Of a stretch of 64,000 nucleotides of DNA, positions 1-64,000 are shown piece after piece. The translations under genes and the position numbers were made by a program. How positions within the stretch are numbered: the first letter of the stretch is position 1; every line of letters starts with the position of its first letter. The stretch lies in assembly GCF_010119975.1 (NCBI RefSeq), contig NZ_CP048222.1:7974501-8038500 (forward strand), given 5' to 3'. The notes below the pieces were generated by a model that did no database searches, was not told the origin of the DNA, and was given only the letters and a program-made list of their open reading frames with translations. This stretch comes from Rhodocytophaga rosea (GTDB lineage Bacteria > Bacteroidota > Bacteroidia > Cytophagales > 172606-1).

Positions 1-723
1 CTTACGCAAGTCCAGTATCAGCCGGTACGTATCTTTTCCACGGACGGCCAGCAAAGGTTTGGTGAACTTACCGGTAATACCTTCCGGGGTATTGATCGCC
101 AGGATTTGCCCATTCTGAATAAAAGCAATCCGGTCGCATAAGCTGGCTTCATCCATGTAAGGGGTAGATACTACAATGGTGAGTCCCCGTTTTTTTAACC
201 TTCCCAGCATTTCCCAGAATTCTTTTCTCGACACGGCATCTACTCCGGTAGTAGGTTCATCTAAAAATAATACTTCTGGTTTGTGAATGAGAGCACAGCA
301 AAGGGCTAATTTTTGTTTCATTCCTCCGGAAAGTTTACCGGCCCTCCTGTCTTTAAAGGGTTCGAGTTGCGAATATATGTCAGCAATCAGATCGTAATTG
401 GCTTCTATGGTAGTTCCAAAAACCGAGGCAAAGAACCTGAGATTTTCATATATAGTTAAATCCTGGTAGAGCGAAAAACGTCCGGGCATGTATCCAATCT
501 GATGGCGAAGTTTTTTGTAGGTTTGTACCACATCAAGTCCGTCAATACTGGCTTGCCCGGCATCCGGCAATAAAATAGTTACCAGAATTTTAAATAGGGT
601 AGTTTTACCGGCTCCATCCGGACCGATCAGCCCGAACAATTCCCCTTTCTGTATCTCTAAAGAAACATCCTGTAAGGCTTTAGTTTCTCCAAATGATTTT
701 GAAATACCTCTGATGCTGATCAT
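1..723 (-). CDS. ABC transporter ATP-binding protein, partial (C-terminus beyond left edge)
   Basis: This is the ATPase subunit of an ABC exporter that would power efflux through inner-membrane permeases encoded past the left edge. The frame is open for 241 codons from the ATG at 723 to base 1 with no stop. It shows Walker A (GPDGAGKTT, residues 34-42), the signature LSGGMKQK near residue 131 and Walker B (LFLDEP) followed by TTG. The usual switch-histidine region reads STPYMDEA, so the expected His is not at its normal place; I believe this variant occurs in this exporter subfamily, from memory. The gene lies downstream of HlyD, TolC and TetR genes on the same strand, an arrangement like the YbhGFSR/CecR multidrug exporters of enterobacteria. 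The family call is firm and the substrate is unknown. Confidence 0.93.
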   Translation of the reverse strand, partial: MISIRGISKSFGETKALQDVSLEIQKGELFGLIGPDGAGKTTLFKILVTILLPDAGQASIDGLDVVQTYKKLRHQIGYMPGRFSLYQDLTIYENLRFFASVFGTTIEANYDLIADIYSQLEPFKDRRAGKLSGGMKQKLALCCALIHKPEVLFLDEPTTGVDAVSRKEFWEMLGRLKKRGLTIVVSTPYMDEASLCDRIAFIQNGQILAINTPEGITGKFTKPLLAVRGKDTYRLILDLRK

Positions 724-792
724 AGCCGTTGGACAATTGAAGTTGAGAATGGATAATTGTTACCTGGTTTACTTACTTTATGTTTGCTTCTA

Positions 793-1734
793 TTACTCAG
801 CCTGGAATTGCACTTCGGCCGGCATTCCGATTTTCAGGCTGCCATCATTAGTTACCAGTATTTTCATGGCATATACCAGATTTACCCGTTCATCTTTGGT
901 CTGGATCACTTTGGGTGTGAACTCAGATTTACTGGAAACCCATTGCACCGTGCCTGCATATTCTTTAAAGGTGTCATTAGGGGCATCCACCAATACTTTC
1001 ACTTTACCACCAGTTTTTACATTCACCAGCTGGTCACCACTTACATAGGCACGTAATACTAGCTTATTTAAATCAGCGACTTTATATAAAGGCTTGCCAT
1101 AACTCACGACTTCTCCAGGTTCTGCAAAACGGATGGTAACGGTTCCCGGTACAGGATTTCTAATAATTGATTTCTGGATCTGGTCATTAAGCCGCTCAAT
1201 CTGTTTTTGCAGAGGTAAAGCTTCCGATTGTACGCCTGATTTCTGAGTGGAAAGGGCAGAGGCTTGCGCTGTTTTTTGCTTTTGTGTCAGGGCAATTTGG
1301 CGTTCCAGTACACTGATCTGGGAGAGGATGTCATCTAACTGTTTCTTCGGAACTGACTCAGCAGCCAGCAGGTTTTCTGTCCGTTTTTTCTCCCGTAACA
1401 AAGTATTGAGCTGCTCTTGTTGTACGGCGATCTGATTTTCATAAAAAGATACTTGTGTATTAACATTAGGTGTACGGGAGGAAACCGCCTGCAGACTTGC
1501 CAGAAGCTGCTCTTTTTGCAAAGCGAGCTGCAGTGTATCCACTAAGCCAACTGTTTCGCCGCTGTTGAGTTGTTTACCTTCTTCCACGGTAAAAGATTCC
1601 AGCATGCCGGTTGCCTGGGCAGAAACGATGGTTTCCACCGCTTCAAAATTTCCATAGGCATCCGACTGGTCATTATTACGGTTGCATGCCCAGAAACTTG
1701 CAGCCGCAGTAATCAGGATTAAAATAGTTTTCAT
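793..1734 (-). CDS. HlyD-family periplasmic adaptor (membrane fusion) lipoprotein
   Basis: This is the periplasmic adaptor of the efflux system, bridging the inner-membrane ABC exporter and the TolC channel. The 313-residue protein starts with a lipoprotein signal ending in SFWAC, then has a biotinyl-lipoyl-like half-domain (ATGMLESFTVEEGKQLNSGE), a long Gln/Leu-rich coiled-coil hairpin at about residues 70-190, the second lipoyl half (RNPVPGTVTIRFAEPGE) and a beta-barrel region. Length and order fit the HlyD/YbhG type. It sits 48 bp downstream of tolC and about 70 bp upstream of the ATPase gene, all on one strand, so co-transcription from the operator-bearing tolC promoter is likely. Confidence 0.92.
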   Translation of the reverse strand: MKTILILITAAASFWACNRNNDQSDAYGNFEAVETIVSAQATGMLESFTVEEGKQLNSGETVGLVDTLQLALQKEQLLASLQAVSSRTPNVNTQVSFYENQIAVQQEQLNTLLREKKRTENLLAAESVPKKQLDDILSQISVLERQIALTQKQKTAQASALSTQKSGVQSEALPLQKQIERLNDQIQKSIIRNPVPGTVTIRFAEPGEVVSYGKPLYKVADLNKLVLRAYVSGDQLVNVKTGGKVKVLVDAPNDTFKEYAGTVQWVSSKSEFTPKVIQTKDERVNLVYAMKILVTNDGSLKIGMPAEVQFQAE

Positions 1735-1782
1735 ATAAAATATTAATGATTGAATGAGAAGTATCGGTTATTGTGATGAAGT

Positions 1783-3054
1783 TTAATTTCCTGACAGAGT
1801 CACATATTGTAGCTTAGCCATTTGCCATTGGAGGCGATGCAGATTCTGATTCAACAAAGCTTCACTTTCCTGGTTGAGTTCGCTGATATAATCTCTGGCA
1901 GCAATAGCCCCATTTTCCAGCTGGGTACCTGCACTTTGTTTGATCTTGGTCCGTAAGGCTACAATTTCTTTGTCCTGCTCCAGCATGGCCTGATAGCGTT
2001 CCACTTCTGATTGTTGCTGCCTGAGTTGCAGCGCCAGATTCTTTTCAAATGTCTCCTGACGGGTTTGGATGATTTGTTTCCGCAGGGAATGTATTTGTTG
2101 CTCTCTTCGCAGATTATAGCCATTGGAAATAGGCCAGCTTAACTTAACACCTCCCAGGAAAAAACTCCGGAAATCGTTGTTGAGAAAATTGAGTGCCGGA
2201 CGGCCTGCGCCAGTCTGGGCAAAAGCGCTCAGCCGGGGTTGCAGACTGCTGCCAGTAAGCTTATTCTGAATATCGACTTGTGAACGTTGCAGGGTAAATA
2301 CCTTTACCTGCGGATGATTACTTGTCGTTACATGTGCGATGCTTACTTCTTCTGTGCCCAAACTTAAAGGCGTAGTGGCTTCAACCGGTAGTCCGGTAAG
2401 TAAAGCCAGCATTTCTTTCAATCCTTTCCTGGAAATCTGAAGTTCACTCAGTTTCTGGGTAGTTTTCAGGTATTCGGCTTGCAGGGCATCTGCTGAGGTT
2501 TGGGCGGCAGTCCCATATCTGACATTGGCAGAGAGTTTATCAATTCTGTTTTTTAGGTCTTTTTGCAAAGTTTCCAGCAGTTTCATATTCTCTTCAGCAA
2601 GCTGGGCGTTCAGGAAAAAAAGATTTACCTGCTCTTTCAGCTTTTGTAATTCTACTTCTACCTGCTGTACTTCCAGGGCAGTAGTTTCTTTCTGTAATTT
2701 TTGCTGTAAGCGATTCGCATCACCATCGTAGAGGGCATAACTGGCATCCAGGGTAACTTTGTACTGGTCTTTGCTCAACTGAGGTACTTGTATTCCAGGC
2801 AATTCAATGGGGAGCCTGGTTACTTCCGATTGCCAGGTAGCTTGTCCGTTTATAGAAGCTTGCGGAAGCCAGCGGTTCACTTTTAAGTTCAGTACCGATA
2901 ATGCACCAGTTTGAGAAAGCAGTCCTTTCTGTTTGACATAAGGATAATGTTGTGCTGCTGCCTGATAACATTGCGCAAGGGTAAGCGTATCCTGTGACCA
3001 GGCAGGGAGTATTGTTGATATCAAACAAACAATTCCTACAATAAGCGTTTTCAT
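1783..3054 (-). CDS. TolC-family outer-membrane efflux protein
   Basis: This is an outer-membrane channel of the TolC/OEP family, forming the exit duct for the adjacent ABC/HlyD system. The 423-residue protein has a Sec signal (ILPAWSQ), the typical start TLTLAQCYQAAAQHYP and two repeated helical hairpins rich in Leu, Gln and Lys (about residues 130-220 and 330-415). The ATG at 3054 is the first gene start after the TetR gene. A palindromic operator lies 22-47 bp upstream, so this is probably the first gene of the regulated exporter transcript. Confidence 0.92.
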   Translation of the reverse strand: MKTLIVGIVCLISTILPAWSQDTLTLAQCYQAAAQHYPYVKQKGLLSQTGALSVLNLKVNRWLPQASINGQATWQSEVTRLPIELPGIQVPQLSKDQYKVTLDASYALYDGDANRLQQKLQKETTALEVQQVEVELQKLKEQVNLFFLNAQLAEENMKLLETLQKDLKNRIDKLSANVRYGTAAQTSADALQAEYLKTTQKLSELQISRKGLKEMLALLTGLPVEATTPLSLGTEEVSIAHVTTSNHPQVKVFTLQRSQVDIQNKLTGSSLQPRLSAFAQTGAGRPALNFLNNDFRSFFLGGVKLSWPISNGYNLRREQQIHSLRKQIIQTRQETFEKNLALQLRQQQSEVERYQAMLEQDKEIVALRTKIKQSAGTQLENGAIAARDYISELNQESEALLNQNLHRLQWQMAKLQYVTLSGN

Positions 3055-3075
3055 ATAAATAAAAATTTGTTTTTT

Positions 3076-3101
3076 AACATGTGTTTTAAACAGGTGTTTA
3101 A
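3076..3101 (-). promoter_or_regulatory. Putative TetR operator upstream of tolC
   Basis: Bases 3086-3101 form a perfect inverted repeat, TTAAACA and TGTTTAA with a 2-nt spacer. A further half site, AACA at 3076-3079, stands 2 nt before the core TGTTTTAAACA (3082-3092). The same three-part arrangement recurs upstream of tetR at 3766-3791. It lies 22-47 bp upstream of the tolC start, in the promoter position. Binding by the adjacent TetR protein is inferred. Confidence 0.75.
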
Positions 3102-3118
3102 CGCAGGTATAAAATTTT

Positions 3119-3730
3119 TTACTTTACCTTTAAATAAGCCATAATCATTTCCGGAATAATTTTTTTCCGCTCCTCCATAAATTTTCTGAACCCTTCCTCA
3201 TTCAGGTCACCCATATACGAAATAGCCGGACGAGCCAGAAAAGGAAACACGACATTACCTAAAATTGAAAAAATAATATGCAGTGGGGCTACCTCCCGGA
3301 TATTCCCTTTTTGTATTTCTTCCTGCAACTGTTTGGTAAAATAGGAGTTACGGATCACTTCCCGTACATTTAAATCTTTAAAAAGTGTATTTCCATCTTC
3401 TCTGTTTTCTGACAGTACAAACATCGGCATTAGCGGATTTTCCATAATCAGATCGGTATATTTATCCACTATTTTCCAGATTTTTACTTCCAGGGGCGTT
3501 TCTTCATTCAATAACATCACAATCTTTCCAAACAATACACCAAAAGTTTCTTTGTAAACACTTTTGAATAGTTGCTCTTTGCTCCGGAAATAATAATTTA
3601 CCAAGGCAACATTCACTCCGGCTTCTTCCGCGATCTGGCGGATTTTAGCCCCATCAAATCCCTGTCTCAAAAATACCCGCCTTGCTGCCTCTTTGATCCG
3701 GTTCTGCGTATCTAGTTCTTCTTTCATCAT
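3119..3730 (-). CDS. TetR/AcrR-family transcriptional repressor
   Basis: This is a one-component repressor that likely controls the downstream exporter and itself. An N-terminal helix-turn-helix covers about residues 10-55 (AARRVFLRQGFDGAKIRQIA, then VNVALVNYYFRSKEQLF). The C-terminal ligand domain resembles the CecR/YbiH-like class. The frame extends to a TTG at 3742, but ATG 3730 (or 3727) is the better start. The protein is about 203 residues, usual for the family. It stands 64 bp upstream of tolC on the same strand. Identical operator architectures before tetR and tolC argue for autoregulation and exporter control; the ligand is unknown. Confidence 0.92.
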   Translation of the reverse strand: MMKEELDTQNRIKEAARRVFLRQGFDGAKIRQIAEEAGVNVALVNYYFRSKEQLFKSVYKETFGVLFGKIVMLLNEETPLEVKIWKIVDKYTDLIMENPLMPMFVLSENREDGNTLFKDLNVREVIRNSYFTKQLQEEIQKGNIREVAPLHIIFSILGNVVFPFLARPAISYMGDLNEEGFRKFMEERKKIIPEMIMAYLKVK

Positions 3731-3765
3731 ATGATGTAACAAAGGTTATAAATTTTAGTGAATGC

Positions 3766-3791
3766 AACAAATGTTTTAAACAGATGTTTAA
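3766..3791 (-). promoter_or_regulatory. Putative TetR operator and promoter upstream of tetR
   Basis: Bases 3776-3791 are TTAAACA, 2 nt, TGTTTAA, with an extra AACA half site at 3766-3769, the same layout as the tolC site at 3076-3101. On the minus strand the site overlaps a TTTG suited to a -33 element, followed about 20 nt later by TAACCTTTG, close to the phylum's -7 box. Repressor occupancy here would block tetR transcription. This is inferred from sequence symmetry only. Confidence 0.7.
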
Positions 3792-3841
3792 TGAGTGGTT
3801 AAAAATGGATAGTGAAGTGGTAATTTTTATAGTTGAAGTGT

Positions 3842-3884
3842 AAAACAAAAAAGCGAAGCGCATGATTTTATTCACACGCTTCGC
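3842..3884 (-). terminator. Rho-independent terminator of the 3908-4969 lipoprotein gene
   Basis: Read on the minus strand, the arms GCGAAGCG and CGCTTCGC (3877-3884 and 3853-3860) enclose a 16-nt loop and are followed by a run of six T and TTTT. It begins 24 bp after the stop codon of the upstream minus-strand gene and separates it from tetR. Confidence 0.8.
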
Positions 3885-3907
3885 CTTTATAATGATGAAA
3901 ATATAAA

Positions 3908-4969
3908 TTACTGATACTGGATATACAATGGTTTTGGATTCAGAGAAAGCACATCTTCCGGTTTCATCAGGCTCCAGCCATTCCGGGTATCATTTTTATA
4001 GAATAGCTTAAATCCGGTATACTGTACAGGTTCTCTTACGATATACCGGCGGTAGGTATCTTTCTTCAGCGTTCCGGAACCCCATCCATCCATGTGCATA
4101 ACGATCTGAACCCTGGGATCAAGTTTAATTTTGTCGGCATTGGTGATCATTTTCTGTGTAAAGCGGTGTACAACAAATACCTTGGGAGGCAGATTGTGCT
4201 GGGCAACCAGATCAGCCAGGTAGGACGTTGCATAATTGATATCTTCGGCATCGAAAACGCCCATGTAATCTCCTGGCACATGGTCTTCACGCATAGCAAA
4301 TTCTGCATCGATGGCAAAATGTACATTGGGGCGGCTCAGCAGATGTGCCAGACGAGGAATTTCGTCCTGCAAGGTGCTATGTCCGATCTGAATGTCAATG
4401 AATACAATGGCATCCCGTTTGGCAGCCCAGGCAATTACATCTTCCGCTACTTTATCCGTCATACGGAGGCGGTACTTTTTATCTCTGCCGGGGGCACCTT
4501 GTGCCGTTACCATGATCACATGTAAGGCAGGTTGAATGGGAGTTTCCGGATCGGCTTTTTTCCAGGCTTCTATTTCTTCGTCCAGCTTGGCAAGCATATC
4601 ATCAGGAGGCAATTCTCCCAGAATCCCCATGCGTTTAGAAAGCGGGTTGCCATAAAAAGCGATAATTCTCTTTTCAGGCAAAATAGAACCAGGCAATGGA
4701 TCAGGTAATTTGGGCCATTCTACGGGAGCGGAAGGTTCAATTTTTTTTATCTCACTATCTTTTAGTTCTGCCAGCCGGATGGAATCCTTGCGTAATGAAT
4801 CGGCAAGGGCTTGTTTTCTGGCGGCGATAATGGCTGTTGAGTCTATCACCTGAGCTTTTACAATGGCTTTAGGCTCTGTCTCCAGTTTAGCTACAGTTTT
4901 GGTTTCGCAGCTGTACAACATACATACAGATAAAAAAGCTGCAATACCCTTTGTATAGTTCATAATCAT
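3908..4969 (-). CDS. Conserved lipoprotein of unknown function, possible TIM-barrel-like fold
   Basis: I do not recognise a named family. From ATG 4969 (or 4963) the protein has a short lipoprotein signal ending MLYSC, a charged linker to about residue 75, and a globular domain of about 275 residues. That domain starts IIAFYGNPLSKRMGILGE and contains ALHVIMVTAQG, IVFIDIQIGHS, HFAIDAEF, KVFVVHRFT and VQIVMHMDGWG. Alternating hydrophobic strands ending in Asp, Glu or His suggest an alpha/beta barrel like glycosidase-type folds; this is inference. The frame is open upstream to 5281, but that extension lacks a signal sequence and looks non-coding. The gene has its own terminator at 3842-3884. Confidence 0.72.
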   Translation of the reverse strand: MIMNYTKGIAAFLSVCMLYSCETKTVAKLETEPKAIVKAQVIDSTAIIAARKQALADSLRKDSIRLAELKDSEIKKIEPSAPVEWPKLPDPLPGSILPEKRIIAFYGNPLSKRMGILGELPPDDMLAKLDEEIEAWKKADPETPIQPALHVIMVTAQGAPGRDKKYRLRMTDKVAEDVIAWAAKRDAIVFIDIQIGHSTLQDEIPRLAHLLSRPNVHFAIDAEFAMREDHVPGDYMGVFDAEDINYATSYLADLVAQHNLPPKVFVVHRFTQKMITNADKIKLDPRVQIVMHMDGWGSGTLKKDTYRRYIVREPVQYTGFKLFYKNDTRNGWSLMKPEDVLSLNPKPLYIQYQ

Positions 4970-5625
4970 TTTAGAAAAATCTAATAGTGGCGCTGCACAT
5001 TTACGAATTTTATTGAGTAAAGATTCGGGATGCCAGCGCCTTTTATACACCTGTTTTAACGCAGGCAATTTGTTTATTAAATCAGTAAATGCCAAATCAC
5101 TTCTTTGTGGTAAAACATAGGTAACGTAAGGAAGTGGAATTTCTTTTTTCAAATCTTTCCTGGGAAATGAGGGTTGGAATAAACCAGAATGAAAAATAAT
5201 GCCGCCAGGGATAAATACACTGGTAATTACTATTAAATATGCTTTTTGCGAAAATGTATGAATTCGCCTTATTCTCCACAAAATGGGATATAGTCAAGCC
5301 TTCACACCAGCAGATATACTGCGGGAATTAAGCAGGCATGCCTGAAATGTGGTTACTTTTTCAGGCTGATATTTTGCCTTAATAAGATATTTTTACTGCA
5401 ATAGTTTTGTAATTTACCCTTTGTAGCTTGCATCCTGGGAATGGGCTAATGGGGATTGTGCTGACTTTGAAAAATGAACTGGTTCTGGGTGCATTCCAAC
5501 ATTCAGATTCTGGCAGCGATCCTTGTGTTTACTCATTTTAAAATCTATAAATTGCCGGCTAAAGAGTAATTGCATGCCAGATTCAGTATGTTCTTGCGCA
5601 CCTCACTAACCATCAGACCACTTAT
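4970..5625. other. Intergenic region between divergent lipoprotein genes
   Basis: This region separates the divergent genes starting at 4969 (minus) and 5626 (plus). It holds a possible 31-codon membrane ORF (5474-5569) and a possible plus-strand promoter: TAGTTTTG at 5402-5409 with TTTTG about 25 nt earlier. The first 300 bp keep the minus frame open, but the translation there does not look like a protein. Nothing else stands out. Confidence 0.5.
5474..5569 (+). CDS. Possible 31-residue membrane peptide
   Basis: This short ORF runs from ATG to TAA and encodes one hydrophobic segment (IQILAAILVFTHF) ending in the basic tail KIYKLPAKE, the form of a small single-pass membrane protein. It lies about 65 bp downstream of a TAGTTTTG promoter-like box and 56 bp before the next gene. 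With no homologue recognised it could equally be chance coding in a leader. Confidence 0.25.
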   Translation: MNWFWVHSNIQILAAILVFTHFKIYKLPAKE

Positions 5626-6498
5626 ATGAACCGAAGTTTTCCTGCAAACTTATTTTTGATAGGGATTTGTTTATTTACGGCTTGTTCCGGTAAAAGACCG
5701 GATGCAGCTGCGGCCGGAAAAGCAATTTCCTATGATTTAAATTCCCCCGATGATAAAATGTTTTTGCCCTATGAAATTGAAGAAATTTCCGGCTTATCTT
5801 ATCTGAGTGAAGACAAACTGCTTGCTATTCAGGACGAACAAGCAATCATCTATACCATAGATATGAAAGAAGAAAAGATTGCTAGTGAACAGAAGTTTGG
5901 TAAAAATGGCGATTATGAAGGAGTGGAGGTAGTCGGTGAGTTTATATTTGCCGTCAGAAGCGATGGAACTATTTACAAAACGTCTATACAAGCAACCGAT
6001 GAATCTGCTACTGAAGTATTTGATACACCATTATCTCACAAAAATGATGTGGAAGGTTTAGCCTACGATGTAGCTAACAATCGATTACTTCTGGCTTGTA
6101 AAGGCATTTCCGGGATTAAAAATGATATTCCTGGTAGCAGGGCCATCTATGCTTTTAATCTGTCAGATAATACCCTGGCTGAAGAACCAGTTTTTTTGTT
6201 AAAAATCGATCAAGTCAATGCAGCGCTTGGCAATAGTGATACGAAAGACCATTTCCGGCCCTCTGGTATTGCCGTTCACCCGGTTACCGGGCAGATATAC
6301 ATCATTGCTTCGGTGGGAAAAGTATTGATTGTATTGAACAAAAATGGTAGTATTGACACCGTAACTCAGCTGGCATCAGCCGAATTTAAACAGCCGGAAG
6401 GTATTTGTTTTTCTCCCAATGGTGATATGTTTATTTCCAACGAAGGCAAAGGAGGCCGGTCTACTATTCTCAGATTTAATTATGCAAAGAATGAATAG
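5626..6498 (+). CDS. SdiA-regulated-domain lipoprotein (YjiK-like beta-propeller)
   Basis: The protein has a lipoprotein signal ending LFTACSG and a propeller-like domain. Recurring features are EEISGLSYLSEDKLLAIQDE, GDYEGVEVVGEFIFAV, DVEGLAYDVANNRLLLACKG, FRPSGIAVHPVTGQIYI and PEGICFSPNGDMFISNEG, the pattern of the SdiA-regulated family. Biochemical function is not established for the family; it is envelope-anchored and sometimes compared to phytase-like or NHL propellers. The gene's 3' end overlaps the start of the phosphoesterase-barrel gene, so the two are probably translated from one message. Length (290 residues) fits the family. Confidence 0.85.
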   Translation: MNRSFPANLFLIGICLFTACSGKRPDAAAAGKAISYDLNSPDDKMFLPYEIEEISGLSYLSEDKLLAIQDEQAIIYTIDMKEEKIASEQKFGKNGDYEGVEVVGEFIFAVRSDGTIYKTSIQATDESATEVFDTPLSHKNDVEGLAYDVANNRLLLACKGISGIKNDIPGSRAIYAFNLSDNTLAEEPVFLLKIDQVNAALGNSDTKDHFRPSGIAVHPVTGQIYIIASVGKVLIVLNKNGSIDTVTQLASAEFKQPEGICFSPNGDMFISNEGKGGRSTILRFNYAKNE

Positions 6499-9400
6499 AA
6501 TAGCCTTTTGTTCGCTATGGCTTTTAACTTGTTTGTGCATGCCATTTGCTGTTGCTGCTTTCCAGAATCAGCCAGGCGATAGTACGCTTACGTATTCTGT
6601 GTTTCTGATCGGAGATGTAGGTGCCCCCAGAATTGACAAGCAGGAACCAACGCTGAGTGCTTTACAAACTCAGTTGCAAGCTGATAATGGGAATAGTACA
6701 CTCATTTTTCTGGGTGATAATATTTACCCAAAAGGCTTACCTGATTCCCTGCATAAAGACCGTTCAGAAGCACAACGATACCTGGAAGAACAGCTAAAAA
6801 TTACGGATGGCTATAATGGTAAAGTCATATTTGTTCCAGGCAACCATGATTGGGCCAGAAGCGGCAGGCAGGGATGGCAACGGGTGCAAGGACAGGAAAA
6901 ATTTGTAGAAACCTACCTGAAACGGGGCAATACCTATTTGCCCGATGATGGCTGTCCTGGCCCGGTTGAAATTCCGCTGAGTGACGAACTGGTACTGGTG
7001 GTAATAGATACCCAGTGGTTTTTGCATCCCTGGGACAAACCAGGGGAAGAATCAGATTGTGAAAACAAAACAGCCGACCAGATCCTGGTACAATTAGATG
7101 ATATTTTGAAGCGGAATGCTCACCGGAAAGTATTGGTTACTTCGCATCATCCTATGTATACCTATGGCTCACATGGCGGACGGTATACCATCAAACAACA
7201 CCTGTTTCCCCTTACTGATCTAAAGGAAAATCTCTGGATTCCGCTTCCTATTATCGGCTCCATTTATCCATTGTACCGTACCTTGCTGGGCGATCCGCAG
7301 GATACCCCCAATCCCAAGTTCAGACTGATGCGAAAAGCCCTAACCGGCCTTTTTAAGCAACATCCCAACCTAATTCAGGCTGCCGGGCATGAACACTCGC
7401 TTCAATATATTACCAGAGATAGCCTTCATTATATTGTGAGTGGGGCCGGCTGTAAACGTAGTCATGTGGCCAATGGTAAGCATGCACAATTTGTAGATAC
7501 AGGAGAAGGTTTCGGCAGATTGAATTATTACAGCAATGGAGCGGTCTGGCTCGAATTTTATAAACCGGATGAGAATATGCTAACCGGCAAACTGGTGTAC
7601 AGGCAAAGACTGATGATGCAGCCTTTTCAACCCCAACCCAGTGCGGAAGAGGCTTTCCAGAATATGAACCTTCCGGATTCTATTAAGGCGCAAGCCAGTG
7701 AGCAATACAAAGCCGGTCCGTTCAAAACATGGATACTGGGGGCAAATTATCGGGATGTTTGGGAGCAGCCGATACAAGTGCCGGTATTTGATATTGGCGC
7801 AGAAAAAGGCGGCTTAACCATCTTGCAAAGGGGAGGAGGGATGCAAACCAAATCCCTGAGGCTGGAAAACAAAGAAGGCAAACAGTTTACCCTTCGTTCG
7901 ATTGAAAAATTTGCTGAAGGTGCTATTCCTTCTGCGCTTAAAAATACATTTGCCGTAGACCTGGTACAAGACCAGATTTCCGCCTCTCACCCCTATGCCT
8001 CGTTAGTCGTACCGACTTTAGCAGATGCGGCAAAAGTGTATCATACCAATCCAAAGGTAGTTTTTATTCCGAATGATCCGAGGCTGGGCCAATACCAGCC
8101 GGCATTTGCCAATACTCTGGCTTTATTTGAAGAACGTCCGGCAGGTGATGGCTCCGATAATACAAGTCTGGGAGGCTCCAAAAAATTGTACAGTACCGAC
8201 AAAATGCTGGAAAAACTGCATGGGGATAATGACAACGCCGTAGATCAGATTGCTGTGTTAAGAGCCCGTTTGTTTGATCTGTTTCTGGCAGATTGGGACC
8301 GCCATGACGACCAGTGGCGGTGGGCCAGCTTTGAAGGAAAAAATGGCTTAGTATTTCAACCTATTCCACGCGACCGGGACCAGGTTTTCTTTGTAAATCA
8401 GGGCGTATTGCCCCGTATTGCCAGCCGGAAGTGGGTGATGCCTAAGTTACAGGGTTTTGATTACCGGGTGCGGGATGTGAATACGTTTATGAATAATGCC
8501 CGGTATTTCGACCGTTCTTTCCTCACCGAACCTTCCCAGCAGCAATGGGTGGCAATGGCAGATTCCCTGAAAGGGGAACTGACCGATGAAGTAATTGCAA
8601 GCGCCCTGGCAAACTGGCCTAAAGAAATTTTTAGATTAACAGCTTCAGAAGTAGAGGCAAAACTGAAATCCAGGCGGGATAAGCTGGCACAATATGCCAG
8701 GGAATATTATTTGTTTTTAGCCAGAGAAGTAGATATTCCAGGCAGCAATAAGCAGGAGCATTTTGAAGTAACCCGGCTGGATGATGCGCATACCAGGGTA
8801 ACCGTTCATAAAATCAGTAAATCAGGCGACCGCGAACAGAAAATATATGAGCGCACCTTCAATACGGGAGAAACCAGGGAAATCCGTTTATACGGCCTGG
8901 ATGGTGATGATGTATTTCACCTTAGTGGAAATGTAAATAAAGGTATCTTAGTCCGTATCATTGGTGGGAAGGGAACAGATCAGATTATAGATGATTCCAG
9001 GGTAAAAGGCATGAGCCGGAAAACAAAAGTATACGATACGGCTACCGGGAATAAATTAATACTAAACAGTGAAAGTGCCAATCTTACCTCAAACGCAGCA
9101 GATGTAAATACCTATTACCGGAAAGCGTTTAAATACAATTTTTTTGGCCCTCTGGCCTCCATTGAGTTTAATATTGATGATGGGCTTTTTCTGGGGGGAG
9201 GGGTGATGGCCAGGACGCAGGGTTTCCGCAAAGAACCTTATGCAACCCAACATACGTTTACGGCGAACTATGCCTTTGCTACGGCTTCCTATCATTTCCG
9301 CTACCGGGCCGACATTACAGATGTGATCGGTAAACTGGATCTAAGCCTTGATGTTGACTTGAAACAACCCAATTATGTAAACAATTTCTTCGGTTTAGGC

Positions 9401-10186
9401 AACGAAACCACTTATACCTTGCCTGAAGATGGCATCACCTATTACCGGGTACGCTTTTGGCAGTGGATCATTAAACCACAGCTTAGAAAAAAACTAAACG
9501 AAAACGCAAACATTTATTTCGGACCTACTTTCCAGAATATTCAAGTGGAACGTACCAAAGGCAGGTTTATAGATGATACTGCCTTAAATGGACTGGACGG
9601 AAACAGCATTTTTGAAGAGAAATATTATGCAGGCGTAAATGCAGGCATCCAGGTAGATAAACGGGATAGTAAAATGCTGCCTACTACCGGCTTTGTATTC
9701 GGACTGGAAGGGGAGGCAAATAAAGGATTTGGTAAAGTCTCTTCTAATTTCGGGTATATTTCATCTGCGCTCTCCCTCTACTGGACATTTCGCTTGCCAG
9801 CCAGGGTTACCTTAGCTACCAGGTTTGGTGGAGGCGTAAGTCTGGGTAAGTATGAATTCTTCCAGGCACAACTACTGGGCGGGAATACCAACCTGCGCGG
9901 CTTCCGCAAAACCAGGTTTGCCGGTGAATCAGCCTTATACCAGAATACAGAGTTGCGTATCAAATTATTCAGCTTCCGGTCCTATCTGTTCCCGGCACAA
10001 GTAGGTATTATCGGTTTTAATGATGTAGGCAGGGTATGGCAGGATGGTGAAAAATCAAGTATCTGGCATCATGGATATGGAGGAGGCGTGTATCTGGCTC
10101 CTTTAAACCAACTGGTGATTTCCTTTATGTATGGCTTTTCCAAAGAAGATAACCTGCCTTTGATCCGGGCAGGTTTCCTATTTTAA
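6482..10186 (+). CDS. Fusion of calcineurin-like metallophosphoesterase and Omp85/BamA-type outer-membrane barrel
   Basis: This is a protein of about 1234 residues with a Sec signal (LCMPFAVAAF). The N-terminal third is a metallophosphoesterase with the metal-ligand blocks LIGDVG, FLGDNIYP, PGNHDW, SHHPMYTYGSHGG and AAGHEHSLQ. A central region of about 450 residues has no domain I recognise, though it includes WDRHDDQWRW and PIPRDRDQ. The last ~330 residues are rich in alternating aromatic beta strands and carry LRGFRKTRFAGES, which matches the LRGF-type motif of surface antigen D15/Omp85 barrels. The enzyme would be exposed at the outer membrane or facing the periplasm. ATG 6482 or 6491 are possible starts; both overlap the end of the upstream gene. 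The fusion call is firm, the substrate unknown. Confidence 0.88.
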   Translation: MQRMNRIAFCSLWLLTCLCMPFAVAAFQNQPGDSTLTYSVFLIGDVGAPRIDKQEPTLSALQTQLQADNGNSTLIFLGDNIYPKGLPDSLHKDRSEAQRYLEEQLKITDGYNGKVIFVPGNHDWARSGRQGWQRVQGQEKFVETYLKRGNTYLPDDGCPGPVEIPLSDELVLVVIDTQWFLHPWDKPGEESDCENKTADQILVQLDDILKRNAHRKVLVTSHHPMYTYGSHGGRYTIKQHLFPLTDLKENLWIPLPIIGSIYPLYRTLLGDPQDTPNPKFRLMRKALTGLFKQHPNLIQAAGHEHSLQYITRDSLHYIVSGAGCKRSHVANGKHAQFVDTGEGFGRLNYYSNGAVWLEFYKPDENMLTGKLVYRQRLMMQPFQPQPSAEEAFQNMNLPDSIKAQASEQYKAGPFKTWILGANYRDVWEQPIQVPVFDIGAEKGGLTILQRGGGMQTKSLRLENKEGKQFTLRSIEKFAEGAIPSALKNTFAVDLVQDQISASHPYASLVVPTLADAAKVYHTNPKVVFIPNDPRLGQYQPAFANTLALFEERPAGDGSDNTSLGGSKKLYSTDKMLEKLHGDNDNAVDQIAVLRARLFDLFLADWDRHDDQWRWASFEGKNGLVFQPIPRDRDQVFFVNQGVLPRIASRKWVMPKLQGFDYRVRDVNTFMNNARYFDRSFLTEPSQQQWVAMADSLKGELTDEVIASALANWPKEIFRLTASEVEAKLKSRRDKLAQYAREYYLFLAREVDIPGSNKQEHFEVTRLDDAHTRVTVHKISKSGDREQKIYERTFNTGETREIRLYGLDGDDVFHLSGNVNKGILVRIIGGKGTDQIIDDSRVKGMSRKTKVYDTATGNKLILNSESANLTSNAADVNTYYRKAFKYNFFGPLASIEFNIDDGLFLGGGVMARTQGFRKEPYATQHTFTANYAFATASYHFRYRADITDVIGKLDLSLDVDLKQPNYVNNFFGLGNETTYTLPEDGITYYRVRFWQWIIKPQLRKKLNENANIYFGPTFQNIQVERTKGRFIDDTALNGLDGNSIFEEKYYAGVNAGIQVDKRDSKMLPTTGFVFGLEGEANKGFGKVSSNFGYISSALSLYWTFRLPARVTLATRFGGGVSLGKYEFFQAQLLGGNTNLRGFRKTRFAGESALYQNTELRIKLFSFRSYLFPAQVGIIGFNDVGRVWQDGEKSSIWHHGYGGGVYLAPLNQLVISFMYGFSKEDNLPLIRAGFLF

Positions 10187-10267
10187 TATAGTAGCGTAGT
10201 CAGTAGTAAATGATTATTTTATAATGGATAATTTAGTATATATATGCCTTAATTGGGCAGTATAAAA

Positions 10268-10687
10268 ATGAAATCAATTAGAAGTGTATATCTACTGATA
10301 GCAAGTTTCATAACATCCTGTAGTTCAGAGAAAGAAACCATCACAGGAAAATTTAAAAAGTTTAATATTGAGTTTAAAGAGGAATTTTACATACTTGAAA
10401 ATTCCAGTGCGTCAGCTATTGGAGATTATTCTGAGAAAATAATTATCCATATTTCCCCATCAGATCGGCTCGATATCCAGCAGATGTTTAAGAATTGTCC
10501 AGGTTATACTGATACAATCCCTGGGTATAGAAATGATCATGGAAAAGAAGAAAAAACAGAAACAGCCTTTAAAATAAAAGAGGGATACTATTATGAATTG
10601 TTTATTCCGCATAACGGATATGAAAGATATGCAATCCGGTTAGATACAACTAAGAATGAGCTAGTCTACAGCTATATCGATGAATAA
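10268..10687 (+). CDS. Small lipoprotein, unknown function
   Basis: The protein has about 139 residues from ATG 10268, with the lipoprotein signal SIRSVYLLIASFITSC followed by SSEKETITG. The mature part is mixed alpha/beta and hydrophilic, without a motif I know. The frame also opens at a TTG 15 bp upstream, but the signal sequence favours the ATG. It lies 82 bp after the barrel fusion gene on the same strand and more A+T-rich codon use sets it apart from that gene. Possibly strain-specific. Confidence 0.6.
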   Translation: MKSIRSVYLLIASFITSCSSEKETITGKFKKFNIEFKEEFYILENSSASAIGDYSEKIIIHISPSDRLDIQQMFKNCPGYTDTIPGYRNDHGKEEKTETAFKIKEGYYYELFIPHNGYERYAIRLDTTKNELVYSYIDE

Positions 10688-10690
10688 GAA

Positions 10691-10722
10691 AAAAATATAA
10701 GGCCTGATACCCAGCGGCCTTA
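10691..10722 (-). terminator. Hairpin with a T-tract on the minus strand
   Basis: The arms TAAGGCC (10698-10704) and GGCCTTA (10716-10722) flank an 11-nt loop. The A-rich stretch at 10685-10697 becomes a T-tract only when read on the minus strand. As a terminator it therefore serves transcripts coming leftward through the 21-bp repeat array; no recognised gene lies there. Confidence 0.45.
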
Positions 10723-10808
10723 CTCACCACAAAACCTCAAGATGAGGCACTATAGTGTGTAGCCTTAGGCCAGTAGGTAGAAATAATGGATACAGAAATG
10801 AAATGAAT

Positions 10809-10976
10809 ACAACACAATAGTAAGCTGCCAGAGTAGTAAGGTAATCTGACAGAACGGCTGTGGAAGTTAACGGAACAACATTGTAACCTGGCAGACCCAT
10901 CTTGTAAGAGGCTAGAACAACCATGTAATTGCCCGGAGCAATACTGGAAATTTGCAGAACAATATTGTATCTTCAC
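10809..10976. repeat. Eight-unit array of a degenerate 21-bp repeat
   Basis: Exactly 168 bp divide into eight 21-bp units starting at 10809, 10830, 10851, 10872, 10893, 10914, 10935 and 10956. Typical units read AGAACAACCATGTAATTGCCC or GGAACAACATTGTAACCTGGC, so the loose form is AGAACAAnnnTGTAAnnTGnC. Units differ at many positions but keep length. On the minus strand one frame stays open across the array (GTG at 10976 to 10737, 79 codons) and reads as heptads such as QYCSANF, QYCSGQL, HGCSSLL and QCCSVNF. Whether it is translated is unknown. Confidence 0.75.
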
Positions 10977-11018
10977 TCATCAATTCCTGCAAATTATAAA
11001 CTAATTTTTCAACCTGCT

Positions 11019-11978
11019 ATGTTCAAAATCCATACTATTTCTGGTATGCTATTCCTTGTGTGTGCCTGCCTGTTAAGTTCCTGCTATAAAATTCCATACA
11101 GAAGTACTCCCCAGCTTGTAAATATTCCCTTGGTTCCGCATACGAATGAAGTAGAGTTGTATTTTACAAATGAACTTCCGGCTAACAAAGCCTACTATGA
11201 AGTGATTGGGCTGAGTGCAGAAGGAGGTACTGATTATAATGCTTTGCTACTGCAACTAAAAAAACAAGCTAAACAGGCAGGAGTAGATGCCGTCATTCAT
11301 ATTAACAATACAAATGCAACATATACTTCCAGTGATGGTGGTCAGTATTCTACGCAGGTTGTGAAAGGCGTGGGTATCAAATACCGCGATAATATGAGTC
11401 ATATAGAGCAGTATATTAAAAGCAAAAAAGTATTTAAACTTTCAGATTCCGGTAATTCAGTCTTGATATATGAAGCCCCTTTTGATATGCTGGGACATGA
11501 ATTAAAAAAAGACCGCAAACCTGATCCACTATATACCAGGTTCGTAAGGGATTTTTCGTTTGATTATTTATTGTATGAAACCGACAGATGGGCGTACAGC
11601 ATGGATGAAAAGAGAAGGGTACTTCAAAGAAACCATTATGCAGATCCTTATTTAAATAACAGCGATTTTACCTGCTATTTCGAATATAAATCCAACGATG
11701 AGTTGGAAAGCATACAGATCAAATATCCATCTAACAGAAAGCAGAATGTGTATGTGGAACTGGAGTATGCTTCTAAAGATAAAGTGAGTGCGAAAAATAT
11801 CTATGCCAAGTACAACAAAAAGAACCTGCTGTATGTGGAAAAACTCGAATATGATGCACAGAACCGTATTTCGCAGACCACTCTCTATAAAGTAGAAGCC
11901 GGTAAACAAATTCCATTTCTGCAAACAAATTATTCTTATTATACCATGGATGATTTGCCTCCGCTCAAAAATATGTAA
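11019..11978 (+). CDS. Lipoprotein, unknown function
   Basis: The 319-residue protein from ATG 11019 has a lipoprotein signal ending LLSSC. Residues ~45-125 (ELPANKAYYEVIGLSAEGG, then LKKQAKQAGVDAVIHINN) resemble the small alpha/beta domains found in YbjQ-like or Rcs-type lipoproteins, a weak likeness only. The C-terminal half is rich in Tyr, Lys and Asp with repeated strand-like stretches (YYEY/YKSND style). The frame opens earlier at 10929 inside the repeat array, but that part gives no signal sequence. The gene is probably monocistronic. Confidence 0.7.
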   Translation: MFKIHTISGMLFLVCACLLSSCYKIPYRSTPQLVNIPLVPHTNEVELYFTNELPANKAYYEVIGLSAEGGTDYNALLLQLKKQAKQAGVDAVIHINNTNATYTSSDGGQYSTQVVKGVGIKYRDNMSHIEQYIKSKKVFKLSDSGNSVLIYEAPFDMLGHELKKDRKPDPLYTRFVRDFSFDYLLYETDRWAYSMDEKRRVLQRNHYADPYLNNSDFTCYFEYKSNDELESIQIKYPSNRKQNVYVELEYASKDKVSAKNIYAKYNKKNLLYVEKLEYDAQNRISQTTLYKVEAGKQIPFLQTNYSYYTMDDLPPLKNM

Positions 11979-12062
11979 AGCTATTTGTTCAAAGAGATTC
12001 AACAACCTCCAACTTCCAAATTTTAAATCTTTCGCCTGTTAAGTGAATAATAAATAAAGTTC

Positions 12063-12070
12063 TATATTTG
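12063..12070 (+). promoter_or_regulatory. Promoter -7 box of the B12 operon
   Basis: TATATTTG matches the Bacteroidota -7 consensus TAnnTTTG exactly and sits about 11 bp before the first paired region of the cobalamin riboswitch. No clear TTG is seen 18-20 nt upstream, so the -33 element is weak. Confidence 0.55.
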
Positions 12071-12080
12071 CGCCGTATTG

Positions 12081-12250
12081 GTTTTCGCTTTTACAAGTGA
12101 AATTAAAAGGGAATACCGGTGTAAATCCGGAACTGTTCCCGCAGCTGTAAACTCTATCACAGCTTTTTAGCCTCTATATGCCACTGTTACCCCATTTTTT
12201 CAGGAAACGGGAAGGCGCTAAGAAGTGAGTAAGTCAGAAGACCTGCCAGT
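12081..12250 (+). promoter_or_regulatory. Cobalamin (AdoCbl) riboswitch
   Basis: The leader contains the hallmarks of the cobalamin riboswitch in order: an AAAAGGGAA stretch, the B12-box core ACCGGTGTAAATCCGGAACTG near 12113, the TTCCCGCAGCTGTAA block, and a closing segment AAGTCAGAAGACCTGCC at 12231-12247. It ends about 110 bp before btuB. In this family coenzyme B12 binding reduces expression, by termination or by hiding the start region; I see no strong terminator here, so translational control is likelier. Confidence 0.92.
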
Positions 12251-12359
12251 ACAACATACAATTCAATGCTTCGGGTAAAAAGCAGTGAATGGCCGAATGT
12301 ATTCATTTTTCCATTCCCTCTCTTTTTACTCCTTTTCAAACCATTAAACAATTGTTTAC

Positions 12360-14279
12360 ATGAAAAAGGAGAAAAAAGTCTGGGCAGCCTGGCAGGCCGT
12401 ATTATGTGTATGCACGCTAAGTGCTGGCATATCCTCGCCATCCATTGCCCAGCAAGACACCACCACCATCCAGCTGGATGAAGTCGTAATTACTGCAACC
12501 AAGTTTGCGAAGGCCAGTAGCGAAACCGGCAAAGTACTCACCATTGTCACCAGGGAACTGCTGGACCAGAGTGGTGGCAAAGACCTGGCACAGGTTCTCA
12601 ATGCCCAGGCAGGTATTATAGTGAATGGAGCCAATAGCAATCCTGGAAAAGACAAATCAGTATACCTTCGGGGTGCCGCCAGTGAATACACCCTGATCCT
12701 GCTCGATGGCGTTCCAGTTTCTGATCCTTCCGGCATTTCTGGTTCTTTCGATCTCCGGCTGCTGCCCATTGATGTGATCGAGCGGATTGAAATTCTGAAA
12801 GGCAGCCAGTCTACTTTATATGGCAGCGATGCTGTAGCTGGGGTGATCAATATTATTACTAAAAAAGGAGCTGATAAACCCATTGGAGGTTTCGGTCAGC
12901 TCAGTGGAGGCAGCTACCAGACTGGTAAAGTACAGGCTGGCATCAATGGCAAGCTCAAAAAGTTTGATTATACAGCTGGTTATACCTATCTCCGCACTGA
13001 TGGCATCAGTGAAGCAAAAGACAGCACCGGCTCTGCTGATTTTGATAAAGACGGATTCTCTCAGCATGCACTTAATGTAAATGTGGGTGTTCAGGCCACA
13101 GAAAAACTACTGATTCGCCCGTTTCTGCGCTATACGGAATTTGATGGTAAATACGATGGGGGTGCCTTTACAGATGATACAGAAGCGACTTATAAGGCTA
13201 AGCTTTTAAATACCGGTTTATCTGCGGAGTACCAGCTTGCCAAAGGGGGTATTACTTTTCAGTATGCGTTAGATCGAACCAACCGGAATTACGACAATGC
13301 ATTTGGTGGAAGCGCTTTTGAAGGTATATTTAACCATGGGGAACTCTTTGGAAACTATTCGATTGCCAAAAACCTGCAAGTACTGGCAGGCATCAGTTAC
13401 CAGCACTTCAACATGATGGATACTACGGCAACACTCGATAATCCGGAGGTAAATTTAGTCAGCCCCTATGCGTCGCTGTTTGTAAATAATTTGAAAGGTT
13501 TTTCTCTGGAAGTAGGAGGCCGTTATAATAAACATTCCCAGTATGGCAGTAATTATACCTACAGCATCAACCCATCTTTCCTGGTGCAGAAAAAAGTAAA
13601 GCTTTTTGTGAATTATTCTACGGGATTTAAAGCACCTACTTTATACCAGTTATACGGACAGTATGGACATAACGAAAACCTGAAACCGGAACGGAGCCGG
13701 AATCTGGAAGGAGGTATTCAAACTTTTCTGCTGGATAATACACTTAATATAAGGGTGGTTTTATTTGACCGGGATATAAAAGACGCTATTCTATATACGT
13801 ATAATCCTGGCTACATTAACCTCAACCGGCAGCAAGATCAGGGCATTGAAATAGAACCTACCTTTCAGCTAAACAATAAATTAACCCTGCGTGCTTATTA
13901 TACCTATGTGACCGGCAAAGTTACCACTAAAGCTGGCGAACAGGATACAACGTATTTCAACCTTATCCGCCGCCCAAAACATAACGTTGGTGCTCACATT
14001 GGTTATCAGATCACTCCATCCTTGTTCATCAGTACTGACTTCAAAACTTTTGGCAAACGTACCGATTTGTTCTTTGATCCGGCCAATAATTACGAGTCAA
14101 AAGAAGTAAATATGGATGCCTATGCCTTGTGGGATGTGTATGTGTCGTATAGTTTCTTCAAGAAAAAGCTGCTTGCCTTTGCACAGGTAAATAACCTGCT
14201 CAACAGTGATTATATGGAAGCGTATGGTTTTGCAACCCAGGGTACTAATGTGCAGGCCGGTATTAGAGTTAATCTTTAG
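12360..14279 (+). CDS. btuB: TonB-dependent vitamin B12 outer-membrane receptor
   Basis: This is a corrinoid uptake receptor in the outer membrane, energised by TonB. It has a Sec signal (SSPSIAQ), a TonB-box-like start (TIQLDEVVITATK), a plug domain at ~residues 45-165 (LLDGVPVSDPSG, IERIEILKGSQSTLYGSDA, GVINIITKKG) and a 22-strand-type barrel ending in VQAGIRVNL with an aliphatic C-terminal strand. Its 639 residues are near BtuB size. The riboswitch in its leader and the following cob genes support the substrate. It is the first gene of the operon. Confidence 0.93.
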   Translation: MKKEKKVWAAWQAVLCVCTLSAGISSPSIAQQDTTTIQLDEVVITATKFAKASSETGKVLTIVTRELLDQSGGKDLAQVLNAQAGIIVNGANSNPGKDKSVYLRGAASEYTLILLDGVPVSDPSGISGSFDLRLLPIDVIERIEILKGSQSTLYGSDAVAGVINIITKKGADKPIGGFGQLSGGSYQTGKVQAGINGKLKKFDYTAGYTYLRTDGISEAKDSTGSADFDKDGFSQHALNVNVGVQATEKLLIRPFLRYTEFDGKYDGGAFTDDTEATYKAKLLNTGLSAEYQLAKGGITFQYALDRTNRNYDNAFGGSAFEGIFNHGELFGNYSIAKNLQVLAGISYQHFNMMDTTATLDNPEVNLVSPYASLFVNNLKGFSLEVGGRYNKHSQYGSNYTYSINPSFLVQKKVKLFVNYSTGFKAPTLYQLYGQYGHNENLKPERSRNLEGGIQTFLLDNTLNIRVVLFDRDIKDAILYTYNPGYINLNRQQDQGIEIEPTFQLNNKLTLRAYYTYVTGKVTTKAGEQDTTYFNLIRRPKHNVGAHIGYQITPSLFISTDFKTFGKRTDLFFDPANNYESKEVNMDAYALWDVYVSYSFFKKKLLAFAQVNNLLNSDYMEAYGFATQGTNVQAGIRVNL

Positions 14280-14335
14280 CCGGTTTCATTTTCAGAAAGT
14301 ATCAGATGTTCATTTTTCTAACTCTATCTAACATC

Positions 14336-14929
14336 ATGAATAAAATTCAACCAAGGACAATTGTATTGGGTCTGTTTATCATACTTGCTGCTTTGTACCG
14401 TTTGCTGTTGGCAGATAATGCACAGTTGCCTTTTTCTAATTTTACGCCCATTGGTGCCATGGCCTTGTTTGGCGGCTGCTATTTTTACAATAAGGGCAAA
14501 GCATTTGCTTTTCCCTTGCTTTCATTGTGGATAGGCGATATTTTCCTCAACCGCTACTGGTATTTTGATGAGTGGGTAATTTTTTACGATGGCTTTGCCT
14601 GGGTGTATGCCAGCTTTTTAGGCATGGTGCTGATCGGCCGGTTTATCAAAAAAGTAAGCGTAATAAGTGTCGTACTTTCTGCCGTTTCTGCCGCCTTACT
14701 GCACTGGCTGGTTTCAGATTTAGGCGTATTGCTTTCAGGTGGTACGGATGTTACGACTGGATTACCTTATACCAGAGATTTGGAAGGTTTACTCAAGTGT
14801 TACTATCTGGCTATTCCATACATGCAAAACATGTTGGTTGGTAATCTGGTGTACTGTGCCTTGTTCTTTGGTGTTTTTGAACTCTTACAAAAACGCTATC
14901 CGGCACTGAAGTTACAAGTAGTTTCATGA
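14336..14929 (+). CDS. DUF6580-like membrane protein of B12 loci (possible ECF S-component-like)
   Basis: The protein has about 197 residues and five or six membrane segments. The N-terminal region reads ILAALYRLL, then FSNFTPIGAMALFGGCYF, and WIGDIFLNRYWYF. These features match, from memory, the family now called DUF6580, compared to S-components of ECF vitamin transporters. The ATG at 14336 is preferred over 14306. It lies between btuB and the PP-loop gene and overlaps the latter by ATGA, so it belongs to the riboswitch operon. A role in moving corrinoid or a precursor across the inner membrane is inference. Confidence 0.78.
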   Translation: MNKIQPRTIVLGLFIILAALYRLLLADNAQLPFSNFTPIGAMALFGGCYFYNKGKAFAFPLLSLWIGDIFLNRYWYFDEWVIFYDGFAWVYASFLGMVLIGRFIKKVSVISVVLSAVSAALLHWLVSDLGVLLSGGTDVTTGLPYTRDLEGLLKCYYLAIPYMQNMLVGNLVYCALFFGVFELLQKRYPALKLQVVS

Positions 14930-15570
14930 AGAAATTTGTAAGCAGCTGGAGTGGAGGTAAGGATAGCTGTTATGCCTGTATGCTGGCGATTGCACAAGGA
15001 ATGCAGCCAGTGGCATTGCTCAATATGATGAATGAAAACGGACAGGTGAGCCGGAGCCATGCGATTCCTAAACCTGTTCTGGAAAGGCAGGCGGCTGCCA
15101 TGCAATTGCCACTCATTACCTCCCCAGCCAGCTGGAGCAATTACGAAGCTATATTTATTCAGAGCTTAGAACAAATTATTAAACAACACGGGATCAATAC
15201 AGCTGTATTTGGTGATATCGATCTGCAGGCTCACCGGGATTGGGAAGAAATGGTTTGTAGCAAAACAGGCATAGAAGCAGTGCTTCCACTCTGGCAGCGC
15301 AACCGCAAAGAACTGGTATTGGAAATGATAGCCCATCCCATCAAAGCCTATATTGTTTCCTGCAACGAAACGATGGGTGAACATTTTCTGGGTAGAGAAA
15401 TTAATGAAACGCTTGTAAGTGAACTGGAAGCGATCGGAGTAGATGCTTGCGGAGAAAATGGCGAATATCATACCCTGATGGTGAATTGTCCTTTGTTTAC
15501 GGCCGAAATTCCAATCCGTTTCGGAGAGAGAATGCATCATGGGAATTACTGGTTTATAGAAATGGAATGA
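14926..15570 (+). CDS. Dph6-like ATP-pyrophosphatase (PP-loop) protein
   Basis: The 214-residue protein begins with the PP-loop SWSGGKDSCYACMLA and has the family blocks FGDIDLQAHRDWEEMVC, ALPLW-like VLPLWQRNRKEL and ACGENGEYHTLMVNCP. This is the diphthine-ammonia ligase superfamily, which adenylates a carboxylate and amidates it. Bacteria have no diphthamide, so the substrate must differ. Its place inside a B12 salvage operon, overlapping the upstream gene by 4 bp, suggests a corrinoid-related amide reaction; that is inference. The PP-loop assignment is firm. Confidence 0.85.
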   Translation: MKKFVSSWSGGKDSCYACMLAIAQGMQPVALLNMMNENGQVSRSHAIPKPVLERQAAAMQLPLITSPASWSNYEAIFIQSLEQIIKQHGINTAVFGDIDLQAHRDWEEMVCSKTGIEAVLPLWQRNRKELVLEMIAHPIKAYIVSCNETMGEHFLGREINETLVSELEAIGVDACGENGEYHTLMVNCPLFTAEIPIRFGERMHHGNYWFIEME

Positions 15571-15603
15571 ATGGGGGATTGAAAATTATTATCTATTAAT
15601 CAC

Positions 15604-16125
15604 ATGATTATTTTCATTACAGGTGGCGAAAGGAGTGGCAAAAGCCGGTATGCCCAGAACAGAGCTTTGTCGCTCAGTGCCAATCCGGTATATGTGGCCA
15701 CAGCCAGGCACTGGGGAGGCGATTTCGAAGACCGGATTCGCAGGCATCAGCAGGAGAGAGGCAGTGAATGGACAAATTATGAAGAAGAAAAGCTGGTAAG
15801 TGCATTGCCCTTGCAGCAGAAAGTGGTAGTAGTGGATTGTGTGACGCTCTGGCTTACAAACTTTTTCTCTGATTACAAAAGTGATGTTCAGGAGTCATTA
15901 ACTGCTTTCAAAAGAGAAATAGATGCCTTGCAAAAGATAGATGCCACTTTTCTGATCGTGAGCAACGAGATTGGAATGGGTTTACATGCAACCACCGAAG
16001 TAGGAAGAAAATTTGTGGAACTGCAGGGATGGGCCAATCAACATGTAGCCAGTCTGGCAGAGGAAGTAATTTTTATGGTTTCTGGTATTCCGCTTCATGT
16101 AAAACCATCTTTAGAAAAATCGTAA
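15604..16125 (+). CDS. cobU: Adenosylcobinamide kinase / adenosylcobinamide-phosphate guanylyltransferase
   Basis: This enzyme phosphorylates adenosylcobinamide and then attaches GMP, giving AdoCbi-GDP in nucleotide-loop assembly. The 173 residues include the P-loop GGERSGKSR (7-15), VYVATA, a [10 protein letters not shown] block holding the His that is guanylated in the family, and [13 protein letters not shown]. Length is standard. It lies 33 bp after the PP-loop gene. Confidence 0.94.
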
Positions 16126-16165
16126 TTCAGTAGGTAACAGACCAATTCAACCATTTAAGCCTTTT

Positions 16166-17200
16166 ATGAAATCATACTCCATTCAGCCGCTGAATGAAAA
16201 TGTACGCAGAGAGTTACAGCAGAAAATTGATTATAAAACAAAACCTATTGGCGCTTTAGGGAAGCTAGAAGAACTGGCTTTACAAGTCGGTCTGATCCAG
16301 GGCACAGAGACTCCGGAATTACGTCATCCGCATGTGCTGGTGTTTGCCGCAGATCATGGCATTGCTAACAGTGGAGTAAGTGCCTATCCCCAGGAAGTTA
16401 CCTGGCAGATGGTACAAAATTTCCTGAATGGAGGTGCGGCTATTAATGTTTTTTGTAACCAGCATCAGATTCAACTTTATGTAATTGATGCTGGCGTTAA
16501 TTATACTTTCAATAATTATCATTCCCGGTTTATAAACGCAAAAATAGGATATGGCACTCAAAATTTTTTGGAGCAGCCAGCCATGACTTTAGCACAGGTA
16601 TATCAATGTTTGCAGAAAGGGAATGAAGTAATTGAACTCATTTCTAAACAAGGTTGCAATATTGTGGGCTTTGGGGAAATGGGTATTGGCAATACATCTT
16701 CTGCCAGCCTGATTACCAGTTTGATCTGTGAACGGCCCATTGCAGAATGTACCGGAAAGGGAACCGGCATAGATGAAGCTGGCTTGATCCGGAAAATTGC
16801 TATTCTGGAAAAAGCTTTGAATCAACTGGGGAAACTAAGCAACTCACTGGATATACTGGCAACTTTTGGTGGATTTGAAATTGCCCAGATGGCAGGTGCT
16901 ATGCTGGCTGCAGCTGAAAAGAAAATGATTTTACTAATTGACGGATTTATCAGTACCGCTGCTTTTCTGATTGCCCATTCCATAAATCCATTGGTAAAAG
17001 AATACGCTGTTTTTTGTCATCAGTCTGAAGAAATGGGGCATCAGATACAATTAGATTACTTACAGGTTGAACCTTTACTACATCTACATCTACGGCTGGG
17101 AGAAGGAACAGGAACAGCTTTGGCGTATCCATTAGTGCAGTCAGCTGTCGGTTTTTTCACAGAAATGGCTAGTTTTGAATCAGCTGGGGTAAGTAAGTGA
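16166..17200 (+). CDS. cobT: Nicotinate-nucleotide--dimethylbenzimidazole phosphoribosyltransferase
   Basis: CobT makes alpha-ribazole phosphate from nicotinate mononucleotide and dimethylbenzimidazole. The 344 residues carry the typical [17 protein letters not shown] start, [42 protein letters not shown] and, near the C-terminus, [15 protein letters not shown], which holds the catalytic Glu of the family. It ends at 17200, sharing a base with the cobS start, which points to coupled translation. Confidence 0.95.
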
Positions 17201-17991
17201 TGAAAGAACTACTATACCAGGAAGTGCGTATTTTCTTTACCGCACTCATGTTTTATACCCGGATTCCCTGCCCTAGTTTTGCCGACCACAAAGAAGAATA
17301 CCTTAATAAAGCTACCAGGTATTTCCCTTTTATCGGTTTTATTGTAGCTTCTTTATCATTTGCCGCATTTGCCGGAGCGCAGTATTTATTCTCATCAGAA
17401 CTCAGTGTACTTATCTCTATAATTGTTTCTGTTTTCACAACCGGCGCTTTTCACGAAGATGGTTTTGCCGATACCTGCGATGGGTTTGGTGGGGGATGGA
17501 CGAAAGAGAAAATCCTCAACATTATGAAAGACAGCCGGATTGGAACTTATGGGGTGGTAGGGTTAGTACTCATACTTGGGGTAAAGTTTTTTGCCTTACT
17601 TGATATAAGTAACAAGGTGGGTTTACCTACATTCGGTCTTTATTTGGTTTGTGGACATGTATTGAGCCGGTTTTTCTCCATCCTGATTATCCGCTTACTG
17701 CCTTATTCCAGGGAAGATGCCAGCAGTAAAGTGAAGCCAATAGCCAAAGGCATTTCTGCTACCGACTTAATGGTTGCCAGTTTGTTCACAGCAGTTCCAC
17801 TTGTGATTTTAGTTTTTCTGCATCCATTATTTCTACTGGTAATATTGCCTTTGCTGTTAACTACCCTCTACCTCAAGTGGTATTTTAATAAATGGATTGG
17901 TGGCTACACCGGTGACTGTCTGGGTGCCACACAGCAGGTAAATGAAGTTATCTTTTATCTGTCAATACTTTCCATATGGAAATTTATCTGA
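17200..17991 (+). CDS. cobS: Adenosylcobinamide-GDP ribazoletransferase (cobalamin synthase)
   Basis: CobS joins AdoCbi-GDP and alpha-ribazole (phosphate) in the inner membrane, the last step of nucleotide-loop assembly. The 263-residue protein has six or so membrane helices, the N-terminal FFTALMFYTRIPCP, and the Asp-rich block GAFHEDGFADTCDGFGGGW followed by KDSRIGTYG, diagnostic of the family. GTG 17197 is an alternative start; the ATG at 17200 overlaps the cobT stop. Its 3' end overlaps cobC by 16 bp. Confidence 0.95.
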   Translation: MKELLYQEVRIFFTALMFYTRIPCPSFADHKEEYLNKATRYFPFIGFIVASLSFAAFAGAQYLFSSELSVLISIIVSVFTTGAFHEDGFADTCDGFGGGWTKEKILNIMKDSRIGTYGVVGLVLILGVKFFALLDISNKVGLPTFGLYLVCGHVLSRFFSILIIRLLPYSREDASSKVKPIAKGISATDLMVASLFTAVPLVILVFLHPLFLLVILPLLLTTLYLKWYFNKWIGGYTGDCLGATQQVNEVIFYLSILSIWKFI

Positions 17992-18509
17992 TTCGGCATA
18001 CAACTCCGCTGATAGAAAAAGGAATTTGTTACGGCAAGTCGGATATTCCCTTAGCCGAAAGCTTTGAGGAGGAATGGAAAAGGATACAGGAAAAATTACC
18101 GGAAAGTATAGATTGTATTTTCAGCAGTCCGCTTAGCAGATGTTTACTGTTAGCTGAAAAACTTCAGCAATCCTACCATGTTCCACTCTTGCAGGATATT
18201 CGGCTGATGGAAATGAACTTTGGGGAGTGGGAACTGAAAGCATGGAATGATATGGATCAGACTTCGTTGAACAAATGGATGAATAACTATGTATCTGAAA
18301 TTTGCCCGGGCGGCGAGTCCTATTCAGATTTAATTTACCGGGTAAAAGAGTTTATCCAGGAATTGAGAAAACTATCCGATAAGAAAATTCTTATTATCAC
18401 GCATGGAGGTGTTATTAAATCATTCTATACCTTACTGGATATTTACACTCCCGAAGAAGCGATGAAACAGCCGGTTGTGTATGGAGGAATTTATCAGTTT
18501 ATGCTATAA
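17976..18509 (+). CDS. cobC: Alpha-ribazole phosphatase, histidine phosphatase family
   Basis: This phosphatase removes the 5'-phosphate from alpha-ribazole phosphate or from the cobalamin phosphate. It has the family's phosphohistidine motif LIRHTTP near the N-terminus, FSSPLSRC, MEMNFGEWE and the second catalytic His in ITHGGVIK. Its 177 residues and the 16-bp overlap with cobS support the specific role over a generic phosphoglycerate-mutase-like phosphatase. It is the last gene of the B12 operon. Confidence 0.9.
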   Translation: MEIYLIRHTTPLIEKGICYGKSDIPLAESFEEEWKRIQEKLPESIDCIFSSPLSRCLLLAEKLQQSYHVPLLQDIRLMEMNFGEWELKAWNDMDQTSLNKWMNNYVSEICPGGESYSDLIYRVKEFIQELRKLSDKKILIITHGGVIKSFYTLLDIYTPEEAMKQPVVYGGIYQFML

Positions 18510-18561
18510 AAACGTATAATAACGAGTTGAAAACCACTCTCTCGTCAACCAGCATTTTTTA

Positions 18562-19584
18562 TCAATTCCTTGTTTTTAGGAATTTTCGTGGCGCTACGGC
18601 AAACAGGCTAAAACTAACCAGCATCGCATGATTGAGTTGATTACGGATCAATGCATTTCTGGCCGGGCCGGTTTTGTCGGAGAGGCTGAAATTAATATTG
18701 GAACGTAAGCCAGCTTCCAGTCCGAACCAGAGCCAGTCGTGTATTTCACGCTCAAAAGAAATTAAATACCGGATCTCTGCCTTTTGAAGGTAAAAATTCC
18801 CTCTCTTTGCCAGTACAGAATCTGCCAGCCGGATATTATACCGGGCTCCATTTAATTCGGTAGAGGCAAAAAATAAGGTTTTCTCATTGAGTGAATAGCG
18901 AACTTTTACTTTGGTTGGGAGCATGGTTTCCAGACCCCAGTGTTTATTAAATGTATGATTGTAGGAAATCAGGGGAGAAATCACCGGACGGCCAAAATTG
19001 TAGCCATAAGCGAATCCAAACGCATAAGAAGTATTATCATTCGCTTTCCAGCCGATCAAAGGAGCTATACTGAACTGAAGGAAATTTTTCTTGGAAATTC
19101 CATCTGCGCCATAATCTCCATTCAGGTCGCCGCTTGCCCGAAGTAAAAAGTACCTCTTGCCCCGCCAGGGTTTTACTACGTAAATAGAACCTCCAATGCT
19201 TTTAAGCGATTTATCCTCCAGGCTTTTATATAAGGGATATTCCTCATTCTGAGGCGGCTCAAATTTATATTCTTCCACATTATAATGAATACCGGCTGCG
19301 ATGGCAAAATTAGGTTTGGAAATGATGGGTAACCTGAGTTTGAATTCCCACCTGCGATTGCTGCTTACTTGTCCACTTCCGCTCCGGAGCATGTCGCTTT
19401 TGGAATTAGAGCGGATGCCATAATCCATAATACGTTCCTGACGGATGATAATTCCCTTGGTCCGGGGCATACCCGTTACGGCAGGTACACAATAACTCGA
19501 ATCAGTACAATTGAGAATAGACTCCTGCGCCAGCAGGGGGAATACCCATTGCAGGCAAAAAGCAATGGACAAGATATACTTCAT
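18562..19584 (-). CDS. Outer-membrane beta-barrel protein (DUF6268-like)
   Basis: The 340-residue protein has a Sec signal ending VFPLLAQ and a series of amphipathic strands with aromatic girdles (RWEFKLRLPII, SYAFGFAYGYNFGRPV, WFGLEAGLRSNINFSL). It resembles the DUF6268 barrel family of Bacteroidota. Function is unknown; a passive outer-membrane role is inferred from the fold. It converges with the B12 operon, 52 bp from cobC, and has its own promoter-like box upstream. Confidence 0.7.
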   Translation of the reverse strand: MKYILSIAFCLQWVFPLLAQESILNCTDSSYCVPAVTGMPRTKGIIIRQERIMDYGIRSNSKSDMLRSGSGQVSSNRRWEFKLRLPIISKPNFAIAAGIHYNVEEYKFEPPQNEEYPLYKSLEDKSLKSIGGSIYVVKPWRGKRYFLLRASGDLNGDYGADGISKKNFLQFSIAPLIGWKANDNTSYAFGFAYGYNFGRPVISPLISYNHTFNKHWGLETMLPTKVKVRYSLNEKTLFFASTELNGARYNIRLADSVLAKRGNFYLQKAEIRYLISFEREIHDWLWFGLEAGLRSNINFSLSDKTGPARNALIRNQLNHAMLVSFSLFAVAPRKFLKTRN

Positions 19585-19943
19585 ATATGAAAGAAAGATG
19601 CAATTTCAAATGTACGCAGTTTGACTCTACTTCACCTCACGAAATATCTATTGAATCAGAGATGTACTTTATTACTAAATTTTTTAAAAGTAAACTGATA
19701 TTTTAACGTATAATATCTAATATTTGGTATGACTATTTTTTGCCATAAATTGTTCCGTTTTCCAGTAACTGTGGCTACCTGCGTACATTCAATTTAGTTG
19801 AATATTTCCGGTATGTCAACGCCTAAGTCTGCCTGTCTGCATGAGTGCAAAATTGGGTTTAGGATGGGCAGAAATGGCCTACTGTTATATTATACCTATA
19901 GTAGTAGCAATATGCAATTGACTGCCCATTCTAAATAACCTTT
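19585..19943. other. Intergenic region upstream of the barrel gene
   Basis: This A+T-rich region lies between two minus-strand genes. Apart from the -7-like box at 19607-19614 for the gene ending at 18562, I see no ORF, stable hairpin or repeat here. Confidence 0.5.
19607..19614 (-). promoter_or_regulatory. -7 promoter box for the DUF6268-like barrel gene
   Basis: On the minus strand the sequence is TACATTTG, a perfect TAnnTTTG box, 23 bp before the ATG at 19584. A TTTC at a usable -33 distance is the only upstream match, so confidence is moderate. Confidence 0.4.
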
Positions 19944-22895
19944 TTATTGCTGAAAACGGGTATAATGTTTGTCGAACAAAGCCTGGTAATGAGGAGCTTC
20001 TGCCGGGATTTCCTCTTTCATCACGGTGGCCAGCTGGTTAAGGATGACCAGGTTTTCCTGCAAAGCAACTCTGTTTGTGATTTGATTATCCAGGTAATAA
20101 CTCAAATTTTCATCTGCCCGTCTTGCCATGGTGCTGGCTATTTGAAGCGCTTTTTTCTGTTCGCCTACAGCCATCAGCGGAGCTACATACAACGAGCAAA
20201 TCCTGTCATAGGGAATACTTTCATCTGGTATGGTTTTCAGCGAATGCAGCAGTACTTCTTTGGCTTTGGCCTGATTGTTTTCATTCAAAAACTGAGTAGC
20301 TAACTGTAAATAACTCAACCGTCCCCAGTTGCTGATATAGTTACGGTGCACTTCATCATGATACACCTTGGGATCATCCAGTCCCCGCCATTCGCATTTA
20401 TTCATGAGATTATCATAGGAAATATCAGCATTTACAAAACCTTGTTCTGCTCCTGGAACCTGTACAGGCAGTAAACGGCAAACCATTCCTTCAATTTGGG
20501 TATAAGAAGACAAGTTATATTTGGCAGCGGTAAATAAAGAAGAGAAATAAATTGGCCTTTCCCAATTGTTGTTAGCCAGAATGTCCAGAAAAACCAGATC
20601 GTCTTTAAACAGGTGATCTTTGTTAAGCTCAAATTCCATAGAATCTTTTAGCAATCCCTGTAATTCTTTGGGAATGAAATTTTTCTGTAAAACAGCTTGT
20701 CTGTTTACCGGTAGAACTAATTTATTGGAAGGCAAAATGTTTATGCTTTCTCCATTTTGTAGCGGAACTTTTAAGGCCGGGTGATCATCACGGATGAGTT
20801 TGAGGTATTCCTGCAAGTTGATCCCCTTTTTGATATTCGGATTTTCATAATAAAAGATCTGATTGTTAGCAGAAGCTACATAATTTTCTGGTTTCAGGGA
20901 GATAGGCAGCGGCTCAGAATCGTAGGTTTTGCGCTTAAGCTGGTCAATATACCAGTCGGTGCCCATAAACTGAGTAACACATACCCGTACATCCCTTCGT
21001 ACACCTTCCACTTCCTGCGCATACCAGAGCGGATAGGTATCATTGTCGCCATTGGTGAACAGAATGGCATTCGGTGCACAGGAGTTGAGCAGATTTTTAG
21101 CTGAGTCCACAGCAAAGTATCTTCCGGAACGATCGTGGTCATCCCAGTTCTGACTGGCTAAAATCACAGGGATTGTTGCACATAGTGCACCGGCAATAAC
21201 TGGCCGAAGCATCTCCTGTTTTACCAGTTTGCTGATATAATCGCAAATAGCCAGAACACCAAGTCCCATCCAGATGGCAAAGGCATAAAATGAGCCAACA
21301 TAAATATAATCGCGTTCTCTGGGTTCAGTAGGAGGGGAATTTAAATACAGTACAAGCGCAATTCCAGTGAGGAAAAATAGCAGGGTAACAAATAAAAAGC
21401 TTTGCTTATGTCTGGCAAACTGATAGATCAAACCCAGCACACCCAGAATAAGGGGCAGCATATAAAACTGATTATGCGCTTTATTATTAGAAATTTCAGA
21501 AGGAAGTTTACTATCTGAACTTAGTGATGCCATCCAGCCTGCGCCTTCCTGATCTGAGTCTTTTCCGGCAAAATTCCACATAAAATACCGGCCATACATA
21601 TGCCCTAGCTGATACGAAAACAGAAAGCGCAGATTATCGCCCATGGAAGGTTTTTCTCCTTCCCGTATTCCCAGCATCTGGCGGTATAGTTGGGCATGAT
21701 TTCTGTCACGGCTATACATTCTGGGGAAAATGGTGCTTTGTTTAGGATCATAGGTGTTTTTGAACTCATAATCGTACACTTCATATTTATCCTTACCCTT
21801 TTTGTATTTTACTGCTCCTTTCTGCTGATCAATAATATCTGCAGTGAAATATTGTCCATAAAACAGCGGCCGCCCACTGCCATATTGTTCCATGTTCAGA
21901 TACGACATAAAGCCGGTAATATCATTGGGGTTATTCAGGTTTACCGGCGGATTATACTGTACCCGGATCATAATGATCGAATAAGAAGAATACCCAATGA
22001 GTATAAAAGCAACACCCAGCAAAGCTGTATTCAGACTCACTTTATTTTTCCGGATGGAATAATAAATGCCATATACCAGCGCACCAATCAGTAATGAGGC
22101 GAATACAATTAAACCACTATTAAAGGGTAATCCCAGGGTGTTTACAAAAAATACATCAAACTTTCCGGCAACAGAAGGCAAACCTGTTCTCAAACCCACC
22201 ATCAGCACTCCAATGATACACAGGCCAACAAAAAGGGAAAGGAAACCACCTTTGAAAGTAGGTTTGTATTTTTTAAAATAATAGGCAAGGGCAAGTGCCG
22301 GAATGGTAACCAGGTTCAATAGGTGCGTTCCAATGGAAAGCCCTATAATATAGGCAATTAAGATCAGCCATCGATTAGCGGCACTTTCTTCTACTATATG
22401 TTCCCATTTGAGGATAGCCCATACGACAAATGCTGTAAATAAGGTTGACATGGCATATACCTCGCTTTCAACGGCAGAAAACCAGAATGTATCTGTAAAC
22501 GCATAAGCAAGGGCGCCAATCGCACCGGCAACCATTAAACCTACTGTTTGAGGCATAGCAGGTACATCAGAGGTTTTCATTACCTTCTGCCCCAGCAGCG
22601 TAATTGTCCAGAATAGGAACAGGATGGTGAAGGCACTGCACAAGGCAGATAAAATGTTAATCCAGAAAGCAACCTGTGCAGTATCTCCTACAGCTAAAAA
22701 CGAAAACATTCTTCCGACCAGCAAAAAGAATGGAGCGCCAGGAGGATGCTGAATCAGTAATTTGTAAGAGCTGGCAATAAACTCACCACAATCCCAGAGA
22801 CTTGCCGTGGGTTCTACCGTGTTGACATATACCGCTAAAGCGCTGGCAAATACGCTCCAGCCAGTCAGGTTGTTTATCTTCCTGTAATTGTTCAT
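19944..22895 (-). CDS. DUF2723 polytopic membrane protein, GT-C-like glycosyltransferase family
   Basis: The 983-residue protein has a membrane-embedded N-terminal half of about 12 helices and a C-terminal soluble part. The N-terminal DUF2723 domain (about residues 10-165) shows TVEPTASLWDCGEFIASSYK and HPPGAPFFLLVGR, where the acidic D/E pair in the first loop resembles GT-C mannosyltransferases. The region with LFTNGDNDTYPLWYAQEVEG (near residue 615) is also typical of the family. Helical C-terminal repeats of TPR type may follow. Such proteins are core genes in Bacteroidota and are thought to glycosylate exported proteins; the precise reaction is not known to me. Confidence 0.85.
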   Translation of the reverse strand: MNNYRKINNLTGWSVFASALAVYVNTVEPTASLWDCGEFIASSYKLLIQHPPGAPFFLLVGRMFSFLAVGDTAQVAFWINILSALCSAFTILFLFWTITLLGQKVMKTSDVPAMPQTVGLMVAGAIGALAYAFTDTFWFSAVESEVYAMSTLFTAFVVWAILKWEHIVEESAANRWLILIAYIIGLSIGTHLLNLVTIPALALAYYFKKYKPTFKGGFLSLFVGLCIIGVLMVGLRTGLPSVAGKFDVFFVNTLGLPFNSGLIVFASLLIGALVYGIYYSIRKNKVSLNTALLGVAFILIGYSSYSIIMIRVQYNPPVNLNNPNDITGFMSYLNMEQYGSGRPLFYGQYFTADIIDQQKGAVKYKKGKDKYEVYDYEFKNTYDPKQSTIFPRMYSRDRNHAQLYRQMLGIREGEKPSMGDNLRFLFSYQLGHMYGRYFMWNFAGKDSDQEGAGWMASLSSDSKLPSEISNNKAHNQFYMLPLILGVLGLIYQFARHKQSFLFVTLLFFLTGIALVLYLNSPPTEPRERDYIYVGSFYAFAIWMGLGVLAICDYISKLVKQEMLRPVIAGALCATIPVILASQNWDDHDRSGRYFAVDSAKNLLNSCAPNAILFTNGDNDTYPLWYAQEVEGVRRDVRVCVTQFMGTDWYIDQLKRKTYDSEPLPISLKPENYVASANNQIFYYENPNIKKGINLQEYLKLIRDDHPALKVPLQNGESINILPSNKLVLPVNRQAVLQKNFIPKELQGLLKDSMEFELNKDHLFKDDLVFLDILANNNWERPIYFSSLFTAAKYNLSSYTQIEGMVCRLLPVQVPGAEQGFVNADISYDNLMNKCEWRGLDDPKVYHDEVHRNYISNWGRLSYLQLATQFLNENNQAKAKEVLLHSLKTIPDESIPYDRICSLYVAPLMAVGEQKKALQIASTMARRADENLSYYLDNQITNRVALQENLVILNQLATVMKEEIPAEAPHYQALFDKHYTRFQQ

Positions 22896-23170
22896 ATGAA
22901 AAAGTGAGAAAGGAAATTTACTACGAATACTACTTAGAATTTATTACTTAAACAAGATGTTTGCGTCACCAGCTTTTGAAAAACAAAATGAGCTGATCAT
23001 CTATAATAATTTGCTTCATTATTACTTTATTCCGCTACAGTTTTATTTTTTGAATCACTGCTTGTTTTCATTGATAATCTGAAAAATACATCAAAGTGGC
23101 CCAGTTCTCCGTACATAAGCAAAACTGAAATAAGCATGTGCTTAGTATGTATAACCATTATGATTTTATT

Positions 23171-23866
23171 ATGAAAACTAATCTGAAAACCAAACACAAT
23201 AATTTATTTCTGACAAGTGTTGCCATGGCAGCATTGGCATATTATAAACAAACCATTCAGGCTAACCAGGGCGGACCAGGTAATACGAGTATGGATGGCA
23301 ACAGAGGTAGTGCAGGGCAGGGTGGAAACCAGACAGGAAATACTGGTGGTTCTGATGATTTTGATGACAGGAACGAACCTGTAAATGAATTTGCTTCTGA
23401 GGGAGAACAGGAAGAGAATGAAGACAATAAACGCATTACGGAGAACGACCCCGATGCTATCGGAAAAATGACCGGCCGGACGGTGGATGAATCGTCACTT
23501 GATCTGACAGATGGTGGCACTACTGGCAATATGTATTCATCTTCAGATGGCGCTACCACGGCTGGACAAGTGACTACACCGGCAGAAGCTATAGAATCAC
23601 CCCAGGAAAATTACGGGGCAGGTGCGGTGATTAAAAGTGGCGATATTGGTTCATCCAATGCAGGTAAAGATCCATCTTCTCCAGGTGGCAAATATGTGGA
23701 AGTCCACAGAAAGCCAGGCGAAAGAATTCCTGGTACTGGTAGTGGGGCAGCTTCCAACGATAGGGGAGAAAGAATTGAAGATATAGACAGTGGCACTGGT
23801 TCTGCCCAACGGGGAAATCAGGCTGGCGTAGATGATACGGATGAAGGAACCATTGTTGATCTTTAG
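23171..23866 (+). CDS. Acidic Gly/Ser/Asp-rich low-complexity protein
   Basis: I do not recognise this 231-residue protein. From ATG 23171 it starts with a basic stretch (MKTNLKTKHNNLFLTS) and a weak hydrophobic patch (VAMAALAYY). The rest is low complexity and strongly acidic, with Gly/Asn-rich runs (NQGGPGNTSMDGNRGSAG) and EGEQEENEDN, and ends DDTDEGTIVDL. It lacks predicted secondary structure and looks disordered. The upstream codons to 23138 are probably not used. A terminator at 23921 closes it. Similar proteins are sometimes linked to stress or desiccation; nothing here shows that. Confidence 0.6.
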   Translation: MKTNLKTKHNNLFLTSVAMAALAYYKQTIQANQGGPGNTSMDGNRGSAGQGGNQTGNTGGSDDFDDRNEPVNEFASEGEQEENEDNKRITENDPDAIGKMTGRTVDESSLDLTDGGTTGNMYSSSDGATTAGQVTTPAEAIESPQENYGAGAVIKSGDIGSSNAGKDPSSPGGKYVEVHRKPGERIPGTGSGAASNDRGERIEDIDSGTGSAQRGNQAGVDDTDEGTIVDL

Positions 23867-23920
23867 AAAGAAAAAAGAGTGACTTATATTATTGTAGAAC
23901 AAGTATGGATAAAACAAAAA

Positions 23921-23948
23921 CCCGGATACTTAAATATCCGGATTTTTT
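23921..23948 (+). terminator. Rho-independent terminator after the acidic protein gene
   Basis: The arms CCGGATA (23922-23928) and TATCCGG (23935-23941) have a 6-nt loop and are followed by ATTTTTTAT. It lies 55 bp after the stop at 23866 and also guards the 3' end of the convergent sigma factor gene. Confidence 0.8.
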
Positions 23949-23984
23949 ATATTTATACAGAATAGTCCTGTAAATTACAATATA

Positions 23985-24848
23985 CTATATGAAAGGCTGA
24001 AGCAGACGCACACCTGAATGACAACGCAGTTTTTTCAAGGCCTTTTCTTTAATCTGCCGTACTCTCTCCTGGGTTAATCCCATGCTTTCTGCAATGTCTT
24101 CCATGGTTTGGTTGTATTCAAAACCAATTCCGAACAAACGGCGGATAATTTCCTGTTCACGGTCGGCAAGCGTAGACAGCAAACGGGCTAATTCCACTTT
24201 CAGTGATTCTCTATCTGGAAGAATCGTATTAGCTGGGTCAGCATCAGGATTTTTGATAACGTCCAGTAATGAGTTTCCTTCATCCTCTTCGAATGGTGCA
24301 TCCAGCGAAGACTGACGAATAGAAGCTGTATTCGTGCTTTTAATATCATCTACATGGATACCGAGAAAGTCGGCCAGTTCCTCATTGGTAGGCTCACGCT
24401 CAAATCGCTGCTCCATAATGGAAGCAGCATTACTGATTTTAGACAATTCACCAATTTTATTGGCCGGAATACGCACTATCCGTGAATTATTTGCCAATGC
24501 TTCCATAATCGCCTGACGGATCCACCAAACGGCATACGAAATAAATTTGAAGCCTTTGGTTTCGTCGAACATTTTAGCAGCTTTGATCAGGCCTACATTT
24601 CCTTCGTTGATAAGGTCGTTGAGTGGGATTTTGCTGTGATGATACTGTTTTGCTACAGACACAACAAATCTCAAATTAGCTTTTACTAATTTCTCAAGAG
24701 CCACCTGATCGCCTAATTTAATTCTGCGGGCAAGTTCTACTTCTTCATCCGGCGTGATCAGTTCTACTTTAGAAATGTCGTTGAAGTACTTCTCTATAGT
24801 AGCACTATCGCGGTTTGTGATTAAATTGGTTATTTTTAACTGTCTCAT
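23985..24848 (-). CDS. rpoD: Primary RNA polymerase sigma factor (sigma-70, Bacteroidota type)
   Basis: This housekeeping sigma factor recruits RNA polymerase to TTG / TAnnTTTG promoters. At 287 residues it lacks the long N-terminal region 1.1 of proteobacterial RpoD, as usual in Bacteroidota. Regions are clear: 1.2 (KYFNDISKVELITPDEEVEL), 2.1-2.4 (ANLRFVVSVAKQY, LNDLINEGNVGLIKAAKMFD, KFISYAVWWIRQAIMEAL), 3 (RIPANKIGELSKI) and 4.2 (MEDIAESMGLTQERVRQIKE). A possible promoter lies about 400 bp upstream. Confidence 0.96.
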   Translation of the reverse strand: MRQLKITNLITNRDSATIEKYFNDISKVELITPDEEVELARRIKLGDQVALEKLVKANLRFVVSVAKQYHHSKIPLNDLINEGNVGLIKAAKMFDETKGFKFISYAVWWIRQAIMEALANNSRIVRIPANKIGELSKISNAASIMEQRFEREPTNEELADFLGIHVDDIKSTNTASIRQSSLDAPFEEDEGNSLLDVIKNPDADPANTILPDRESLKVELARLLSTLADREQEIIRRLFGIGFEYNQTMEDIAESMGLTQERVRQIKEKALKKLRCHSGVRLLQPFI

Positions 24849-25452
24849 TACTTTAGTTTACTCATTTATTTCATTATCAATAATTCTCAAACAATAGTAT
24901 GCAAGCCGAACATGTTTGGGCATGAACAGCCATTTTCTTTATAAATTTATTCTGCCAAAAAAATGTGAGGAAAACTCAAACTGAATCCCCATAAGATAAG
25001 GATAAGTAACCTTACTGTTTCAGGGTGTAGACGGGAAATATGGTTAGTTGTATTCAAAAAGTATAATCCGGCTAATTTATCCATCACTGCATTCCTGGTT
25101 ATTGCTTCTTTGCTTAATACAATTTGTGATTCAGAAAAGTTTTCATAATCCCAAATTTTTTTTCATATTTAAGTAATTGATTCATAACCTTGTAGTAATA
25201 TGGGAGTAAAAAATAGCAGATTTGTTACTGAATTTTGAGCTATTGGAATACAAAAGTAATAGATTATTGGAAATATCAATTAAAATTTTTTAGCTTGGAT
25301 AAATATTAAATTTTTGCAGAATTTGGCCAAAGAACTTAATCCTATTGAAATTTAACATGCAGGATGAGGTGAAGAGTTTGATTATATAAACGTTGTGAAG
25401 AATATAATATTGTATAGGGTGAATAATTATGAATTAATTTTTCAAAAAAAAC
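24849..25452. other. A+T-rich divergent intergenic region
   Basis: This 604-bp region lies between rpoD (minus) and a small plus-strand gene. It contains a candidate rpoD promoter (25251-25279). No ORF of convincing length, RNA structure or repeat was found; runs such as AAATTTTTTTTC simply reflect high A+T. Confidence 0.5.
25251..25279 (-). promoter_or_regulatory. Candidate promoter for rpoD
   Basis: On the minus strand TTG (25279-25277) is followed after 18 nt by TACTTTTG (25258-25251), fitting the phylum's -33/-7 pattern. It would give a leader of about 400 nt before the rpoD start, which is long, so another nearer promoter cannot be excluded. Confidence 0.4.
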
Positions 25453-25668
25453 ATGCCATCGAAGAATAGTAATAATGTATATAAAAATATAGGAAGTAAA
25501 ATAAAAGACTTTCACTGGATTTACGTCAATATTGGTCCTTCCGTAGCAAAGAGTGCCCTCGAGTCTTCCTATGGAAATGATGCTGACGAAATTTTCAAAG
25601 GATTAGAAGTATATCATCAATATGGCATGGATGTATACATGAATCCTAAGGATGAGCGTGAAGTTTGA
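25453..25668 (+). CDS. Small hypothetical protein (71 residues)
   Basis: This is a short soluble protein, MPSKNSNNVYKNIGSKIKDF at the start, then WIYVNIGPSVAKSALESSYG and EIFKGLEVYHQYGMDVYM. The regular alpha/beta character and the A-rich AAAAAAAACATG start region favour a real gene. I do not recognise the family. It ends 105 bp before anmK but a separate -7 box lies between them. Confidence 0.5.
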   Translation: MPSKNSNNVYKNIGSKIKDFHWIYVNIGPSVAKSALESSYGNDADEIFKGLEVYHQYGMDVYMNPKDEREV

Positions 25669-25696
25669 ATGCATGTGAGGGATAGGATGAATATGA

Positions 25697-25704
25697 TATA
25701 TTTG
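25697..25704 (+). promoter_or_regulatory. -7 promoter box upstream of anmK
   Basis: TATATTTG matches TAnnTTTG exactly, about 70 bp before the anmK start. No TTG stands at the right -33 distance, so this is a weak call. Confidence 0.35.
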
Positions 25705-25773
25705 TGAACAGCAAATAAATAAACGACACTTGTGTAATTGTTCACTGCCCAGATCATATAATCTTCTCACTTC

Positions 25774-26970
25774 ATGAATCCAAATATAGCCAGCCTCTAT
25801 ACTATTGCATCCAAATCTGAACGAACCATAATTGGATTAATGTCCGGTACCTCCCTTGATGGCCTGGATGTGGCTTTATGCCGGTTCAAAGGAAGTGGCC
25901 TCTCTACTGAAGTCGAATTGCTGCAATTTGAAACTGTACCTTATACAGAAGAGATAAAAAAAGAGATCAGGCCAGTATTTTCAAAGCGCGACACTGACCT
26001 CCAGCAGATTTGCCTCTTAAATGCCTGGATTGGTACCTTGCATGCATCTATGATTCTGGATTGCCTCCAAAAATGGAATATTCCTCCACAACAAGTTGAC
26101 CTGATCGCCAGTCACGGCCAAACCATTTATCATGCGCCTAAACATTTACATCAGATAGTTCAATTTCCGAATGCAACTCTTCAGATTGGGGATGGAGATC
26201 ATATTGCGGTAAAAACTGGTATTATTACCATGAGCGATTTCAGGCAGAAACATATTGCTGCCGGAGGGGAGGGCGCACCCCTTGCTGTTTACGGCGATTA
26301 TATACTGTTTTCAAAAAAAGGAGAAGACCGGATCATGTTGAATATGGGAGGTATTGCAAATTTTACGTATTTGCCCGGAAATTTAGATGCTTCCCAGATG
26401 TTTTCTACGGATGTAGGTACTGGCAATACGCTGATAGATGCATTTACAAGATTATATTTTAACAAACCTTTTGATGAAAATGGATCGATAGCCGATAGTG
26501 GGAAAGTAAACCAGGAATTATTGAGAAGTTTAAAAGGGCATCCTTTTTTTCAGGCAGGCTTTCCTAAAACGACCGGTCCGGAACTGTTTAATATTGCTTA
26601 CGTGCAACAGGCACAGCAACAGTCCCAAACGCAGGGTTTATCTGCGGAAGACATCATAGCAACACTCACCAGATTTACCGCAGAATCGATTGCAGATGCC
26701 ATTCTTCGTTGCTTTTCTATTATTACGCCTGTTATCTATGCCAGTGGAGGGGGCATGCACAATCCGGTTATCATGCGAATGCTACGGATTTTGCTGCCAG
26801 GATATATTTTTAAAGATACTTCTGCCCTGCAAATTGCTCCGGATGCCAAAGAAGCAGTGCTATTTGCTATTCTCGCCAACGAAAGTATTGCTGGCGAAAG
26901 CCTTCAAAATCAGTCAAAAAGTCCTGGTATTCCTGGAGTTTATATGGGAAAAGTCTCATTTGCTCTATAG
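25774..26970 (+). CDS. anmK: Anhydro-N-acetylmuramic acid kinase
   Basis: AnmK phosphorylates 1,6-anhydro-MurNAc with ring opening to MurNAc-6-phosphate in peptidoglycan recycling. The 398-residue protein carries the family's N-terminal IIGLMSGTSLDGLDVALCRF phosphate loop, IASHGQTIYHAP, DFRQKHIAAGGEGAPL, NMGGIANFTYLP, STDVGTGNTLIDAF and YASGGGMHNPVIMRML. A short N-terminal extension precedes the usual start. The gene seems to be monocistronic. Confidence 0.95.
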   Translation: MNPNIASLYTIASKSERTIIGLMSGTSLDGLDVALCRFKGSGLSTEVELLQFETVPYTEEIKKEIRPVFSKRDTDLQQICLLNAWIGTLHASMILDCLQKWNIPPQQVDLIASHGQTIYHAPKHLHQIVQFPNATLQIGDGDHIAVKTGIITMSDFRQKHIAAGGEGAPLAVYGDYILFSKKGEDRIMLNMGGIANFTYLPGNLDASQMFSTDVGTGNTLIDAFTRLYFNKPFDENGSIADSGKVNQELLRSLKGHPFFQAGFPKTTGPELFNIAYVQQAQQQSQTQGLSAEDIIATLTRFTAESIADAILRCFSIITPVIYASGGGMHNPVIMRMLRILLPGYIFKDTSALQIAPDAKEAVLFAILANESIAGESLQNQSKSPGIPGVYMGKVSFAL

Positions 26971-27314
26971 GTAAATCCAATAATTTATTATCAGAAAACT
27001 TCTGCTCTCTAGTAATATATCTTCTTTTATATATATAAAATCTTTGGAAGCTGCAATTTTAGGTGTTGTTTTCTTAAATAATTATGCCTTGTTTTGAATG
27101 ATTGTTTATATTCATTACATACACTTTTTTAAATTTCTTTTAGTTTGGGAAATATTATACTTCATACAAGAACACTTTTAATGCAATTTTTACTTTTAAG
27201 TAATTAATAGTCAGTGTTTTAATTTGATGGATTTTTATTGTGTTAAGCTAGTCCTGTATTCTAGGATGGTTTGCGGTTAAAAAGCCTTGAATGTATGTGT
27301 AAAATATTACACTC
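26971..27314. other. A+T-rich intergenic region
   Basis: This lies between anmK and the MBOAT gene, both on the plus strand. It is very A+T-rich with no ORF, terminator with a GC stem or repeat that I can support; it presumably holds the MBOAT promoter. Confidence 0.45.
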
Positions 27315-28751
27315 ATGCTATTTAATTCCTTTCATTTTGCTGCATTTTTACCGATTGTCTTTGTTCTTTACTGGTTTGTATTCAATAAAAGACTACATGT
27401 ACAAAATCTGCTTATTGTCGTAGTTAGTTATGTATTTTATGGCTGGTGGGACTGGCGTTTTCTTTTTCTGATATTTTTTAGCAGTATACTCGATTACGTT
27501 ATTGGGTTAAACATAGACAGGACAGATAATACCAGTAAACGTAAATGGCTCTTATATACTAGTCTGATTGTGAATCTGGGGATGCTTGGATTCTTCAAGT
27601 ATTTCAACTTTTTTGTCGATTCATTTGTAGACGCTTTTGGCTCTCTTGGAATCACCTTGCAGGCAACTACACTGCAGATTATCCTTCCCGTAGGTATCAG
27701 TTTTTATACCTTTCAGACCTTAAGCTACACTATTGATATTTATCGCAGAACCCTGAAAGCAACGGATGACCCGGTGGCCTTTCTGGCGTTTGTAAGCTTT
27801 TTTCCACAACTCGTAGCCGGACCCATCGAGCGGGCTTCTAATCTGTTGCCACAATTTTATGTAGAAAGAAAGTTTGACACAGCCAAGGCAGCGGATGGCA
27901 TGCGGCAGATTTTGTGGGGTTTATTTAAAAAAGTAGTGATAGCCGATACCTGTGCAGGTATGGTAAATAGAATTTTCGATAACCATGAAGCTCTGCCAGG
28001 AAGTGTTTTGTTATTGGGGGCTGTATATTTTGCTTTCCAGATTTATGGAGATTTTTCAGGATATTCGGATATAGCCATTGGTACAGCTAAATTATTTGGT
28101 TTTGATTTGATGCGGAATTTTGCTTATCCCTATTTTTCCCGAGATATGGCCGAATTCTGGCGCCGGTGGCATATTTCACTGTCTACCTGGTTTAAAGATT
28201 ATTTGTACATACCCTTAGGAGGGAGCCGGGGAACTTTGTTAAAAACTGTCAGAAATACGCTCATTATATTTACCGTAAGCGGATTCTGGCATGGTGCCAA
28301 CTGGACCTTTGTAGCTTGGGGATTTTTAAACGGACTCTATTTTTTGCCGTTGCTGCTGGGTAATAAAAACAGGTCTCATCTTAATATAGCGGCTGAAGGA
28401 AAGCTATTGCCCTCAGCAAAAGAAGTGTTTCAGATGGCTACAACTTTTCTGCTTACCTGCATCGCCTGGGTTTTTTTCAGGGCAGCAAATATAAGCCAGG
28501 CGTTCAACTACCTGCAAGAGATGTTTTCCTGGAGCTTATTTACGCTTCCCTCTCAGGAGTATCTTAAGTATATGCCCTGGATTTTAGTTTTGGTGCTCAT
28601 TGAATGGATACAACGGGAAAAGGCTCATCCGCTTACCATTGAAACTACGCCAGTGCTGGTAAGATGGTCGGCTTACTTTCTGGTGTTTTTTATAGTATTT
28701 AAAAATTTCTTTACCAACAATGCCAATGACTTTATCTATTTCCAGTTTTAA
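27315..28751 (+). CDS. MBOAT-family O-acyltransferase (AlgI/DltB-like)
   Basis: This polytopic inner-membrane enzyme would pass an acyl group, usually acetyl, across the membrane onto an exported polysaccharide. The 478 residues show the AlgI-type start (LFNSFHFAAFLPIVFVLYW), the motif RNFAYPYFSRDMAEFWRRWH followed by ISLSTWFKDYLYIPLGG, and the catalytic-His segment SGFWHGANWTFVAWG. The next gene encodes an SGNH-like partner of the type found with MBOAT proteins, so the two likely form an O-acetylation module. The acceptor glycan is unknown. Confidence 0.92.
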   Translation: MLFNSFHFAAFLPIVFVLYWFVFNKRLHVQNLLIVVVSYVFYGWWDWRFLFLIFFSSILDYVIGLNIDRTDNTSKRKWLLYTSLIVNLGMLGFFKYFNFFVDSFVDAFGSLGITLQATTLQIILPVGISFYTFQTLSYTIDIYRRTLKATDDPVAFLAFVSFFPQLVAGPIERASNLLPQFYVERKFDTAKAADGMRQILWGLFKKVVIADTCAGMVNRIFDNHEALPGSVLLLGAVYFAFQIYGDFSGYSDIAIGTAKLFGFDLMRNFAYPYFSRDMAEFWRRWHISLSTWFKDYLYIPLGGSRGTLLKTVRNTLIIFTVSGFWHGANWTFVAWGFLNGLYFLPLLLGNKNRSHLNIAAEGKLLPSAKEVFQMATTFLLTCIAWVFFRAANISQAFNYLQEMFSWSLFTLPSQEYLKYMPWILVLVLIEWIQREKAHPLTIETTPVLVRWSAYFLVFFIVFKNFFTNNANDFIYFQF

Positions 28752-28820
28752 TTCATTCATACATTGGGTTTTCTAACTATTTAAGTTCGATTTTCCAGCA
28801 TATGTTAAACTACCTAATCA

Positions 28821-29762
28821 ATGAAGAAATTTTTGTTAAAATGTACACTTTTTGCAACAGGTATCGGAACACTATTTATCATTCTGCTTATATATAAGGT
28901 ATCTACCGAGAACCCATTTTCCGTATTGTTTCACCTGAAAAACAGGCAATTAGTACAGCTCAGCAATGAGCCAAAAATGATCATTATCGGAGGATCGAAT
29001 GCCAGATATGGGTTTGATTCCAGATTTCTGGAAAAGAAATTAGGCAGGCCGGTTATAAACGCAGCTATTACCTATCATCAGGGATTAGCTTATTATCTGG
29101 AATGGAGCAAAAAGCATTTAAAAGCGGGTGATTATGTGCTTCTTTCTCCCGAATATACACTTTCTTCTTCCAGAGAAGGATTGTTCGGTACCCATAAATT
29201 AATTGATGTTGCCTATCAGAATAAAGATTTTAGAAATTTTTTGCTGAGCGATAGCCGCATATTGTTTAATCAATTGATTCAAACACATTCAATAGTAAAC
29301 CAGTCGATGGAGAGCCTGCTTACAAACGATCCGGAGAAGAAGGAATTACTGGCTTCACACAACCTGCATGGAGATGCTATTAATTGTATCGGGAAAAGCA
29401 AAAATTTTGTACCTACCAAAATCACCATACAAAAACCTGATCAGCAATATTTTGAATTGCTAAATGAGTATGCAGCTTTTTGCCGGTCAAAAGGGGTGAA
29501 AGTGTTCATAAGTTTTCCGCCTGCAAGAAAGAAATCAGTTACAATGGAAATCGCCCCCAGCGCTGTTGTAGCACAAACGAAACAAAAAGTTTCAGACTTC
29601 ACCGTTTTGAACACACCTGAAAGTGCTTTGTATCCGGACAGGTATTTTTTTGATTCTTCATATCATCTTAACCAGGATGGCAAACAGCTACATACACAGC
29701 AGGTATATACCAATCTGCAACAGATATTATCAAAACAAAATGATCCGTTGTTAATAGATTGA
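28821..29762 (+). CDS. Membrane-anchored SGNH-hydrolase-like protein, MBOAT partner
   Basis: The 313-residue protein has one N-terminal membrane segment (FATGIGTLFIILLIYKV) and an extracytoplasmic domain with the block MIIIGGSNARYGFD, where GGSNA corresponds to the nucleophile loop of SGNH/DltD-like proteins. Near the C-terminus DSSYHLNQDGKQLHT gives the D-x-x-H pair expected for the catalytic Asp/His. It follows the MBOAT gene by 69 bp on the same strand. In related systems such proteins transfer the acetyl group to the final glycan; here this is inferred. Confidence 0.75.
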   Translation: MKKFLLKCTLFATGIGTLFIILLIYKVSTENPFSVLFHLKNRQLVQLSNEPKMIIIGGSNARYGFDSRFLEKKLGRPVINAAITYHQGLAYYLEWSKKHLKAGDYVLLSPEYTLSSSREGLFGTHKLIDVAYQNKDFRNFLLSDSRILFNQLIQTHSIVNQSMESLLTNDPEKKELLASHNLHGDAINCIGKSKNFVPTKITIQKPDQQYFELLNEYAAFCRSKGVKVFISFPPARKKSVTMEIAPSAVVAQTKQKVSDFTVLNTPESALYPDRYFFDSSYHLNQDGKQLHTQQVYTNLQQILSKQNDPLLID

Positions 29763-29819
29763 TAATGCAAGTATTAAGTAGTGAGTACAAAATATTTAGA
29801 TGATAAAGGCATCATGTTT

Positions 29820-29851
29820 AAAGGCTGAATTCATTGATCGATTCAGCCTTT
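29820..29851 (+). terminator. Hairpin terminator between convergent genes
   Basis: The arms AAAGGCTGAAT (29820-29830) and ATTCAGCCTTT (29841-29851) pair perfectly with a 10-nt loop. The T-tract is short (TTTGTATTC), so termination may be modest; it lies between the SGNH-like gene and the convergent methyltransferase gene. Confidence 0.6.
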
Positions 29852-29922
29852 GTATTCAATTTTGAAATTACTGTTACATTAAAATAGCGCTGATTCTACA
29901 TACTAAATCTACATTCAACCTC

Positions 29923-30714
29923 TCACTTTTTTCCTTTGCGTGCTTCCTTCTTATAATCCTGCAAATAAGCCTCAGTCGGTTTACGGGTGCCTACCAGCCG
30001 GAAAAAGGTAATAATATTTTCTTTATCTTCCCGCAACGCCCTTGCAAATGGTTCTTTCGGTTTATCCTGGTAATCTGCTATATACTGCGCTTTAATCGCA
30101 CTGGCTTGTTCCCCTGGCAATAACTCAGCACAAGTAATATCTACCAGGCCAGTGCGTTCCCACATTTTCTTCCACCAGTCTGCCGTATGAATAAAATACC
30201 AGTACCTGGAATAATCAGCTTTCAGAAAAGGAGGTACCTGGGCAAAAGTTTCTATCTCATGAGTAAATCCCACATCTACAATGCCTACTCTTCCATCAGG
30301 TTTTAGAAATTTGGCCAGATAAGGTAAATATTTATCATCAGTACCAAAATATGTGTAAGAATCAATCACGACAATGGCATCAAAAAAGGACTCTGGAAAA
30401 GGTAAATGTCTGGCATCTATCTGCAAAGGGAATACCTTGTTCTGGCACTCACTATCACAGATTCGCTTATAGTTTTCAGTAGCAGAAATTGCTTCATCGA
30501 TTGCCCACACTTCTACTTCATATTCTTTGGCCAGAAATATGGCACTAATCGCCTTGCCGCAAGCCAGGTCTAATACCCGCATTCCTGGTTTGAGCGGCAT
30601 AACCTGCAACAAACTCTCCAGATTAAATAAAACATTCTCCCCCATAGAATTGTCTTTCACCCATTTATCGTCGTACTTGGCACTTCTGGGAAATAGGTTT
30701 TGAATTGGTTTCAT
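29923..30714 (-). CDS. Class I SAM-dependent methyltransferase
   Basis: The 263-residue protein carries the SAM-binding motif VLDLACGKAISAIFLA at ~residues 43-58, an acidic loop (VWAIDEA) and motif II/III blocks FDAIVVIDSYTYFG and LKPDGRVGIVDVG. The fold is certain; the methyl acceptor is not. It has some likeness to enzymes that methylate small molecules rather than DNA or RNA. It is monocistronic and convergent with the MBOAT pair. Confidence 0.85.
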   Translation of the reverse strand: MKPIQNLFPRSAKYDDKWVKDNSMGENVLFNLESLLQVMPLKPGMRVLDLACGKAISAIFLAKEYEVEVWAIDEAISATENYKRICDSECQNKVFPLQIDARHLPFPESFFDAIVVIDSYTYFGTDDKYLPYLAKFLKPDGRVGIVDVGFTHEIETFAQVPPFLKADYSRYWYFIHTADWWKKMWERTGLVDITCAELLPGEQASAIKAQYIADYQDKPKEPFARALREDKENIITFFRLVGTRKPTEAYLQDYKKEARKGKK

Positions 30715-30925
30715 ATAATTGAGTATTGGTTAGTGATTGTTGTACTAAAACAGAATAAGTGAATATTTATATAAACTGTTTATCGTGAATTGAAGTTATT
30801 TTTTTCAGGTAAACAATTATCTTGCTGCCCGAAAATAATAGCTGTTTCCTGAGAAAATTTATCTCATGCAACCAAGAGAGATTCTTCATTTGTTTAAATA
30901 ATAAAACCATTTCATAATTTTACAC

Positions 30926-31807
30926 ATGCAATCATTAGTAGATTTTATAGGAAAAACGCCACTGGTTACTCTAAACAGAATTGTAAACAAACCTGGTGTT
31001 CAGTTACTTGGAAAACTGGAAGGGCATAATCCGGCAGGAAGTGTAAAAGACCGGGCAGCCTATGGAATGATCAAAGGAGCCATCGACAGGGGAGAATTGA
31101 AACCAGGAATGAAATTAATTGAAGCCACCAGTGGAAATACAGGTATTGCGCTTGCGATGATTGCCCGTTTATTTAATGTAGAAATAGAACTTGTCATGCC
31201 CGAAAATGCCACCAAAGAACGTATCCAGACAATGGAAGCTTATGGAGCAAAGGTAATTTTAACCTCTGAAGAAGGCTCGATGGAGGAAGCAATTGATTAT
31301 ACACTGGCACAGGTGGAGAAGGGAGGCTACCTGATGCTCAATCAGTTTGGGAATCCGGATAATTATATGGCTCATTACCGCACCACTGGTCCGGAAGTAT
31401 GGGAAGATACCGCAGGAAAAGTTACGCATTTTGTTTCCTCTATGGGTACGACCGGTACGATTATGGGAGTTTCCAGATTCCTGAAAGAAAAAAACAAAGA
31501 GGTACAGATTGTGGGTGTACAACCCATAGAAGGATCTCATATTCCCGGTATCCGCAGGTGGCCCGAAGCATATTTACCCAAAATTTTTGAAAGAGAACGT
31601 GTCGATACAATCATTGATGTATCTGAAGAAGAAGCGGTAGCCATGACCAAACGCCTGGCTAAAGAAGAAGGAGTATTTGCCGGTATGAGTAGTGGCGGAG
31701 CTGTGGCAGCCAGCCTGAAACTCATAAATGAACTCGATTCGGGTATGGTGGTTTGTATCATTTGCGACCGGGGCGACCGTTATTTATCATCTGATTTGTT
31801 CAATTAA
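30926..31807 (+). CDS. cysM: Cysteine synthase B (PLP-dependent)
   Basis: This enzyme makes cysteine from O-acetylserine and sulfide or thiosulfate. The 293 residues include the PLP lysine K41 in GSVKDRAA, the substrate loop TSGNTGIALA, the glycine-rich phosphate loop GTTGTIMGVSRF, and a CysM-like GIRRWPEAYLPKIF segment. CysM rather than CysK is chosen from the short length and this last segment. The gene stands alone; a broken gene follows. Confidence 0.92.
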   Translation: MQSLVDFIGKTPLVTLNRIVNKPGVQLLGKLEGHNPAGSVKDRAAYGMIKGAIDRGELKPGMKLIEATSGNTGIALAMIARLFNVEIELVMPENATKERIQTMEAYGAKVILTSEEGSMEEAIDYTLAQVEKGGYLMLNQFGNPDNYMAHYRTTGPEVWEDTAGKVTHFVSSMGTTGTIMGVSRFLKEKNKEVQIVGVQPIEGSHIPGIRRWPEAYLPKIFERERVDTIIDVSEEEAVAMTKRLAKEEGVFAGMSSGGAVAASLKLINELDSGMVVCIICDRGDRYLSSDLFN

Positions 31808-31858
31808 TGCTTTCCTAGTTTCTGTTTTAGTTAAACCAGTTAAATCTGTTTTATTCCA

Positions 31859-32467
31859 TTGAGACTAAAATTACCCAGGGTCAGAATTGCAAAAACGTAT
31901 CTGGTAGAGGCTTTCATGATTGTGTTCAGTGTGCTGCTCGCCCTGATGTTGAATGAAGTGCGGAATAGCTGGATGGAACACCATCAGACGGAACAGATTT
32001 TAAGCAATGTGCAGGTGGAAATTATTTGGAATCAGCAAATTGTAAAGAAACTGGTATCCTTTCATAACTCGGTAGTAGATACTATATAGGGTGCCTTAAA
32101 CAACGATAGCCTTCAGGAGAAATTGATTGGAAATATAGGGTTTAAATTTTATTTGCTGGCACCGAAAGGAATTATTCAGGAGAACATTCATACAACCTCC
32201 TGGCAGATTGCACTCAATAGCAATATAGCCTTGCGTACTGATTTTAAAACAACGATGCACTTAACTGAATTTTATGACCAGCAGCAATTGGTAAAAGATG
32301 CTATATATGCCCTGGTGGCTATTTATGAAAGCCGGGAACCCCATAAAAAGGAGAATCTGAAAGAGACATTAATCCTGTTAAGAAATTCGATGAGTGAATT
32401 ACAAGGACGGGAAAACAGATTGATCTCTTATTATCAGGAAGCACTCCAGGTGCTGGATTCGCACTGA
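31859..32467 (+). pseudogene. Membrane-anchored coiled-coil protein gene interrupted by an in-frame amber codon
   Basis: One reading frame encodes about 202 residues if the TAG at 32087-32089 is read through: an N-terminal half with one membrane segment (FMIVFSVLLALMLNEV) ending SVVDTI, then TAG, then GALNNDSLQEKLIGNIGFKF and a helical C-terminal half. The frame is closed upstream by a TAA at 31841 and has no ATG at the expected start, only a TTG at 31859 or the internal ATG at 31916. Both defects point to a decaying gene. I see a likeness to DUF6090-type proteins of Bacteroidota, a weak call. Sequencing error or amber readthrough are alternatives. Confidence 0.7.
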
Positions 32468-32608
32468 TCAAAAGTAAAGATAGTAGTAGGCAGATTTATT
32501 GTCTATATGTTTACAGAAATGTTCATTATATCTTTTTGTATCAACATGTATAATGCCTCAAATACAAATAATTATCTTTTTTATTACGCTAGTACTTTAA
32601 TGTAAAAA

Positions 32609-32637
32609 TTGCCTGATATAGAGTTGGTGTAACTTTG
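32609..32637 (+). promoter_or_regulatory. Promoter of the 32673 gene
   Basis: TTG (32609-32611), 18 nt, then TAACTTTG (32630-32637): this is a near-ideal Bacteroidota primary-sigma promoter. It predicts a start of transcription near 32644 and a leader of about 29 nt before the ATG. Confidence 0.6.
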
Positions 32638-32672
32638 TTACTTAGAAGAATAATCTAATCTCTTCTAAAAAT

Positions 32673-33110
32673 ATGACAAAAATACTATTTGAAGAAAACT
32701 TTATTGTTTGCTATTTTAATCCGGAGATACCTGTACTGGCACACCGGTGGAAATCCCACCCTTCAAGCAGCGATTTACGTGCTGCACTTATGAGAATGAT
32801 CACGCATTTCAAAGAACTCAAAAAAAACCATCCGCAATTAACCTGGTGTGGCGATACTACAAATCTGGGAGTGATTTCTCTGGATACACAAGCCTGGCTT
32901 ACAAAAGAGTGGCCTGGAATTATGGTGGGCGCTGGCATAAAATATCATGCTCTGGTAGTTCCCAAGGATGTATTTGCCAAATTTGCCATGAATAAGTTTA
33001 AAAATAATCTGGATGATCATCATGGTGAACAGATAGTTATTAGTCAGTTTGCAGATGAGTCCTCTGCCTTTCAATGGTTGCGGCATAGTGTCTCTCTGGT
33101 AAAAGTTTAA
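32673..33110 (+). CDS. Hypothetical protein, possible STAS/SpoIIAA-like fold
   Basis: The 145-residue soluble protein starts TKILFEENFIVCYFNPEIPV and has SSSDLRAALMRMITHFKEL, TWCGDTTNLGVISLDTQAWL and HALVVPKDVFAKFAMNKF. The order strand-helix-strand with a WCGDTTNLG turn resembles the SpoIIAA-like proteins found widely in Cytophagales; the likeness is by pattern, not search. It has a good promoter and a strong terminator, so it is a single-gene unit. Confidence 0.7.
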   Translation: MTKILFEENFIVCYFNPEIPVLAHRWKSHPSSSDLRAALMRMITHFKELKKNHPQLTWCGDTTNLGVISLDTQAWLTKEWPGIMVGAGIKYHALVVPKDVFAKFAMNKFKNNLDDHHGEQIVISQFADESSAFQWLRHSVSLVKV

Positions 33111-33138
33111 ATGATATAATTACAGAAATCAGGTATTT

Positions 33139-33183
33139 AAAAAGCCCTCAATTAATTTTTATAAAATTAGTTGAGGGCTTTTT
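33139..33183 (+). terminator. Long bidirectional hairpin terminator
   Basis: A 21-bp stem with one G-U pair (33139-33159 with 33163-33183) and a 3-nt loop contains the GC core GCCCTCAA / TTGAGGGC. A-tract and T-tract flank it, so it can act in both directions, chiefly ending the 32673 gene. The downstream regulator gene starts 35 bp later. Confidence 0.85.
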
Positions 33184-33217
33184 CGTGGGATACGCAAAAC
33201 AGAATTATATTGCTTCT

Positions 33218-33595
33218 ATGCAGCAACTCCCGAGAAAAAAAATTGAAGTAAAAGGCCGGATCTGGCTTGAAGCAGAAGGAATAAAGTTTATAGGTCCCGG
33301 AAGAATCCAATTGCTCGAATTAATCAAAGAACACGGCTCTATTTCTCAGGCCGCAAAAATTATGGGCATGTCGTACCGCAAAGCCTGGATTCTGATAGAT
33401 GAAATGAACACAGTCTCTTCCACCCCGGTTGTACTTACCCAAAAGGGAGGACAAAGTGGGGGAGGAGCTCAGGTAACACAAACCGGAGATTTTCTGATTT
33501 CCTACTTTAAAACATTATATGATCGCTATAACTCCTTTCTGGCACAGGAAGAAAAGGCGTTTGCAAAATTAATGGACAATTTTCAGGATAAATAA
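33218..33595 (+). CDS. ModE-type winged-helix transcriptional regulator (DNA-binding domain only)
   Basis: The protein of about 125 residues has the ModE/LysR-type wHTH: RIQLLELIKEHGSISQAAKI, then MGMSYRKAWILIDEMNTVS and the wing with TQKGGQSGGGAQVTQTG. Full ModE of enterobacteria (262 residues) adds molybdate-binding TOBE domains; these are absent, so any metal sensing would need another protein. ATG 33218 is preferred because the GTG at 33185 lies in the terminator. ModE-like sites follow the gene, and a molybdopterin-type protein gene lies next. Confidence 0.88.
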   Translation: MQQLPRKKIEVKGRIWLEAEGIKFIGPGRIQLLELIKEHGSISQAAKIMGMSYRKAWILIDEMNTVSSTPVVLTQKGGQSGGGAQVTQTGDFLISYFKTLYDRYNSFLAQEEKAFAKLMDNFQDK

Positions 33596-33600
33596 ATTTT

Positions 33601-33624
33601 CGTTGTATATTAGGGTATATAACG
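33601..33624 (+). promoter_or_regulatory. ModE-like palindromic site 1
   Basis: The arms CGTTGTATA and TATATAACG flank six bases (TTAGGG) and match in eight of nine positions. This resembles the E. coli ModE operator, whose halves are of CGnTATATA / TATATAACG type with a similar spacer. It starts just after the regulator's stop codon and just before the terminator. Confidence 0.6.
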
Positions 33625-33657
33625 AAACAGATGCGCTTGGTATACGCATCTGTTTTT
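33625..33657 (+). terminator. Terminator of the ModE-type regulator gene
   Basis: The arms AAACAGATGCG (33625-33635) and CGCATCTGTTT (33645-33655) with a 9-nt loop are followed by TT and ATA. It separates the regulator from the molybdopterin-fold gene, implying separate transcription. Confidence 0.8.
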
Positions 33658-33666
33658 ATAAGAAGT

Positions 33667-33691
33667 GATATGTATACTTGTATATAACGAT
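33667..33691 (+). promoter_or_regulatory. ModE-like site 2 before the molybdopterin-fold gene
   Basis: The right half, TATATAACGAT (33681-33691), is identical to the strong half of site 1 plus the AT of the E. coli consensus; the left half is poorer. It lies 26 bp before the ATG at 33717, overlapping a TATACTTG that could be the -7 box, so regulator binding would block the promoter. Inference from sequence. Confidence 0.55.
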
Positions 33692-33716
33692 TGATTTTAA
33701 TAAACACTAAATCTAT

Positions 33717-34232
33717 ATGCATCTTTATAAACAAACAAAATGGCTCCTATTGATTTTTGCCTGTTCGCTTATAGCTTCAAACGCTTTATCACAGTCTGTT
33801 TCTGAAAAACAGGGTATTTCTGTAAGCGGAGAAGTTACAAAGGCAATAAGCTTAAAAGCAGCAGATATCAGCACCTTGAAACATATACATGTTAAGGCCA
33901 AAGATAAGGATGGTGCCATACATACCTATAGTGGTGTACCACTGATCACTATTTTAGAACAGGCAGGCGTATCATTGGGGAGCCAGCTAAAGGGAGATAA
34001 TCTTTCTAATTTTATACTGATAAATGCGGCTGATGGCTATGAAGTCTTATTTTCACTGGCAGAAGTAGATCCTGAATTTACCGACAGAACTATTTTGTTA
34101 GCTGATAAGCAGGATGGAAAACCATTACCCACAGGAATTGGCCCTTACCGTATCGTTATTCCCGCAGAAAAAAAACATGCCCGCTGGATCCGGAGAGTAG
34201 TTTCAATCCAGGTTCTCTCGGCTAAACAATAA
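33717..34232 (+). CDS. Secreted protein with a molybdopterin-oxidoreductase (sulfite oxidase-like) fold
   Basis: The 171 residues comprise a Sec signal (LIASNALSQ) and a domain like the Mo-cofactor domain of sulfite oxidase/YedY: GVPLITILEQAGVSLGSQLK, NFILINAADGYEVLFSLAEV, ILLADKQDGKPLPTGIGPYR and HARWIRRVVSIQV. It is much shorter than true enzymes and I see no cofactor Cys, so it may only carry the fold. Its neighbourhood to a ModE-type regulator supports a link to molybdate or its cofactor; the function is unknown. Confidence 0.78.
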   Translation: MHLYKQTKWLLLIFACSLIASNALSQSVSEKQGISVSGEVTKAISLKAADISTLKHIHVKAKDKDGAIHTYSGVPLITILEQAGVSLGSQLKGDNLSNFILINAADGYEVLFSLAEVDPEFTDRTILLADKQDGKPLPTGIGPYRIVIPAEKKHARWIRRVVSIQVLSAKQ

Positions 34233-34316
34233 TGGCCTTTGGACCATTAGCCGTTTCTTGCTTTGCATTTCAGTATGCTCAGAGTCTTAAACCGGATTGT
34301 AATTATTTTTTTTGTA

Positions 34317-36101
34317 TCAGATAATAAGTCTTACGCCGCCCAACTCTGAAATCTGGTAGGGGAACCGGTCGCCAGGAGAGCCAATGAACATGAAGTTTTT
34401 AGGAATATTCCATTTTAGCGATAATTCATCAATAAGCCGGGGGCCAAATTGCCCTTTCATTACAATAAAATCCACTACAAACTCAGGGTAGGCCCTGTCT
34501 AATACATCAATATCATAGGCCAGATGTTCAGGTACTTTATGATTTTCGTTTTCTATGGCTACGATTTTTATCCGGTGGGTATCTTCATTCTTTATGATGT
34601 ATTGCATTACTTTATTGATATTTACCACATTATCACCTTTGGTAAAATACACAAACTCTTGTGAATTGATTTCCCGCATGGTTCTCCGGATGTGCGATTC
34701 TTTCAATACTTTATTCGTCAAAATCTTCCGGATAGGGGCAGAGGATGATTTTACGATAAATAGGATTAACCGTAATAATTCAATGCGGTAAAGCATAATG
34801 CCTACGATTGCTACGGTAGGAATAAAATATTTGATAAATACCCACAGGTACGCAGGATTCATTACGGCATTGCCAATTAAAGCAGCAAGTACAGCACCAA
34901 TGGCTATAAACAAAGCCCATCCTGAAGCACGTTCCGGCCTGGGCAAACGGGCTCTGCGGAATTTTAACAATATATTGCCTAAGCCAAACAAAACCATTAC
35001 TGATAAAAAAGAAATGGTATATACGCCGGCTAAGGCGCCTAATTCCCCCTTAGTAATAAATAAAATAGAAATACAGAGCAGAAAAAAGGCAATCATAATC
35101 CGGTAGGTGGTACCTCTTTTATTGGTTTTAAGCAAAAACTGCGGGAGGCAACGGTCCAGGGTCATCCGGTGAACAAGGCCGCTCACACCTACATATGACG
35201 TAAGCACAGCACCGCTGAGTACTAAAACAGCATCAATGGATACAAGCCAGGCCAGCCATTTTCCACCTGAAAGATCACCCATATAAGCCAATAAGGCCTC
35301 TTGGTGCTCGCCTACATCATTTATAGGTACCAGAGATAAAGCCAACAATGCCATGAGTGGATTAAATATGCTTACAACAATCCACATATTCCGTAGCGTT
35401 CTGGGGAATACACCGCTGGCTTGTTCTTCTACAAAATTAGCCGAACTCTCAAATCCTGAAATACCAAGCATCGCCGCCGAAAATCCAAAAAACAAGGCAC
35501 TGACAAGGCTGCCTTTTACTGGCAACTGATAATTAGCAAATAAGGTATCTAATCCATTTCCCATCAGGTAGATGCCGCATGCAATTGCCAGCAAAACAAG
35601 TGTGGCTAGGTGGATGAGAAAGATTGCAATGGCCACTTTTGAAGATTCGCCGATTCCCATAATGGTTAAAGCCATAAATAAAGCCAGGACGCCTACCGTT
35701 GCCCAGATCACCGGCAATCCTTCCCAGAGAATGTGTACATAGTGCATGGCTTCGCTGGCGGAAATAACAGCCGTTGCCATATAGGAAAGCAAAGTAAGGC
35801 AGGCCGCCATTGAAGCTGTAGCTTTACTAGTTGTATTCAGCAGGGCATTATAAGCCCCACCATTCAAGGGAAGAGCGCCTACTACTTCTCCATAAATGCT
35901 TCTGAACAGATATAAAACCAGAGAAACGATGAGTAAAGCGACCCAGGCATACTGACCGGCATAGATGATGGCCAGGGCCGATACATATAAGCAGGAAGAA
36001 CTAATATCGTTGCCACAAATAGCCGTTGCAGGCAATTCGGTCAGCTTATGAGGATGTGGGGTTGCAAGGATATCCTTTACCTCTTGCTTGAGCTGCTCCA
36101 T
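34317..36101 (-). CDS. APC-superfamily amino acid/amine permease with C-terminal cytoplasmic domain
   Basis: The 594-residue protein has about 12 membrane helices to residue ~450 with the APC signature GNDISSSCLYVSALAI in helix 1, ALPLNGGAYNALLN in helix 3 and ALFFGFSAAMLGISGFESSA in helix 6. A 140-residue C-terminal soluble part (FVYFTKGDNVVNINKVMQYI, then FVVDFIVMKGQFGPRLIDEL) may sense or regulate. Substrate is unknown; amino acids are usual. It is monocistronic and convergent with the molybdopterin-fold gene. Confidence 0.88.
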   Translation of the reverse strand: MEQLKQEVKDILATPHPHKLTELPATAICGNDISSSCLYVSALAIIYAGQYAWVALLIVSLVLYLFRSIYGEVVGALPLNGGAYNALLNTTSKATASMAACLTLLSYMATAVISASEAMHYVHILWEGLPVIWATVGVLALFMALTIMGIGESSKVAIAIFLIHLATLVLLAIACGIYLMGNGLDTLFANYQLPVKGSLVSALFFGFSAAMLGISGFESSANFVEEQASGVFPRTLRNMWIVVSIFNPLMALLALSLVPINDVGEHQEALLAYMGDLSGGKWLAWLVSIDAVLVLSGAVLTSYVGVSGLVHRMTLDRCLPQFLLKTNKRGTTYRIMIAFFLLCISILFITKGELGALAGVYTISFLSVMVLFGLGNILLKFRRARLPRPERASGWALFIAIGAVLAALIGNAVMNPAYLWVFIKYFIPTVAIVGIMLYRIELLRLILFIVKSSSAPIRKILTNKVLKESHIRRTMREINSQEFVYFTKGDNVVNINKVMQYIIKNEDTHRIKIVAIENENHKVPEHLAYDIDVLDRAYPEFVVDFIVMKGQFGPRLIDELSLKWNIPKNFMFIGSPGDRFPYQISELGGVRLII

Positions 36102-36678
36102 AAGGATGAATATAAATTAAAAGCAGTCTTATTATTTAATTGAAAGTAGAAAAAAATTAATAACAATTGCTTTTTTCTTTTATAAATTCTAACGCAGTTC
36201 ACTCAAAAGAGTTATCAGCTTTAAAGGCTGTTGCAGGATGAACTAAAGTGAATACTCATACTTCATTTTACATGACTCCAGTAAATTTGAAGCTCAATTT
36301 TTCTCTGGAAGCCAGAGCTTTCTGACTAATGAAAATACCTGAACCGCCTTACGAAACCATTTTGTGTGCAGATTCTCATTTTCAGGCATTAAAAGCAGAG
36401 TATCTTCCTTTTGATAGTAAAAGTGTACAAAAACGAACAGTATCTGTTCTGAATACGAACACTCGTGGAGAGTTGTAGCACAATTCCTGGAACAGTCATT
36501 TATTCTCTACGATAATGTGAAGCAGTTATATTAACCGCCCATCGGCTGTTTTTGCCATTCATCGATTAGTTTTCTTGTATGGGTAACTTCTTTGGCCATT
36601 TCTCTATCAAATGGTATAAAATTCACATATACACAAGCACACACAAATTAGTAATCAAACAAAAAACAACATACACTC
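36102..36678. other. Intergenic region with a short possible ORF
   Basis: The region is divergent (APC gene minus; secreted protein gene plus). It contains a 49-codon ORF at 36329-36478 (MKIPEPPYETILCADSHFQ start) without recognisable family, perhaps a gene remnant. No hairpin terminator or clear promoter box was found. Confidence 0.4.
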
Positions 36679-37101
36679 ATGAAAACTCTATTCATTTCCA
36701 CTCCTGTAATGCGTAATTTAGTAGCCGCTTTTGCTTTGGCTTTCACCCTTTTTGCTGGCAATGCTTCTGCCCAAAGTGTACAGTTCGCTGATAATGCGGC
36801 CATCCATACACAGACTTCAGATCAATTTAAAGTAGCTGTATTTCCTGTACAAAACTCATTAACCATGAAAGTGCTGTTTGAAAACCCGGCTCAGGAAAAA
36901 GTAACGGTCATGATCAAAAACAGCGATCATGAGGTTGTCTACAAAAAAGAAGTTGGTAAAGTAGCTATCTTCAATGGCAAGTTCGATGTTTCTAAAATGA
37001 CAGATGGTACCTATACCATGGTAATCGAAAGCAAACATCAGAGCTATTCTAATGCCTTCTCTGTAGAGACCTATCAGGAGCGCATTGCCAGAGCTTTGTA
37101 A
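36679..37101 (+). CDS. Small secreted protein with an Ig-like / sorting-domain-like fold
   Basis: The 140 residues include a Sec signal (FTLFAGNASAQS) and one beta-rich domain: FKVAVFPVQNSLTMKVLFEN, VTVMIKNSDHEVVYKKEVGK, FDVSKMTDGTYTMVIESK. The arrangement recalls C-terminal type IX secretion domains and the DUF3244 class, but it stands alone. It is probably exported to the periplasm or surface. A terminator follows at 37138, so it is a single-gene unit. Confidence 0.75.
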   Translation: MKTLFISTPVMRNLVAAFALAFTLFAGNASAQSVQFADNAAIHTQTSDQFKVAVFPVQNSLTMKVLFENPAQEKVTVMIKNSDHEVVYKKEVGKVAIFNGKFDVSKMTDGTYTMVIESKHQSYSNAFSVETYQERIARAL

Positions 37102-37137
37102 GAAACATTTTATCCATAGTCTATATTCTCTTTTTCA

Positions 37138-37174
37138 AACAGGCAGGTGATCTTTCTCCTGCCTGTTTTCTTTT
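37138..37174 (+). terminator. Rho-independent terminator
   Basis: The arms AACAGGCAGG (37138-37147) and CCTGCCTGTT (37158-37167) with a 10-nt loop are followed by TTCTTTT. It ends the small secreted protein gene. Confidence 0.85.
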
Positions 37175-37294
37175 GGTTAGTTATGCAAAAAATTACAAGT
37201 AGTTCCCAGATATGATGTGTCTCATGTTCGATTCACATTTATTGCAACATTAATCGGTGAAGAGAGTAAAAGTGTATGCAAACTATTATTTCTT

Positions 37295-37690
37295 ATGGAA
37301 CGATATTCTTACTCTGTAGCCAGATTTTTCCTGCTTATTATATTACTTGTACAAGCAAGCGCTTGCAATAGACAAGGAACATCTGCTGCCGAAAATACTC
37401 AAAAACCTAAAAACATCAGGCTGGTGGTAGGAAAGATCAAAGAAGTACAAATGCCTGTGCCGGCAGATACTACCATTCAACTGGTCGCTTCTTCAGAAAA
37501 TAATGAAATAGTGGATGTGAGCAAACAAACCGTTGAGCAGACACTATCTCAAAATCAAACAAAAGAAACTTTTCTGATCAAAGCCATAACCCCTGGAACA
37601 GTGAAAGTTACTTTCTCCCGGAAAAAAGTAAATGAAGAAGGAGCAGGAGATATTACCCAAACGTATCTGGTACGTGTGGTAAATAAATGA
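37295..37690 (+). CDS. Small lipoprotein, beta-rich, weakly chagasin-like
   Basis: From ATG 37295 the 131-residue protein has a lipoprotein signal (FFLLIILLVQASAC) and a beta-sandwich-like domain: IRLVVGKIKEVQMPVPADTT, LVASSENNEIVDVSKQ, FLIKAITPGTVKVTFSRKK and TYLVRVV. The last strands recall chagasin (I42) inhibitors or bacterial Ig-like domains, but the NPTTGY loop of chagasins is missing. The frame is open to a GTG at 37217; the signal supports the later ATG. Confidence 0.65.
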   Translation: MERYSYSVARFFLLIILLVQASACNRQGTSAAENTQKPKNIRLVVGKIKEVQMPVPADTTIQLVASSENNEIVDVSKQTVEQTLSQNQTKETFLIKAITPGTVKVTFSRKKVNEEGAGDITQTYLVRVVNK

Positions 37691-37802
37691 TTTCCTTAGC
37701 CTATAATTTAATATTCTCATCCTTACCCAAGATGATTCCATATTTCACCGGCCTGCCGCTTTTTTATTCCCAGATCAGTCGGCAAATAATTGCCAATTCA
37801 AA

Positions 37803-37838
37803 CTTTTTTGAAAAAAAATAAAATATTTTTCAAAAAAG
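37803..37838. repeat. Perfect 13-bp inverted repeat upstream of the MerR promoter
   Basis: CTTTTTTGAAAAA (37803-37815) and TTTTTCAAAAAAG (37826-37838) are perfect inverted copies separated by 10 A/T-rich bases. They directly precede the -35 of the TipA-like regulator gene and form a bendable A-tract region or an A/T stem. Confidence 0.6.
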
Positions 37839-37840
37839 AC

Positions 37841-37871
37841 TTGACTCTCACCTTACGTCATAGCTTATGTT
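37841..37871 (+). promoter_or_regulatory. MerR-type promoter with a 19-bp spacer
   Basis: TTGACT (37841-37846) and TATGTT (37866-37871) are separated by 19 bp containing ACCTTACGTCATAG, close to the dyads bound by MerR-family activators. MerR regulators untwist such long spacers on ligand binding. The site lies 15 bp before ATG 37886, so the regulator probably activates its own gene. Confidence 0.6.
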
Positions 37872-37885
37872 TGTATCATCAATCG

Positions 37886-38665
37886 ATGCAAACAATGAAA
37901 AATTACTCTGTCAAACAACTTTCCAGACTTGCCGGTGTGAGTATACGCACACTTCATCTCTATGACCAGATGGGGCTCTTAAAGCCAGCCATCCGTACGG
38001 AGGCCAGGTATCGGTTGTATGGAGAAAAACAGCTATTGCGGCTTCAGCAAATTCTTTTTTATAAGGAAATGGATTTTAGCCTCGAAGAAATCGGCCACAT
38101 TCTAGATAAGCCGGACTTCGACATGCTACAAGCCATGGAGCATCACAAAACAGCTCTCCAATACCGCTATGACAGGTTATATACATTGTTGCAAACGGTT
38201 GATAAAACTATTTCACATTTAAAAGGAACTATTATGTTAACTCCAGAAGAATTATATGAAGGTCTGCCAAAAGATAAGGCAGAAGCCTACCGCAAGGAAG
38301 CCATTGCTGAATATGGTGAAAGTACTGTGGCCAGATCGGAAAATTATTTGCGGCAACTCAGCAAGCAAGATTTTGCAAAGCTCAAAGCAGAAAACCAGCA
38401 GATTGCAAAGACTCTCTTTTCCATGCTACAGGAAGATCCGGCCAGTGATAAAGTACAACAACAGATCAAGCGTCATTATGCAATTATCCGCACTTTCTGG
38501 GGTACCGCTAATTCACCCGATCCGCAAGCAGATGCCTATGCCGGTCTTGGTCAATTATATGTATCTGATGAAAGATTTACAATGGCAGAGGGAATACCTC
38601 AGCCGGAATATGCCTTATTTATGAGCAAAGCCATGCGCCATTTTGCAGACACGCAATTGAAATAG
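37886..38665 (+). CDS. MerR-family regulator with TipAS ligand-binding domain
   Basis: The 259 residues include the MerR HTH (YSVKQLSRLAGVSIRTLHLY, then DQMGLLKP and YRLYGEKQLLRLQQILFY), a dimerisation helix and a C-terminal TipAS domain (about residues 115-255) with TPEELYEGLPKDKAEAYRKE and FWGTANSPDPQADAYAGLGQ. TipA proteins bind thiopeptides and other drugs. ATG 37886 or 37895 is chosen because the promoter lies just upstream; an earlier in-frame ATG (37790) precedes the promoter and is excluded. Confidence 0.9.
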   Translation: MQTMKNYSVKQLSRLAGVSIRTLHLYDQMGLLKPAIRTEARYRLYGEKQLLRLQQILFYKEMDFSLEEIGHILDKPDFDMLQAMEHHKTALQYRYDRLYTLLQTVDKTISHLKGTIMLTPEELYEGLPKDKAEAYRKEAIAEYGESTVARSENYLRQLSKQDFAKLKAENQQIAKTLFSMLQEDPASDKVQQQIKRHYAIIRTFWGTANSPDPQADAYAGLGQLYVSDERFTMAEGIPQPEYALFMSKAMRHFADTQLK

Positions 38666-38818
38666 GCTTTTTGTGAGTAGATTAAGCAAACAGCTATCGG
38701 ATTTTTGAATACACTGAATAGTCGCAACTCATGTGTTTACGAGATTTAAATACCTGTGAACAAATTGGGTTGTGGCTATTTTACTGTGCAGATGTCCACT
38801 TCATCCCTTACAGGAATA

Positions 38819-41191
38819 TTATGCCTTTTCCATGTTTGGTAATACCACAATAAACTTAGTCATTTTGCCATACTGGCTTTCCAGACTGATCTTACCCTTC
38901 ATTTTCTCTACGGTTTGTTTTACGATATATAATCCCAAACCAGATCCGTCTGTATGTTCGGTAGCCCGGTAGAACATGTCAAATATTTTGGCGATGTGAT
39001 CTTCTTTAATACCAATGCCATTATCTGTAAAGGTGAGTACCGCTTGTTTTGGTGTCTGGTCCACTAATACCTGTAAATAATGACTCTCTGCATATGGATT
39101 CTGGTACTTGATGGCATTAGAGACAATATTGTTGAATAAGATCTTCAGTCTGAACAAATCACCGTAAAATGCTGAATTTTCGCCTTTATACTCCAGGGTA
39201 ATGTCTATGCTATCAAAACCTTTCATATAGGCAAGGTCATGCTTAGATTGCTCTAAAAGTGCGCCGAAGTCAATTAACTGGGCTTCTGTGACATTCCGGT
39301 TGGCTTTTGCGTAACTGATCATCGATTGCACAAACCTATCCAGGGTCAAAACCCGGTTTTCGATATGATTAATATATACAGGCCATTGAGATTGATCAGG
39401 ATCAACTTTCATTACATTCGTTAGCCCTAAAACAGATGTGAGGGGAGAACGGATATCATGGGACATTTTGTAAACCAGCTGATCGAGCTCAAAATTACGT
39501 GCCGCTAGTTCATCTACTGTATGCTGGAGTTCTTCCTGCTGCGTTTTTAGTTCTTCATTGGCTGCAGAAAGTTCTTCTTCGCCGGCAAGTAAAGCCTTGT
39601 TTTTCTCCTCGAATTGTTGATTGAGCTTCATAAGCCGGTTTACCAGTTCTTTAATCTCACTTTCCTGCTCCAGTTTTTCTGTTACCTCCCGGCCTACCAT
39701 GGTAGCACCAATTACAGACCCTTTGGCATCATACATGGGACTGTACACAGACTCAAAATACCTGGTATCGTTTGAACCCATTTCTGCTTCATGCATCATC
39801 ATATAGGTTTCGCCCTGTAAAGCTCTGTACCAGGAAAGTTTTACTCCTTCTGCTAAGTCAGGCCTGTTTGCCAGTACCTCAATTAGGTTACTGTCTTTAT
39901 CTATCAATTTTCCTGCTACATTGGCAAAACTCTTACGTCCGGGAGAATTGATGGCAAGTATAGAATAGTTTTTATCAATGGCTACAACCATATCCTGGGT
40001 GCTTTCAATGATCCCTTGCAGAGTAGCCAGGGAAGATGCAATCTGTTCCTGTGTTTTTATCCGGTCTGATACATTATTGAAAACCGCTACCGCTCCAATC
40101 AGTTTTCCGCTAGCATCTGTTAAAGGACTCGCATTCATAATTATAAATACGCCTTCTTTTGTTTTTTTGTGTTTATAATATCCCAGATGGTCAAATACAG
40201 TTTCCCCACTCAGGGCTTTTATGACAGGAATTTCTTCCGGAGGAAGAATGGTTTTTTTATCGGGATAAAAAGATTCTACCTGCTGCGCCCATTCCTCATA
40301 ATTTTTTGTAGACAGATCGATTGGAATGGCTGTACGGGCTGTTTTATTGGAAAGTACAAAATTCTTTTCCAAGTCTATCACCATTACCCCTTCCTGCATA
40401 CAGTCAAATACCAGCTTCAGCAGGTTTTTCTGTTCCCTGAGTTTTACTTCAGTATTTTTAAGTTCATTAATTATTCGCGTAATCACCAGTACACCTGATA
40501 TTGCTCCATCTGAATAGTCGGGAAACATCATCGTCTGGAAATGGACGGTATGGGTAGGAAGGTTTACATGATTATGATGCATCACTTCTTTGCCAGTATC
40601 CAGAACCTGCTGTAAATCATTCGTCCACTGGGTAAAATTTTCCTGCGAAATACCAAGCAAAGGAGCCATTTCTTTGGTGGTTTTTCCCAGAAACTGACCC
40701 GTAGTCAACTTCTTAGCCTGCCTGAGCAATTCCTGGTTTACAAAAGTGAACCGTAACTGTTTGTCAAATCTGGAAATCAGATCGCCTGACTGATTAACCA
40801 TACTTGTCAGGGAATCCAGGGAAATAGAAGGTGCTTTCTTTGCTGTCTCCTTTGTTTCTTTTGCTTTCGGACCAGGTTGATTTTGTAGTTGAATAAAATA
40901 GAGTAAATTATCCTGATTCAGGTGTGTTTTCCAGGTGATGGGAGCAGTTTTAACGGTATTGGTGCGCAAAGCAAATGTCAGTTCTTTTGTTTCTCCATTA
41001 TTCAGAGAAGTAATCAATGCATGTACCTCTTTCAGGGCTTTGGCAGGTATAAATTTTTGCAAAGGATCGTTGGCCCATACCGGAATACCTGCCAGTTGTT
41101 CAAAGGCATCATTCCATTTCACCAATAGCAGATCAGGTGTTAAACAACATTGGGCCAGCGGAGATAACTGAAAAAAGATTTCTGCATCCAT
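38819..41191 (-). CDS. Multi-PAS sensor histidine kinase
   Basis: The 790-residue protein without membrane segments has about four PAS-like domains (roughly residues 10-110, 150-265, 275-385 and 390-510), a coiled-coil with QQEELQHTVDELAARNFELD and a kinase core: H-box MSHDIRSPLTSVLGL, N-box FNNIVSNAIKYQNP, G1 DNGIGIKEDHIAKIFDMFYR and G2 GSGLGLYIVKQTVEKMKG. It is probably a cytoplasmic sensor of redox, light or metabolites. No response regulator gene lies nearby, so the partner is elsewhere. Confidence 0.92.
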   Translation of the reverse strand: MDAEIFFQLSPLAQCCLTPDLLLVKWNDAFEQLAGIPVWANDPLQKFIPAKALKEVHALITSLNNGETKELTFALRTNTVKTAPITWKTHLNQDNLLYFIQLQNQPGPKAKETKETAKKAPSISLDSLTSMVNQSGDLISRFDKQLRFTFVNQELLRQAKKLTTGQFLGKTTKEMAPLLGISQENFTQWTNDLQQVLDTGKEVMHHNHVNLPTHTVHFQTMMFPDYSDGAISGVLVITRIINELKNTEVKLREQKNLLKLVFDCMQEGVMVIDLEKNFVLSNKTARTAIPIDLSTKNYEEWAQQVESFYPDKKTILPPEEIPVIKALSGETVFDHLGYYKHKKTKEGVFIIMNASPLTDASGKLIGAVAVFNNVSDRIKTQEQIASSLATLQGIIESTQDMVVAIDKNYSILAINSPGRKSFANVAGKLIDKDSNLIEVLANRPDLAEGVKLSWYRALQGETYMMMHEAEMGSNDTRYFESVYSPMYDAKGSVIGATMVGREVTEKLEQESEIKELVNRLMKLNQQFEEKNKALLAGEEELSAANEELKTQQEELQHTVDELAARNFELDQLVYKMSHDIRSPLTSVLGLTNVMKVDPDQSQWPVYINHIENRVLTLDRFVQSMISYAKANRNVTEAQLIDFGALLEQSKHDLAYMKGFDSIDITLEYKGENSAFYGDLFRLKILFNNIVSNAIKYQNPYAESHYLQVLVDQTPKQAVLTFTDNGIGIKEDHIAKIFDMFYRATEHTDGSGLGLYIVKQTVEKMKGKISLESQYGKMTKFIVVLPNMEKA

Positions 41192-41450
41192 GATACGTCC
41201 AGTATAGAGAAGCTAAGCAGCTTGGTTTTAAGGTAGTAAAATTATGATCAATAACAGATTGCCCTCTTTAAATGTAATACGAATTTTAATAATGGTACTG
41301 CTCTATTTTTGGGGAGTTAATGCTGCTTTATTCGGGAGTAAATTCATAGGTAGAATAAATACGGGATATTTACTCAGTAAGATTCACTTGTCCTTATAGG
41401 CGTTCAAATAATATATTTTTACCAGAATTTGGAAGATATATTATTTTCAA

Positions 41451-41489
41451 TTTATCTTAGCGAGTAAGATATTTATTTTCTAAGATAAA
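41451..41489 (+). promoter_or_regulatory. Compound palindromic operator of the MarR regulator
   Basis: A perfect 10-bp inverted repeat TTTATCTTAG (41451-41460) / CTAAGATAAA (41480-41489) encloses another half: TATCTTA (41453-41459), 5 nt, TAAGATA (41465-41471). Three copies of the same half-site thus lie 7-45 bp before the MarR start codon. Autoregulation by the adjacent MarR protein is inferred. Confidence 0.7.
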
Positions 41490-41495
41490 TTTGTT

Positions 41496-41981
41496 ATGCC
41501 TAGAGAATTTGACCAAAAAACAATTGCTTCTATCAACAGTATGGCCAGGCAATTTTCAGATGCTACAATTCTGATGCATGAAGCCATTGCCAGGGAAGTA
41601 GGCTTATCCGGAACAGACCATAAATATCTGGGAATCCTGATACAACAGGGTGAAATGACTGCTGGAGAACTTGCCAGATTCACTGGTCTAACAACTGGTG
41701 CGGTAACTGGCCTCATAGACCGGTTTGAGAAAAAAGGGCTGGTAAGCAGACGTTTTGACAAAGAAGACCGGAGGAAGGTCGTAATTGTGCCGGATACTGA
41801 AAAGGCCAATAGTCTGCTGAGAGGCATTTTCTCTCAAATTCAAACCAAAACTTTAGATATGCTTTCAAATTTTAATGAGCAAGAACTCACAATCATTGAG
41901 CGGTATTTGACAGCTGCCATTGCCATGATGAAAGAGACCACCACACAGTTAAATGAAAATGCAAAAAACACAACCCTATGA
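41496..41981 (+). CDS. MarR-family transcriptional regulator
   Basis: The 161-residue wHTH regulator has DHKYLGILIQQGEMTAGELA, RFTGLTTGAVTGLIDRFEKK and the wing RRFDKEDRRKVVIV, diagnostic of MarR. It overlaps the next gene by ATGA, so the membrane protein is its likely target and partner. The palindromic operator just upstream supports autorepression; the ligand is unknown. Confidence 0.92.
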   Translation: MPREFDQKTIASINSMARQFSDATILMHEAIAREVGLSGTDHKYLGILIQQGEMTAGELARFTGLTTGAVTGLIDRFEKKGLVSRRFDKEDRRKVVIVPDTEKANSLLRGIFSQIQTKTLDMLSNFNEQELTIIERYLTAAIAMMKETTTQLNENAKNTTL

Positions 41982-42481
41982 ATGATATTACGCAGCACTA
42001 TATAAACAGAGCAGAAATATGGCTCCTGATTACTACCCTAGTTTATTTTCTGATGAACGGAGCACAGATTTTTGAAACCGCCGTGATCGTACCCAAATGG
42101 ACAGCTTCTCCACCGGAATCATTCCAGCTGTTTAAAGGCAAATATGGACTGGATTTTAAACCTTTCTGGATTGGCCTGCATTCCATTCATGAAATTACTT
42201 TTATTCTGGCCATTATTTTTTGCTGGAAACTGGAGATCAGAAACTGGCTCCTGGTTCTGTTTGCCCTTCACTTTGCCGTACGGGTGTGGACATTGATCTA
42301 CTTTGCTCCCAATATTATTGAGTTTCAGAAAATTGCGAATAAAAGCGGGTTAGAGACGGATCTGCTCAGCCGTGCTGCTATCTGGAGAAATTTGAATTAT
42401 ATCCGGGTAGGTATTTTTATAGCGGTTTCCATCGGACTCATTCCTTTGTATCTGAAATTGTTGCAACTGAAAGTTAATTAG
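41978..42481 (+). CDS. Four-helix membrane protein in a MarR operon
   Basis: The 167 residues form about four membrane helices: EIWLLITTLVYFLMNGAQIF, FWIGLHSIHEITFILAIIF, WLLVLFALHFAVRVWTLIYF and VGIFIAVSIGLIPLYL. The segment AIWRNLNYIRVG recalls the DUF1772 family by pattern only. It is translationally coupled to the MarR gene and likely controlled by it. Function unknown. Confidence 0.7.
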   Translation: MNDITQHYINRAEIWLLITTLVYFLMNGAQIFETAVIVPKWTASPPESFQLFKGKYGLDFKPFWIGLHSIHEITFILAIIFCWKLEIRNWLLVLFALHFAVRVWTLIYFAPNIIEFQKIANKSGLETDLLSRAAIWRNLNYIRVGIFIAVSIGLIPLYLKLLQLKVN

Positions 42482-42490
42482 ACAGTAAAA

Positions 42491-42637
42491 AGTTGTTGAC
42501 AATTCGTTGTTAGTGGTTGGGATTATAAAATAAAGCGAGACGGTTATTTGTATTTTTAGATATTCTAAACCAAAATCTCTCAATTACTTATAGCATGATT
42601 ACCTGTTATTACTAACACCGAATAACTAATAACCATT
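42491..42637. repeat. Inverted pair of a dispersed ACTAACAACGAAT-type element
   Basis: At 42491-42520 the minus strand reads ACTAACAACGAAT preceded by CCAACC; at 42611-42637 the plus strand reads ACTAACACCGAATAACTAAT then AACC. The two copies face each other about 90 bp apart between convergent genes. Related copies occur at 61331-61363 (best) and more loosely at 50379-50412. Confidence 0.5.
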
Positions 42638-42645
42638 AATGGTGT

Positions 42646-43416
42646 CTATTCTTTAACCGCTACAACCCTGATTCTTTTATAGTCGGCATACCATTTTCCG
42701 TTGGTAAAAAGCTCTCCTTTTACCATCTCCTGTACTTCCTGTTTGATCTGTTCTTTTGCTTCGGCTGGAATTCCGTTGAAAAAAGCATTTCCGAACATTT
42801 CAAGCCAGTCTTGAATGCCTTTGTTACTGTCTGCTAATTCAGTAGGCCGGTCGTAGTGCTGCGCAAAAGTTACCCGGAATCCATGCTTTTCAAGCAGTGT
42901 GGTATATTCTCCAATGGAGGGAAAATAAAATATTTCGGCCTGTGCATTTTTTACAAATCCATACTTAGTAAGTGTTTTTCTGAGTTCATTCAGTATGGTT
43001 TGTACATTGCCTTTTCCGCCAAACTCAGCGACTATTCTTCCGCCTGGTTTCAAATTCCGGTACATACATTTGATGGCTTGTTCTTTTTGTACGACCCAGT
43101 GTAAAACAGCATTAGAGAAAATGGCATCGAATAACTGGGCAAATTCAAAATCGGTGGCATTCATTACCAGAAACTCAATGCCGGGATATTTTTGCCGGGC
43201 ATCATCAATCATTTCCCTGGAACTATCCATACCGACTATGTCTACTCCCAATTCTTTCAATTTAGCAGTTAATTGTCCTGAACCGCATCCAAGGTCTAAT
43301 ATACGTTCACCTGCTTTCGGTGCTAATAGTTCCAGTAAACTCTCGCCGTACTGATACACAAAGGAATGTTTGTCATTATAGAGATTAGCTTTCCAGATAG
43401 TATTTGTCTCTTTCAT
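42646..43416 (-). CDS. Class I SAM-dependent methyltransferase (Tam/UbiE-like)
   Basis: The 256-residue protein has the SAM motif ILDLGCGSGQLTAKLKELG, VVGMDSS-type VDIVGMDSSREMIDDARQ, FDAIFSNAVLHWV and LKPGGRIVAEFGG. The HWV post-motif and length recall trans-aconitate methyltransferases, but a generic small-molecule role is as likely. It lies 27 bp after the phosphatase gene on the same strand, so they may be co-transcribed. Confidence 0.85.
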   Translation of the reverse strand: MKETNTIWKANLYNDKHSFVYQYGESLLELLAPKAGERILDLGCGSGQLTAKLKELGVDIVGMDSSREMIDDARQKYPGIEFLVMNATDFEFAQLFDAIFSNAVLHWVVQKEQAIKCMYRNLKPGGRIVAEFGGKGNVQTILNELRKTLTKYGFVKNAQAEIFYFPSIGEYTTLLEKHGFRVTFAQHYDRPTELADSNKGIQDWLEMFGNAFFNGIPAEAKEQIKQEVQEMVKGELFTNGKWYADYKRIRVVAVKE

Positions 43417-43443
43417 GTCTGAGCAATTGTAGTGTGAAATGTT

Positions 43444-44178
43444 TTAGTCAATATTAGGTTGGGCAATATATTCAAAGGTATCCAGATTTAGGGCACACAG
43501 GTTACCGGTCATATTTTCCATTTGTAGTTTAAGTTTTTCTTCTTTGGAATAATAAAGGCCATAATAGCAACCATTATCCAAAGGAATAATTTTATTTCTG
43601 TTTTCTATTTTGGATTTTATCTCATGCAGGTCTTTAATCTGATGGCTGTGAATAATCGTTTTAGTAGTGGGATTATCCGTAAAATTACGCATCCACACCA
43701 TACTGGTATAATCGGTAAAAGGATTATGGTTTTTAAAATCAAACCCTGCATGTACCAAGTAAAAGTTATCTAATTCGTAGTAATAGGGCAAACTTTCCAG
43801 AAATTCGGCATAAGCAGGAATAAGGTCACCTGATGCATCCAGCAGTTCATAGGCGCTCATCATTCTGGAAGCTATTGGTTTTTCTTTACCAGTACCTTTA
43901 ACATTTAGGTTGTACTGCCAGGCATCCAGCAGCATTTGTTCATGGTTGCCAAGCAAGGGATAAATCTGGTATTCTTCGGAAACCAAACCCATCAGGTAAT
44001 CTAAAACGCCTGCACTGTGCTTCCCTCTGTCTATGTAATCTCCCAGCAGGAACAGTTGGTCTGCTTTTGTAAGAGAAATTCTCTGTTCCACAAGTGTTTT
44101 AAGCGTTTGTAAGCAGCCATGTATATCTGCTATCACCCATCGTCTTCCTCCTGCTGGATTGGTAAGTATTTTTGTCAT
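43444..44178 (-). CDS. PPP-type serine/threonine protein phosphatase / metallophosphoesterase
   Basis: The 244 residues contain the metal-binding blocks WVIADIHGC, LFLLGDYIDRGKHSAGVLDY and LLGNHEQMLLD, then VHAGFDF and a late IHSHQIKDL, the order of bacterial PrpA/PrpB and ApaH-like phosphatases. The GDYIDRG motif favours a protein-phosphatase type. Substrate unknown. It is the first gene of a probable two-gene unit with the methyltransferase. Confidence 0.88.
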   Translation of the reverse strand: MTKILTNPAGGRRWVIADIHGCLQTLKTLVEQRISLTKADQLFLLGDYIDRGKHSAGVLDYLMGLVSEEYQIYPLLGNHEQMLLDAWQYNLNVKGTGKEKPIASRMMSAYELLDASGDLIPAYAEFLESLPYYYELDNFYLVHAGFDFKNHNPFTDYTSMVWMRNFTDNPTTKTIIHSHQIKDLHEIKSKIENRNKIIPLDNGCYYGLYYSKEEKLKLQMENMTGNLCALNLDTFEYIAQPNID

Positions 44179-44330
44179 AATGGCTACAGCTGTATTCAGA
44201 AGCTAACGTACAATAATAAGCTGAATAAATTCTGCCTCATAAGCCAGCACTACATTGAATTGAAAATTAATTACAAAGTGTTGCTGCCTTACAAATTTCA
44301 AATAAACACATAATAATTTTTATGATTGTG

Positions 44331-44338
44331 TAGGTTTG
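44331..44338 (+). promoter_or_regulatory. -7 promoter box upstream of the esterase-like gene
   Basis: TAGGTTTG fits TAnnTTTG and stands 32 bp before the ATG at 44371; a -33 TTG is not evident at 18-20 nt. Confidence 0.4.
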
Positions 44339-44370
44339 TGTAAATTCTCGTCCTAAACCAAATCTAAGCC

Positions 44371-45582
44371 ATGAAACCAGACTTTTCCATTCCGGCAAGG
44401 GTGATTCTTCTTCTGTTATATGCTGTGCTACTTTCTACTGGTAATATGCGAGCACAAGCAATTGATACTACCATGCTTTGCCGGGGACCTTATTTTACTG
44501 AAGCGGAAGGAAAAGAAGCACTTATGCGTTTTGCTTCCACCTATCAGGACTTGAAAGGATGGGAAAAACGGGCAGAACAGATCAGGCAAGGCATTCTGCA
44601 AGGTGGGCGGCTTACTGGTTTTGCTACCAAGGCTCCTCTGAAACCGATCATCCATAGCAAAAGAGTTTATCAAGGGTATAGTGTGGAAAATGTGGCTTTT
44701 GAAAGTTTGCCGGGCTTTTTTGTAACCGGAAATTTGTACCGGCCGCTTAAAGAACAAGCTTCCTATGCCGCCGTCCTTTCTCCGCATGGACATGGTGACA
44801 ATCCAAGGTTTAAGGAAAGTGTACAGAAACGGTGTGCCGCCCTTGCAACCATGGGTGCGGTGGTGTTATCTTTTGACATGGTAGGCTATGGAGAATCCGA
44901 CCAGATCAAACATACCTATTCCCAGGTTTTAACTTTACAGGCCATCAACAGTATGCGGGCCGTTGACTTTCTGCTTTCGCTTCCAAAGGTAGATCCTGCC
45001 CGGATTGGCGTAACCGGAGAATCAGGTGGTGGAACGCAGACTTTTTTACTGACCGCTTTAGATAAACGTATTGCGGTTTCGGTGCCTGTGGTGATGGTAT
45101 CCGCTCATTTTTTTGGAGGTTGTAATTGTGAAAGCGGCATGCCTATTCATAAAAGCAAAGACCATCAGACCAGCAATGTGGAGATCGCTGCCCTGGCTGC
45201 TCCCAGACCGATGATGCTCATTTCAGATGGAAAAGACTGGACGAAAAATACCCCTGACGTAGAATATCCCTATATCCGCAATATTTACCGGCTGTATGGG
45301 AAGGAAGATAATGTAACGTACGAGCATCTGGCACAGGAAGGGCATGACTATGGGATTAGTAAAAGAAAAGCCATGTATCCTTTTATGGCCAAGCATTTAG
45401 GTCTTTCTCTACAGGCCATTACCAGTGGGGCAGGAGAGATAGATGAAAGTTTTATTAAACTGGAACCGGAACAAACGCTTAAAGTGTTTGATGCTTCCCA
45501 TAAAAAACCTGCCTATGCGGTAAAAGGCGAAGACGCTGTTACCGGTCTGCTTACATCTGTCACGAATAAAAAAACAAAGTAA
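44371..45582 (+). CDS. Secreted alpha/beta hydrolase (acetylxylan-esterase-like)
   Basis: The 403-residue protein has a Sec signal (VLLSTGNMRAQA), a substrate-side lid region and an alpha/beta-hydrolase core: SPHGHGDNPRF, VLSFDMVGYGESDQ, the nucleophile elbow GVTGESGGGTQTF, a late Asp in LISDGKDWTKNTPDVEYP and the catalytic His in EGHDYG. The pattern is that of the secreted hydrolase group near acetylxylan and glucuronoyl esterases. Polysaccharide deacylation is likely but not shown. Confidence 0.82.
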   Translation: MKPDFSIPARVILLLLYAVLLSTGNMRAQAIDTTMLCRGPYFTEAEGKEALMRFASTYQDLKGWEKRAEQIRQGILQGGRLTGFATKAPLKPIIHSKRVYQGYSVENVAFESLPGFFVTGNLYRPLKEQASYAAVLSPHGHGDNPRFKESVQKRCAALATMGAVVLSFDMVGYGESDQIKHTYSQVLTLQAINSMRAVDFLLSLPKVDPARIGVTGESGGGTQTFLLTALDKRIAVSVPVVMVSAHFFGGCNCESGMPIHKSKDHQTSNVEIAALAAPRPMMLISDGKDWTKNTPDVEYPYIRNIYRLYGKEDNVTYEHLAQEGHDYGISKRKAMYPFMAKHLGLSLQAITSGAGEIDESFIKLEPEQTLKVFDASHKKPAYAVKGEDAVTGLLTSVTNKKTK

Positions 45583-45904
45583 GTTCGTTTAATTTCAATC
45601 TGTTCATTTTGTAAGTAAGGCAAATCTAGGTTGGTGTTCCTGAATTAAGAGGATGAATTAATAGAGTAAAATTTCTCGATGAGGGGATATGGAACTGTAT
45701 TAATCTGGGATGCAATTATTCATAAAAAGAAAAAGGACTAAAAAAATGCCTTCTGATAGAGTTTTAATCTATGGATGACTTCTTTTAACCCTTCTTCATA
45801 TCAAACGTTAAAGGGTTAACAAGTAATCCTAAATCGTTCAAGTAAGTAGGTATACGGGATGTGTATGATTGAGGTTGCGATAGTTGTTACATTTTTTAAA
45901 ATAT
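45583..45904. other. Intergenic region between convergent genes
   Basis: I see no ORF, hairpin terminator or repeat here. It lies between the esterase-like gene and the convergent flavoprotein gene. Confidence 0.45.
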
Positions 45905-47290
45905 TTATTCTTCAATCTTCATAAACAAATTATTAAGCGATTCTGAAAAAGTTGGATGCGCAAACATCGCATATCTTAGCTGCTCATAGGTAATGCCTCC
46001 CATCATGGCTACCTGCAATACGCTCATAATTTCACCGCCTTGCGTTCCGATTATAGCGGCGCCTAATATACGTTTGCTAGGTATATCTACAATGGCTTTC
46101 ATAAACCCCAGCGTTTCTCCTGTTTCCCTGGCACGGGCTACATGTTCCATGGGAAGTTTAGCTATTTTTATCTGGTATCCTTTCTGTAAAGCCTCTTGTT
46201 CTGACAAACCTAGTCTGCCTAATTGCGGATCAGTGAACAGGCAGTAGGGGAGAAGGCGATTCTTGATGGAAAGATCAGCGCCTTCCAGCAGATTTTTCCA
46301 CACAATAATATAATCATTATAGGAAACATGTGTAAAAGCTGGCCCTCCTTTAACATCCCCCAGAGCGAAAATTCCCTCCGTTGTCGTTTCGAGCCTATCA
46401 TTCACCTGAATATATCCTTTATCATCTGTTTCAACCCCGGTTTTATCCAGGTTCAAAGATCCGATCTGGGGAGATCTACCGGTAGCGACTAATAAATGGG
46501 AACAGCTTATTTCCTCGGTAAGATTATTTATTGATAAAGTAGCGTTAATCTGTGTAGGGTTCAATTGCTGCACCTGCGATACCTGGGTTTTGGTATAAAT
46601 CCGGATTCCTTCTTCCTCCAGAATATTTTTCATCGTTTCTGCTACATCCTCATCTTCTCCGGATAAGAATTTCTCTCCTTTCTCCACAATAGTTACCTTG
46701 CTGCCAAGCCGCTTGTACATTTGTCCAAACTCCAGGGCGATATAACCTGAACCCACAATAAGTATGTGCTCCGGTACTTCTGTCAGATTCAATATCGTGG
46801 TAGAAGTAAGGTAGTTTATATCCTGAATGCCTTGTATGGGAGGAATTAAAGGCTGGGCGCCTGTGTCAATAAACAGTTTATCTGCGTTGAGAAAACGCCT
46901 GTCTCCCTGTTTTAAGGTGACCGAAAGTGTTTTGATGCCGGTAAACGTTGCTTCTCCAAAAATCACTTCCAGTCCTTTTGTTTCCTGTAGATTTTTTTCT
47001 GATCCCTCTCTGGAAGTGATTACTATGTCATCTTTCCTTTTTACAATAGCAGGCATATCCACTGTATAAGAATCAGTAGTGATACCCCACTTGTTACTGT
47101 TTTTAACCAGATAGGCAATTCGGGCAGAGGCAATCATCGTTTTAGTAGGGGTACAACCATCATTTATACAGGTGCCTCCGATAAGCCTTTTTTCAATAAT
47201 CGCTGTTTTCCAGCCAGCCTTGGCCAGTTTTTTTGCCAGTGGTATGCCTGCCTGGCCTGCTCCAATGATAATAGCATCATATTTTTCCAT
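45905..47290 (-). CDS. FAD-dependent pyridine nucleotide-disulfide oxidoreductase (mercuric reductase-like)
   Basis: The 461-residue flavoprotein starts with the FAD-binding GAGQAGIPLAKKLAKAGW and the redox-active disulfide GGTCINDGCTPTKTMIASAR (Cys pair spaced as CxxxxC). It has the NAD(P) domain GSGYIALEFGQMYKRLGSKV, the FAD segment EGIFALGDVKGGP and the C-terminal AHPTFSESLN, where the His-Pro...Glu set is typical of dihydrolipoamide dehydrogenase relatives. Mercury detoxification is not indicated, since no merA N-terminal domain or mer genes are present. It is followed on the same strand by an OsmC gene upstream. Confidence 0.88.
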   Translation of the reverse strand: MEKYDAIIIGAGQAGIPLAKKLAKAGWKTAIIEKRLIGGTCINDGCTPTKTMIASARIAYLVKNSNKWGITTDSYTVDMPAIVKRKDDIVITSREGSEKNLQETKGLEVIFGEATFTGIKTLSVTLKQGDRRFLNADKLFIDTGAQPLIPPIQGIQDINYLTSTTILNLTEVPEHILIVGSGYIALEFGQMYKRLGSKVTIVEKGEKFLSGEDEDVAETMKNILEEEGIRIYTKTQVSQVQQLNPTQINATLSINNLTEEISCSHLLVATGRSPQIGSLNLDKTGVETDDKGYIQVNDRLETTTEGIFALGDVKGGPAFTHVSYNDYIIVWKNLLEGADLSIKNRLLPYCLFTDPQLGRLGLSEQEALQKGYQIKIAKLPMEHVARARETGETLGFMKAIVDIPSKRILGAAIIGTQGGEIMSVLQVAMMGGITYEQLRYAMFAHPTFSESLNNLFMKIEE

Positions 47291-47400
47291 AGGTAGTTTT
47301 GCTGCTTTTCAGAAGCAGTTTGCTGTATGTATTAGGTGAATCTGCATTAACGGATGTATGGGCTGTTAGGATAATTCCTGAAAAACAACCTATACTTATT

Positions 47401-47847
47401 TTATACAGGAGGAACAGCAAGCGAAGAAGTAATGCTCATGCCTGCAACAAGTGTTTTATGTACAGGACATTTATCAGCTATTATCTTTAACCGCTCCAGT
47501 TGCATTTCGGAAAGGTTGCCTTCCAGATAGAGTACTTTTTCTATATTGTCTAATCTGGCTGAGTTCTGCTCACAATTCTGGCAATCCTGATTATAGATCT
47601 TCTGATGAGCTAAAGAAACAGAAATTCTTGTTAGTGGCCATCCTTTATTGGCCGCATACATCCTGAGTGTGATGGCTGTACAGGCACCCAATGCACCTAA
47701 AAGCACTTCATAGGGATCGGGCCCAAGGTTGTTGCCGCCAACCTCTATTGGCTCATCAATGGTAAAAGAATGGGTATGGGTGCGAATGCTGGCAGTGAAG
47801 GTATCTTTTTCAACCACCACTAATACTTTTTTTGCGGAAGAATTCAT
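47401..47847 (-). CDS. OsmC/Ohr-family peroxiredoxin-like protein
   Basis: The 148-residue protein has the OsmC order: GGNNLGPDPYEVLLGALGAC with the first redox Cys, TAITLRMYAANKGWPL, and the second Cys in DKCPVHKTL. OsmC proteins reduce organic hydroperoxides with a dithiol partner. It lies 110 bp upstream of the flavin disulfide reductase on the same strand, so the reductase may recycle it; that pairing is inference. A further CQNCEQ pair is unusual and could bind metal. Confidence 0.88.
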   Translation of the reverse strand: MNSSAKKVLVVVEKDTFTASIRTHTHSFTIDEPIEVGGNNLGPDPYEVLLGALGACTAITLRMYAANKGWPLTRISVSLAHQKIYNQDCQNCEQNSARLDNIEKVLYLEGNLSEMQLERLKIIADKCPVHKTLVAGMSITSSLAVPPV

Positions 47848-48306
47848 TGTAAAGGTGAATTAAGGTTTGAACAGGCGGATAGCTGATGGCAATATCTTTA
47901 ATATATCATTAATATTGATAGTTAGCTAATTGCTTTTAAATGTATGTACTGATCCAGCCTTGTTTATTCAGGAAAGGGTTCATTAAGTTTATCTTGAGTT
48001 CAGGTATTTTCTCACTAAACACATACATGAATCCTTTATTCTTCCTGTAACAAGTGTTATACTATTGCAAATCGTACTCAGTTTCCATAAATTGAGCTAA
48101 CTCGTTCCCGGGCAAAAATTTCTGCTAAAATCAACACAATCGCCATGGCTACACTTAGAAATAAAGTGAACGGGGAGAATTTTTATTTCTTGCTAACGGT
48201 GTCAAAAATAGTCTGCGATACAATCTTTTCCGTAATAGTATGGTTAACGGAAGGAAAGGTAATATCATTCAAAACAAGCTTACCTATCTACTGATATATT
48301 TACCAA
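47848..48306. other. Intergenic region upstream of the KAI2/RsbQ-like gene
   Basis: The region lies between divergent genes. It contains one 49-codon ORF (48145-48294, start MATLRNKVNGENF) with a faint likeness to the N-terminus of Bacteroidota integrases; I do not rate it as a gene. No promoter box or terminator is clear. Confidence 0.4.
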
Positions 48307-49107
48307 ATGGATGTAATCAAAAGAAATAATGTACAGGTAAAGGGCAGGGGCGAACAGGCGATGGTTTTTGCGCATGGCTTTGGGTGTGACCAGCATATGT
48401 GGCGTTGGATAGTACCAGCCTTTGAGGAGCAATACCGGATTGTTTTATTCGACCATGTAGGTGCCGGGCAGTCCACACTTTCAGCCTATGATCCGATTAA
48501 ATACGATTCCCTTCAGGGCTATGCTGACGATATACTTGAAATATGCGATACACTTTCATTAAAAAAGCCGATCCTGGTGGGCCATTCGGTAAGCGCCATT
48601 ATTGTTATTCTGGCAGCCATAAAAATGCCTCATTACTTTGACAAACTGATTCTGGTAGCACCTTCTCCGTGCTATATTAATCAAAATGAGTATGTAGGGG
48701 GATTTTCCAGAAGCGATATTGATGGTTTGCTGGAATCAATGGATCAGAATTATTTAGGCTGGTCAAGTCAGATGGCGCCGGTTATTATGAGCAACCAGGA
48801 AAAACCGCAGTTAGGAGAGGAATTGACTAATAGTTTTTGCCGGACAGATCCTGATATTGCCAGGCATTTTGCCAGGGTAACCTTTCTTTCAGATTACCGG
48901 GCAGTATTGCCTTTGGTATCGGTTCCGACATTAACCTTGCAATGTTCGCATGATGTAATTGCACCACTTTCTGTAGGAGAATATATGCATCAACACTTAC
49001 CCAAAGATACCCTGGAAATTTTGCAGACCACCGGCCATTGCCCGCATATGAGTGCTCCCCAGGAAACAATAGAAGCCATAAAGAATTTTTTGACATTAAA
49101 TAGTTGA
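48307..49107 (+). CDS. Alpha/beta hydrolase of the KAI2/D14/RsbQ family
   Basis: The 266-residue protein matches RsbQ and plant KAI2 receptors closely in pattern: HGFGCDQHMWRWIVPAF, LFDHVGAGQSTLSAYD, the elbow VGHSVSAIIVILAAIK with Ser94, VAPSPCYINQNEYVGGF, Asp216 in QCSHDVIAP and His244 in TGHCPHMS. The full triad suggests a ligand-hydrolysing sensor. In Bacillus RsbQ works with the PAS phosphatase RsbP; here a PAS kinase gene starts 9 bp downstream on the same strand, pointing to one operon and a shared signal. The ligand is unknown. Confidence 0.92.
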   Translation: MDVIKRNNVQVKGRGEQAMVFAHGFGCDQHMWRWIVPAFEEQYRIVLFDHVGAGQSTLSAYDPIKYDSLQGYADDILEICDTLSLKKPILVGHSVSAIIVILAAIKMPHYFDKLILVAPSPCYINQNEYVGGFSRSDIDGLLESMDQNYLGWSSQMAPVIMSNQEKPQLGEELTNSFCRTDPDIARHFARVTFLSDYRAVLPLVSVPTLTLQCSHDVIAPLSVGEYMHQHLPKDTLEILQTTGHCPHMSAPQETIEAIKNFLTLNS

Positions 49108-49116
49108 TATATTTTA

Positions 49117-50370
49117 GTGGAGAACGGTAAATACGTAAATACATCTGATTATCAGAAATTTTTAGAGGAAAGTGCAGAAGAGCTTTATCACAATGCTACG
49201 TGTGGGTATTTATCTTTTCTCAAAGGTGGCCTGATCGTAAAGCTGAATAAAACCTTGTTAGACTGGCTGGGATATACGCAGGAAGACATATTGCTACAAA
49301 AGAATTTTCAGGACCTGTTACACATCGGAGGTAAAATTTATTTCGAAACGCATCTGGCTCCTTTACTTCAAATGCAGAGTTCTTTCCGGGAGATAAGCCT
49401 GGATCTGTATCGGCGTGATGGCAGTACTTTGCCTGTACTGGTTAATGCCATTCAAATAAAAGATGATATGGGCCGGCCTGTTCTGAACCGGCTCACATTG
49501 GTAAATATAAACGACCGCAGAAAATACGAACAGGAATTACTGCTGGCTAAAAAAAAAGCGGAATTTATAAGCGAGGAATTAGCCTATGCAAACACACAGT
49601 TAACAGCCGCAAATCAGGAAATTATGGCCGGCCAGGAAGAATTGCTGGCCACTAATCAAAACCTGGCAGAGGTGAATCGCCAGCTCACCCGGCTGAATAA
49701 TGAATTAGATACCTTCATTTATACGGCTTCCCATGATCTGAAAGCGCCTATCCTGAACATAGAAGGTTTGCTGAAAGTTTTGAAGCGGGAACTCAGTACC
49801 GAGAGGCCACAACCTGAAAAAGTGCAACATATCTATGCGATGCTCTATGATTCTGTAGAACGTTTTAAGTTAACAATCCAGCATCTTACGGATGTAGCCC
49901 AGGTAAATAAACCTTCCCAGGATGAAGAAATCCCCATTCTCATGAGCGAAGTCCTGTTTGAGGTATTGAAAGATCTTTCTCCCCAGATTACTGAGGCAAA
50001 CGCTGAAATCAAACTGGAGCTTGGTTCTGCAAAAGTTCGTTTCTCGCAAAAAAACCTGAAAAGTATTCTGTATAATCTTATATCCAATGCAATTAAGTAC
50101 CATTCTCCAAAAAGGAAACCAGTAGTAAATATTTCTATGCAGGAAGAAACAAGTTATCAGGTACTTATTGTGGAAGATAATGGACTGGGAATAGATATGG
50201 CGAAGAAAGAAAAAATATTTGGCCTTTTTCAACGCTTGCATAGCCATGTTTCCGGTACAGGCATTGGTTTATTCATTGTTAAAAAAATGGTGGAAAATGC
50301 CGGCGGAAAAATAGATGTTGAAAGCCGGATCGATATAGGGACTACTTTTAAAATATACTTTCAGAAATAA
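49117..50370 (+). CDS. PAS-domain sensor histidine kinase coupled to a KAI2/RsbQ-type hydrolase
   Basis: The 417 residues have a PAS domain (about 20-137; LSFLKGGLIVKLNKTLLDWL, YRRDGSTLPVLVNAIQI), a coiled coil (138-198, AANQEIMAGQEELLATN) and a kinase core: H-box ASHDLKAPILNIEGLL with His206, N-box LYNLISNAIKYHSP, G1 DNGLGIDMAKKEKIFGLFQR and G2 GTGIGLFIVKKMVENAGG. No membrane helix is seen, so it is cytoplasmic. It starts with GTG. The tight link to the hydrolase suggests that the hydrolase product or state is read by the PAS domain. No response regulator lies nearby. Confidence 0.9.
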   Translation: MENGKYVNTSDYQKFLEESAEELYHNATCGYLSFLKGGLIVKLNKTLLDWLGYTQEDILLQKNFQDLLHIGGKIYFETHLAPLLQMQSSFREISLDLYRRDGSTLPVLVNAIQIKDDMGRPVLNRLTLVNINDRRKYEQELLLAKKKAEFISEELAYANTQLTAANQEIMAGQEELLATNQNLAEVNRQLTRLNNELDTFIYTASHDLKAPILNIEGLLKVLKRELSTERPQPEKVQHIYAMLYDSVERFKLTIQHLTDVAQVNKPSQDEEIPILMSEVLFEVLKDLSPQITEANAEIKLELGSAKVRFSQKNLKSILYNLISNAIKYHSPKRKPVVNISMQEETSYQVLIVEDNGLGIDMAKKEKIFGLFQRLHSHVSGTGIGLFIVKKMVENAGGKIDVESRIDIGTTFKIYFQK

Positions 50371-50464
50371 GCTATTACTGAATTGTTGTGGGTTGTTCGT
50401 GACTTGTTGTTGATAAAACTATTGATAATTAATTTGAATGCTTAGTCTAAAACAAGCAGAAAGT

Positions 50465-50499
50465 AAAAGTGGAATAAGATTTTTTCTTATTCCACTTTT
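50465..50499. terminator. Bidirectional hairpin terminator
   Basis: The arms AAAAGTGGAATAAG (50465-50478) and CTTATTCCACTTTT (50486-50499) pair perfectly with a 7-nt loop; A and T tracts lie on both sides. It sits between the PAS kinase and convergent susD-like gene and can serve both. Confidence 0.85.
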
Positions 50500-50510
50500 T
50501 TCAAATCATC

Positions 50511-51836
50511 CTAACCACCCTGAACGCCTACTTCAGGGAATGGCCTCGGGAATTGTGTATGTACAATATCCCCTGCCCGGTCAACCGGGAGCTGATTCAG
50601 GCGGTTATACCGGCGCATATCAATCCAGCGGTGCCCTTGCATAAATAGCGAATATCTTCTCTGTTTGAGCATTTCAGTAATTAAAGATTCCTTATCTGAA
50701 GGACCGGCATAGGGGAGTAACCCGGCATTTGTCCGTATTTTATTCAGTGCTAATGCGCCTTCTGCTGGGGTACCTGCCTGTATCTGCGCCTCGGCATAGA
50801 TCAATACCAGTTCTTCATTGGTAATAACAGGGGTCGGATCGGTATTACTTCTATACAAATAAATATCGTGGGTGCCTGTAAGTCCGGCCGAAGTAGCTGG
50901 TGTAGTTCGTTGTAATACTTTTGAAAGCCTTTTATCTGTTGCTTCCGCTTCAGCCACCCAGCTCGGTTGGGCCAGGCGAATATCGCCAGTGGCATTAGGA
51001 GCAAGATAGAGTGTATTTAACCGGTCACCAGAACCTGCTGAATAATTCAGGTATACACCTTTCGTATAGTTACCATTCAGATCCAGAAATGATTGTGTCA
51101 GAAGAGTAAGTGCTTCATCGAACCTGCTCCGGTACACAGCTACCCTCGCTGCCAATCCTCTGTTGAATTGCCTGAAAGTGGAAGGGGAATTAAAGTCAGC
51201 AAAACTGGAGGGTAGTAAGAATGGAAATCTGGTTCCTGCTGTGGTTAAATGCTGGGCTCCTTCATCCAGCATGGCGGCAATGGCTGCAAAAGATTCTTCG
51301 CGGCTCAAAAAAGGACCTAATTTCTCAGGATCATTTACATCAATACGTATTCCATTTTCATGCTGCATATTGAGCACCATGAGTAATTCATGCGCTTTCA
51401 GCGTTTTGGCAACACCCAGGTAAGCTTGTTTGGCCGTGTCAGCAGGAATGTTGGTGTTATTTACTGCATTGATCAGAATATTAAGCGTTTTTACGGTAGC
51501 ATACCTGGACGCATAGGGATTGGTCGTGTAAAAGGCATTATTATCCAGCGGTGCGCCATTGGCTCCCGGAAGGTCAGAAGTATACCGTGGATCAGAACCG
51601 GAAAAGCGGTAGGATTCCCGGCCCAATACTCCCAGATCATCAATATATAAATCGTAATTGGCCCGCATCTGAGAGATTGAGCCAGTAACGAGCGTATTTA
51701 ATTGGGCTACACTTGCATTTTTGCTGAATTGATCTGGTGTGGGCTGGTTTACATTTTCCAGATCATTTAGTTTACAGGCCGATAACCATACCAGTGGCAG
51801 GAGGCTTAGAATATAGAATATTTTTATATTTTTCAT
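50511..51836 (-). CDS. RagB/SusD-family nutrient-binding outer-membrane lipoprotein
   Basis: This is the surface lipoprotein lid of a SusCD pair, binding oligosaccharide or peptide at the cell surface. From ATG 51836 the 441-residue protein has a lipoprotein signal ending LVWLSAC, TPR-like helices (AVNNTNIPADTAKQAYLGVA) and the C-terminal RagB motif LVLIYAEAQIQAGTPAEGAL with ALNKIRTNAGL and LKQRRYSLFMQGHRWIDMRR. It lies 23 bp after susC. Substrate cannot be read from sequence. Confidence 0.93.
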   Translation of the reverse strand: MKNIKIFYILSLLPLVWLSACKLNDLENVNQPTPDQFSKNASVAQLNTLVTGSISQMRANYDLYIDDLGVLGRESYRFSGSDPRYTSDLPGANGAPLDNNAFYTTNPYASRYATVKTLNILINAVNNTNIPADTAKQAYLGVAKTLKAHELLMVLNMQHENGIRIDVNDPEKLGPFLSREESFAAIAAMLDEGAQHLTTAGTRFPFLLPSSFADFNSPSTFRQFNRGLAARVAVYRSRFDEALTLLTQSFLDLNGNYTKGVYLNYSAGSGDRLNTLYLAPNATGDIRLAQPSWVAEAEATDKRLSKVLQRTTPATSAGLTGTHDIYLYRSNTDPTPVITNEELVLIYAEAQIQAGTPAEGALALNKIRTNAGLLPYAGPSDKESLITEMLKQRRYSLFMQGHRWIDMRRYNRLNQLPVDRAGDIVHTQFPRPFPEVGVQGG

Positions 51837-51859
51837 GGTATAAGACATTAGAGGTGCAT

Positions 51860-54844
51860 TTAAAAAGTTACGCCCAGGTGAAAGAAAATTCTTCTGGAAG
51901 AAGGAAAAGGCGTTACTTCTACGCCGGTAGAAATACCATTGTTCCCAAAATTAGATACTTCCGGATCGTAGCTATTGTAATCGGAGAACAGGAGAACATT
52001 ATTGGCGGATACACCCAGGCGGATACCTTCTATGGCTTTCATAGAAATGTTTTTAGTAACAGCACTGGGAACATTATAATACAGCGCTACCTCACGTAGT
52101 TTTACATAACTTGAATTTTGCACCCATACCCTGGTATCAGCGCCTAAAGCATTTGTCCTTTCTACGCCATTGGGTATGCCATTGCCATTTTCATCATTAT
52201 CATAGTCATAACTGGTCTGACCCAGATCGGTGAGCAGTTGCGTAAGATTAATATTCTGGCCGCCTTGTTTCCAGTGCCATAGCATCGAAAACTGGAAATT
52301 TTTCAGAAATACGATATCATTATAAAAAGACACCTGAAATTTCGGCGTAGCATCCCCGATCTGAGTAACTCCCTGGTCTGGCACTAATCCTACAATTTGT
52401 GTAGCTGATTTTCCTTGTTCGAGCCTGAAAGATCCTAGTGCGTTAGAAAATCCGCCCAGATTAAATGGCTCTACATCCAGGCGGGTGATTTCTGACTTGT
52501 TGAGCCAGAAATTGGTTTTGGTGTTCCACCGGATAACATCGTTATTTATCGGAGCTACCCCAAGCGAAAGTTCTACACCTCTGTTTCGGAGTGTACCCAC
52601 ATTTGCATATTGATTGGTGAAGCCGCTAGAGGTAGGTACATTCGCCAGCAGGATCAGGTCGTCGACGGTTTTAATATAATAGGTAGCCTCCAGGGAAACT
52701 TTACTATCAAATAATCCGATGTCAATCCCTGTTTCTAATTCTTTGGAACGTTCAGGCAAAATGTTTGCACTTCCCTGAGTAGTTCCAATAACTAATCCCG
52801 TCTGGCCAGAAGTGTTGCCGGGAACCATTATTGTAAATTTAGGCGCCTGCAAGGATATAGGGTTGGCGCTGGGTATACCTCCGGATTCTCCATAGGCAGC
52901 TCTTAATTTTACCTGATTAATGGTTTCTGATTTCCAGAAATCAAAATTAGCCAGGTTTACTGCCAGAGAAACTTTGGGGAAAGCAAACAACTGGTTGGGA
53001 TCGCCGATCATATTCGACTTATCGAACCGGATGCCTGCCGTTGCAATAATTTTATCCTGAAAGTTCGCTTCCTGCTGAAATACATAGCCAAAATCCTGGT
53101 TTTCCAGGGAACGGTTAAATACCTGGGTAGCGCCAGCCTGTTCCAGGTTTTGCTGTCCGGGAATAAGCTGAGTAGCAAATGTATTCACCCGGTCGTTACG
53201 GAAAGACAAACGGGTTACGCCCAGTTGAGAGTTGAGGTCAATGCCTGCGAGGGAAGTATTGAAAAGCAGGAATGCAGAAGCATTGGTATTGAACGCTAAT
53301 CCACTTCCTTTGGAATACAAACCATTGGTGGCAGTAAGCCCTGCCTGCTGCCATTGCAGGGATTCCGGGAAATACAAGGTGGAAGCCAGGTTATAATAAT
53401 CAAAGCCGCCCCGTAATAGTAGGCGCAACAAAGAATTATTTCTGCGCAACAGATTCACATTCAGGCTACCTCCGCCCAGAAAGCGGTTGGTTTCCTCATT
53501 AATGGTGGACAAATCGCGGGTTTGTAAAAAGTTGGAAGATGCATACGGATTATTGGGGTAAACGCCTCTTTCATCTGGAAACAGATTTGCCCAGGGCACG
53601 GTAGAACTCAAAGCAACGCCATAGGAAATACCTGCATTGTCATTATTGGTAACACCTCTATCGGCAGAAGAATTAATGTAGTTAGTATTGATAGAGAAAT
53701 CAAAGATATCTGAAATTTTGTGGTCAATATTTGCCCGGATCGTTTTTCTTTTAAAGCCTGTATTTTTAATAATCCCTTCTTCATCCTGCAACGTCCCCGA
53801 AATAAAGAACTTTGTTTTTTCTGTACCGCCCGATACACTGATCCGGCTGTTGATTAGCAGTCCTTTTTCGCCATACAATTCTTTTTCATAATCAATTAAC
53901 CTGCCAGCACTTCTGGCTGCCTGGTATCTGGCCACTTCGGCTTCATTAAATCCGGCTAATACACGCTCATCGGTATAATTGCGCATACCTAGCAAATGCA
54001 AGGCAGAAGCAAAACCTATGTCCTGGTTAAACGAAATATTAGTTTTACCTTCCCGGCCTCGCTTGGTCGTAATAATAACCACCCCTGCATTGGCTCTGGC
54101 TCCGTAAATGGCGGCTGCCGAAGGACCTTTTAATACTTCAATGTTTTCGATGTCGGACGGATTCAGATCAGCAATCCGGTTGGCTGGATTATCCTGTGTT
54201 GAAGTCGCCCCTGTTGCCCTGGAAGCGGCTGTAACCACATTAATTCCTGAAGAAATAGCCGAATTATCCATATATACACCATCTACAATGTATAAAGGCT
54301 CCGACGAACCAATAATCGTACTGATCCCTCTTAGTTTCATGGATATACCACCGCCTGGCGCACCAGAGTTCGCGACAATATTTGCCCCGGTCAGTTTGCC
54401 ATACAAGGCACCATCCAGGGTTTGCGGATTGGTAGTTCCTGTCAGTTCCCTCGCTGAAACAGTGGATACGGCATTACCCAGGTTTGATCTCTTCACCGAA
54501 GACGCCAGTCCGGATACAACTACTTCTTCCAGTCTGGTAACGTCTTCTTCCAGTTGAATAGCAAGTGCCCCAGAATTGTTATTTACCGGTACTTCCTGAG
54601 ACAGATAACCTACATAACTTATGGAGAGGGTAGCAGACTGGGTAGGTACAGTAATACTAAAATTTCCGTCCGTATTGGTGACTGTACCAGTAGTGGTTCC
54701 CTTTACCAGAATGGTAGCTCCAATGATAGGCTCCTTCGTCCTTTGGTCGCTTATTTTACCGGTTGCTGTGAACTGGGCCATTGCTGTAACTGGTAGCAGT
54801 AAAAGCAGCAGCAACCATTTGAAATGATGTAAGCTTTTTTTCAT
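51860..54844 (-). CDS. SusC/RagA-family TonB-linked outer-membrane transporter
   Basis: The 994-residue protein has a Sec signal (LLLLPVTAMAQ), an N-terminal carboxypeptidase-D-like domain (ATGKISDQRTKEPIIGATIL, about residues 24-95), a TonB-box/plug start (LEEVVVSGLASSVKRSNLG), the plug with LRGISTIIGSSEPLYIVDGV and NIEVLKGPSAAAIYGARANA, and a large barrel ending RRIFFHLGVTF. It pairs with the SusD-like protein downstream. No anti-sigma/ECF sigma pair lies next to it, so control is by other means. Glycan use is inferred from neighbours. Confidence 0.94.
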   Translation of the reverse strand: MKKSLHHFKWLLLLLLLPVTAMAQFTATGKISDQRTKEPIIGATILVKGTTTGTVTNTDGNFSITVPTQSATLSISYVGYLSQEVPVNNNSGALAIQLEEDVTRLEEVVVSGLASSVKRSNLGNAVSTVSARELTGTTNPQTLDGALYGKLTGANIVANSGAPGGGISMKLRGISTIIGSSEPLYIVDGVYMDNSAISSGINVVTAASRATGATSTQDNPANRIADLNPSDIENIEVLKGPSAAAIYGARANAGVVIITTKRGREGKTNISFNQDIGFASALHLLGMRNYTDERVLAGFNEAEVARYQAARSAGRLIDYEKELYGEKGLLINSRISVSGGTEKTKFFISGTLQDEEGIIKNTGFKRKTIRANIDHKISDIFDFSINTNYINSSADRGVTNNDNAGISYGVALSSTVPWANLFPDERGVYPNNPYASSNFLQTRDLSTINEETNRFLGGGSLNVNLLRRNNSLLRLLLRGGFDYYNLASTLYFPESLQWQQAGLTATNGLYSKGSGLAFNTNASAFLLFNTSLAGIDLNSQLGVTRLSFRNDRVNTFATQLIPGQQNLEQAGATQVFNRSLENQDFGYVFQQEANFQDKIIATAGIRFDKSNMIGDPNQLFAFPKVSLAVNLANFDFWKSETINQVKLRAAYGESGGIPSANPISLQAPKFTIMVPGNTSGQTGLVIGTTQGSANILPERSKELETGIDIGLFDSKVSLEATYYIKTVDDLILLANVPTSSGFTNQYANVGTLRNRGVELSLGVAPINNDVIRWNTKTNFWLNKSEITRLDVEPFNLGGFSNALGSFRLEQGKSATQIVGLVPDQGVTQIGDATPKFQVSFYNDIVFLKNFQFSMLWHWKQGGQNINLTQLLTDLGQTSYDYDNDENGNGIPNGVERTNALGADTRVWVQNSSYVKLREVALYYNVPSAVTKNISMKAIEGIRLGVSANNVLLFSDYNSYDPEVSNFGNNGISTGVEVTPFPSSRRIFFHLGVTF

Positions 54845-55228
54845 ATAGTTTTTTAGTTGGTTGTGATAATTATGGTAAACATACTGATTATCCTAAAATA
54901 ATTCTAAATATTAGCGATATAGTATAATTTATTTATAAGCTCATTTACATTCTTCCTAGCTTATTTTCTTTTATCCCGAATGTTTTTGCTCTGGTAGCGC
55001 CTAAACTTCTGCAATGAAAAAATAAGATATTATCCGGCTATACCCGGTACAAGTGAAAACAGTCAATAGCGTTTCATGCTATTAGTTGCCTGAGTAGCTT
55101 TTAAACAAAAAGAGCGAACAACTTAAAATTGTTCGCTCTTTTTGTTTTATTATTTGAGGTGCAATCAAGCAGAAATAGTCAATATCAACCAGGTAAGCAA
55201 TGTAACAGTATTTGGTATCTAAGAAGTG
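54845..55228. other. Intergenic region upstream of susC
   Basis: The region holds a strong hairpin at 55107-55143 that ends the upstream minus-strand operon, then about 260 bp that must carry the susC promoter. I see no TAnnTTTG box or operator dyad with confidence. Confidence 0.5.
55107..55143 (-). terminator. Rho-independent terminator of the amidohydrolase/aminosugar operon
   Basis: The arms AAAAAGAGCGAACAA (55107-55121) and TTGTTCGCTCTTTTT (55129-55143) with a 7-nt loop form a 15-bp stem with flanking A/T tracts. It lies 86 bp after the amidohydrolase stop and is symmetric, so it may also work in the plus direction. Confidence 0.85.
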
Positions 55229-56383
55229 CTAAAGTGTAGTATTCTTTTGTAAGCCTGGAATCCATTTCTCAGCATTTGTACGGTAGATTTTATCTATTAC
55301 CTCTTTAGGTAAATGTAATCCCTTGAATTCCTTTTCAGTATTGGCATTTGTTAATGATTCATTGGTTGCAAAAAACTTCCAGTCGTTATACCAGGTTTCA
55401 TGTGTCCCTTTTTTTACATCTTCAGATTTTTCGTCTGAATTAATTACGAAATCGGTCGCATACAGAATCCGGTCCTGGTATTTGATGAAAAAATCATGCA
55501 CTTTCTGCCAGTCTTTTTCGGCCTGGTTGTGCAAATGCGGAATCCGGGCAGCCATATCTACAGCAAGGTTCGGATAGGTATCCAGACGTTTGGCGATCTC
55601 AGCTACATCCCATTCCAGGCTGGCTAAATGCACACTTACGACCCGGAGATCCGGATGTTTTTTGAGCATATTATCCCGGGCATTGATCTGGTCGTCATAG
55701 GATGGATATTCTGGGTGCAGGTACATATGGTACTGCGGATGTTCCTTAAAATAACTTTTATCGCCTTCTACTGTCATTTGCTCGATAGGCAGCCAGCAAT
55801 TTTTAGGTTCTCCCTGGTGGCTCAATAGGGTAATATTATTTTTAGCAATGAAGTTCAGAATGGTATCCAGCCTGGGATCATCGATCATAACAAATTTTCC
55901 GTTTTTATCCCGCAGTTCCATGCCAATGTTTTTCCATACTTTTACGCCGATTGCTCCTTTTTCAAAAGCATCTTTCAGGTGAGCTAATGTTTTTTCCTGC
56001 CACCTGGGATCATTCCAGTTTCTTACAGTAAAAGAAGTCGCCACTGAAGTTCGTTCCGGAAAAGCCTCCAGATGCTTAAAGGCGGTGGCTTGCTGTTGTG
56101 CCACCGTAGGAGAAGCGGAACCATCTACACTGATATCGAGCAAACGGAAATTATCTTCCCTGGCTTGTTGTAAAAAGGAAGTATCTAATGTCCGGATGTG
56201 AACATGTGTATCAATTTTCTTAACCGTTTTAAAATCCTCCAGGGAATAATATTCTTCGGTAGGAGATTGGGTAGAATCAGTGGTACTTGCCTCAGAGTCT
56301 GTTTTGTTTTTTTCTGAGCAGGCTTGACCTAATAAGAGTGCAGTGAAAGTAAGTATGCGGAGATAGGGATTTAGGTTAGTCAT
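55229..56383 (-). CDS. Amidohydrolase-fold lipoprotein (metal-dependent TIM-barrel hydrolase)
   Basis: The 384-residue lipoprotein (signal ending LLGQAC) carries the amidohydrolase metal motif IDTHVHIRTLD, the later GVKVWKNIG with the barrel Lys, LLSHQGEP, RVVSVHLASLEWD and the last ligand in ILYATDFVINSDEKSED. The pattern matches amidohydrolase-2 (decarboxylase/lactonase type) more than urease-type. As a lipoprotein it acts in the periplasm or outside. It is the last gene of the minus-strand operon, 58 bp after the DUF4303-like gene. Confidence 0.85.
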   Translation of the reverse strand: MTNLNPYLRILTFTALLLGQACSEKNKTDSEASTTDSTQSPTEEYYSLEDFKTVKKIDTHVHIRTLDTSFLQQAREDNFRLLDISVDGSASPTVAQQQATAFKHLEAFPERTSVATSFTVRNWNDPRWQEKTLAHLKDAFEKGAIGVKVWKNIGMELRDKNGKFVMIDDPRLDTILNFIAKNNITLLSHQGEPKNCWLPIEQMTVEGDKSYFKEHPQYHMYLHPEYPSYDDQINARDNMLKKHPDLRVVSVHLASLEWDVAEIAKRLDTYPNLAVDMAARIPHLHNQAEKDWQKVHDFFIKYQDRILYATDFVINSDEKSEDVKKGTHETWYNDWKFFATNESLTNANTEKEFKGLHLPKEVIDKIYRTNAEKWIPGLQKNTTL

Positions 56384-56441
56384 TGGAGTAATTTGTTAAT
56401 CATAAAAGTTCATAAGCTATTTTAGTATCTATATTTAGCAA

Positions 56442-56963
56442 CTAATCTACTCTCCAGGTAAATTCATACCAATCCTGCCTACCATTCACTGCTAATTCAA
56501 AGTCCGCATGAATATTCAATTGTTTAATCTTTACAAACGCATACTCCCCAATTTCTTTTAACTCATGTTCTAAAATATCCCAGCATTCTCCATCAGTTTC
56601 ACTTTCCCAATTTATCTGAAACGATTTATTATCGAGTTCCACATAATCTCTCAGTTCAAAATCAGCTGGATTGGTATTCCTTCCTTCTTCGGGTAAGTAT
56701 AGTTGTGCCTGGTCAATATTACCTTCATTTAGTAATCTCTCATAATGCTTTTTGTTCCACTCATTACTTTTAGCTACTTTTTGTATTGAACTTTCTTCGC
56801 TATCAAAATTAACTGCACTTGCCGCAGATTCTGCATCTGTCCAGATACTGGCCGTATAAATAATATAGCTTGGATGTTCTGTCTTGATTTTTAATATTGC
56901 CTCATCTACAAGTTGTCTCATTTCTGATCTGTAGATCTCTTTATCGAAAGGGGTATTGCTCAT
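56442..56963 (-). CDS. DUF4303-like protein
   Basis: The 173-residue soluble protein starts FDKEIYRSEMRQLVDEAILK, then has YIIYTASIWTDAESAASAVN, HYERLLNEGNIDQAQ, FQINWESETDGECWDILEHE and NGRQDWYEFTWRVD. The pattern recalls DUF4303, often in polymorphic-toxin immunity neighbourhoods, but no toxin is seen here and the operon is metabolic. It lies 21 bp after the aldolase gene. Function unknown. Confidence 0.6.
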   Translation of the reverse strand: MSNTPFDKEIYRSEMRQLVDEAILKIKTEHPSYIIYTASIWTDAESAASAVNFDSEESSIQKVAKSNEWNKKHYERLLNEGNIDQAQLYLPEEGRNTNPADFELRDYVELDNKSFQINWESETDGECWDILEHELKEIGEYAFVKIKQLNIHADFELAVNGRQDWYEFTWRVD

Positions 56964-56984
56964 AACTCATATAATCCTAGAAAT

Positions 56985-58058
56985 TTACAATGCTCTGGCT
57001 TCCTGTGTGATGTGTTCTTTTACAAAAGCATCATCGTTCAGATGCGGATACATGGCATAGACCCGGTCTATTTCTTCTAATTGTCCGGGAGATAATTCTT
57101 CGGCTGGGTTCAAACACCACCTGCCAGTTAACAAGCCTTGTCTGCGCAGTATTTCATGAATGCCAGGAATGCAGCCATGAAAATCATGTGCCGGGTCAAA
57201 CATAGCAGCATTTACATCCGTAATTTCTATGCCTCTGGTCAGGAGTTCTTCCATTCTGGTATATCCATTTTTCTTGCAATGTTTAATCTCATCCAGGAGT
57301 TCGACCGCTTTTTTGGTCCATATCGCCCAATGACCTAGCAAACCGCCGACAAAGGTTTTTTCTATTTTTTTACCATCAATTGTAAACCGGTAGGTAGTCA
57401 GGAGGTCGGCAACAATATTATCGTCGTTTCCAGTATAAAGCGCAATTTCGTCCCGACGGCTGGAGGCACACACCGCCCGGACAACATCCAGGGTTTGATA
57501 GCGGTTAAAGGATGCAACTTTTATCGCATGAATATTCGGAATATCAGCAAATTCTTTCCAGAAATCATACGAGAATATTCTGCCACCCACAGAGGGTTGC
57601 AGGTAAAAGCCGAATACCGGAATAATATCAGCAACTGCTTTCACCCGGTCCAGAACCTGTTTTTCGGTCCAGTCTTTCAATCCGCCCATACTGAGCAGAC
57701 CCAGGTCATATCCATGTGTTAAAGCTATTTCTGCTTCGGCTAATGCCTGTTGTGTTGGACCAACAATTCCTGCGACTTTGATGAATGGACGTTTCAAACC
57801 GGCATCTGCTATTTCTTCGGCAGCTAACTTCAATACAGGTTCATATAGATTTATCTTCGGGTCTCTGATCTCAAACTGAGTCGTATGCACACCAACGGCT
57901 ACACCTCCGGCACCACTGGCCATATAATACCTGGTTAATCCTCGTTGCTGCCGCTCATCCAGTTTCCGGTTCTGATCCAATGCCAATGGATGCGCAGGAA
58001 TGACAGTTCCCTGGTGTAATAATGCTTTAATTGGTGCTTGTAATGCTGATGTTTTCAT
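56985..58058 (-). CDS. Dihydrodipicolinate synthase (DapA)-family aldolase
   Basis: The 357-residue TIM-barrel lyase has the family's start HQGTVIPAHPLALDQNRKLD, GAGGVAVGVHTTQFEI in place of the usual GTTGE, FGFYLQPSVGGR, and the Schiff-base Lys in IHAIKVASFNRY. It is longer than DapA (about 290 residues) by a C-terminal extension. DapA-family members cleave or form keto-sugar acids; given the operon, a sugar-acid or sialic-type aldolase is likelier than lysine synthesis. The exact substrate is unknown. Confidence 0.85.
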   Translation of the reverse strand: MKTSALQAPIKALLHQGTVIPAHPLALDQNRKLDERQQRGLTRYYMASGAGGVAVGVHTTQFEIRDPKINLYEPVLKLAAEEIADAGLKRPFIKVAGIVGPTQQALAEAEIALTHGYDLGLLSMGGLKDWTEKQVLDRVKAVADIIPVFGFYLQPSVGGRIFSYDFWKEFADIPNIHAIKVASFNRYQTLDVVRAVCASSRRDEIALYTGNDDNIVADLLTTYRFTIDGKKIEKTFVGGLLGHWAIWTKKAVELLDEIKHCKKNGYTRMEELLTRGIEITDVNAAMFDPAHDFHGCIPGIHEILRRQGLLTGRWCLNPAEELSPGQLEEIDRVYAMYPHLNDDAFVKEHITQEARAL

Positions 58059-58120
58059 AGATACTCAAATTTTCAAAACAGAAGTAGGGCCTCAATACCT
58101 TCTCGTAGCTCATTCATACA

Positions 58121-59137
58121 CTAAAACTGACCAGTCCTTTCCTGAAAGTGTGTCGGTTTGGCCAGGGTTTTTCCGCCTTCTTTTAGCCACATCACAGTTA
58201 GTTCTATCATTTGCTGAAGAGATACATTTGGGTACCCAAATAAACGATGCGCCTGTGAAGCATTATTCAAAAGCGCTGTCGGTTGCACTTCGTTTATGAA
58301 AACTGGTTTCTTTCCCAGTAATTTTCCAAACTGGGTAGCCAGCCATTGAATAGAAATGGTTTCAGGGCCGGTCACATTTAATAGTTTGGCAGGCACCTGG
58401 CAATGATGCAATGCCCTTATAGCTATTTCATTCGCATCTCCCTGCCAGATTACATTTACATTTCCAGTTGTGAGATCAATGGGTTTTTGTTCTTCCACTG
58501 ATCTGGCAATTTCCAGCAAAACGCCATATTTAAAATCGATGGCATAGTTGAGCCGGTAAAGTAAAGTTGGAATATTATACCTTGTAGAAAAATACTGAAA
58601 AATACGTTCCCTGCCCAGGCAGGATTGCCCGTATTCACCTACTGGCCCGGTAGGATGATCTTCTGAAGGACCTCCACTCTGAACTGGCATGAAAGGATAT
58701 ACATTACCCGTGGAGAAAGCGACAATGCGAGAAAGTTTGTATTTTTCAGCCACTCTGCCTGGTAAATAGGCATTCATCGCCCAGGTAAACGATTCTTTTC
58801 CGGTAGTTCCGAATTTGGTACCTGCCAGATACAAAACATTAGCCACCTCCGGTAATGATTGTAACTGATCATCATTCAAGAGATCTGCAGCAATGGTTTG
58901 AATACCATGGGCTTCCAGTTCAGTTTGTAATTCACGATCTGAAAACCTGGAAACGCCAATGATATTTTTTTTAATGCCAGCCTGTTTAATGGCTTGTTTA
59001 GCAAGTTTAGCCAGACTTGGCCCCATTTTTCCTCCCACTCCCAAAATGATAATATCTCCTTCCAGACGTTGTATGTCGGTGATTAAGGCATCCGAAGGTT
59101 TATAAAGCTCTCTTTCCAGTGTTTCTAATGAATTCAT
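58121..59137 (-). CDS. NAD-dependent epimerase/dehydratase
   Basis: The 338-residue extended short-chain dehydrogenase has the nucleotide-binding ILGVGGKMGPSLAKLAKQA near residue 31, NVLYLAGTKFGTTGKE and a substrate-side EYGQSCLGRERIFQYFS, where the catalytic Y-x-x-x-K of classic members reads YGQSC, so the Lys is not at the expected place. TLLYRLNYAIDFKYGVLLEI follows. A sugar or sugar-acid oxidation or epimerisation fits the operon. It lies 13 bp after the Nramp-like gene. Confidence 0.82.
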   Translation of the reverse strand: MNSLETLERELYKPSDALITDIQRLEGDIIILGVGGKMGPSLAKLAKQAIKQAGIKKNIIGVSRFSDRELQTELEAHGIQTIAADLLNDDQLQSLPEVANVLYLAGTKFGTTGKESFTWAMNAYLPGRVAEKYKLSRIVAFSTGNVYPFMPVQSGGPSEDHPTGPVGEYGQSCLGRERIFQYFSTRYNIPTLLYRLNYAIDFKYGVLLEIARSVEEQKPIDLTTGNVNVIWQGDANEIAIRALHHCQVPAKLLNVTGPETISIQWLATQFGKLLGKKPVFINEVQPTALLNNASQAHRLFGYPNVSLQQMIELTVMWLKEGGKTLAKPTHFQERTGQF

Positions 59138-59150
59138 TTTAAATAGCTAC

Positions 59151-60413
59151 TTATTTAAAGAACAATTCTTTTACATTGCTTATGGCCAGCAAAATAATCA
59201 GCAACAATCCTAACCCGGCCAGAATCTTAATAGCAGGAGAATTTTTGTAAGAACCCATAATCTGGCCATCATTGGCAACGGTATACATGGCAATGCCAAT
59301 AAAAGGAACCAGAAAAATGGTTACACTCTGCGCAAATACAATGAGTTCCAGGGGGAGTTTACCGAAGATAATAGCGATACTAGCTCCAATGATCATTACC
59401 AGGGCAATCAGCCCTTTTACTACTTTTGAATCCAATTTACTGCCATAACCCAGTGCATCACCCAGTAAAGAACCACCTACCGTAGCATTACCAACCAGAG
59501 AGGAAAAAGAAGCACCAAATAAGCCGGCCAGAAAAAGCGTAGATGCATATTTTCCGAAAAGTGGTTCTAAGGCTTTAGCCATGTCAGAAGCATTATTTAC
59601 CGGAATTTGTTTGGTATGCAAAACGGACGCAGCACAGATGAGTACAATGGCACTCATGATGCCTAATATCAAGATACCAGTAATGCTGTCATTGCGTTTT
59701 TCAACCTTTTCCGGATTGGCTTTCATTCTTTCCTGCACCAGGTAGGACTGGTAAAAAGCGCCTACAATTGAAAAACAGGATGCCATAAAGGCAATCACCA
59801 GTCCGAAAGAACCCTCCGGAATAGCAGGTATAAATCCTGTGACTACCTGGGAAAAATCAGGTTTGGCCAGAAACAGTGTAGTAATAAAAGCAAACAGCAT
59901 CAAGCCTACCAGGAAAATCATCAGCTTTTCGAGTACTTTGTAAAACCCCCTGAAAAAAAGTAAAACAATACCAATCACATTAAAAGCAATGATCCAAACC
60001 ACCGGAGAAGTATTATTGGTTTCTGCAATGGAGATGCCTACGCCAATTGAATTTCCTGCCTGAAAAGAAGTGGTAACAAAGAATACACCTAAGCCTATGG
60101 CAATAGCTGCCGTTTTTCCCCATTTCTGACGGATGGTACTCAGCAGGGTTTGCCTGGTAGCCATTCCAATTCTTGCTCCCATCGCAGTGAAAATGGCCAT
60201 AAAGAATATAGCTACCGCAACTATCCATAACAGGCTGTAGCCATATACAGCACCCAGTTTAGAAGTAATGGTCATTTTGCTGGGGCCAAATACTAAAGCT
60301 GCTGTAATAATACCTGGCCCCAGGGACAATAGCCATTTTTTTGCAGAAACAAATACACTATTTGAAGCCTGCGAGGAATCTACCACTGCCGGAGCAGAAC
60401 GTTCTGTTTTCAA
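59151..60413 (-). CDS. Nramp-fold transporter lacking the canonical metal-binding motifs
   Basis: The 420-residue protein has 11 or so helices and the Nramp helix-1 framework LGPGIITAALVFGPSKMTIT. Canonical Nramp proteins carry DPGN there; here it reads GPSK. Helix 6, canonically with MPH, reads CFSIVGAFYQSYLVQE. Thus Asp, Asn and Met/His metal ligands are all absent, as in some Nramp-related carriers for Mg2+ or unknown substrates. It lies in a sugar-type operon between a deaminase and an epimerase gene, so an organic substrate is possible; that is inference. Confidence 0.85.
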   Translation of the reverse strand: MKTERSAPAVVDSSQASNSVFVSAKKWLLSLGPGIITAALVFGPSKMTITSKLGAVYGYSLLWIVAVAIFFMAIFTAMGARIGMATRQTLLSTIRQKWGKTAAIAIGLGVFFVTTSFQAGNSIGVGISIAETNNTSPVVWIIAFNVIGIVLLFFRGFYKVLEKLMIFLVGLMLFAFITTLFLAKPDFSQVVTGFIPAIPEGSFGLVIAFMASCFSIVGAFYQSYLVQERMKANPEKVEKRNDSITGILILGIMSAIVLICAASVLHTKQIPVNNASDMAKALEPLFGKYASTLFLAGLFGASFSSLVGNATVGGSLLGDALGYGSKLDSKVVKGLIALVMIIGASIAIIFGKLPLELIVFAQSVTIFLVPFIGIAMYTVANDGQIMGSYKNSPAIKILAGLGLLLIILLAISNVKELFFK

Positions 60414-60449
60414 ATATTCAATTTTTACTGGTACACGATTTTTATCTGG

Positions 60450-61199
60450 TTATTTCACTTTGGATGCAGATAGAAGAGCAGCTGAAGCCGTATCCAGGAA
60501 AAACCTGCAATCCGGGTGTTGTTGTAAGATACTGGCCGGATCGGCATTGCTTACTGCTTGTTCCAGAGAATTTCTAACGGCTACCGCTTTCCGGCTGTCT
60601 GGCACCGAACAGATGATATGCTTTGATTTCATGATCTGTTTGATAGACATGCTGATCGCTTGCCTGGGCACATCATCCAGCGTAGGAAACCAGCCTTCGC
60701 CTAATTGCTGTTTGCGGCAGGGCTCATCCAATTCCACAACAATGTATGGTTCTTCTGTCTCGAAATCGGCCGGAGGATCATTAAAAGCCAGATGTCCGTT
60801 TTCACCAATTCCTACCAGCGCTACATCTACCGGATGCTGACGGATAATTTCTCCCAGTCGTTTACATTCTGCCATGGCATCATTCTCTCCATTAATAAGG
60901 TGAGCCGCTTGTAAAGAGGGAACTTTATCAATAAACCGTTCTTTCAGGTATTTCCGGAAACTGGCACCATGCGTAATAGGCAAACCAATGTATTCATCCA
61001 GGTGAAACATCACCACTTTGCTCCAATCTATATCTGGCTGAGTAATAAGTGTTTGTAAAGTTTCAAACTGGCTGGTACCGGTGGCTAGTATTATATTGGC
61101 TTTCCCTTTTTCTTTAATCGTATTCCGGATCAGTTCAGCAGCGGCAAGTCCTGCCTCCCGTCCTAATTCGGCTGGTGTATTTGCAATGTGAATATTCAT
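60450..61199 (-). CDS. Glucosamine/galactosamine-6-phosphate deaminase family (NagB/AgaI type)
   Basis: The 249 residues match the NagB family: [35 protein letters not shown] and [17 protein letters not shown], then [18 protein letters not shown]. The DEY and GxGxxGHxAFN blocks hold the catalytic Asp and His. NagB converts GlcN-6-P to Fru-6-P and ammonia; AgaI does the galactosamine analogue, and the difference cannot be read here. It lies 36 bp upstream of the Nramp-like gene on the same strand. Confidence 0.88.
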
Positions 61200-61330
61200 A
61201 AATAAGTGGTTGTTCGTATTATATTTTATGCTGGATTGATAGTGAATGTTATTGGTAAATACATAGTCCGATTCAATTAAACTATTTATGCAGTAGTAGG
61301 TATCTGCTCATTTGTAAACTATGAATGTTT

Positions 61331-61363
61331 TACCAACAACTAACAACGAATAACTAACAACCA
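61331..61363 (+). repeat. Dispersed intergenic element, best copy
   Basis: The stretch contains ACTAACAACGAATAACTAAC followed by AACCATT, built on ACTAACAACGAAT with an added ACTAAC step. The same core occurs as an inverted pair at 42491-42637. A looser reversed copy lies at 61203-61220 in the same gap. Confidence 0.45.
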
Positions 61364-61365
61364 TT

Positions 61366-62787
61366 TTATACTCTCACTGGAGTTGTACCACCTTGCTGCA
61401 ATGAAATATCTACTGGCTTATTGCTTTTCCAGGAACCTGAGGTAAAATCAGGCACATCTATGGAATTAGAACGGTTGGACACCGACCATTCACTCAATGG
61501 GGCTACCGCACTCCAGAGGGCTGCATCATACACATCCATATCCAGAGGCAATCCATTCCGCAGGCAGTCGACCAGGCGCCAGTCCATGAGAAAATCCATA
61601 CCGCCGTGGCCGCCAATTTTTTTAGCCATTTCGCCCAGCTTTTTAGTAATAGCCGGTGTATACTTTTCTTCCAGCGATTTAAATTCTTTCTCAGATACCC
61701 ATTCATGGCCGGTTGCGATTTTGGCAGGTTCCGGATATTTTACAGCTACGCCTTTAGTGCCGCTTACCAAGTGAATCCGTGAATAGGGACGGGGAGAAGA
61801 AACATCGTGTTGTAACATAATAGTCCTGCCTTTACTGGTGCGGATGGTGGTGGTATTCATATTTCCCCGGTAAGTTTTATTGGCATAGGATTTATAAAAC
61901 TCATCTGTTTGGGCCAGTTTTTTTGCCAGCGGCCCCATCGAAAAATCATTGCTGGAAACAGCTACCAGGTAATCCATTTTATCGCCCCGGTTAATATCCA
62001 TAATCTGGCAGATGGGTCCTAAGCCGTGGGTAGGATACAGGTTTCCATTTCTGAAATTTTCTTTCAGGCGCCACATGTCATAGTAGCTTTCCTTTTTAAA
62101 ATTGGGTTCCAGCAGATCATGGATATATGCACCTTCTCCGTGAATCACTTCTCCAAAAAATCCCTGCCTAACCATATTCAGGGTAAGCAGTTCAAAGAAG
62201 TCGTAACAGCAGTTCTCCAGCATCATACAATGCTTTTTGGTGCGCTCAGATACCTCCACCAGTTGCCAGCATTCTTCCAGCGTTTTGGCAGCCGGAACTT
62301 CAGTAGCCACATGTTTGCCTTGCTCCATGGCATATACAGCCATGGGGGTATGCAAAGCCCAGGGTGTAGCAATATATACCAGGTCAATATCTTTACTTTC
62401 ACAGAGCTTTTTCCACTCGTTCTCATTGCCGGAATAGGTAGTAGGTTTGTGTGCGGTTTTTTCCAGAATTTTCTGCGCATTTGTCACTCTCTCTGGCCGC
62501 AGATCACATAAAGCTTTAATATCTACCCCTTCAATATGGCTCATGCGTTCTACAGCCCCAGGCCCCCGGTTTCCTAAACCGATAAAACCAATCCGAACCG
62601 TTTCCAGGGCAGGAGCCGCATACCCAGACATGTTAAACTGCTGTTTATAGGTGGATTTGGTATCCTGTGCCTGATTCTTATTCTGATCGTTGGCATTCGC
62701 CGTATCGCTCTTGCTGGCACAGCCTGCCATCATACTGGCGGTAACCAGGCCAGTCACTTTTAAAAAATCTCTGCGGTTATTTTTCAT
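61366..62787 (-). CDS. GH109-like NAD-dependent glycosidase (Gfo/Idh/MocA fold)
   Basis: From ATG 62787 the 473-residue protein has a Tat-like lipoprotein signal (RRDFLKVTG ... MAGC), a Rossmann domain (VRIGFIGLGNRGPGAVERMS) and the GH109 blocks LENCCYDFFELLTLNMVRQG, GEGAYIHDL, NLYPTHGLGPICQIMDINRG, LQHDVSSPRPYS, and GHGGMDFLMDWRLVDCL. GH109 alpha-N-acetylgalactosaminidases use bound NAD+ and are exported folded, which fits the Tat-type signal. It lies 166 bp upstream of the nagB-like gene and diverges from the DUF4038 gene. GalNAc specificity is inferred. Confidence 0.85.
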   Translation of the reverse strand: MKNNRRDFLKVTGLVTASMMAGCASKSDTANANDQNKNQAQDTKSTYKQQFNMSGYAAPALETVRIGFIGLGNRGPGAVERMSHIEGVDIKALCDLRPERVTNAQKILEKTAHKPTTYSGNENEWKKLCESKDIDLVYIATPWALHTPMAVYAMEQGKHVATEVPAAKTLEECWQLVEVSERTKKHCMMLENCCYDFFELLTLNMVRQGFFGEVIHGEGAYIHDLLEPNFKKESYYDMWRLKENFRNGNLYPTHGLGPICQIMDINRGDKMDYLVAVSSNDFSMGPLAKKLAQTDEFYKSYANKTYRGNMNTTTIRTSKGRTIMLQHDVSSPRPYSRIHLVSGTKGVAVKYPEPAKIATGHEWVSEKEFKSLEEKYTPAITKKLGEMAKKIGGHGGMDFLMDWRLVDCLRNGLPLDMDVYDAALWSAVAPLSEWSVSNRSNSIDVPDFTSGSWKSNKPVDISLQQGGTTPVRV

Positions 62788-63048
62788 CTCTTTGGGTTTA
62801 GATATAGCGTATTTGTTCAAATTATACCATGAATGAGTACTCTTACAGGAACACTGTATATATTCGGTCATAATCTATACATTAATCATCCAAATTTCAA
62901 TGAGATGGACTAAAAATTAAGGAAATTGAGTGTTAAATGCGCTGGCCTGATGGCATATTTGCTGATACTGCCTATTACGCAGACGCTGATTTTACAGTAG
63001 ATGGTAGATAAATGGCTTTTTATCGCACTATTTTCAAACATAACCGAT

Positions 63049-64000
63049 ATGCTTTCTCAAATGAAAATAATGCTGTTTGCTATTGTAATGGTATCCTTGT
63101 TGTTTCCGCTTGTTACCCAGGCGCAAACAGCATTCCCTCTCAAACTCAGCGAAAATAAACGATACCTTGTTGACCAGAATAACAAGCCCTTTTTGATCAA
63201 AGAATTTTCAGCCTGGGGATTGATACAGGCACTCTCAGAAAAAGACGAAGCCGCTTTTTTAGATAGTCTCAGGCAAAAGGGATTCAATACGGTAATGACT
63301 TCTATCCTCAGCAATGCACCTTCCCAGATGGGAGGAAATCCGCCGTATTGGCAAGGTATATCGCCGCTGCTTGTAAAATGGGATTTTTCTACACCCAACG
63401 AAACTTATTTTGGGCATGTAGACCGGTTTTTAAAAATGGCCGAACAAAAAGGCTTTTTTGTGATGGCTTTGCCGGTGTATCTAGGATATCCGGGAGATCC
63501 TTCGCAGGGTTGGTGGGATGAAATGAAAAGCGAGCATAACGATACCCTGAAAATGCGGAAGTATGGGGAATTCATAGGAAAACGCTATAAGAACACGAAA
63601 AATATCATGTGGATAGCTGGTGGTGACAATAATGCGGAAGGTGAAACTTTTGCGTATGAAAATAACATGATTCAGGGCGTGAGAACATATGATACGGAAC
63701 ATCTATGGTCCGGGCATTTTGATATGAATAAGGGTATAATCTGGTCAACGGATCATCCCAGATTTGGTAATATGATGGATATTGACGGATTATATGTGTG
63801 GACAGAATCCATTCTGATGGAAAGAGGTCCACAGTATAAAACCGAACTAGCCCAGTATAACAAAGGGAAAATGATCATTCAACTCGACCAGAGTTACGAA
63901 CATGATGTGCCCCACTATGCCGACAATGAAAATTACCAGTGGATCAGGCGGAAAATGTATGAGGGATTATTAAATGGGTGTAAAGGAACTTCTTTCAGTT
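63049..64000 (+). CDS. DUF4038-type glycoside hydrolase, partial (C-terminus beyond right edge)
   Basis: The frame stays open for about 317 codons to the right edge. It has a Sec signal (SLLFPLVTQAQ), then FPLKLSENKRYLVDQNNKPF and the TIM-barrel of the DUF4038 (apiosidase-like) family: EFSAWGLIQALSEKDEAAFL, GFNTVMTSILS, FFVMALPVYLG, KNIMWIAGGDNN and WSTDHPRFGNMMDIDGL. The GGDNN segment holds the likely acid residue. ATG 63061 is an alternative start. It diverges from the GH109-like gene, both probably serving glycan use. Confidence 0.85.
   Translation, partial: MLSQMKIMLFAIVMVSLLFPLVTQAQTAFPLKLSENKRYLVDQNNKPFLIKEFSAWGLIQALSEKDEAAFLDSLRQKGFNTVMTSILSNAPSQMGGNPPYWQGISPLLVKWDFSTPNETYFGHVDRFLKMAEQKGFFVMALPVYLGYPGDPSQGWWDEMKSEHNDTLKMRKYGEFIGKRYKNTKNIMWIAGGDNNAEGETFAYENNMIQGVRTYDTEHLWSGHFDMNKGIIWSTDHPRFGNMMDIDGLYVWTESILMERGPQYKTELAQYNKGKMIIQLDQSYEHDVPHYADNENYQWIRRKMYEGLLNGCKGTSFS

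Follow-up and report, generated by a model that had tools for sequence, protein, structure and literature searches.

An RsbQ-type hydrolase gene next to an RsbP-class PAS histidine kinase in Rhodocytophaga rosea

In the 64,000-nucleotide stretch of the Rhodocytophaga rosea genome that we analyzed (NZ_CP048222.1, positions 7,974,501 to 8,038,500; hereafter, the window), the gene for an RsbQ-type alpha/beta hydrolase is followed by the gene for a soluble PAS histidine kinase. The features of this pair, with the basis for each, are:

48307..49107, + strand: RsbQ-type alpha/beta hydrolase, 266 amino acids, ATG start, triad S94/D216/H244 (ORF list, Pfam, structure-chain matches, tree)
49117..50370, + strand: soluble histidine kinase (PAS, helical linker, HisKA/HATPase_c), 417 amino acids, GTG start (ORF, Pfam, alignment, model)
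49117..49506, + strand: RsbP-class PAS domain, residues ~1-130, with a long F-alpha helix at 70-87 that carries K73, Y75, F76, H79, and P82 (class positions, model)
49507..49710, + strand: predicted helical linker, residues ~131-198; in the model it continues without a break as the DHp helix (one helix, 131-228)
49732..49734, + strand: codon of H206, the predicted phospho-acceptor (SHDLKAP; alignment)
49657..50367, + strand: kinase core; a paralogue at another place in the R. rosea genome shares 57% identity with it
50465..50499, no strand: hairpin between the pair and a convergent SusD-like gene, a possible terminator (scan; such sites are no commoner than in shuffled sequence)

Both open reading frames are present as an earlier note on this DNA described them, with S94, D216, and H244 at the positions it gave and nine bases between the hydrolase stop and the kinase GTG. 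(The GTG start is putative, as it is a mechanical ORF call.) The note had also called the second protein a kinase, and Pfam confirms this output: behind PAS_9 (3.6e-11) come HisKA (2.2e-5; 24.8 bits, just below the Pfam cut-off of 26.9) and HATPase_c (4.1e-21). Across 38 aligned RsbQ-linked kinases, the window's among them, H206 never varies, and neither do H79 and P82 in the PAS domain.

An AlphaFold2 model of the kinase (38 sequences; mean pLDDT 91.5, pTM 0.60) has a PAS fold, the long helix at the place of F-alpha, a kinase core, and a linker that is predicted, in this single-chain model, to form one helix with what follows it. A fold search with the model ranked 8a6x first, 9a5d (WalK) second, and 4gcz third, with TM-scores to the query of 0.33-0.41. 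Whole-chain matches were poor overall (TM-scores of 0.33-0.44, and rmsd mostly >25 A among the full-length ones). Because of these low scores, we consider that the domains match but that their arrangement differs. Light is the input of soluble LOV-histidine kinases. Two of these, 8a6x and 4gcz, resemble the window kinase in having a PAS-type domain, a helical linker, and a kinase in a single soluble chain, but their TM-scores to it are only 0.33-0.35, and the window PAS has a hydrolase for a neighbor.

A divergent OsmC-like gene borders the pair on one side, and a convergent SusD/SusC pair does so on the other. The six neighboring genes that we scanned (OsmC-like, a flavin disulfide reductase, SusC/SusD, and others) share no common theme, and no response regulator gene was found among them. 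Scans around the pair found four promoter sites (8.6 expected from shuffling) and one hairpin (2.6 expected); as these counts are below the shuffled expectation, we set the scans aside as evidence.

Among structure chains, the hydrolase scores E = 6e-95 with B. subtilis RsbQ (1wom; residues 3-263), 7e-77 with 3qvm (Olei00960), and 3e-63 with 7ukb ("alpha/beta-hydrolase"), whereas the best chain named D14L, KAI2, or D14 is rice D14L/KAI2 at 9e-61. In a tree that included the window protein and left out distant outgroups, an RsbQ clade with the window protein inside it was split from the KAI2-like and plant proteins at 100/100. (The tree with distant outgroups was made without the window protein.) Given 6e-95 against 9e-61, the window hydrolase is, by sequence, RsbQ proper and lies further from the plant receptors. 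The earlier note had placed it very close in pattern to both RsbQ and the plant karrikin/strigolactone receptors; the likeness to RsbQ is the greater one. A KAI2-like origin of the window hydrolase was ruled out by the match scores and the tree. The window protein resembles RsbQ over its full length, more than it does other alpha/beta hydrolases, has a Ser-Asp-His triad, and does not group with plant KAI2/D14, which have the same fold and triad but form a separate clade. The output of plant KAI2/D14 runs via F-box/SMXL partners. The ligand range of the window hydrolase could still overlap that of KAI2/D14.

We surveyed what lies beside relatives of this hydrolase in other genomes. Our first set comprised the best 80 of 274 relatives in GTDB contigs and 10 loci from a set of 59 relatives' genomes, 9 of which contributed (the tenth matching genome being the window's own). 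An RsbP-type PAS protein lies directly downstream in 86 of these 90 non-window loci, although the set is biased, as the 80 are the best-scoring of 274, and the 86 include one locus, L017, that holds no intact pair. The four loci without such a protein next to the hydrolase are L015, L016, L018, and L066. Clustering sorts the outputs behind the PAS domains into 53 kinases, the window's among them, and 34 SpoIIE/PPM proteins, and Pfam agrees with this clustering for the 19 of the 86 non-window partners on which it was run. At L017 (also L123; genome G002, a family mate), the hydrolase and the PAS-kinase are in broken partial frames, and the locus looks like a decaying pair.

Two draws of genomes gave similar counts. 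First, 395 Bacteroidota genomes, drawn evenly, were searched with the KAI2-like hydrolase L118 (discussed below) at E <= 1e-40. We found 24 loci in 22 of the genomes (R. rosea included), with misses possible because at most six first-look candidates were scored per genome. Of these loci, 23 score as RsbQ-type, and a PAS domain and kinase come next in 20 of the 23 (window included); L143 and L146 are unpaired, and L145 ends with its contig. Second, 349 Pseudomonadota genomes were drawn around G735 (the genome of L035), which had been chosen for having the pair. This draw gave 22 loci in 18 genomes, all of them RsbQ-type, and a PAS domain is next in 20 of the 22 (18 of 20 if G735's two loci are removed), the exceptions being L222 and L225. 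The outputs of these 20 PAS pairs are a kinase match in 11, a GGDEF motif in 5, and neither within the locus sequence in 4. Eight further genomes, which were picked through their loci, hold 12 loci; 9 have the PAS domain and three do not (L201, L202, and L205).

Seven RsbQ-type genes stand alone, with no PAS or kinase match beside them: L018 (the same as L120 and L146), L066 (the same as L202), L143, L201, L205, L222, and L225. Except for L143 and L222, each comes from a genome that has a paired gene as well, so that the lone one is an additional copy. The L066 gene (L066:4001-4810) is from Adhaeribacter rhizoryzae. As a control, we scored 7 of the 13 other alpha/beta hydrolases of the R. rosea genome: none of the 7 has a PAS domain, a kinase, or the input module described below within 1.5 kb.

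One of the 20 paired loci of the Pseudomonadota draw has the two parts in a single protein. In G1009, from Pseudomonadota, a single 585-amino-acid frame (L218:586-2340, - strand) joins an RsbQ-type hydrolase, an RsbP-type PAS domain, and a GGDEF domain. Pfam places the abhydrolase at 34-270 and the GGDEF domain at 424-578 and lists no PAS domain; the PAS domain, from about residue 287, comes from a profile match of 47 bits. The first set has 92 hydrolase frames, none of which is a hydrolase-kinase fusion, and no fusion of RsbQ with PAS is named where PMC3183031 mentions fusions. So the adjacency from which the earlier note had argued is conserved in Bacteroidota, and the only fusion is a GGDEF protein of another phylum. 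We consider a functional link between the hydrolase and the PAS kinase to be well supported by these comparisons, together with the class positions and the co-divergence given below.

The PAS domain itself has the residues of the RsbP class. A previous study defined nine residues that distinguish RsbP-type PAS domains (C10, L13, L48, Q53, F55, C56, Y59, E72, and P86) and reported that the F-alpha change F55A breaks the RsbQ-PAS contact (PMC3183031). Mapped by the published spacing, without aligning the RsbP sequence, all nine positions fit the class in the window (C29, L32, L68, K73, Y75, F76, H79, E92, and P106), and P82 matches a further conserved proline, P62. We scored the same positions in 112 other RsbQ-adjacent PAS domains and in PAS relatives from the R. 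rosea genome as controls (5 of 6; all but L116 were placed). The class residue was found in this many of the 112 and of the 5 controls, respectively: C10, 97 and 1; L13, 66 and 0; L48, 97 and 3; Q53, 96 and 0; F55, 112 and 1; C56, 26 and 4; Y59, 101 and 0; P62, 109 and 0; E72, 108 and 0; P86, 95 and 2. Thus, in these sequences, F55, Y59, P62, E72, and Q53 discriminate the class well, unlike C56 and L48. The class residues are therefore of unequal value: C56 is present in only 26 and L13 in 66 of the 112 domains, and some controls match at L48, C56, and P86. At the equivalent of Y75, all 112 domains have an aromatic residue, and at the equivalent of H79, 101 of the 112 have H or Y. By eye, the alignment has NIN at the end of the window PAS and no DIT motif there; the RsbQ-linked relative L011 has DIT at its PAS end.

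The hydrolase and the PAS domain also diverge together. Between the window and a locus from the same genus (L009), identity is 65% for RsbQ, 58% for the PAS domain, and 27% for the kinase. In contrast, the best paralogue of the window PAS in its own genome is only 30% identical to it, as against 57% for the kinase core. In a tree, the window kinase is joined to its own-genome paralogue and not to L009 (85/87, unstarred). L009, L010, L019, and L020 each encode a hybrid kinase that includes a receiver domain, and the kinases of L011, L012, and L032 are 38-39% identical to the window kinase. The R. rosea genome (G000, 9 Mb) has 125 matches to the window kinase core, itself and some partial ones included, and its two-component repertoire is very large.

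Across 74 RsbQ-kinase pairs (those with a kinase core found, out of 113 partner proteins), distances correlate at r = 0.85 for RsbQ and PAS, 0.61 for RsbQ and kinase, and 0.55 for PAS and kinase; shared phylogeny inflates all three values, and mixed kinase subfamilies lower the kinase correlation, so that the contrast between them is the point. As partial correlations, PAS and kinase give 0.08 when RsbQ is controlled for, and RsbQ and PAS give 0.77 when the kinase is controlled for (for the latter, 0 of 2000 permutations were as high). In these alignments, the divergence of the PAS domain tracks the hydrolase gene and not the attached kinase. The kinase behind the window PAS was probably swapped in from its own genome, and the simplest reading of the direction is that the window lineage is the one whose kinase changed.

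Much of this arrangement has been described before. Adjacent RsbQ/RsbP-PAS pairs, 45 of them, were reported with PPM phosphatase, histidine kinase (in Gram-negative bacteria), or diguanylate cyclase outputs, together with two models, with the hydrolase as a producer or as a sensor (PMC3183031; Nadezhdin, Brody and Price 2011). A later paper restates the coupling of RsbQ to kinases and presents a complex of 2 RsbQ and 2 RsbP as modelled by AlphaFold2 (PMC12143880). The novelty implied by the earlier note, which had offered the pair as a two-component counterpart of RsbQ-RsbP with the hydrolase sensing or making a ligand, is therefore lost: both the RsbQ/RsbP-PAS-kinase pair and both models are in PMC3183031. 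As RsbQ-PAS with a histidine-kinase output was described in 2011, the window pair is of a known kind: it is a good new example of that arrangement and not a new system.

More specifically, the window pair shares with the published RsbQ-PAS module the order of RsbQ gene, N-terminal RsbP-class PAS, predicted helical linker, and histidine kinase, as well as the nine class positions. It differs in coming from Bacteroidota and in having a kinase core that is closest to a local paralogue. (The terms Bacteroid, Cytophaga, and Pedobacter are absent from the text of PMC3183031, its Figure 2 species list aside.) With B. subtilis RsbQ-RsbP, it has in common a homologous hydrolase, the gene order, the PAS domain, and the predicted linker, but there the output is a PPM phosphatase, while the window protein has HisKA/HATPase_c and no PPM/SpoIIE domain.

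We propose that a bipartite RsbQ-PAS sensor drives a cytosolic two-component kinase, and we give this reading a probability of roughly 85%. The RsbQ-type hydrolase would bind, and probably turn over, a small molecule. Its docking site would be the long F-alpha helix that the PAS domain presents in a kinase dimer, by analogy with B. subtilis RsbQ-RsbP, for which physical contact is established (PMC3183031). The resulting change would then be relayed by the continuous linker helix to the DHp helix, where it would alter autophosphorylation of H206, in one direction or the other, and the phosphate would pass to a response regulator encoded elsewhere. The hydrolase and the PAS domain would be the inherited unit, with the kinase behind them probably replaced by a local one in the window lineage. 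What the earlier note took from adjacency in one genome, that the hydrolase is coupled to the kinase's PAS domain, is now supported by pairs that recur across genomes, by the class residues, by the joint divergence of hydrolase and PAS domain, and by one natural fusion.

A second possibility is that the hydrolase is a producer only, and that its diffusible product is bound by the PAS domain with no contact between the proteins. Model 1 of the literature is the stricter version of this idea, since it assumes contact. The triad is intact in the window hydrolase, and the RsbQ triad is needed for signaling in B. subtilis (PMC3183031). However, the F-alpha residues that weaken the B. subtilis RsbQ contact when changed are among the most conserved in the RsbQ-adjacent PAS domains (112/112 and 101/112), and a diffusible product requires neither the fusion in L218 nor a PAS domain whose divergence tracks the hydrolase. 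So we consider it unlikely that the hydrolase acts as a producer only.

Third, the two genes could be metabolic or chance neighbors, with the kinase sensing something unrelated and the hydrolase being an esterase that is carried along. Adjacency in one genome is uninformative, the six flanking genes share no theme, and some RsbQ-type genes are unpaired. But the pair recurs in draws of two phyla, the class residues are present, none of the 7 control hydrolases is paired, and the kinase differs while the hydrolase and PAS domain stayed. This explanation is very improbable, and we strongly disfavor it. Finally, it is least probable of all that the window hydrolase is a bacterial karrikin/strigolactone-type receptor of the KAI2/D14 group: fold, triad, and the 9e-61 match to rice D14L (KAI2) are as that would have it, but RsbQ matches at 6e-95, the protein lies in the RsbQ clade (100/100), and the bacterial KAI2-like genes are a separate set with a different partner.

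That separate set includes genes of two family mates of R. rosea, G003 and G005, which carry a hydrolase that is 42% identical to the window's. The G003 hydrolase (L118) matches PpKAI2-like at 2e-71 versus RsbQ at 1e-61; by sequence, these KAI2-like hydrolases score closer to plant KAI2 than to RsbQ. In G003, the hydrolase gene (L118:603-1415) is followed by a 1495-amino-acid multi-PAS histidine kinase (1431-5918) and then by a receiver-PAS protein, and this gene order is repeated in G005 (L119). In G414 (L148:5390-8682), a 53% identical hydrolase lies ahead of an 827-amino-acid hybrid kinase that, over its first ~320 residues, shares homology with the start of the G003 kinase (24%, E = 1e-25). 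Within this input module of ~320 residues, Pfam finds only a weak PAS match at 172-209 (E = 0.025).

We then looked at the family of G414, in which 70 of 301 genomes match the hydrolase set at E <= 1e-60, and examined 30 loci, one from each of the best 30 of the 70 genomes. By score against L118 and the window hydrolase, 21 of these are KAI2-like (L151-L171) and 9 are RsbQ-type. The module is next in 16 of the 21 KAI2-like loci (in L156, only part of it is within the locus sequence) and in none of the RsbQ-type loci, whereas an RsbP-type PAS domain is next in all 9 RsbQ-type loci and in none of the KAI2-like ones. Five KAI2-like loci have neither (L159, L163, L169, L170, and L171). Conversely, a search for the module at E <= 1e-30 found 19 copies in 18 of the 301 genomes, and 16 of the 19 are directly behind an intact KAI2-like gene. 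Of the rest, one is behind a contig-cut gene (G624), one is behind a remnant (G449), and one is on a different contig from the hydrolase (G519). The G449 remnant (L192:1917-2291) is KAI2-like, lacks the middle of the gene (model positions 65-220), and lies directly ahead of the module protein. In the 395-genome Bacteroidota draw, the module occurs (E <= 1e-15) in one genome, which is the one that holds the KAI2-like hydrolase. None of the 22 loci of the Pseudomonadota draw is KAI2-like. In open-licence PubMed Central, we found no publication on this couple.

As to where the plant receptors belong, we make no claim that plant KAI2/D14 are nested among the bacterial KAI2-like proteins: such a nesting is present in the best trees (88/30, 93/71 with distant outgroups), but a grouping of the bacterial proteins alone is not rejected (p-AU 0.287). 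Because holding the bacterial KAI2-like set together gives that p-AU, we retain only the separation from RsbQ. The base of the outgroup tree is unresolved, and rooting of the plant tree has been found to shift with the bacterial sequences chosen (PMC5490202). Tentatively, and at a little short of even odds, we suggest that Bacteroidota have two matched couplings, RsbQ-type hydrolases with RsbP-type PAS domains and KAI2-like hydrolases (including those of G003 and G005) with kinases that carry the ~320-residue module, and that the latter system is the nearest bacterial relative of plant KAI2/D14.

The signal of RsbQ is unknown (PMC3183031, Discussion), as is the natural ligand of plant KAI2 (PMC10504578). 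With a kinase as its output, such a pair should lend itself to a simpler assay than the Bacillus stress network does, as purified hydrolase can be scored by its effect on kinase autophosphorylation. The difference in kinase between the window and its relatives amounts to a natural domain-exchange experiment, and it points to the hydrolase and the PAS domain as the unit. We consider the KAI2-like side result to be worth more than the window pair itself. A review, citing Wang et al. 2022, suggests that plant KAI2 possibly came from the transfer of a bacterial RsbQ (PMC10504578). With the KAI2-like couple, butenolide-type ligands could be sought in bacteria, and ideas on the origin of plant KAI2 could be put to the test.
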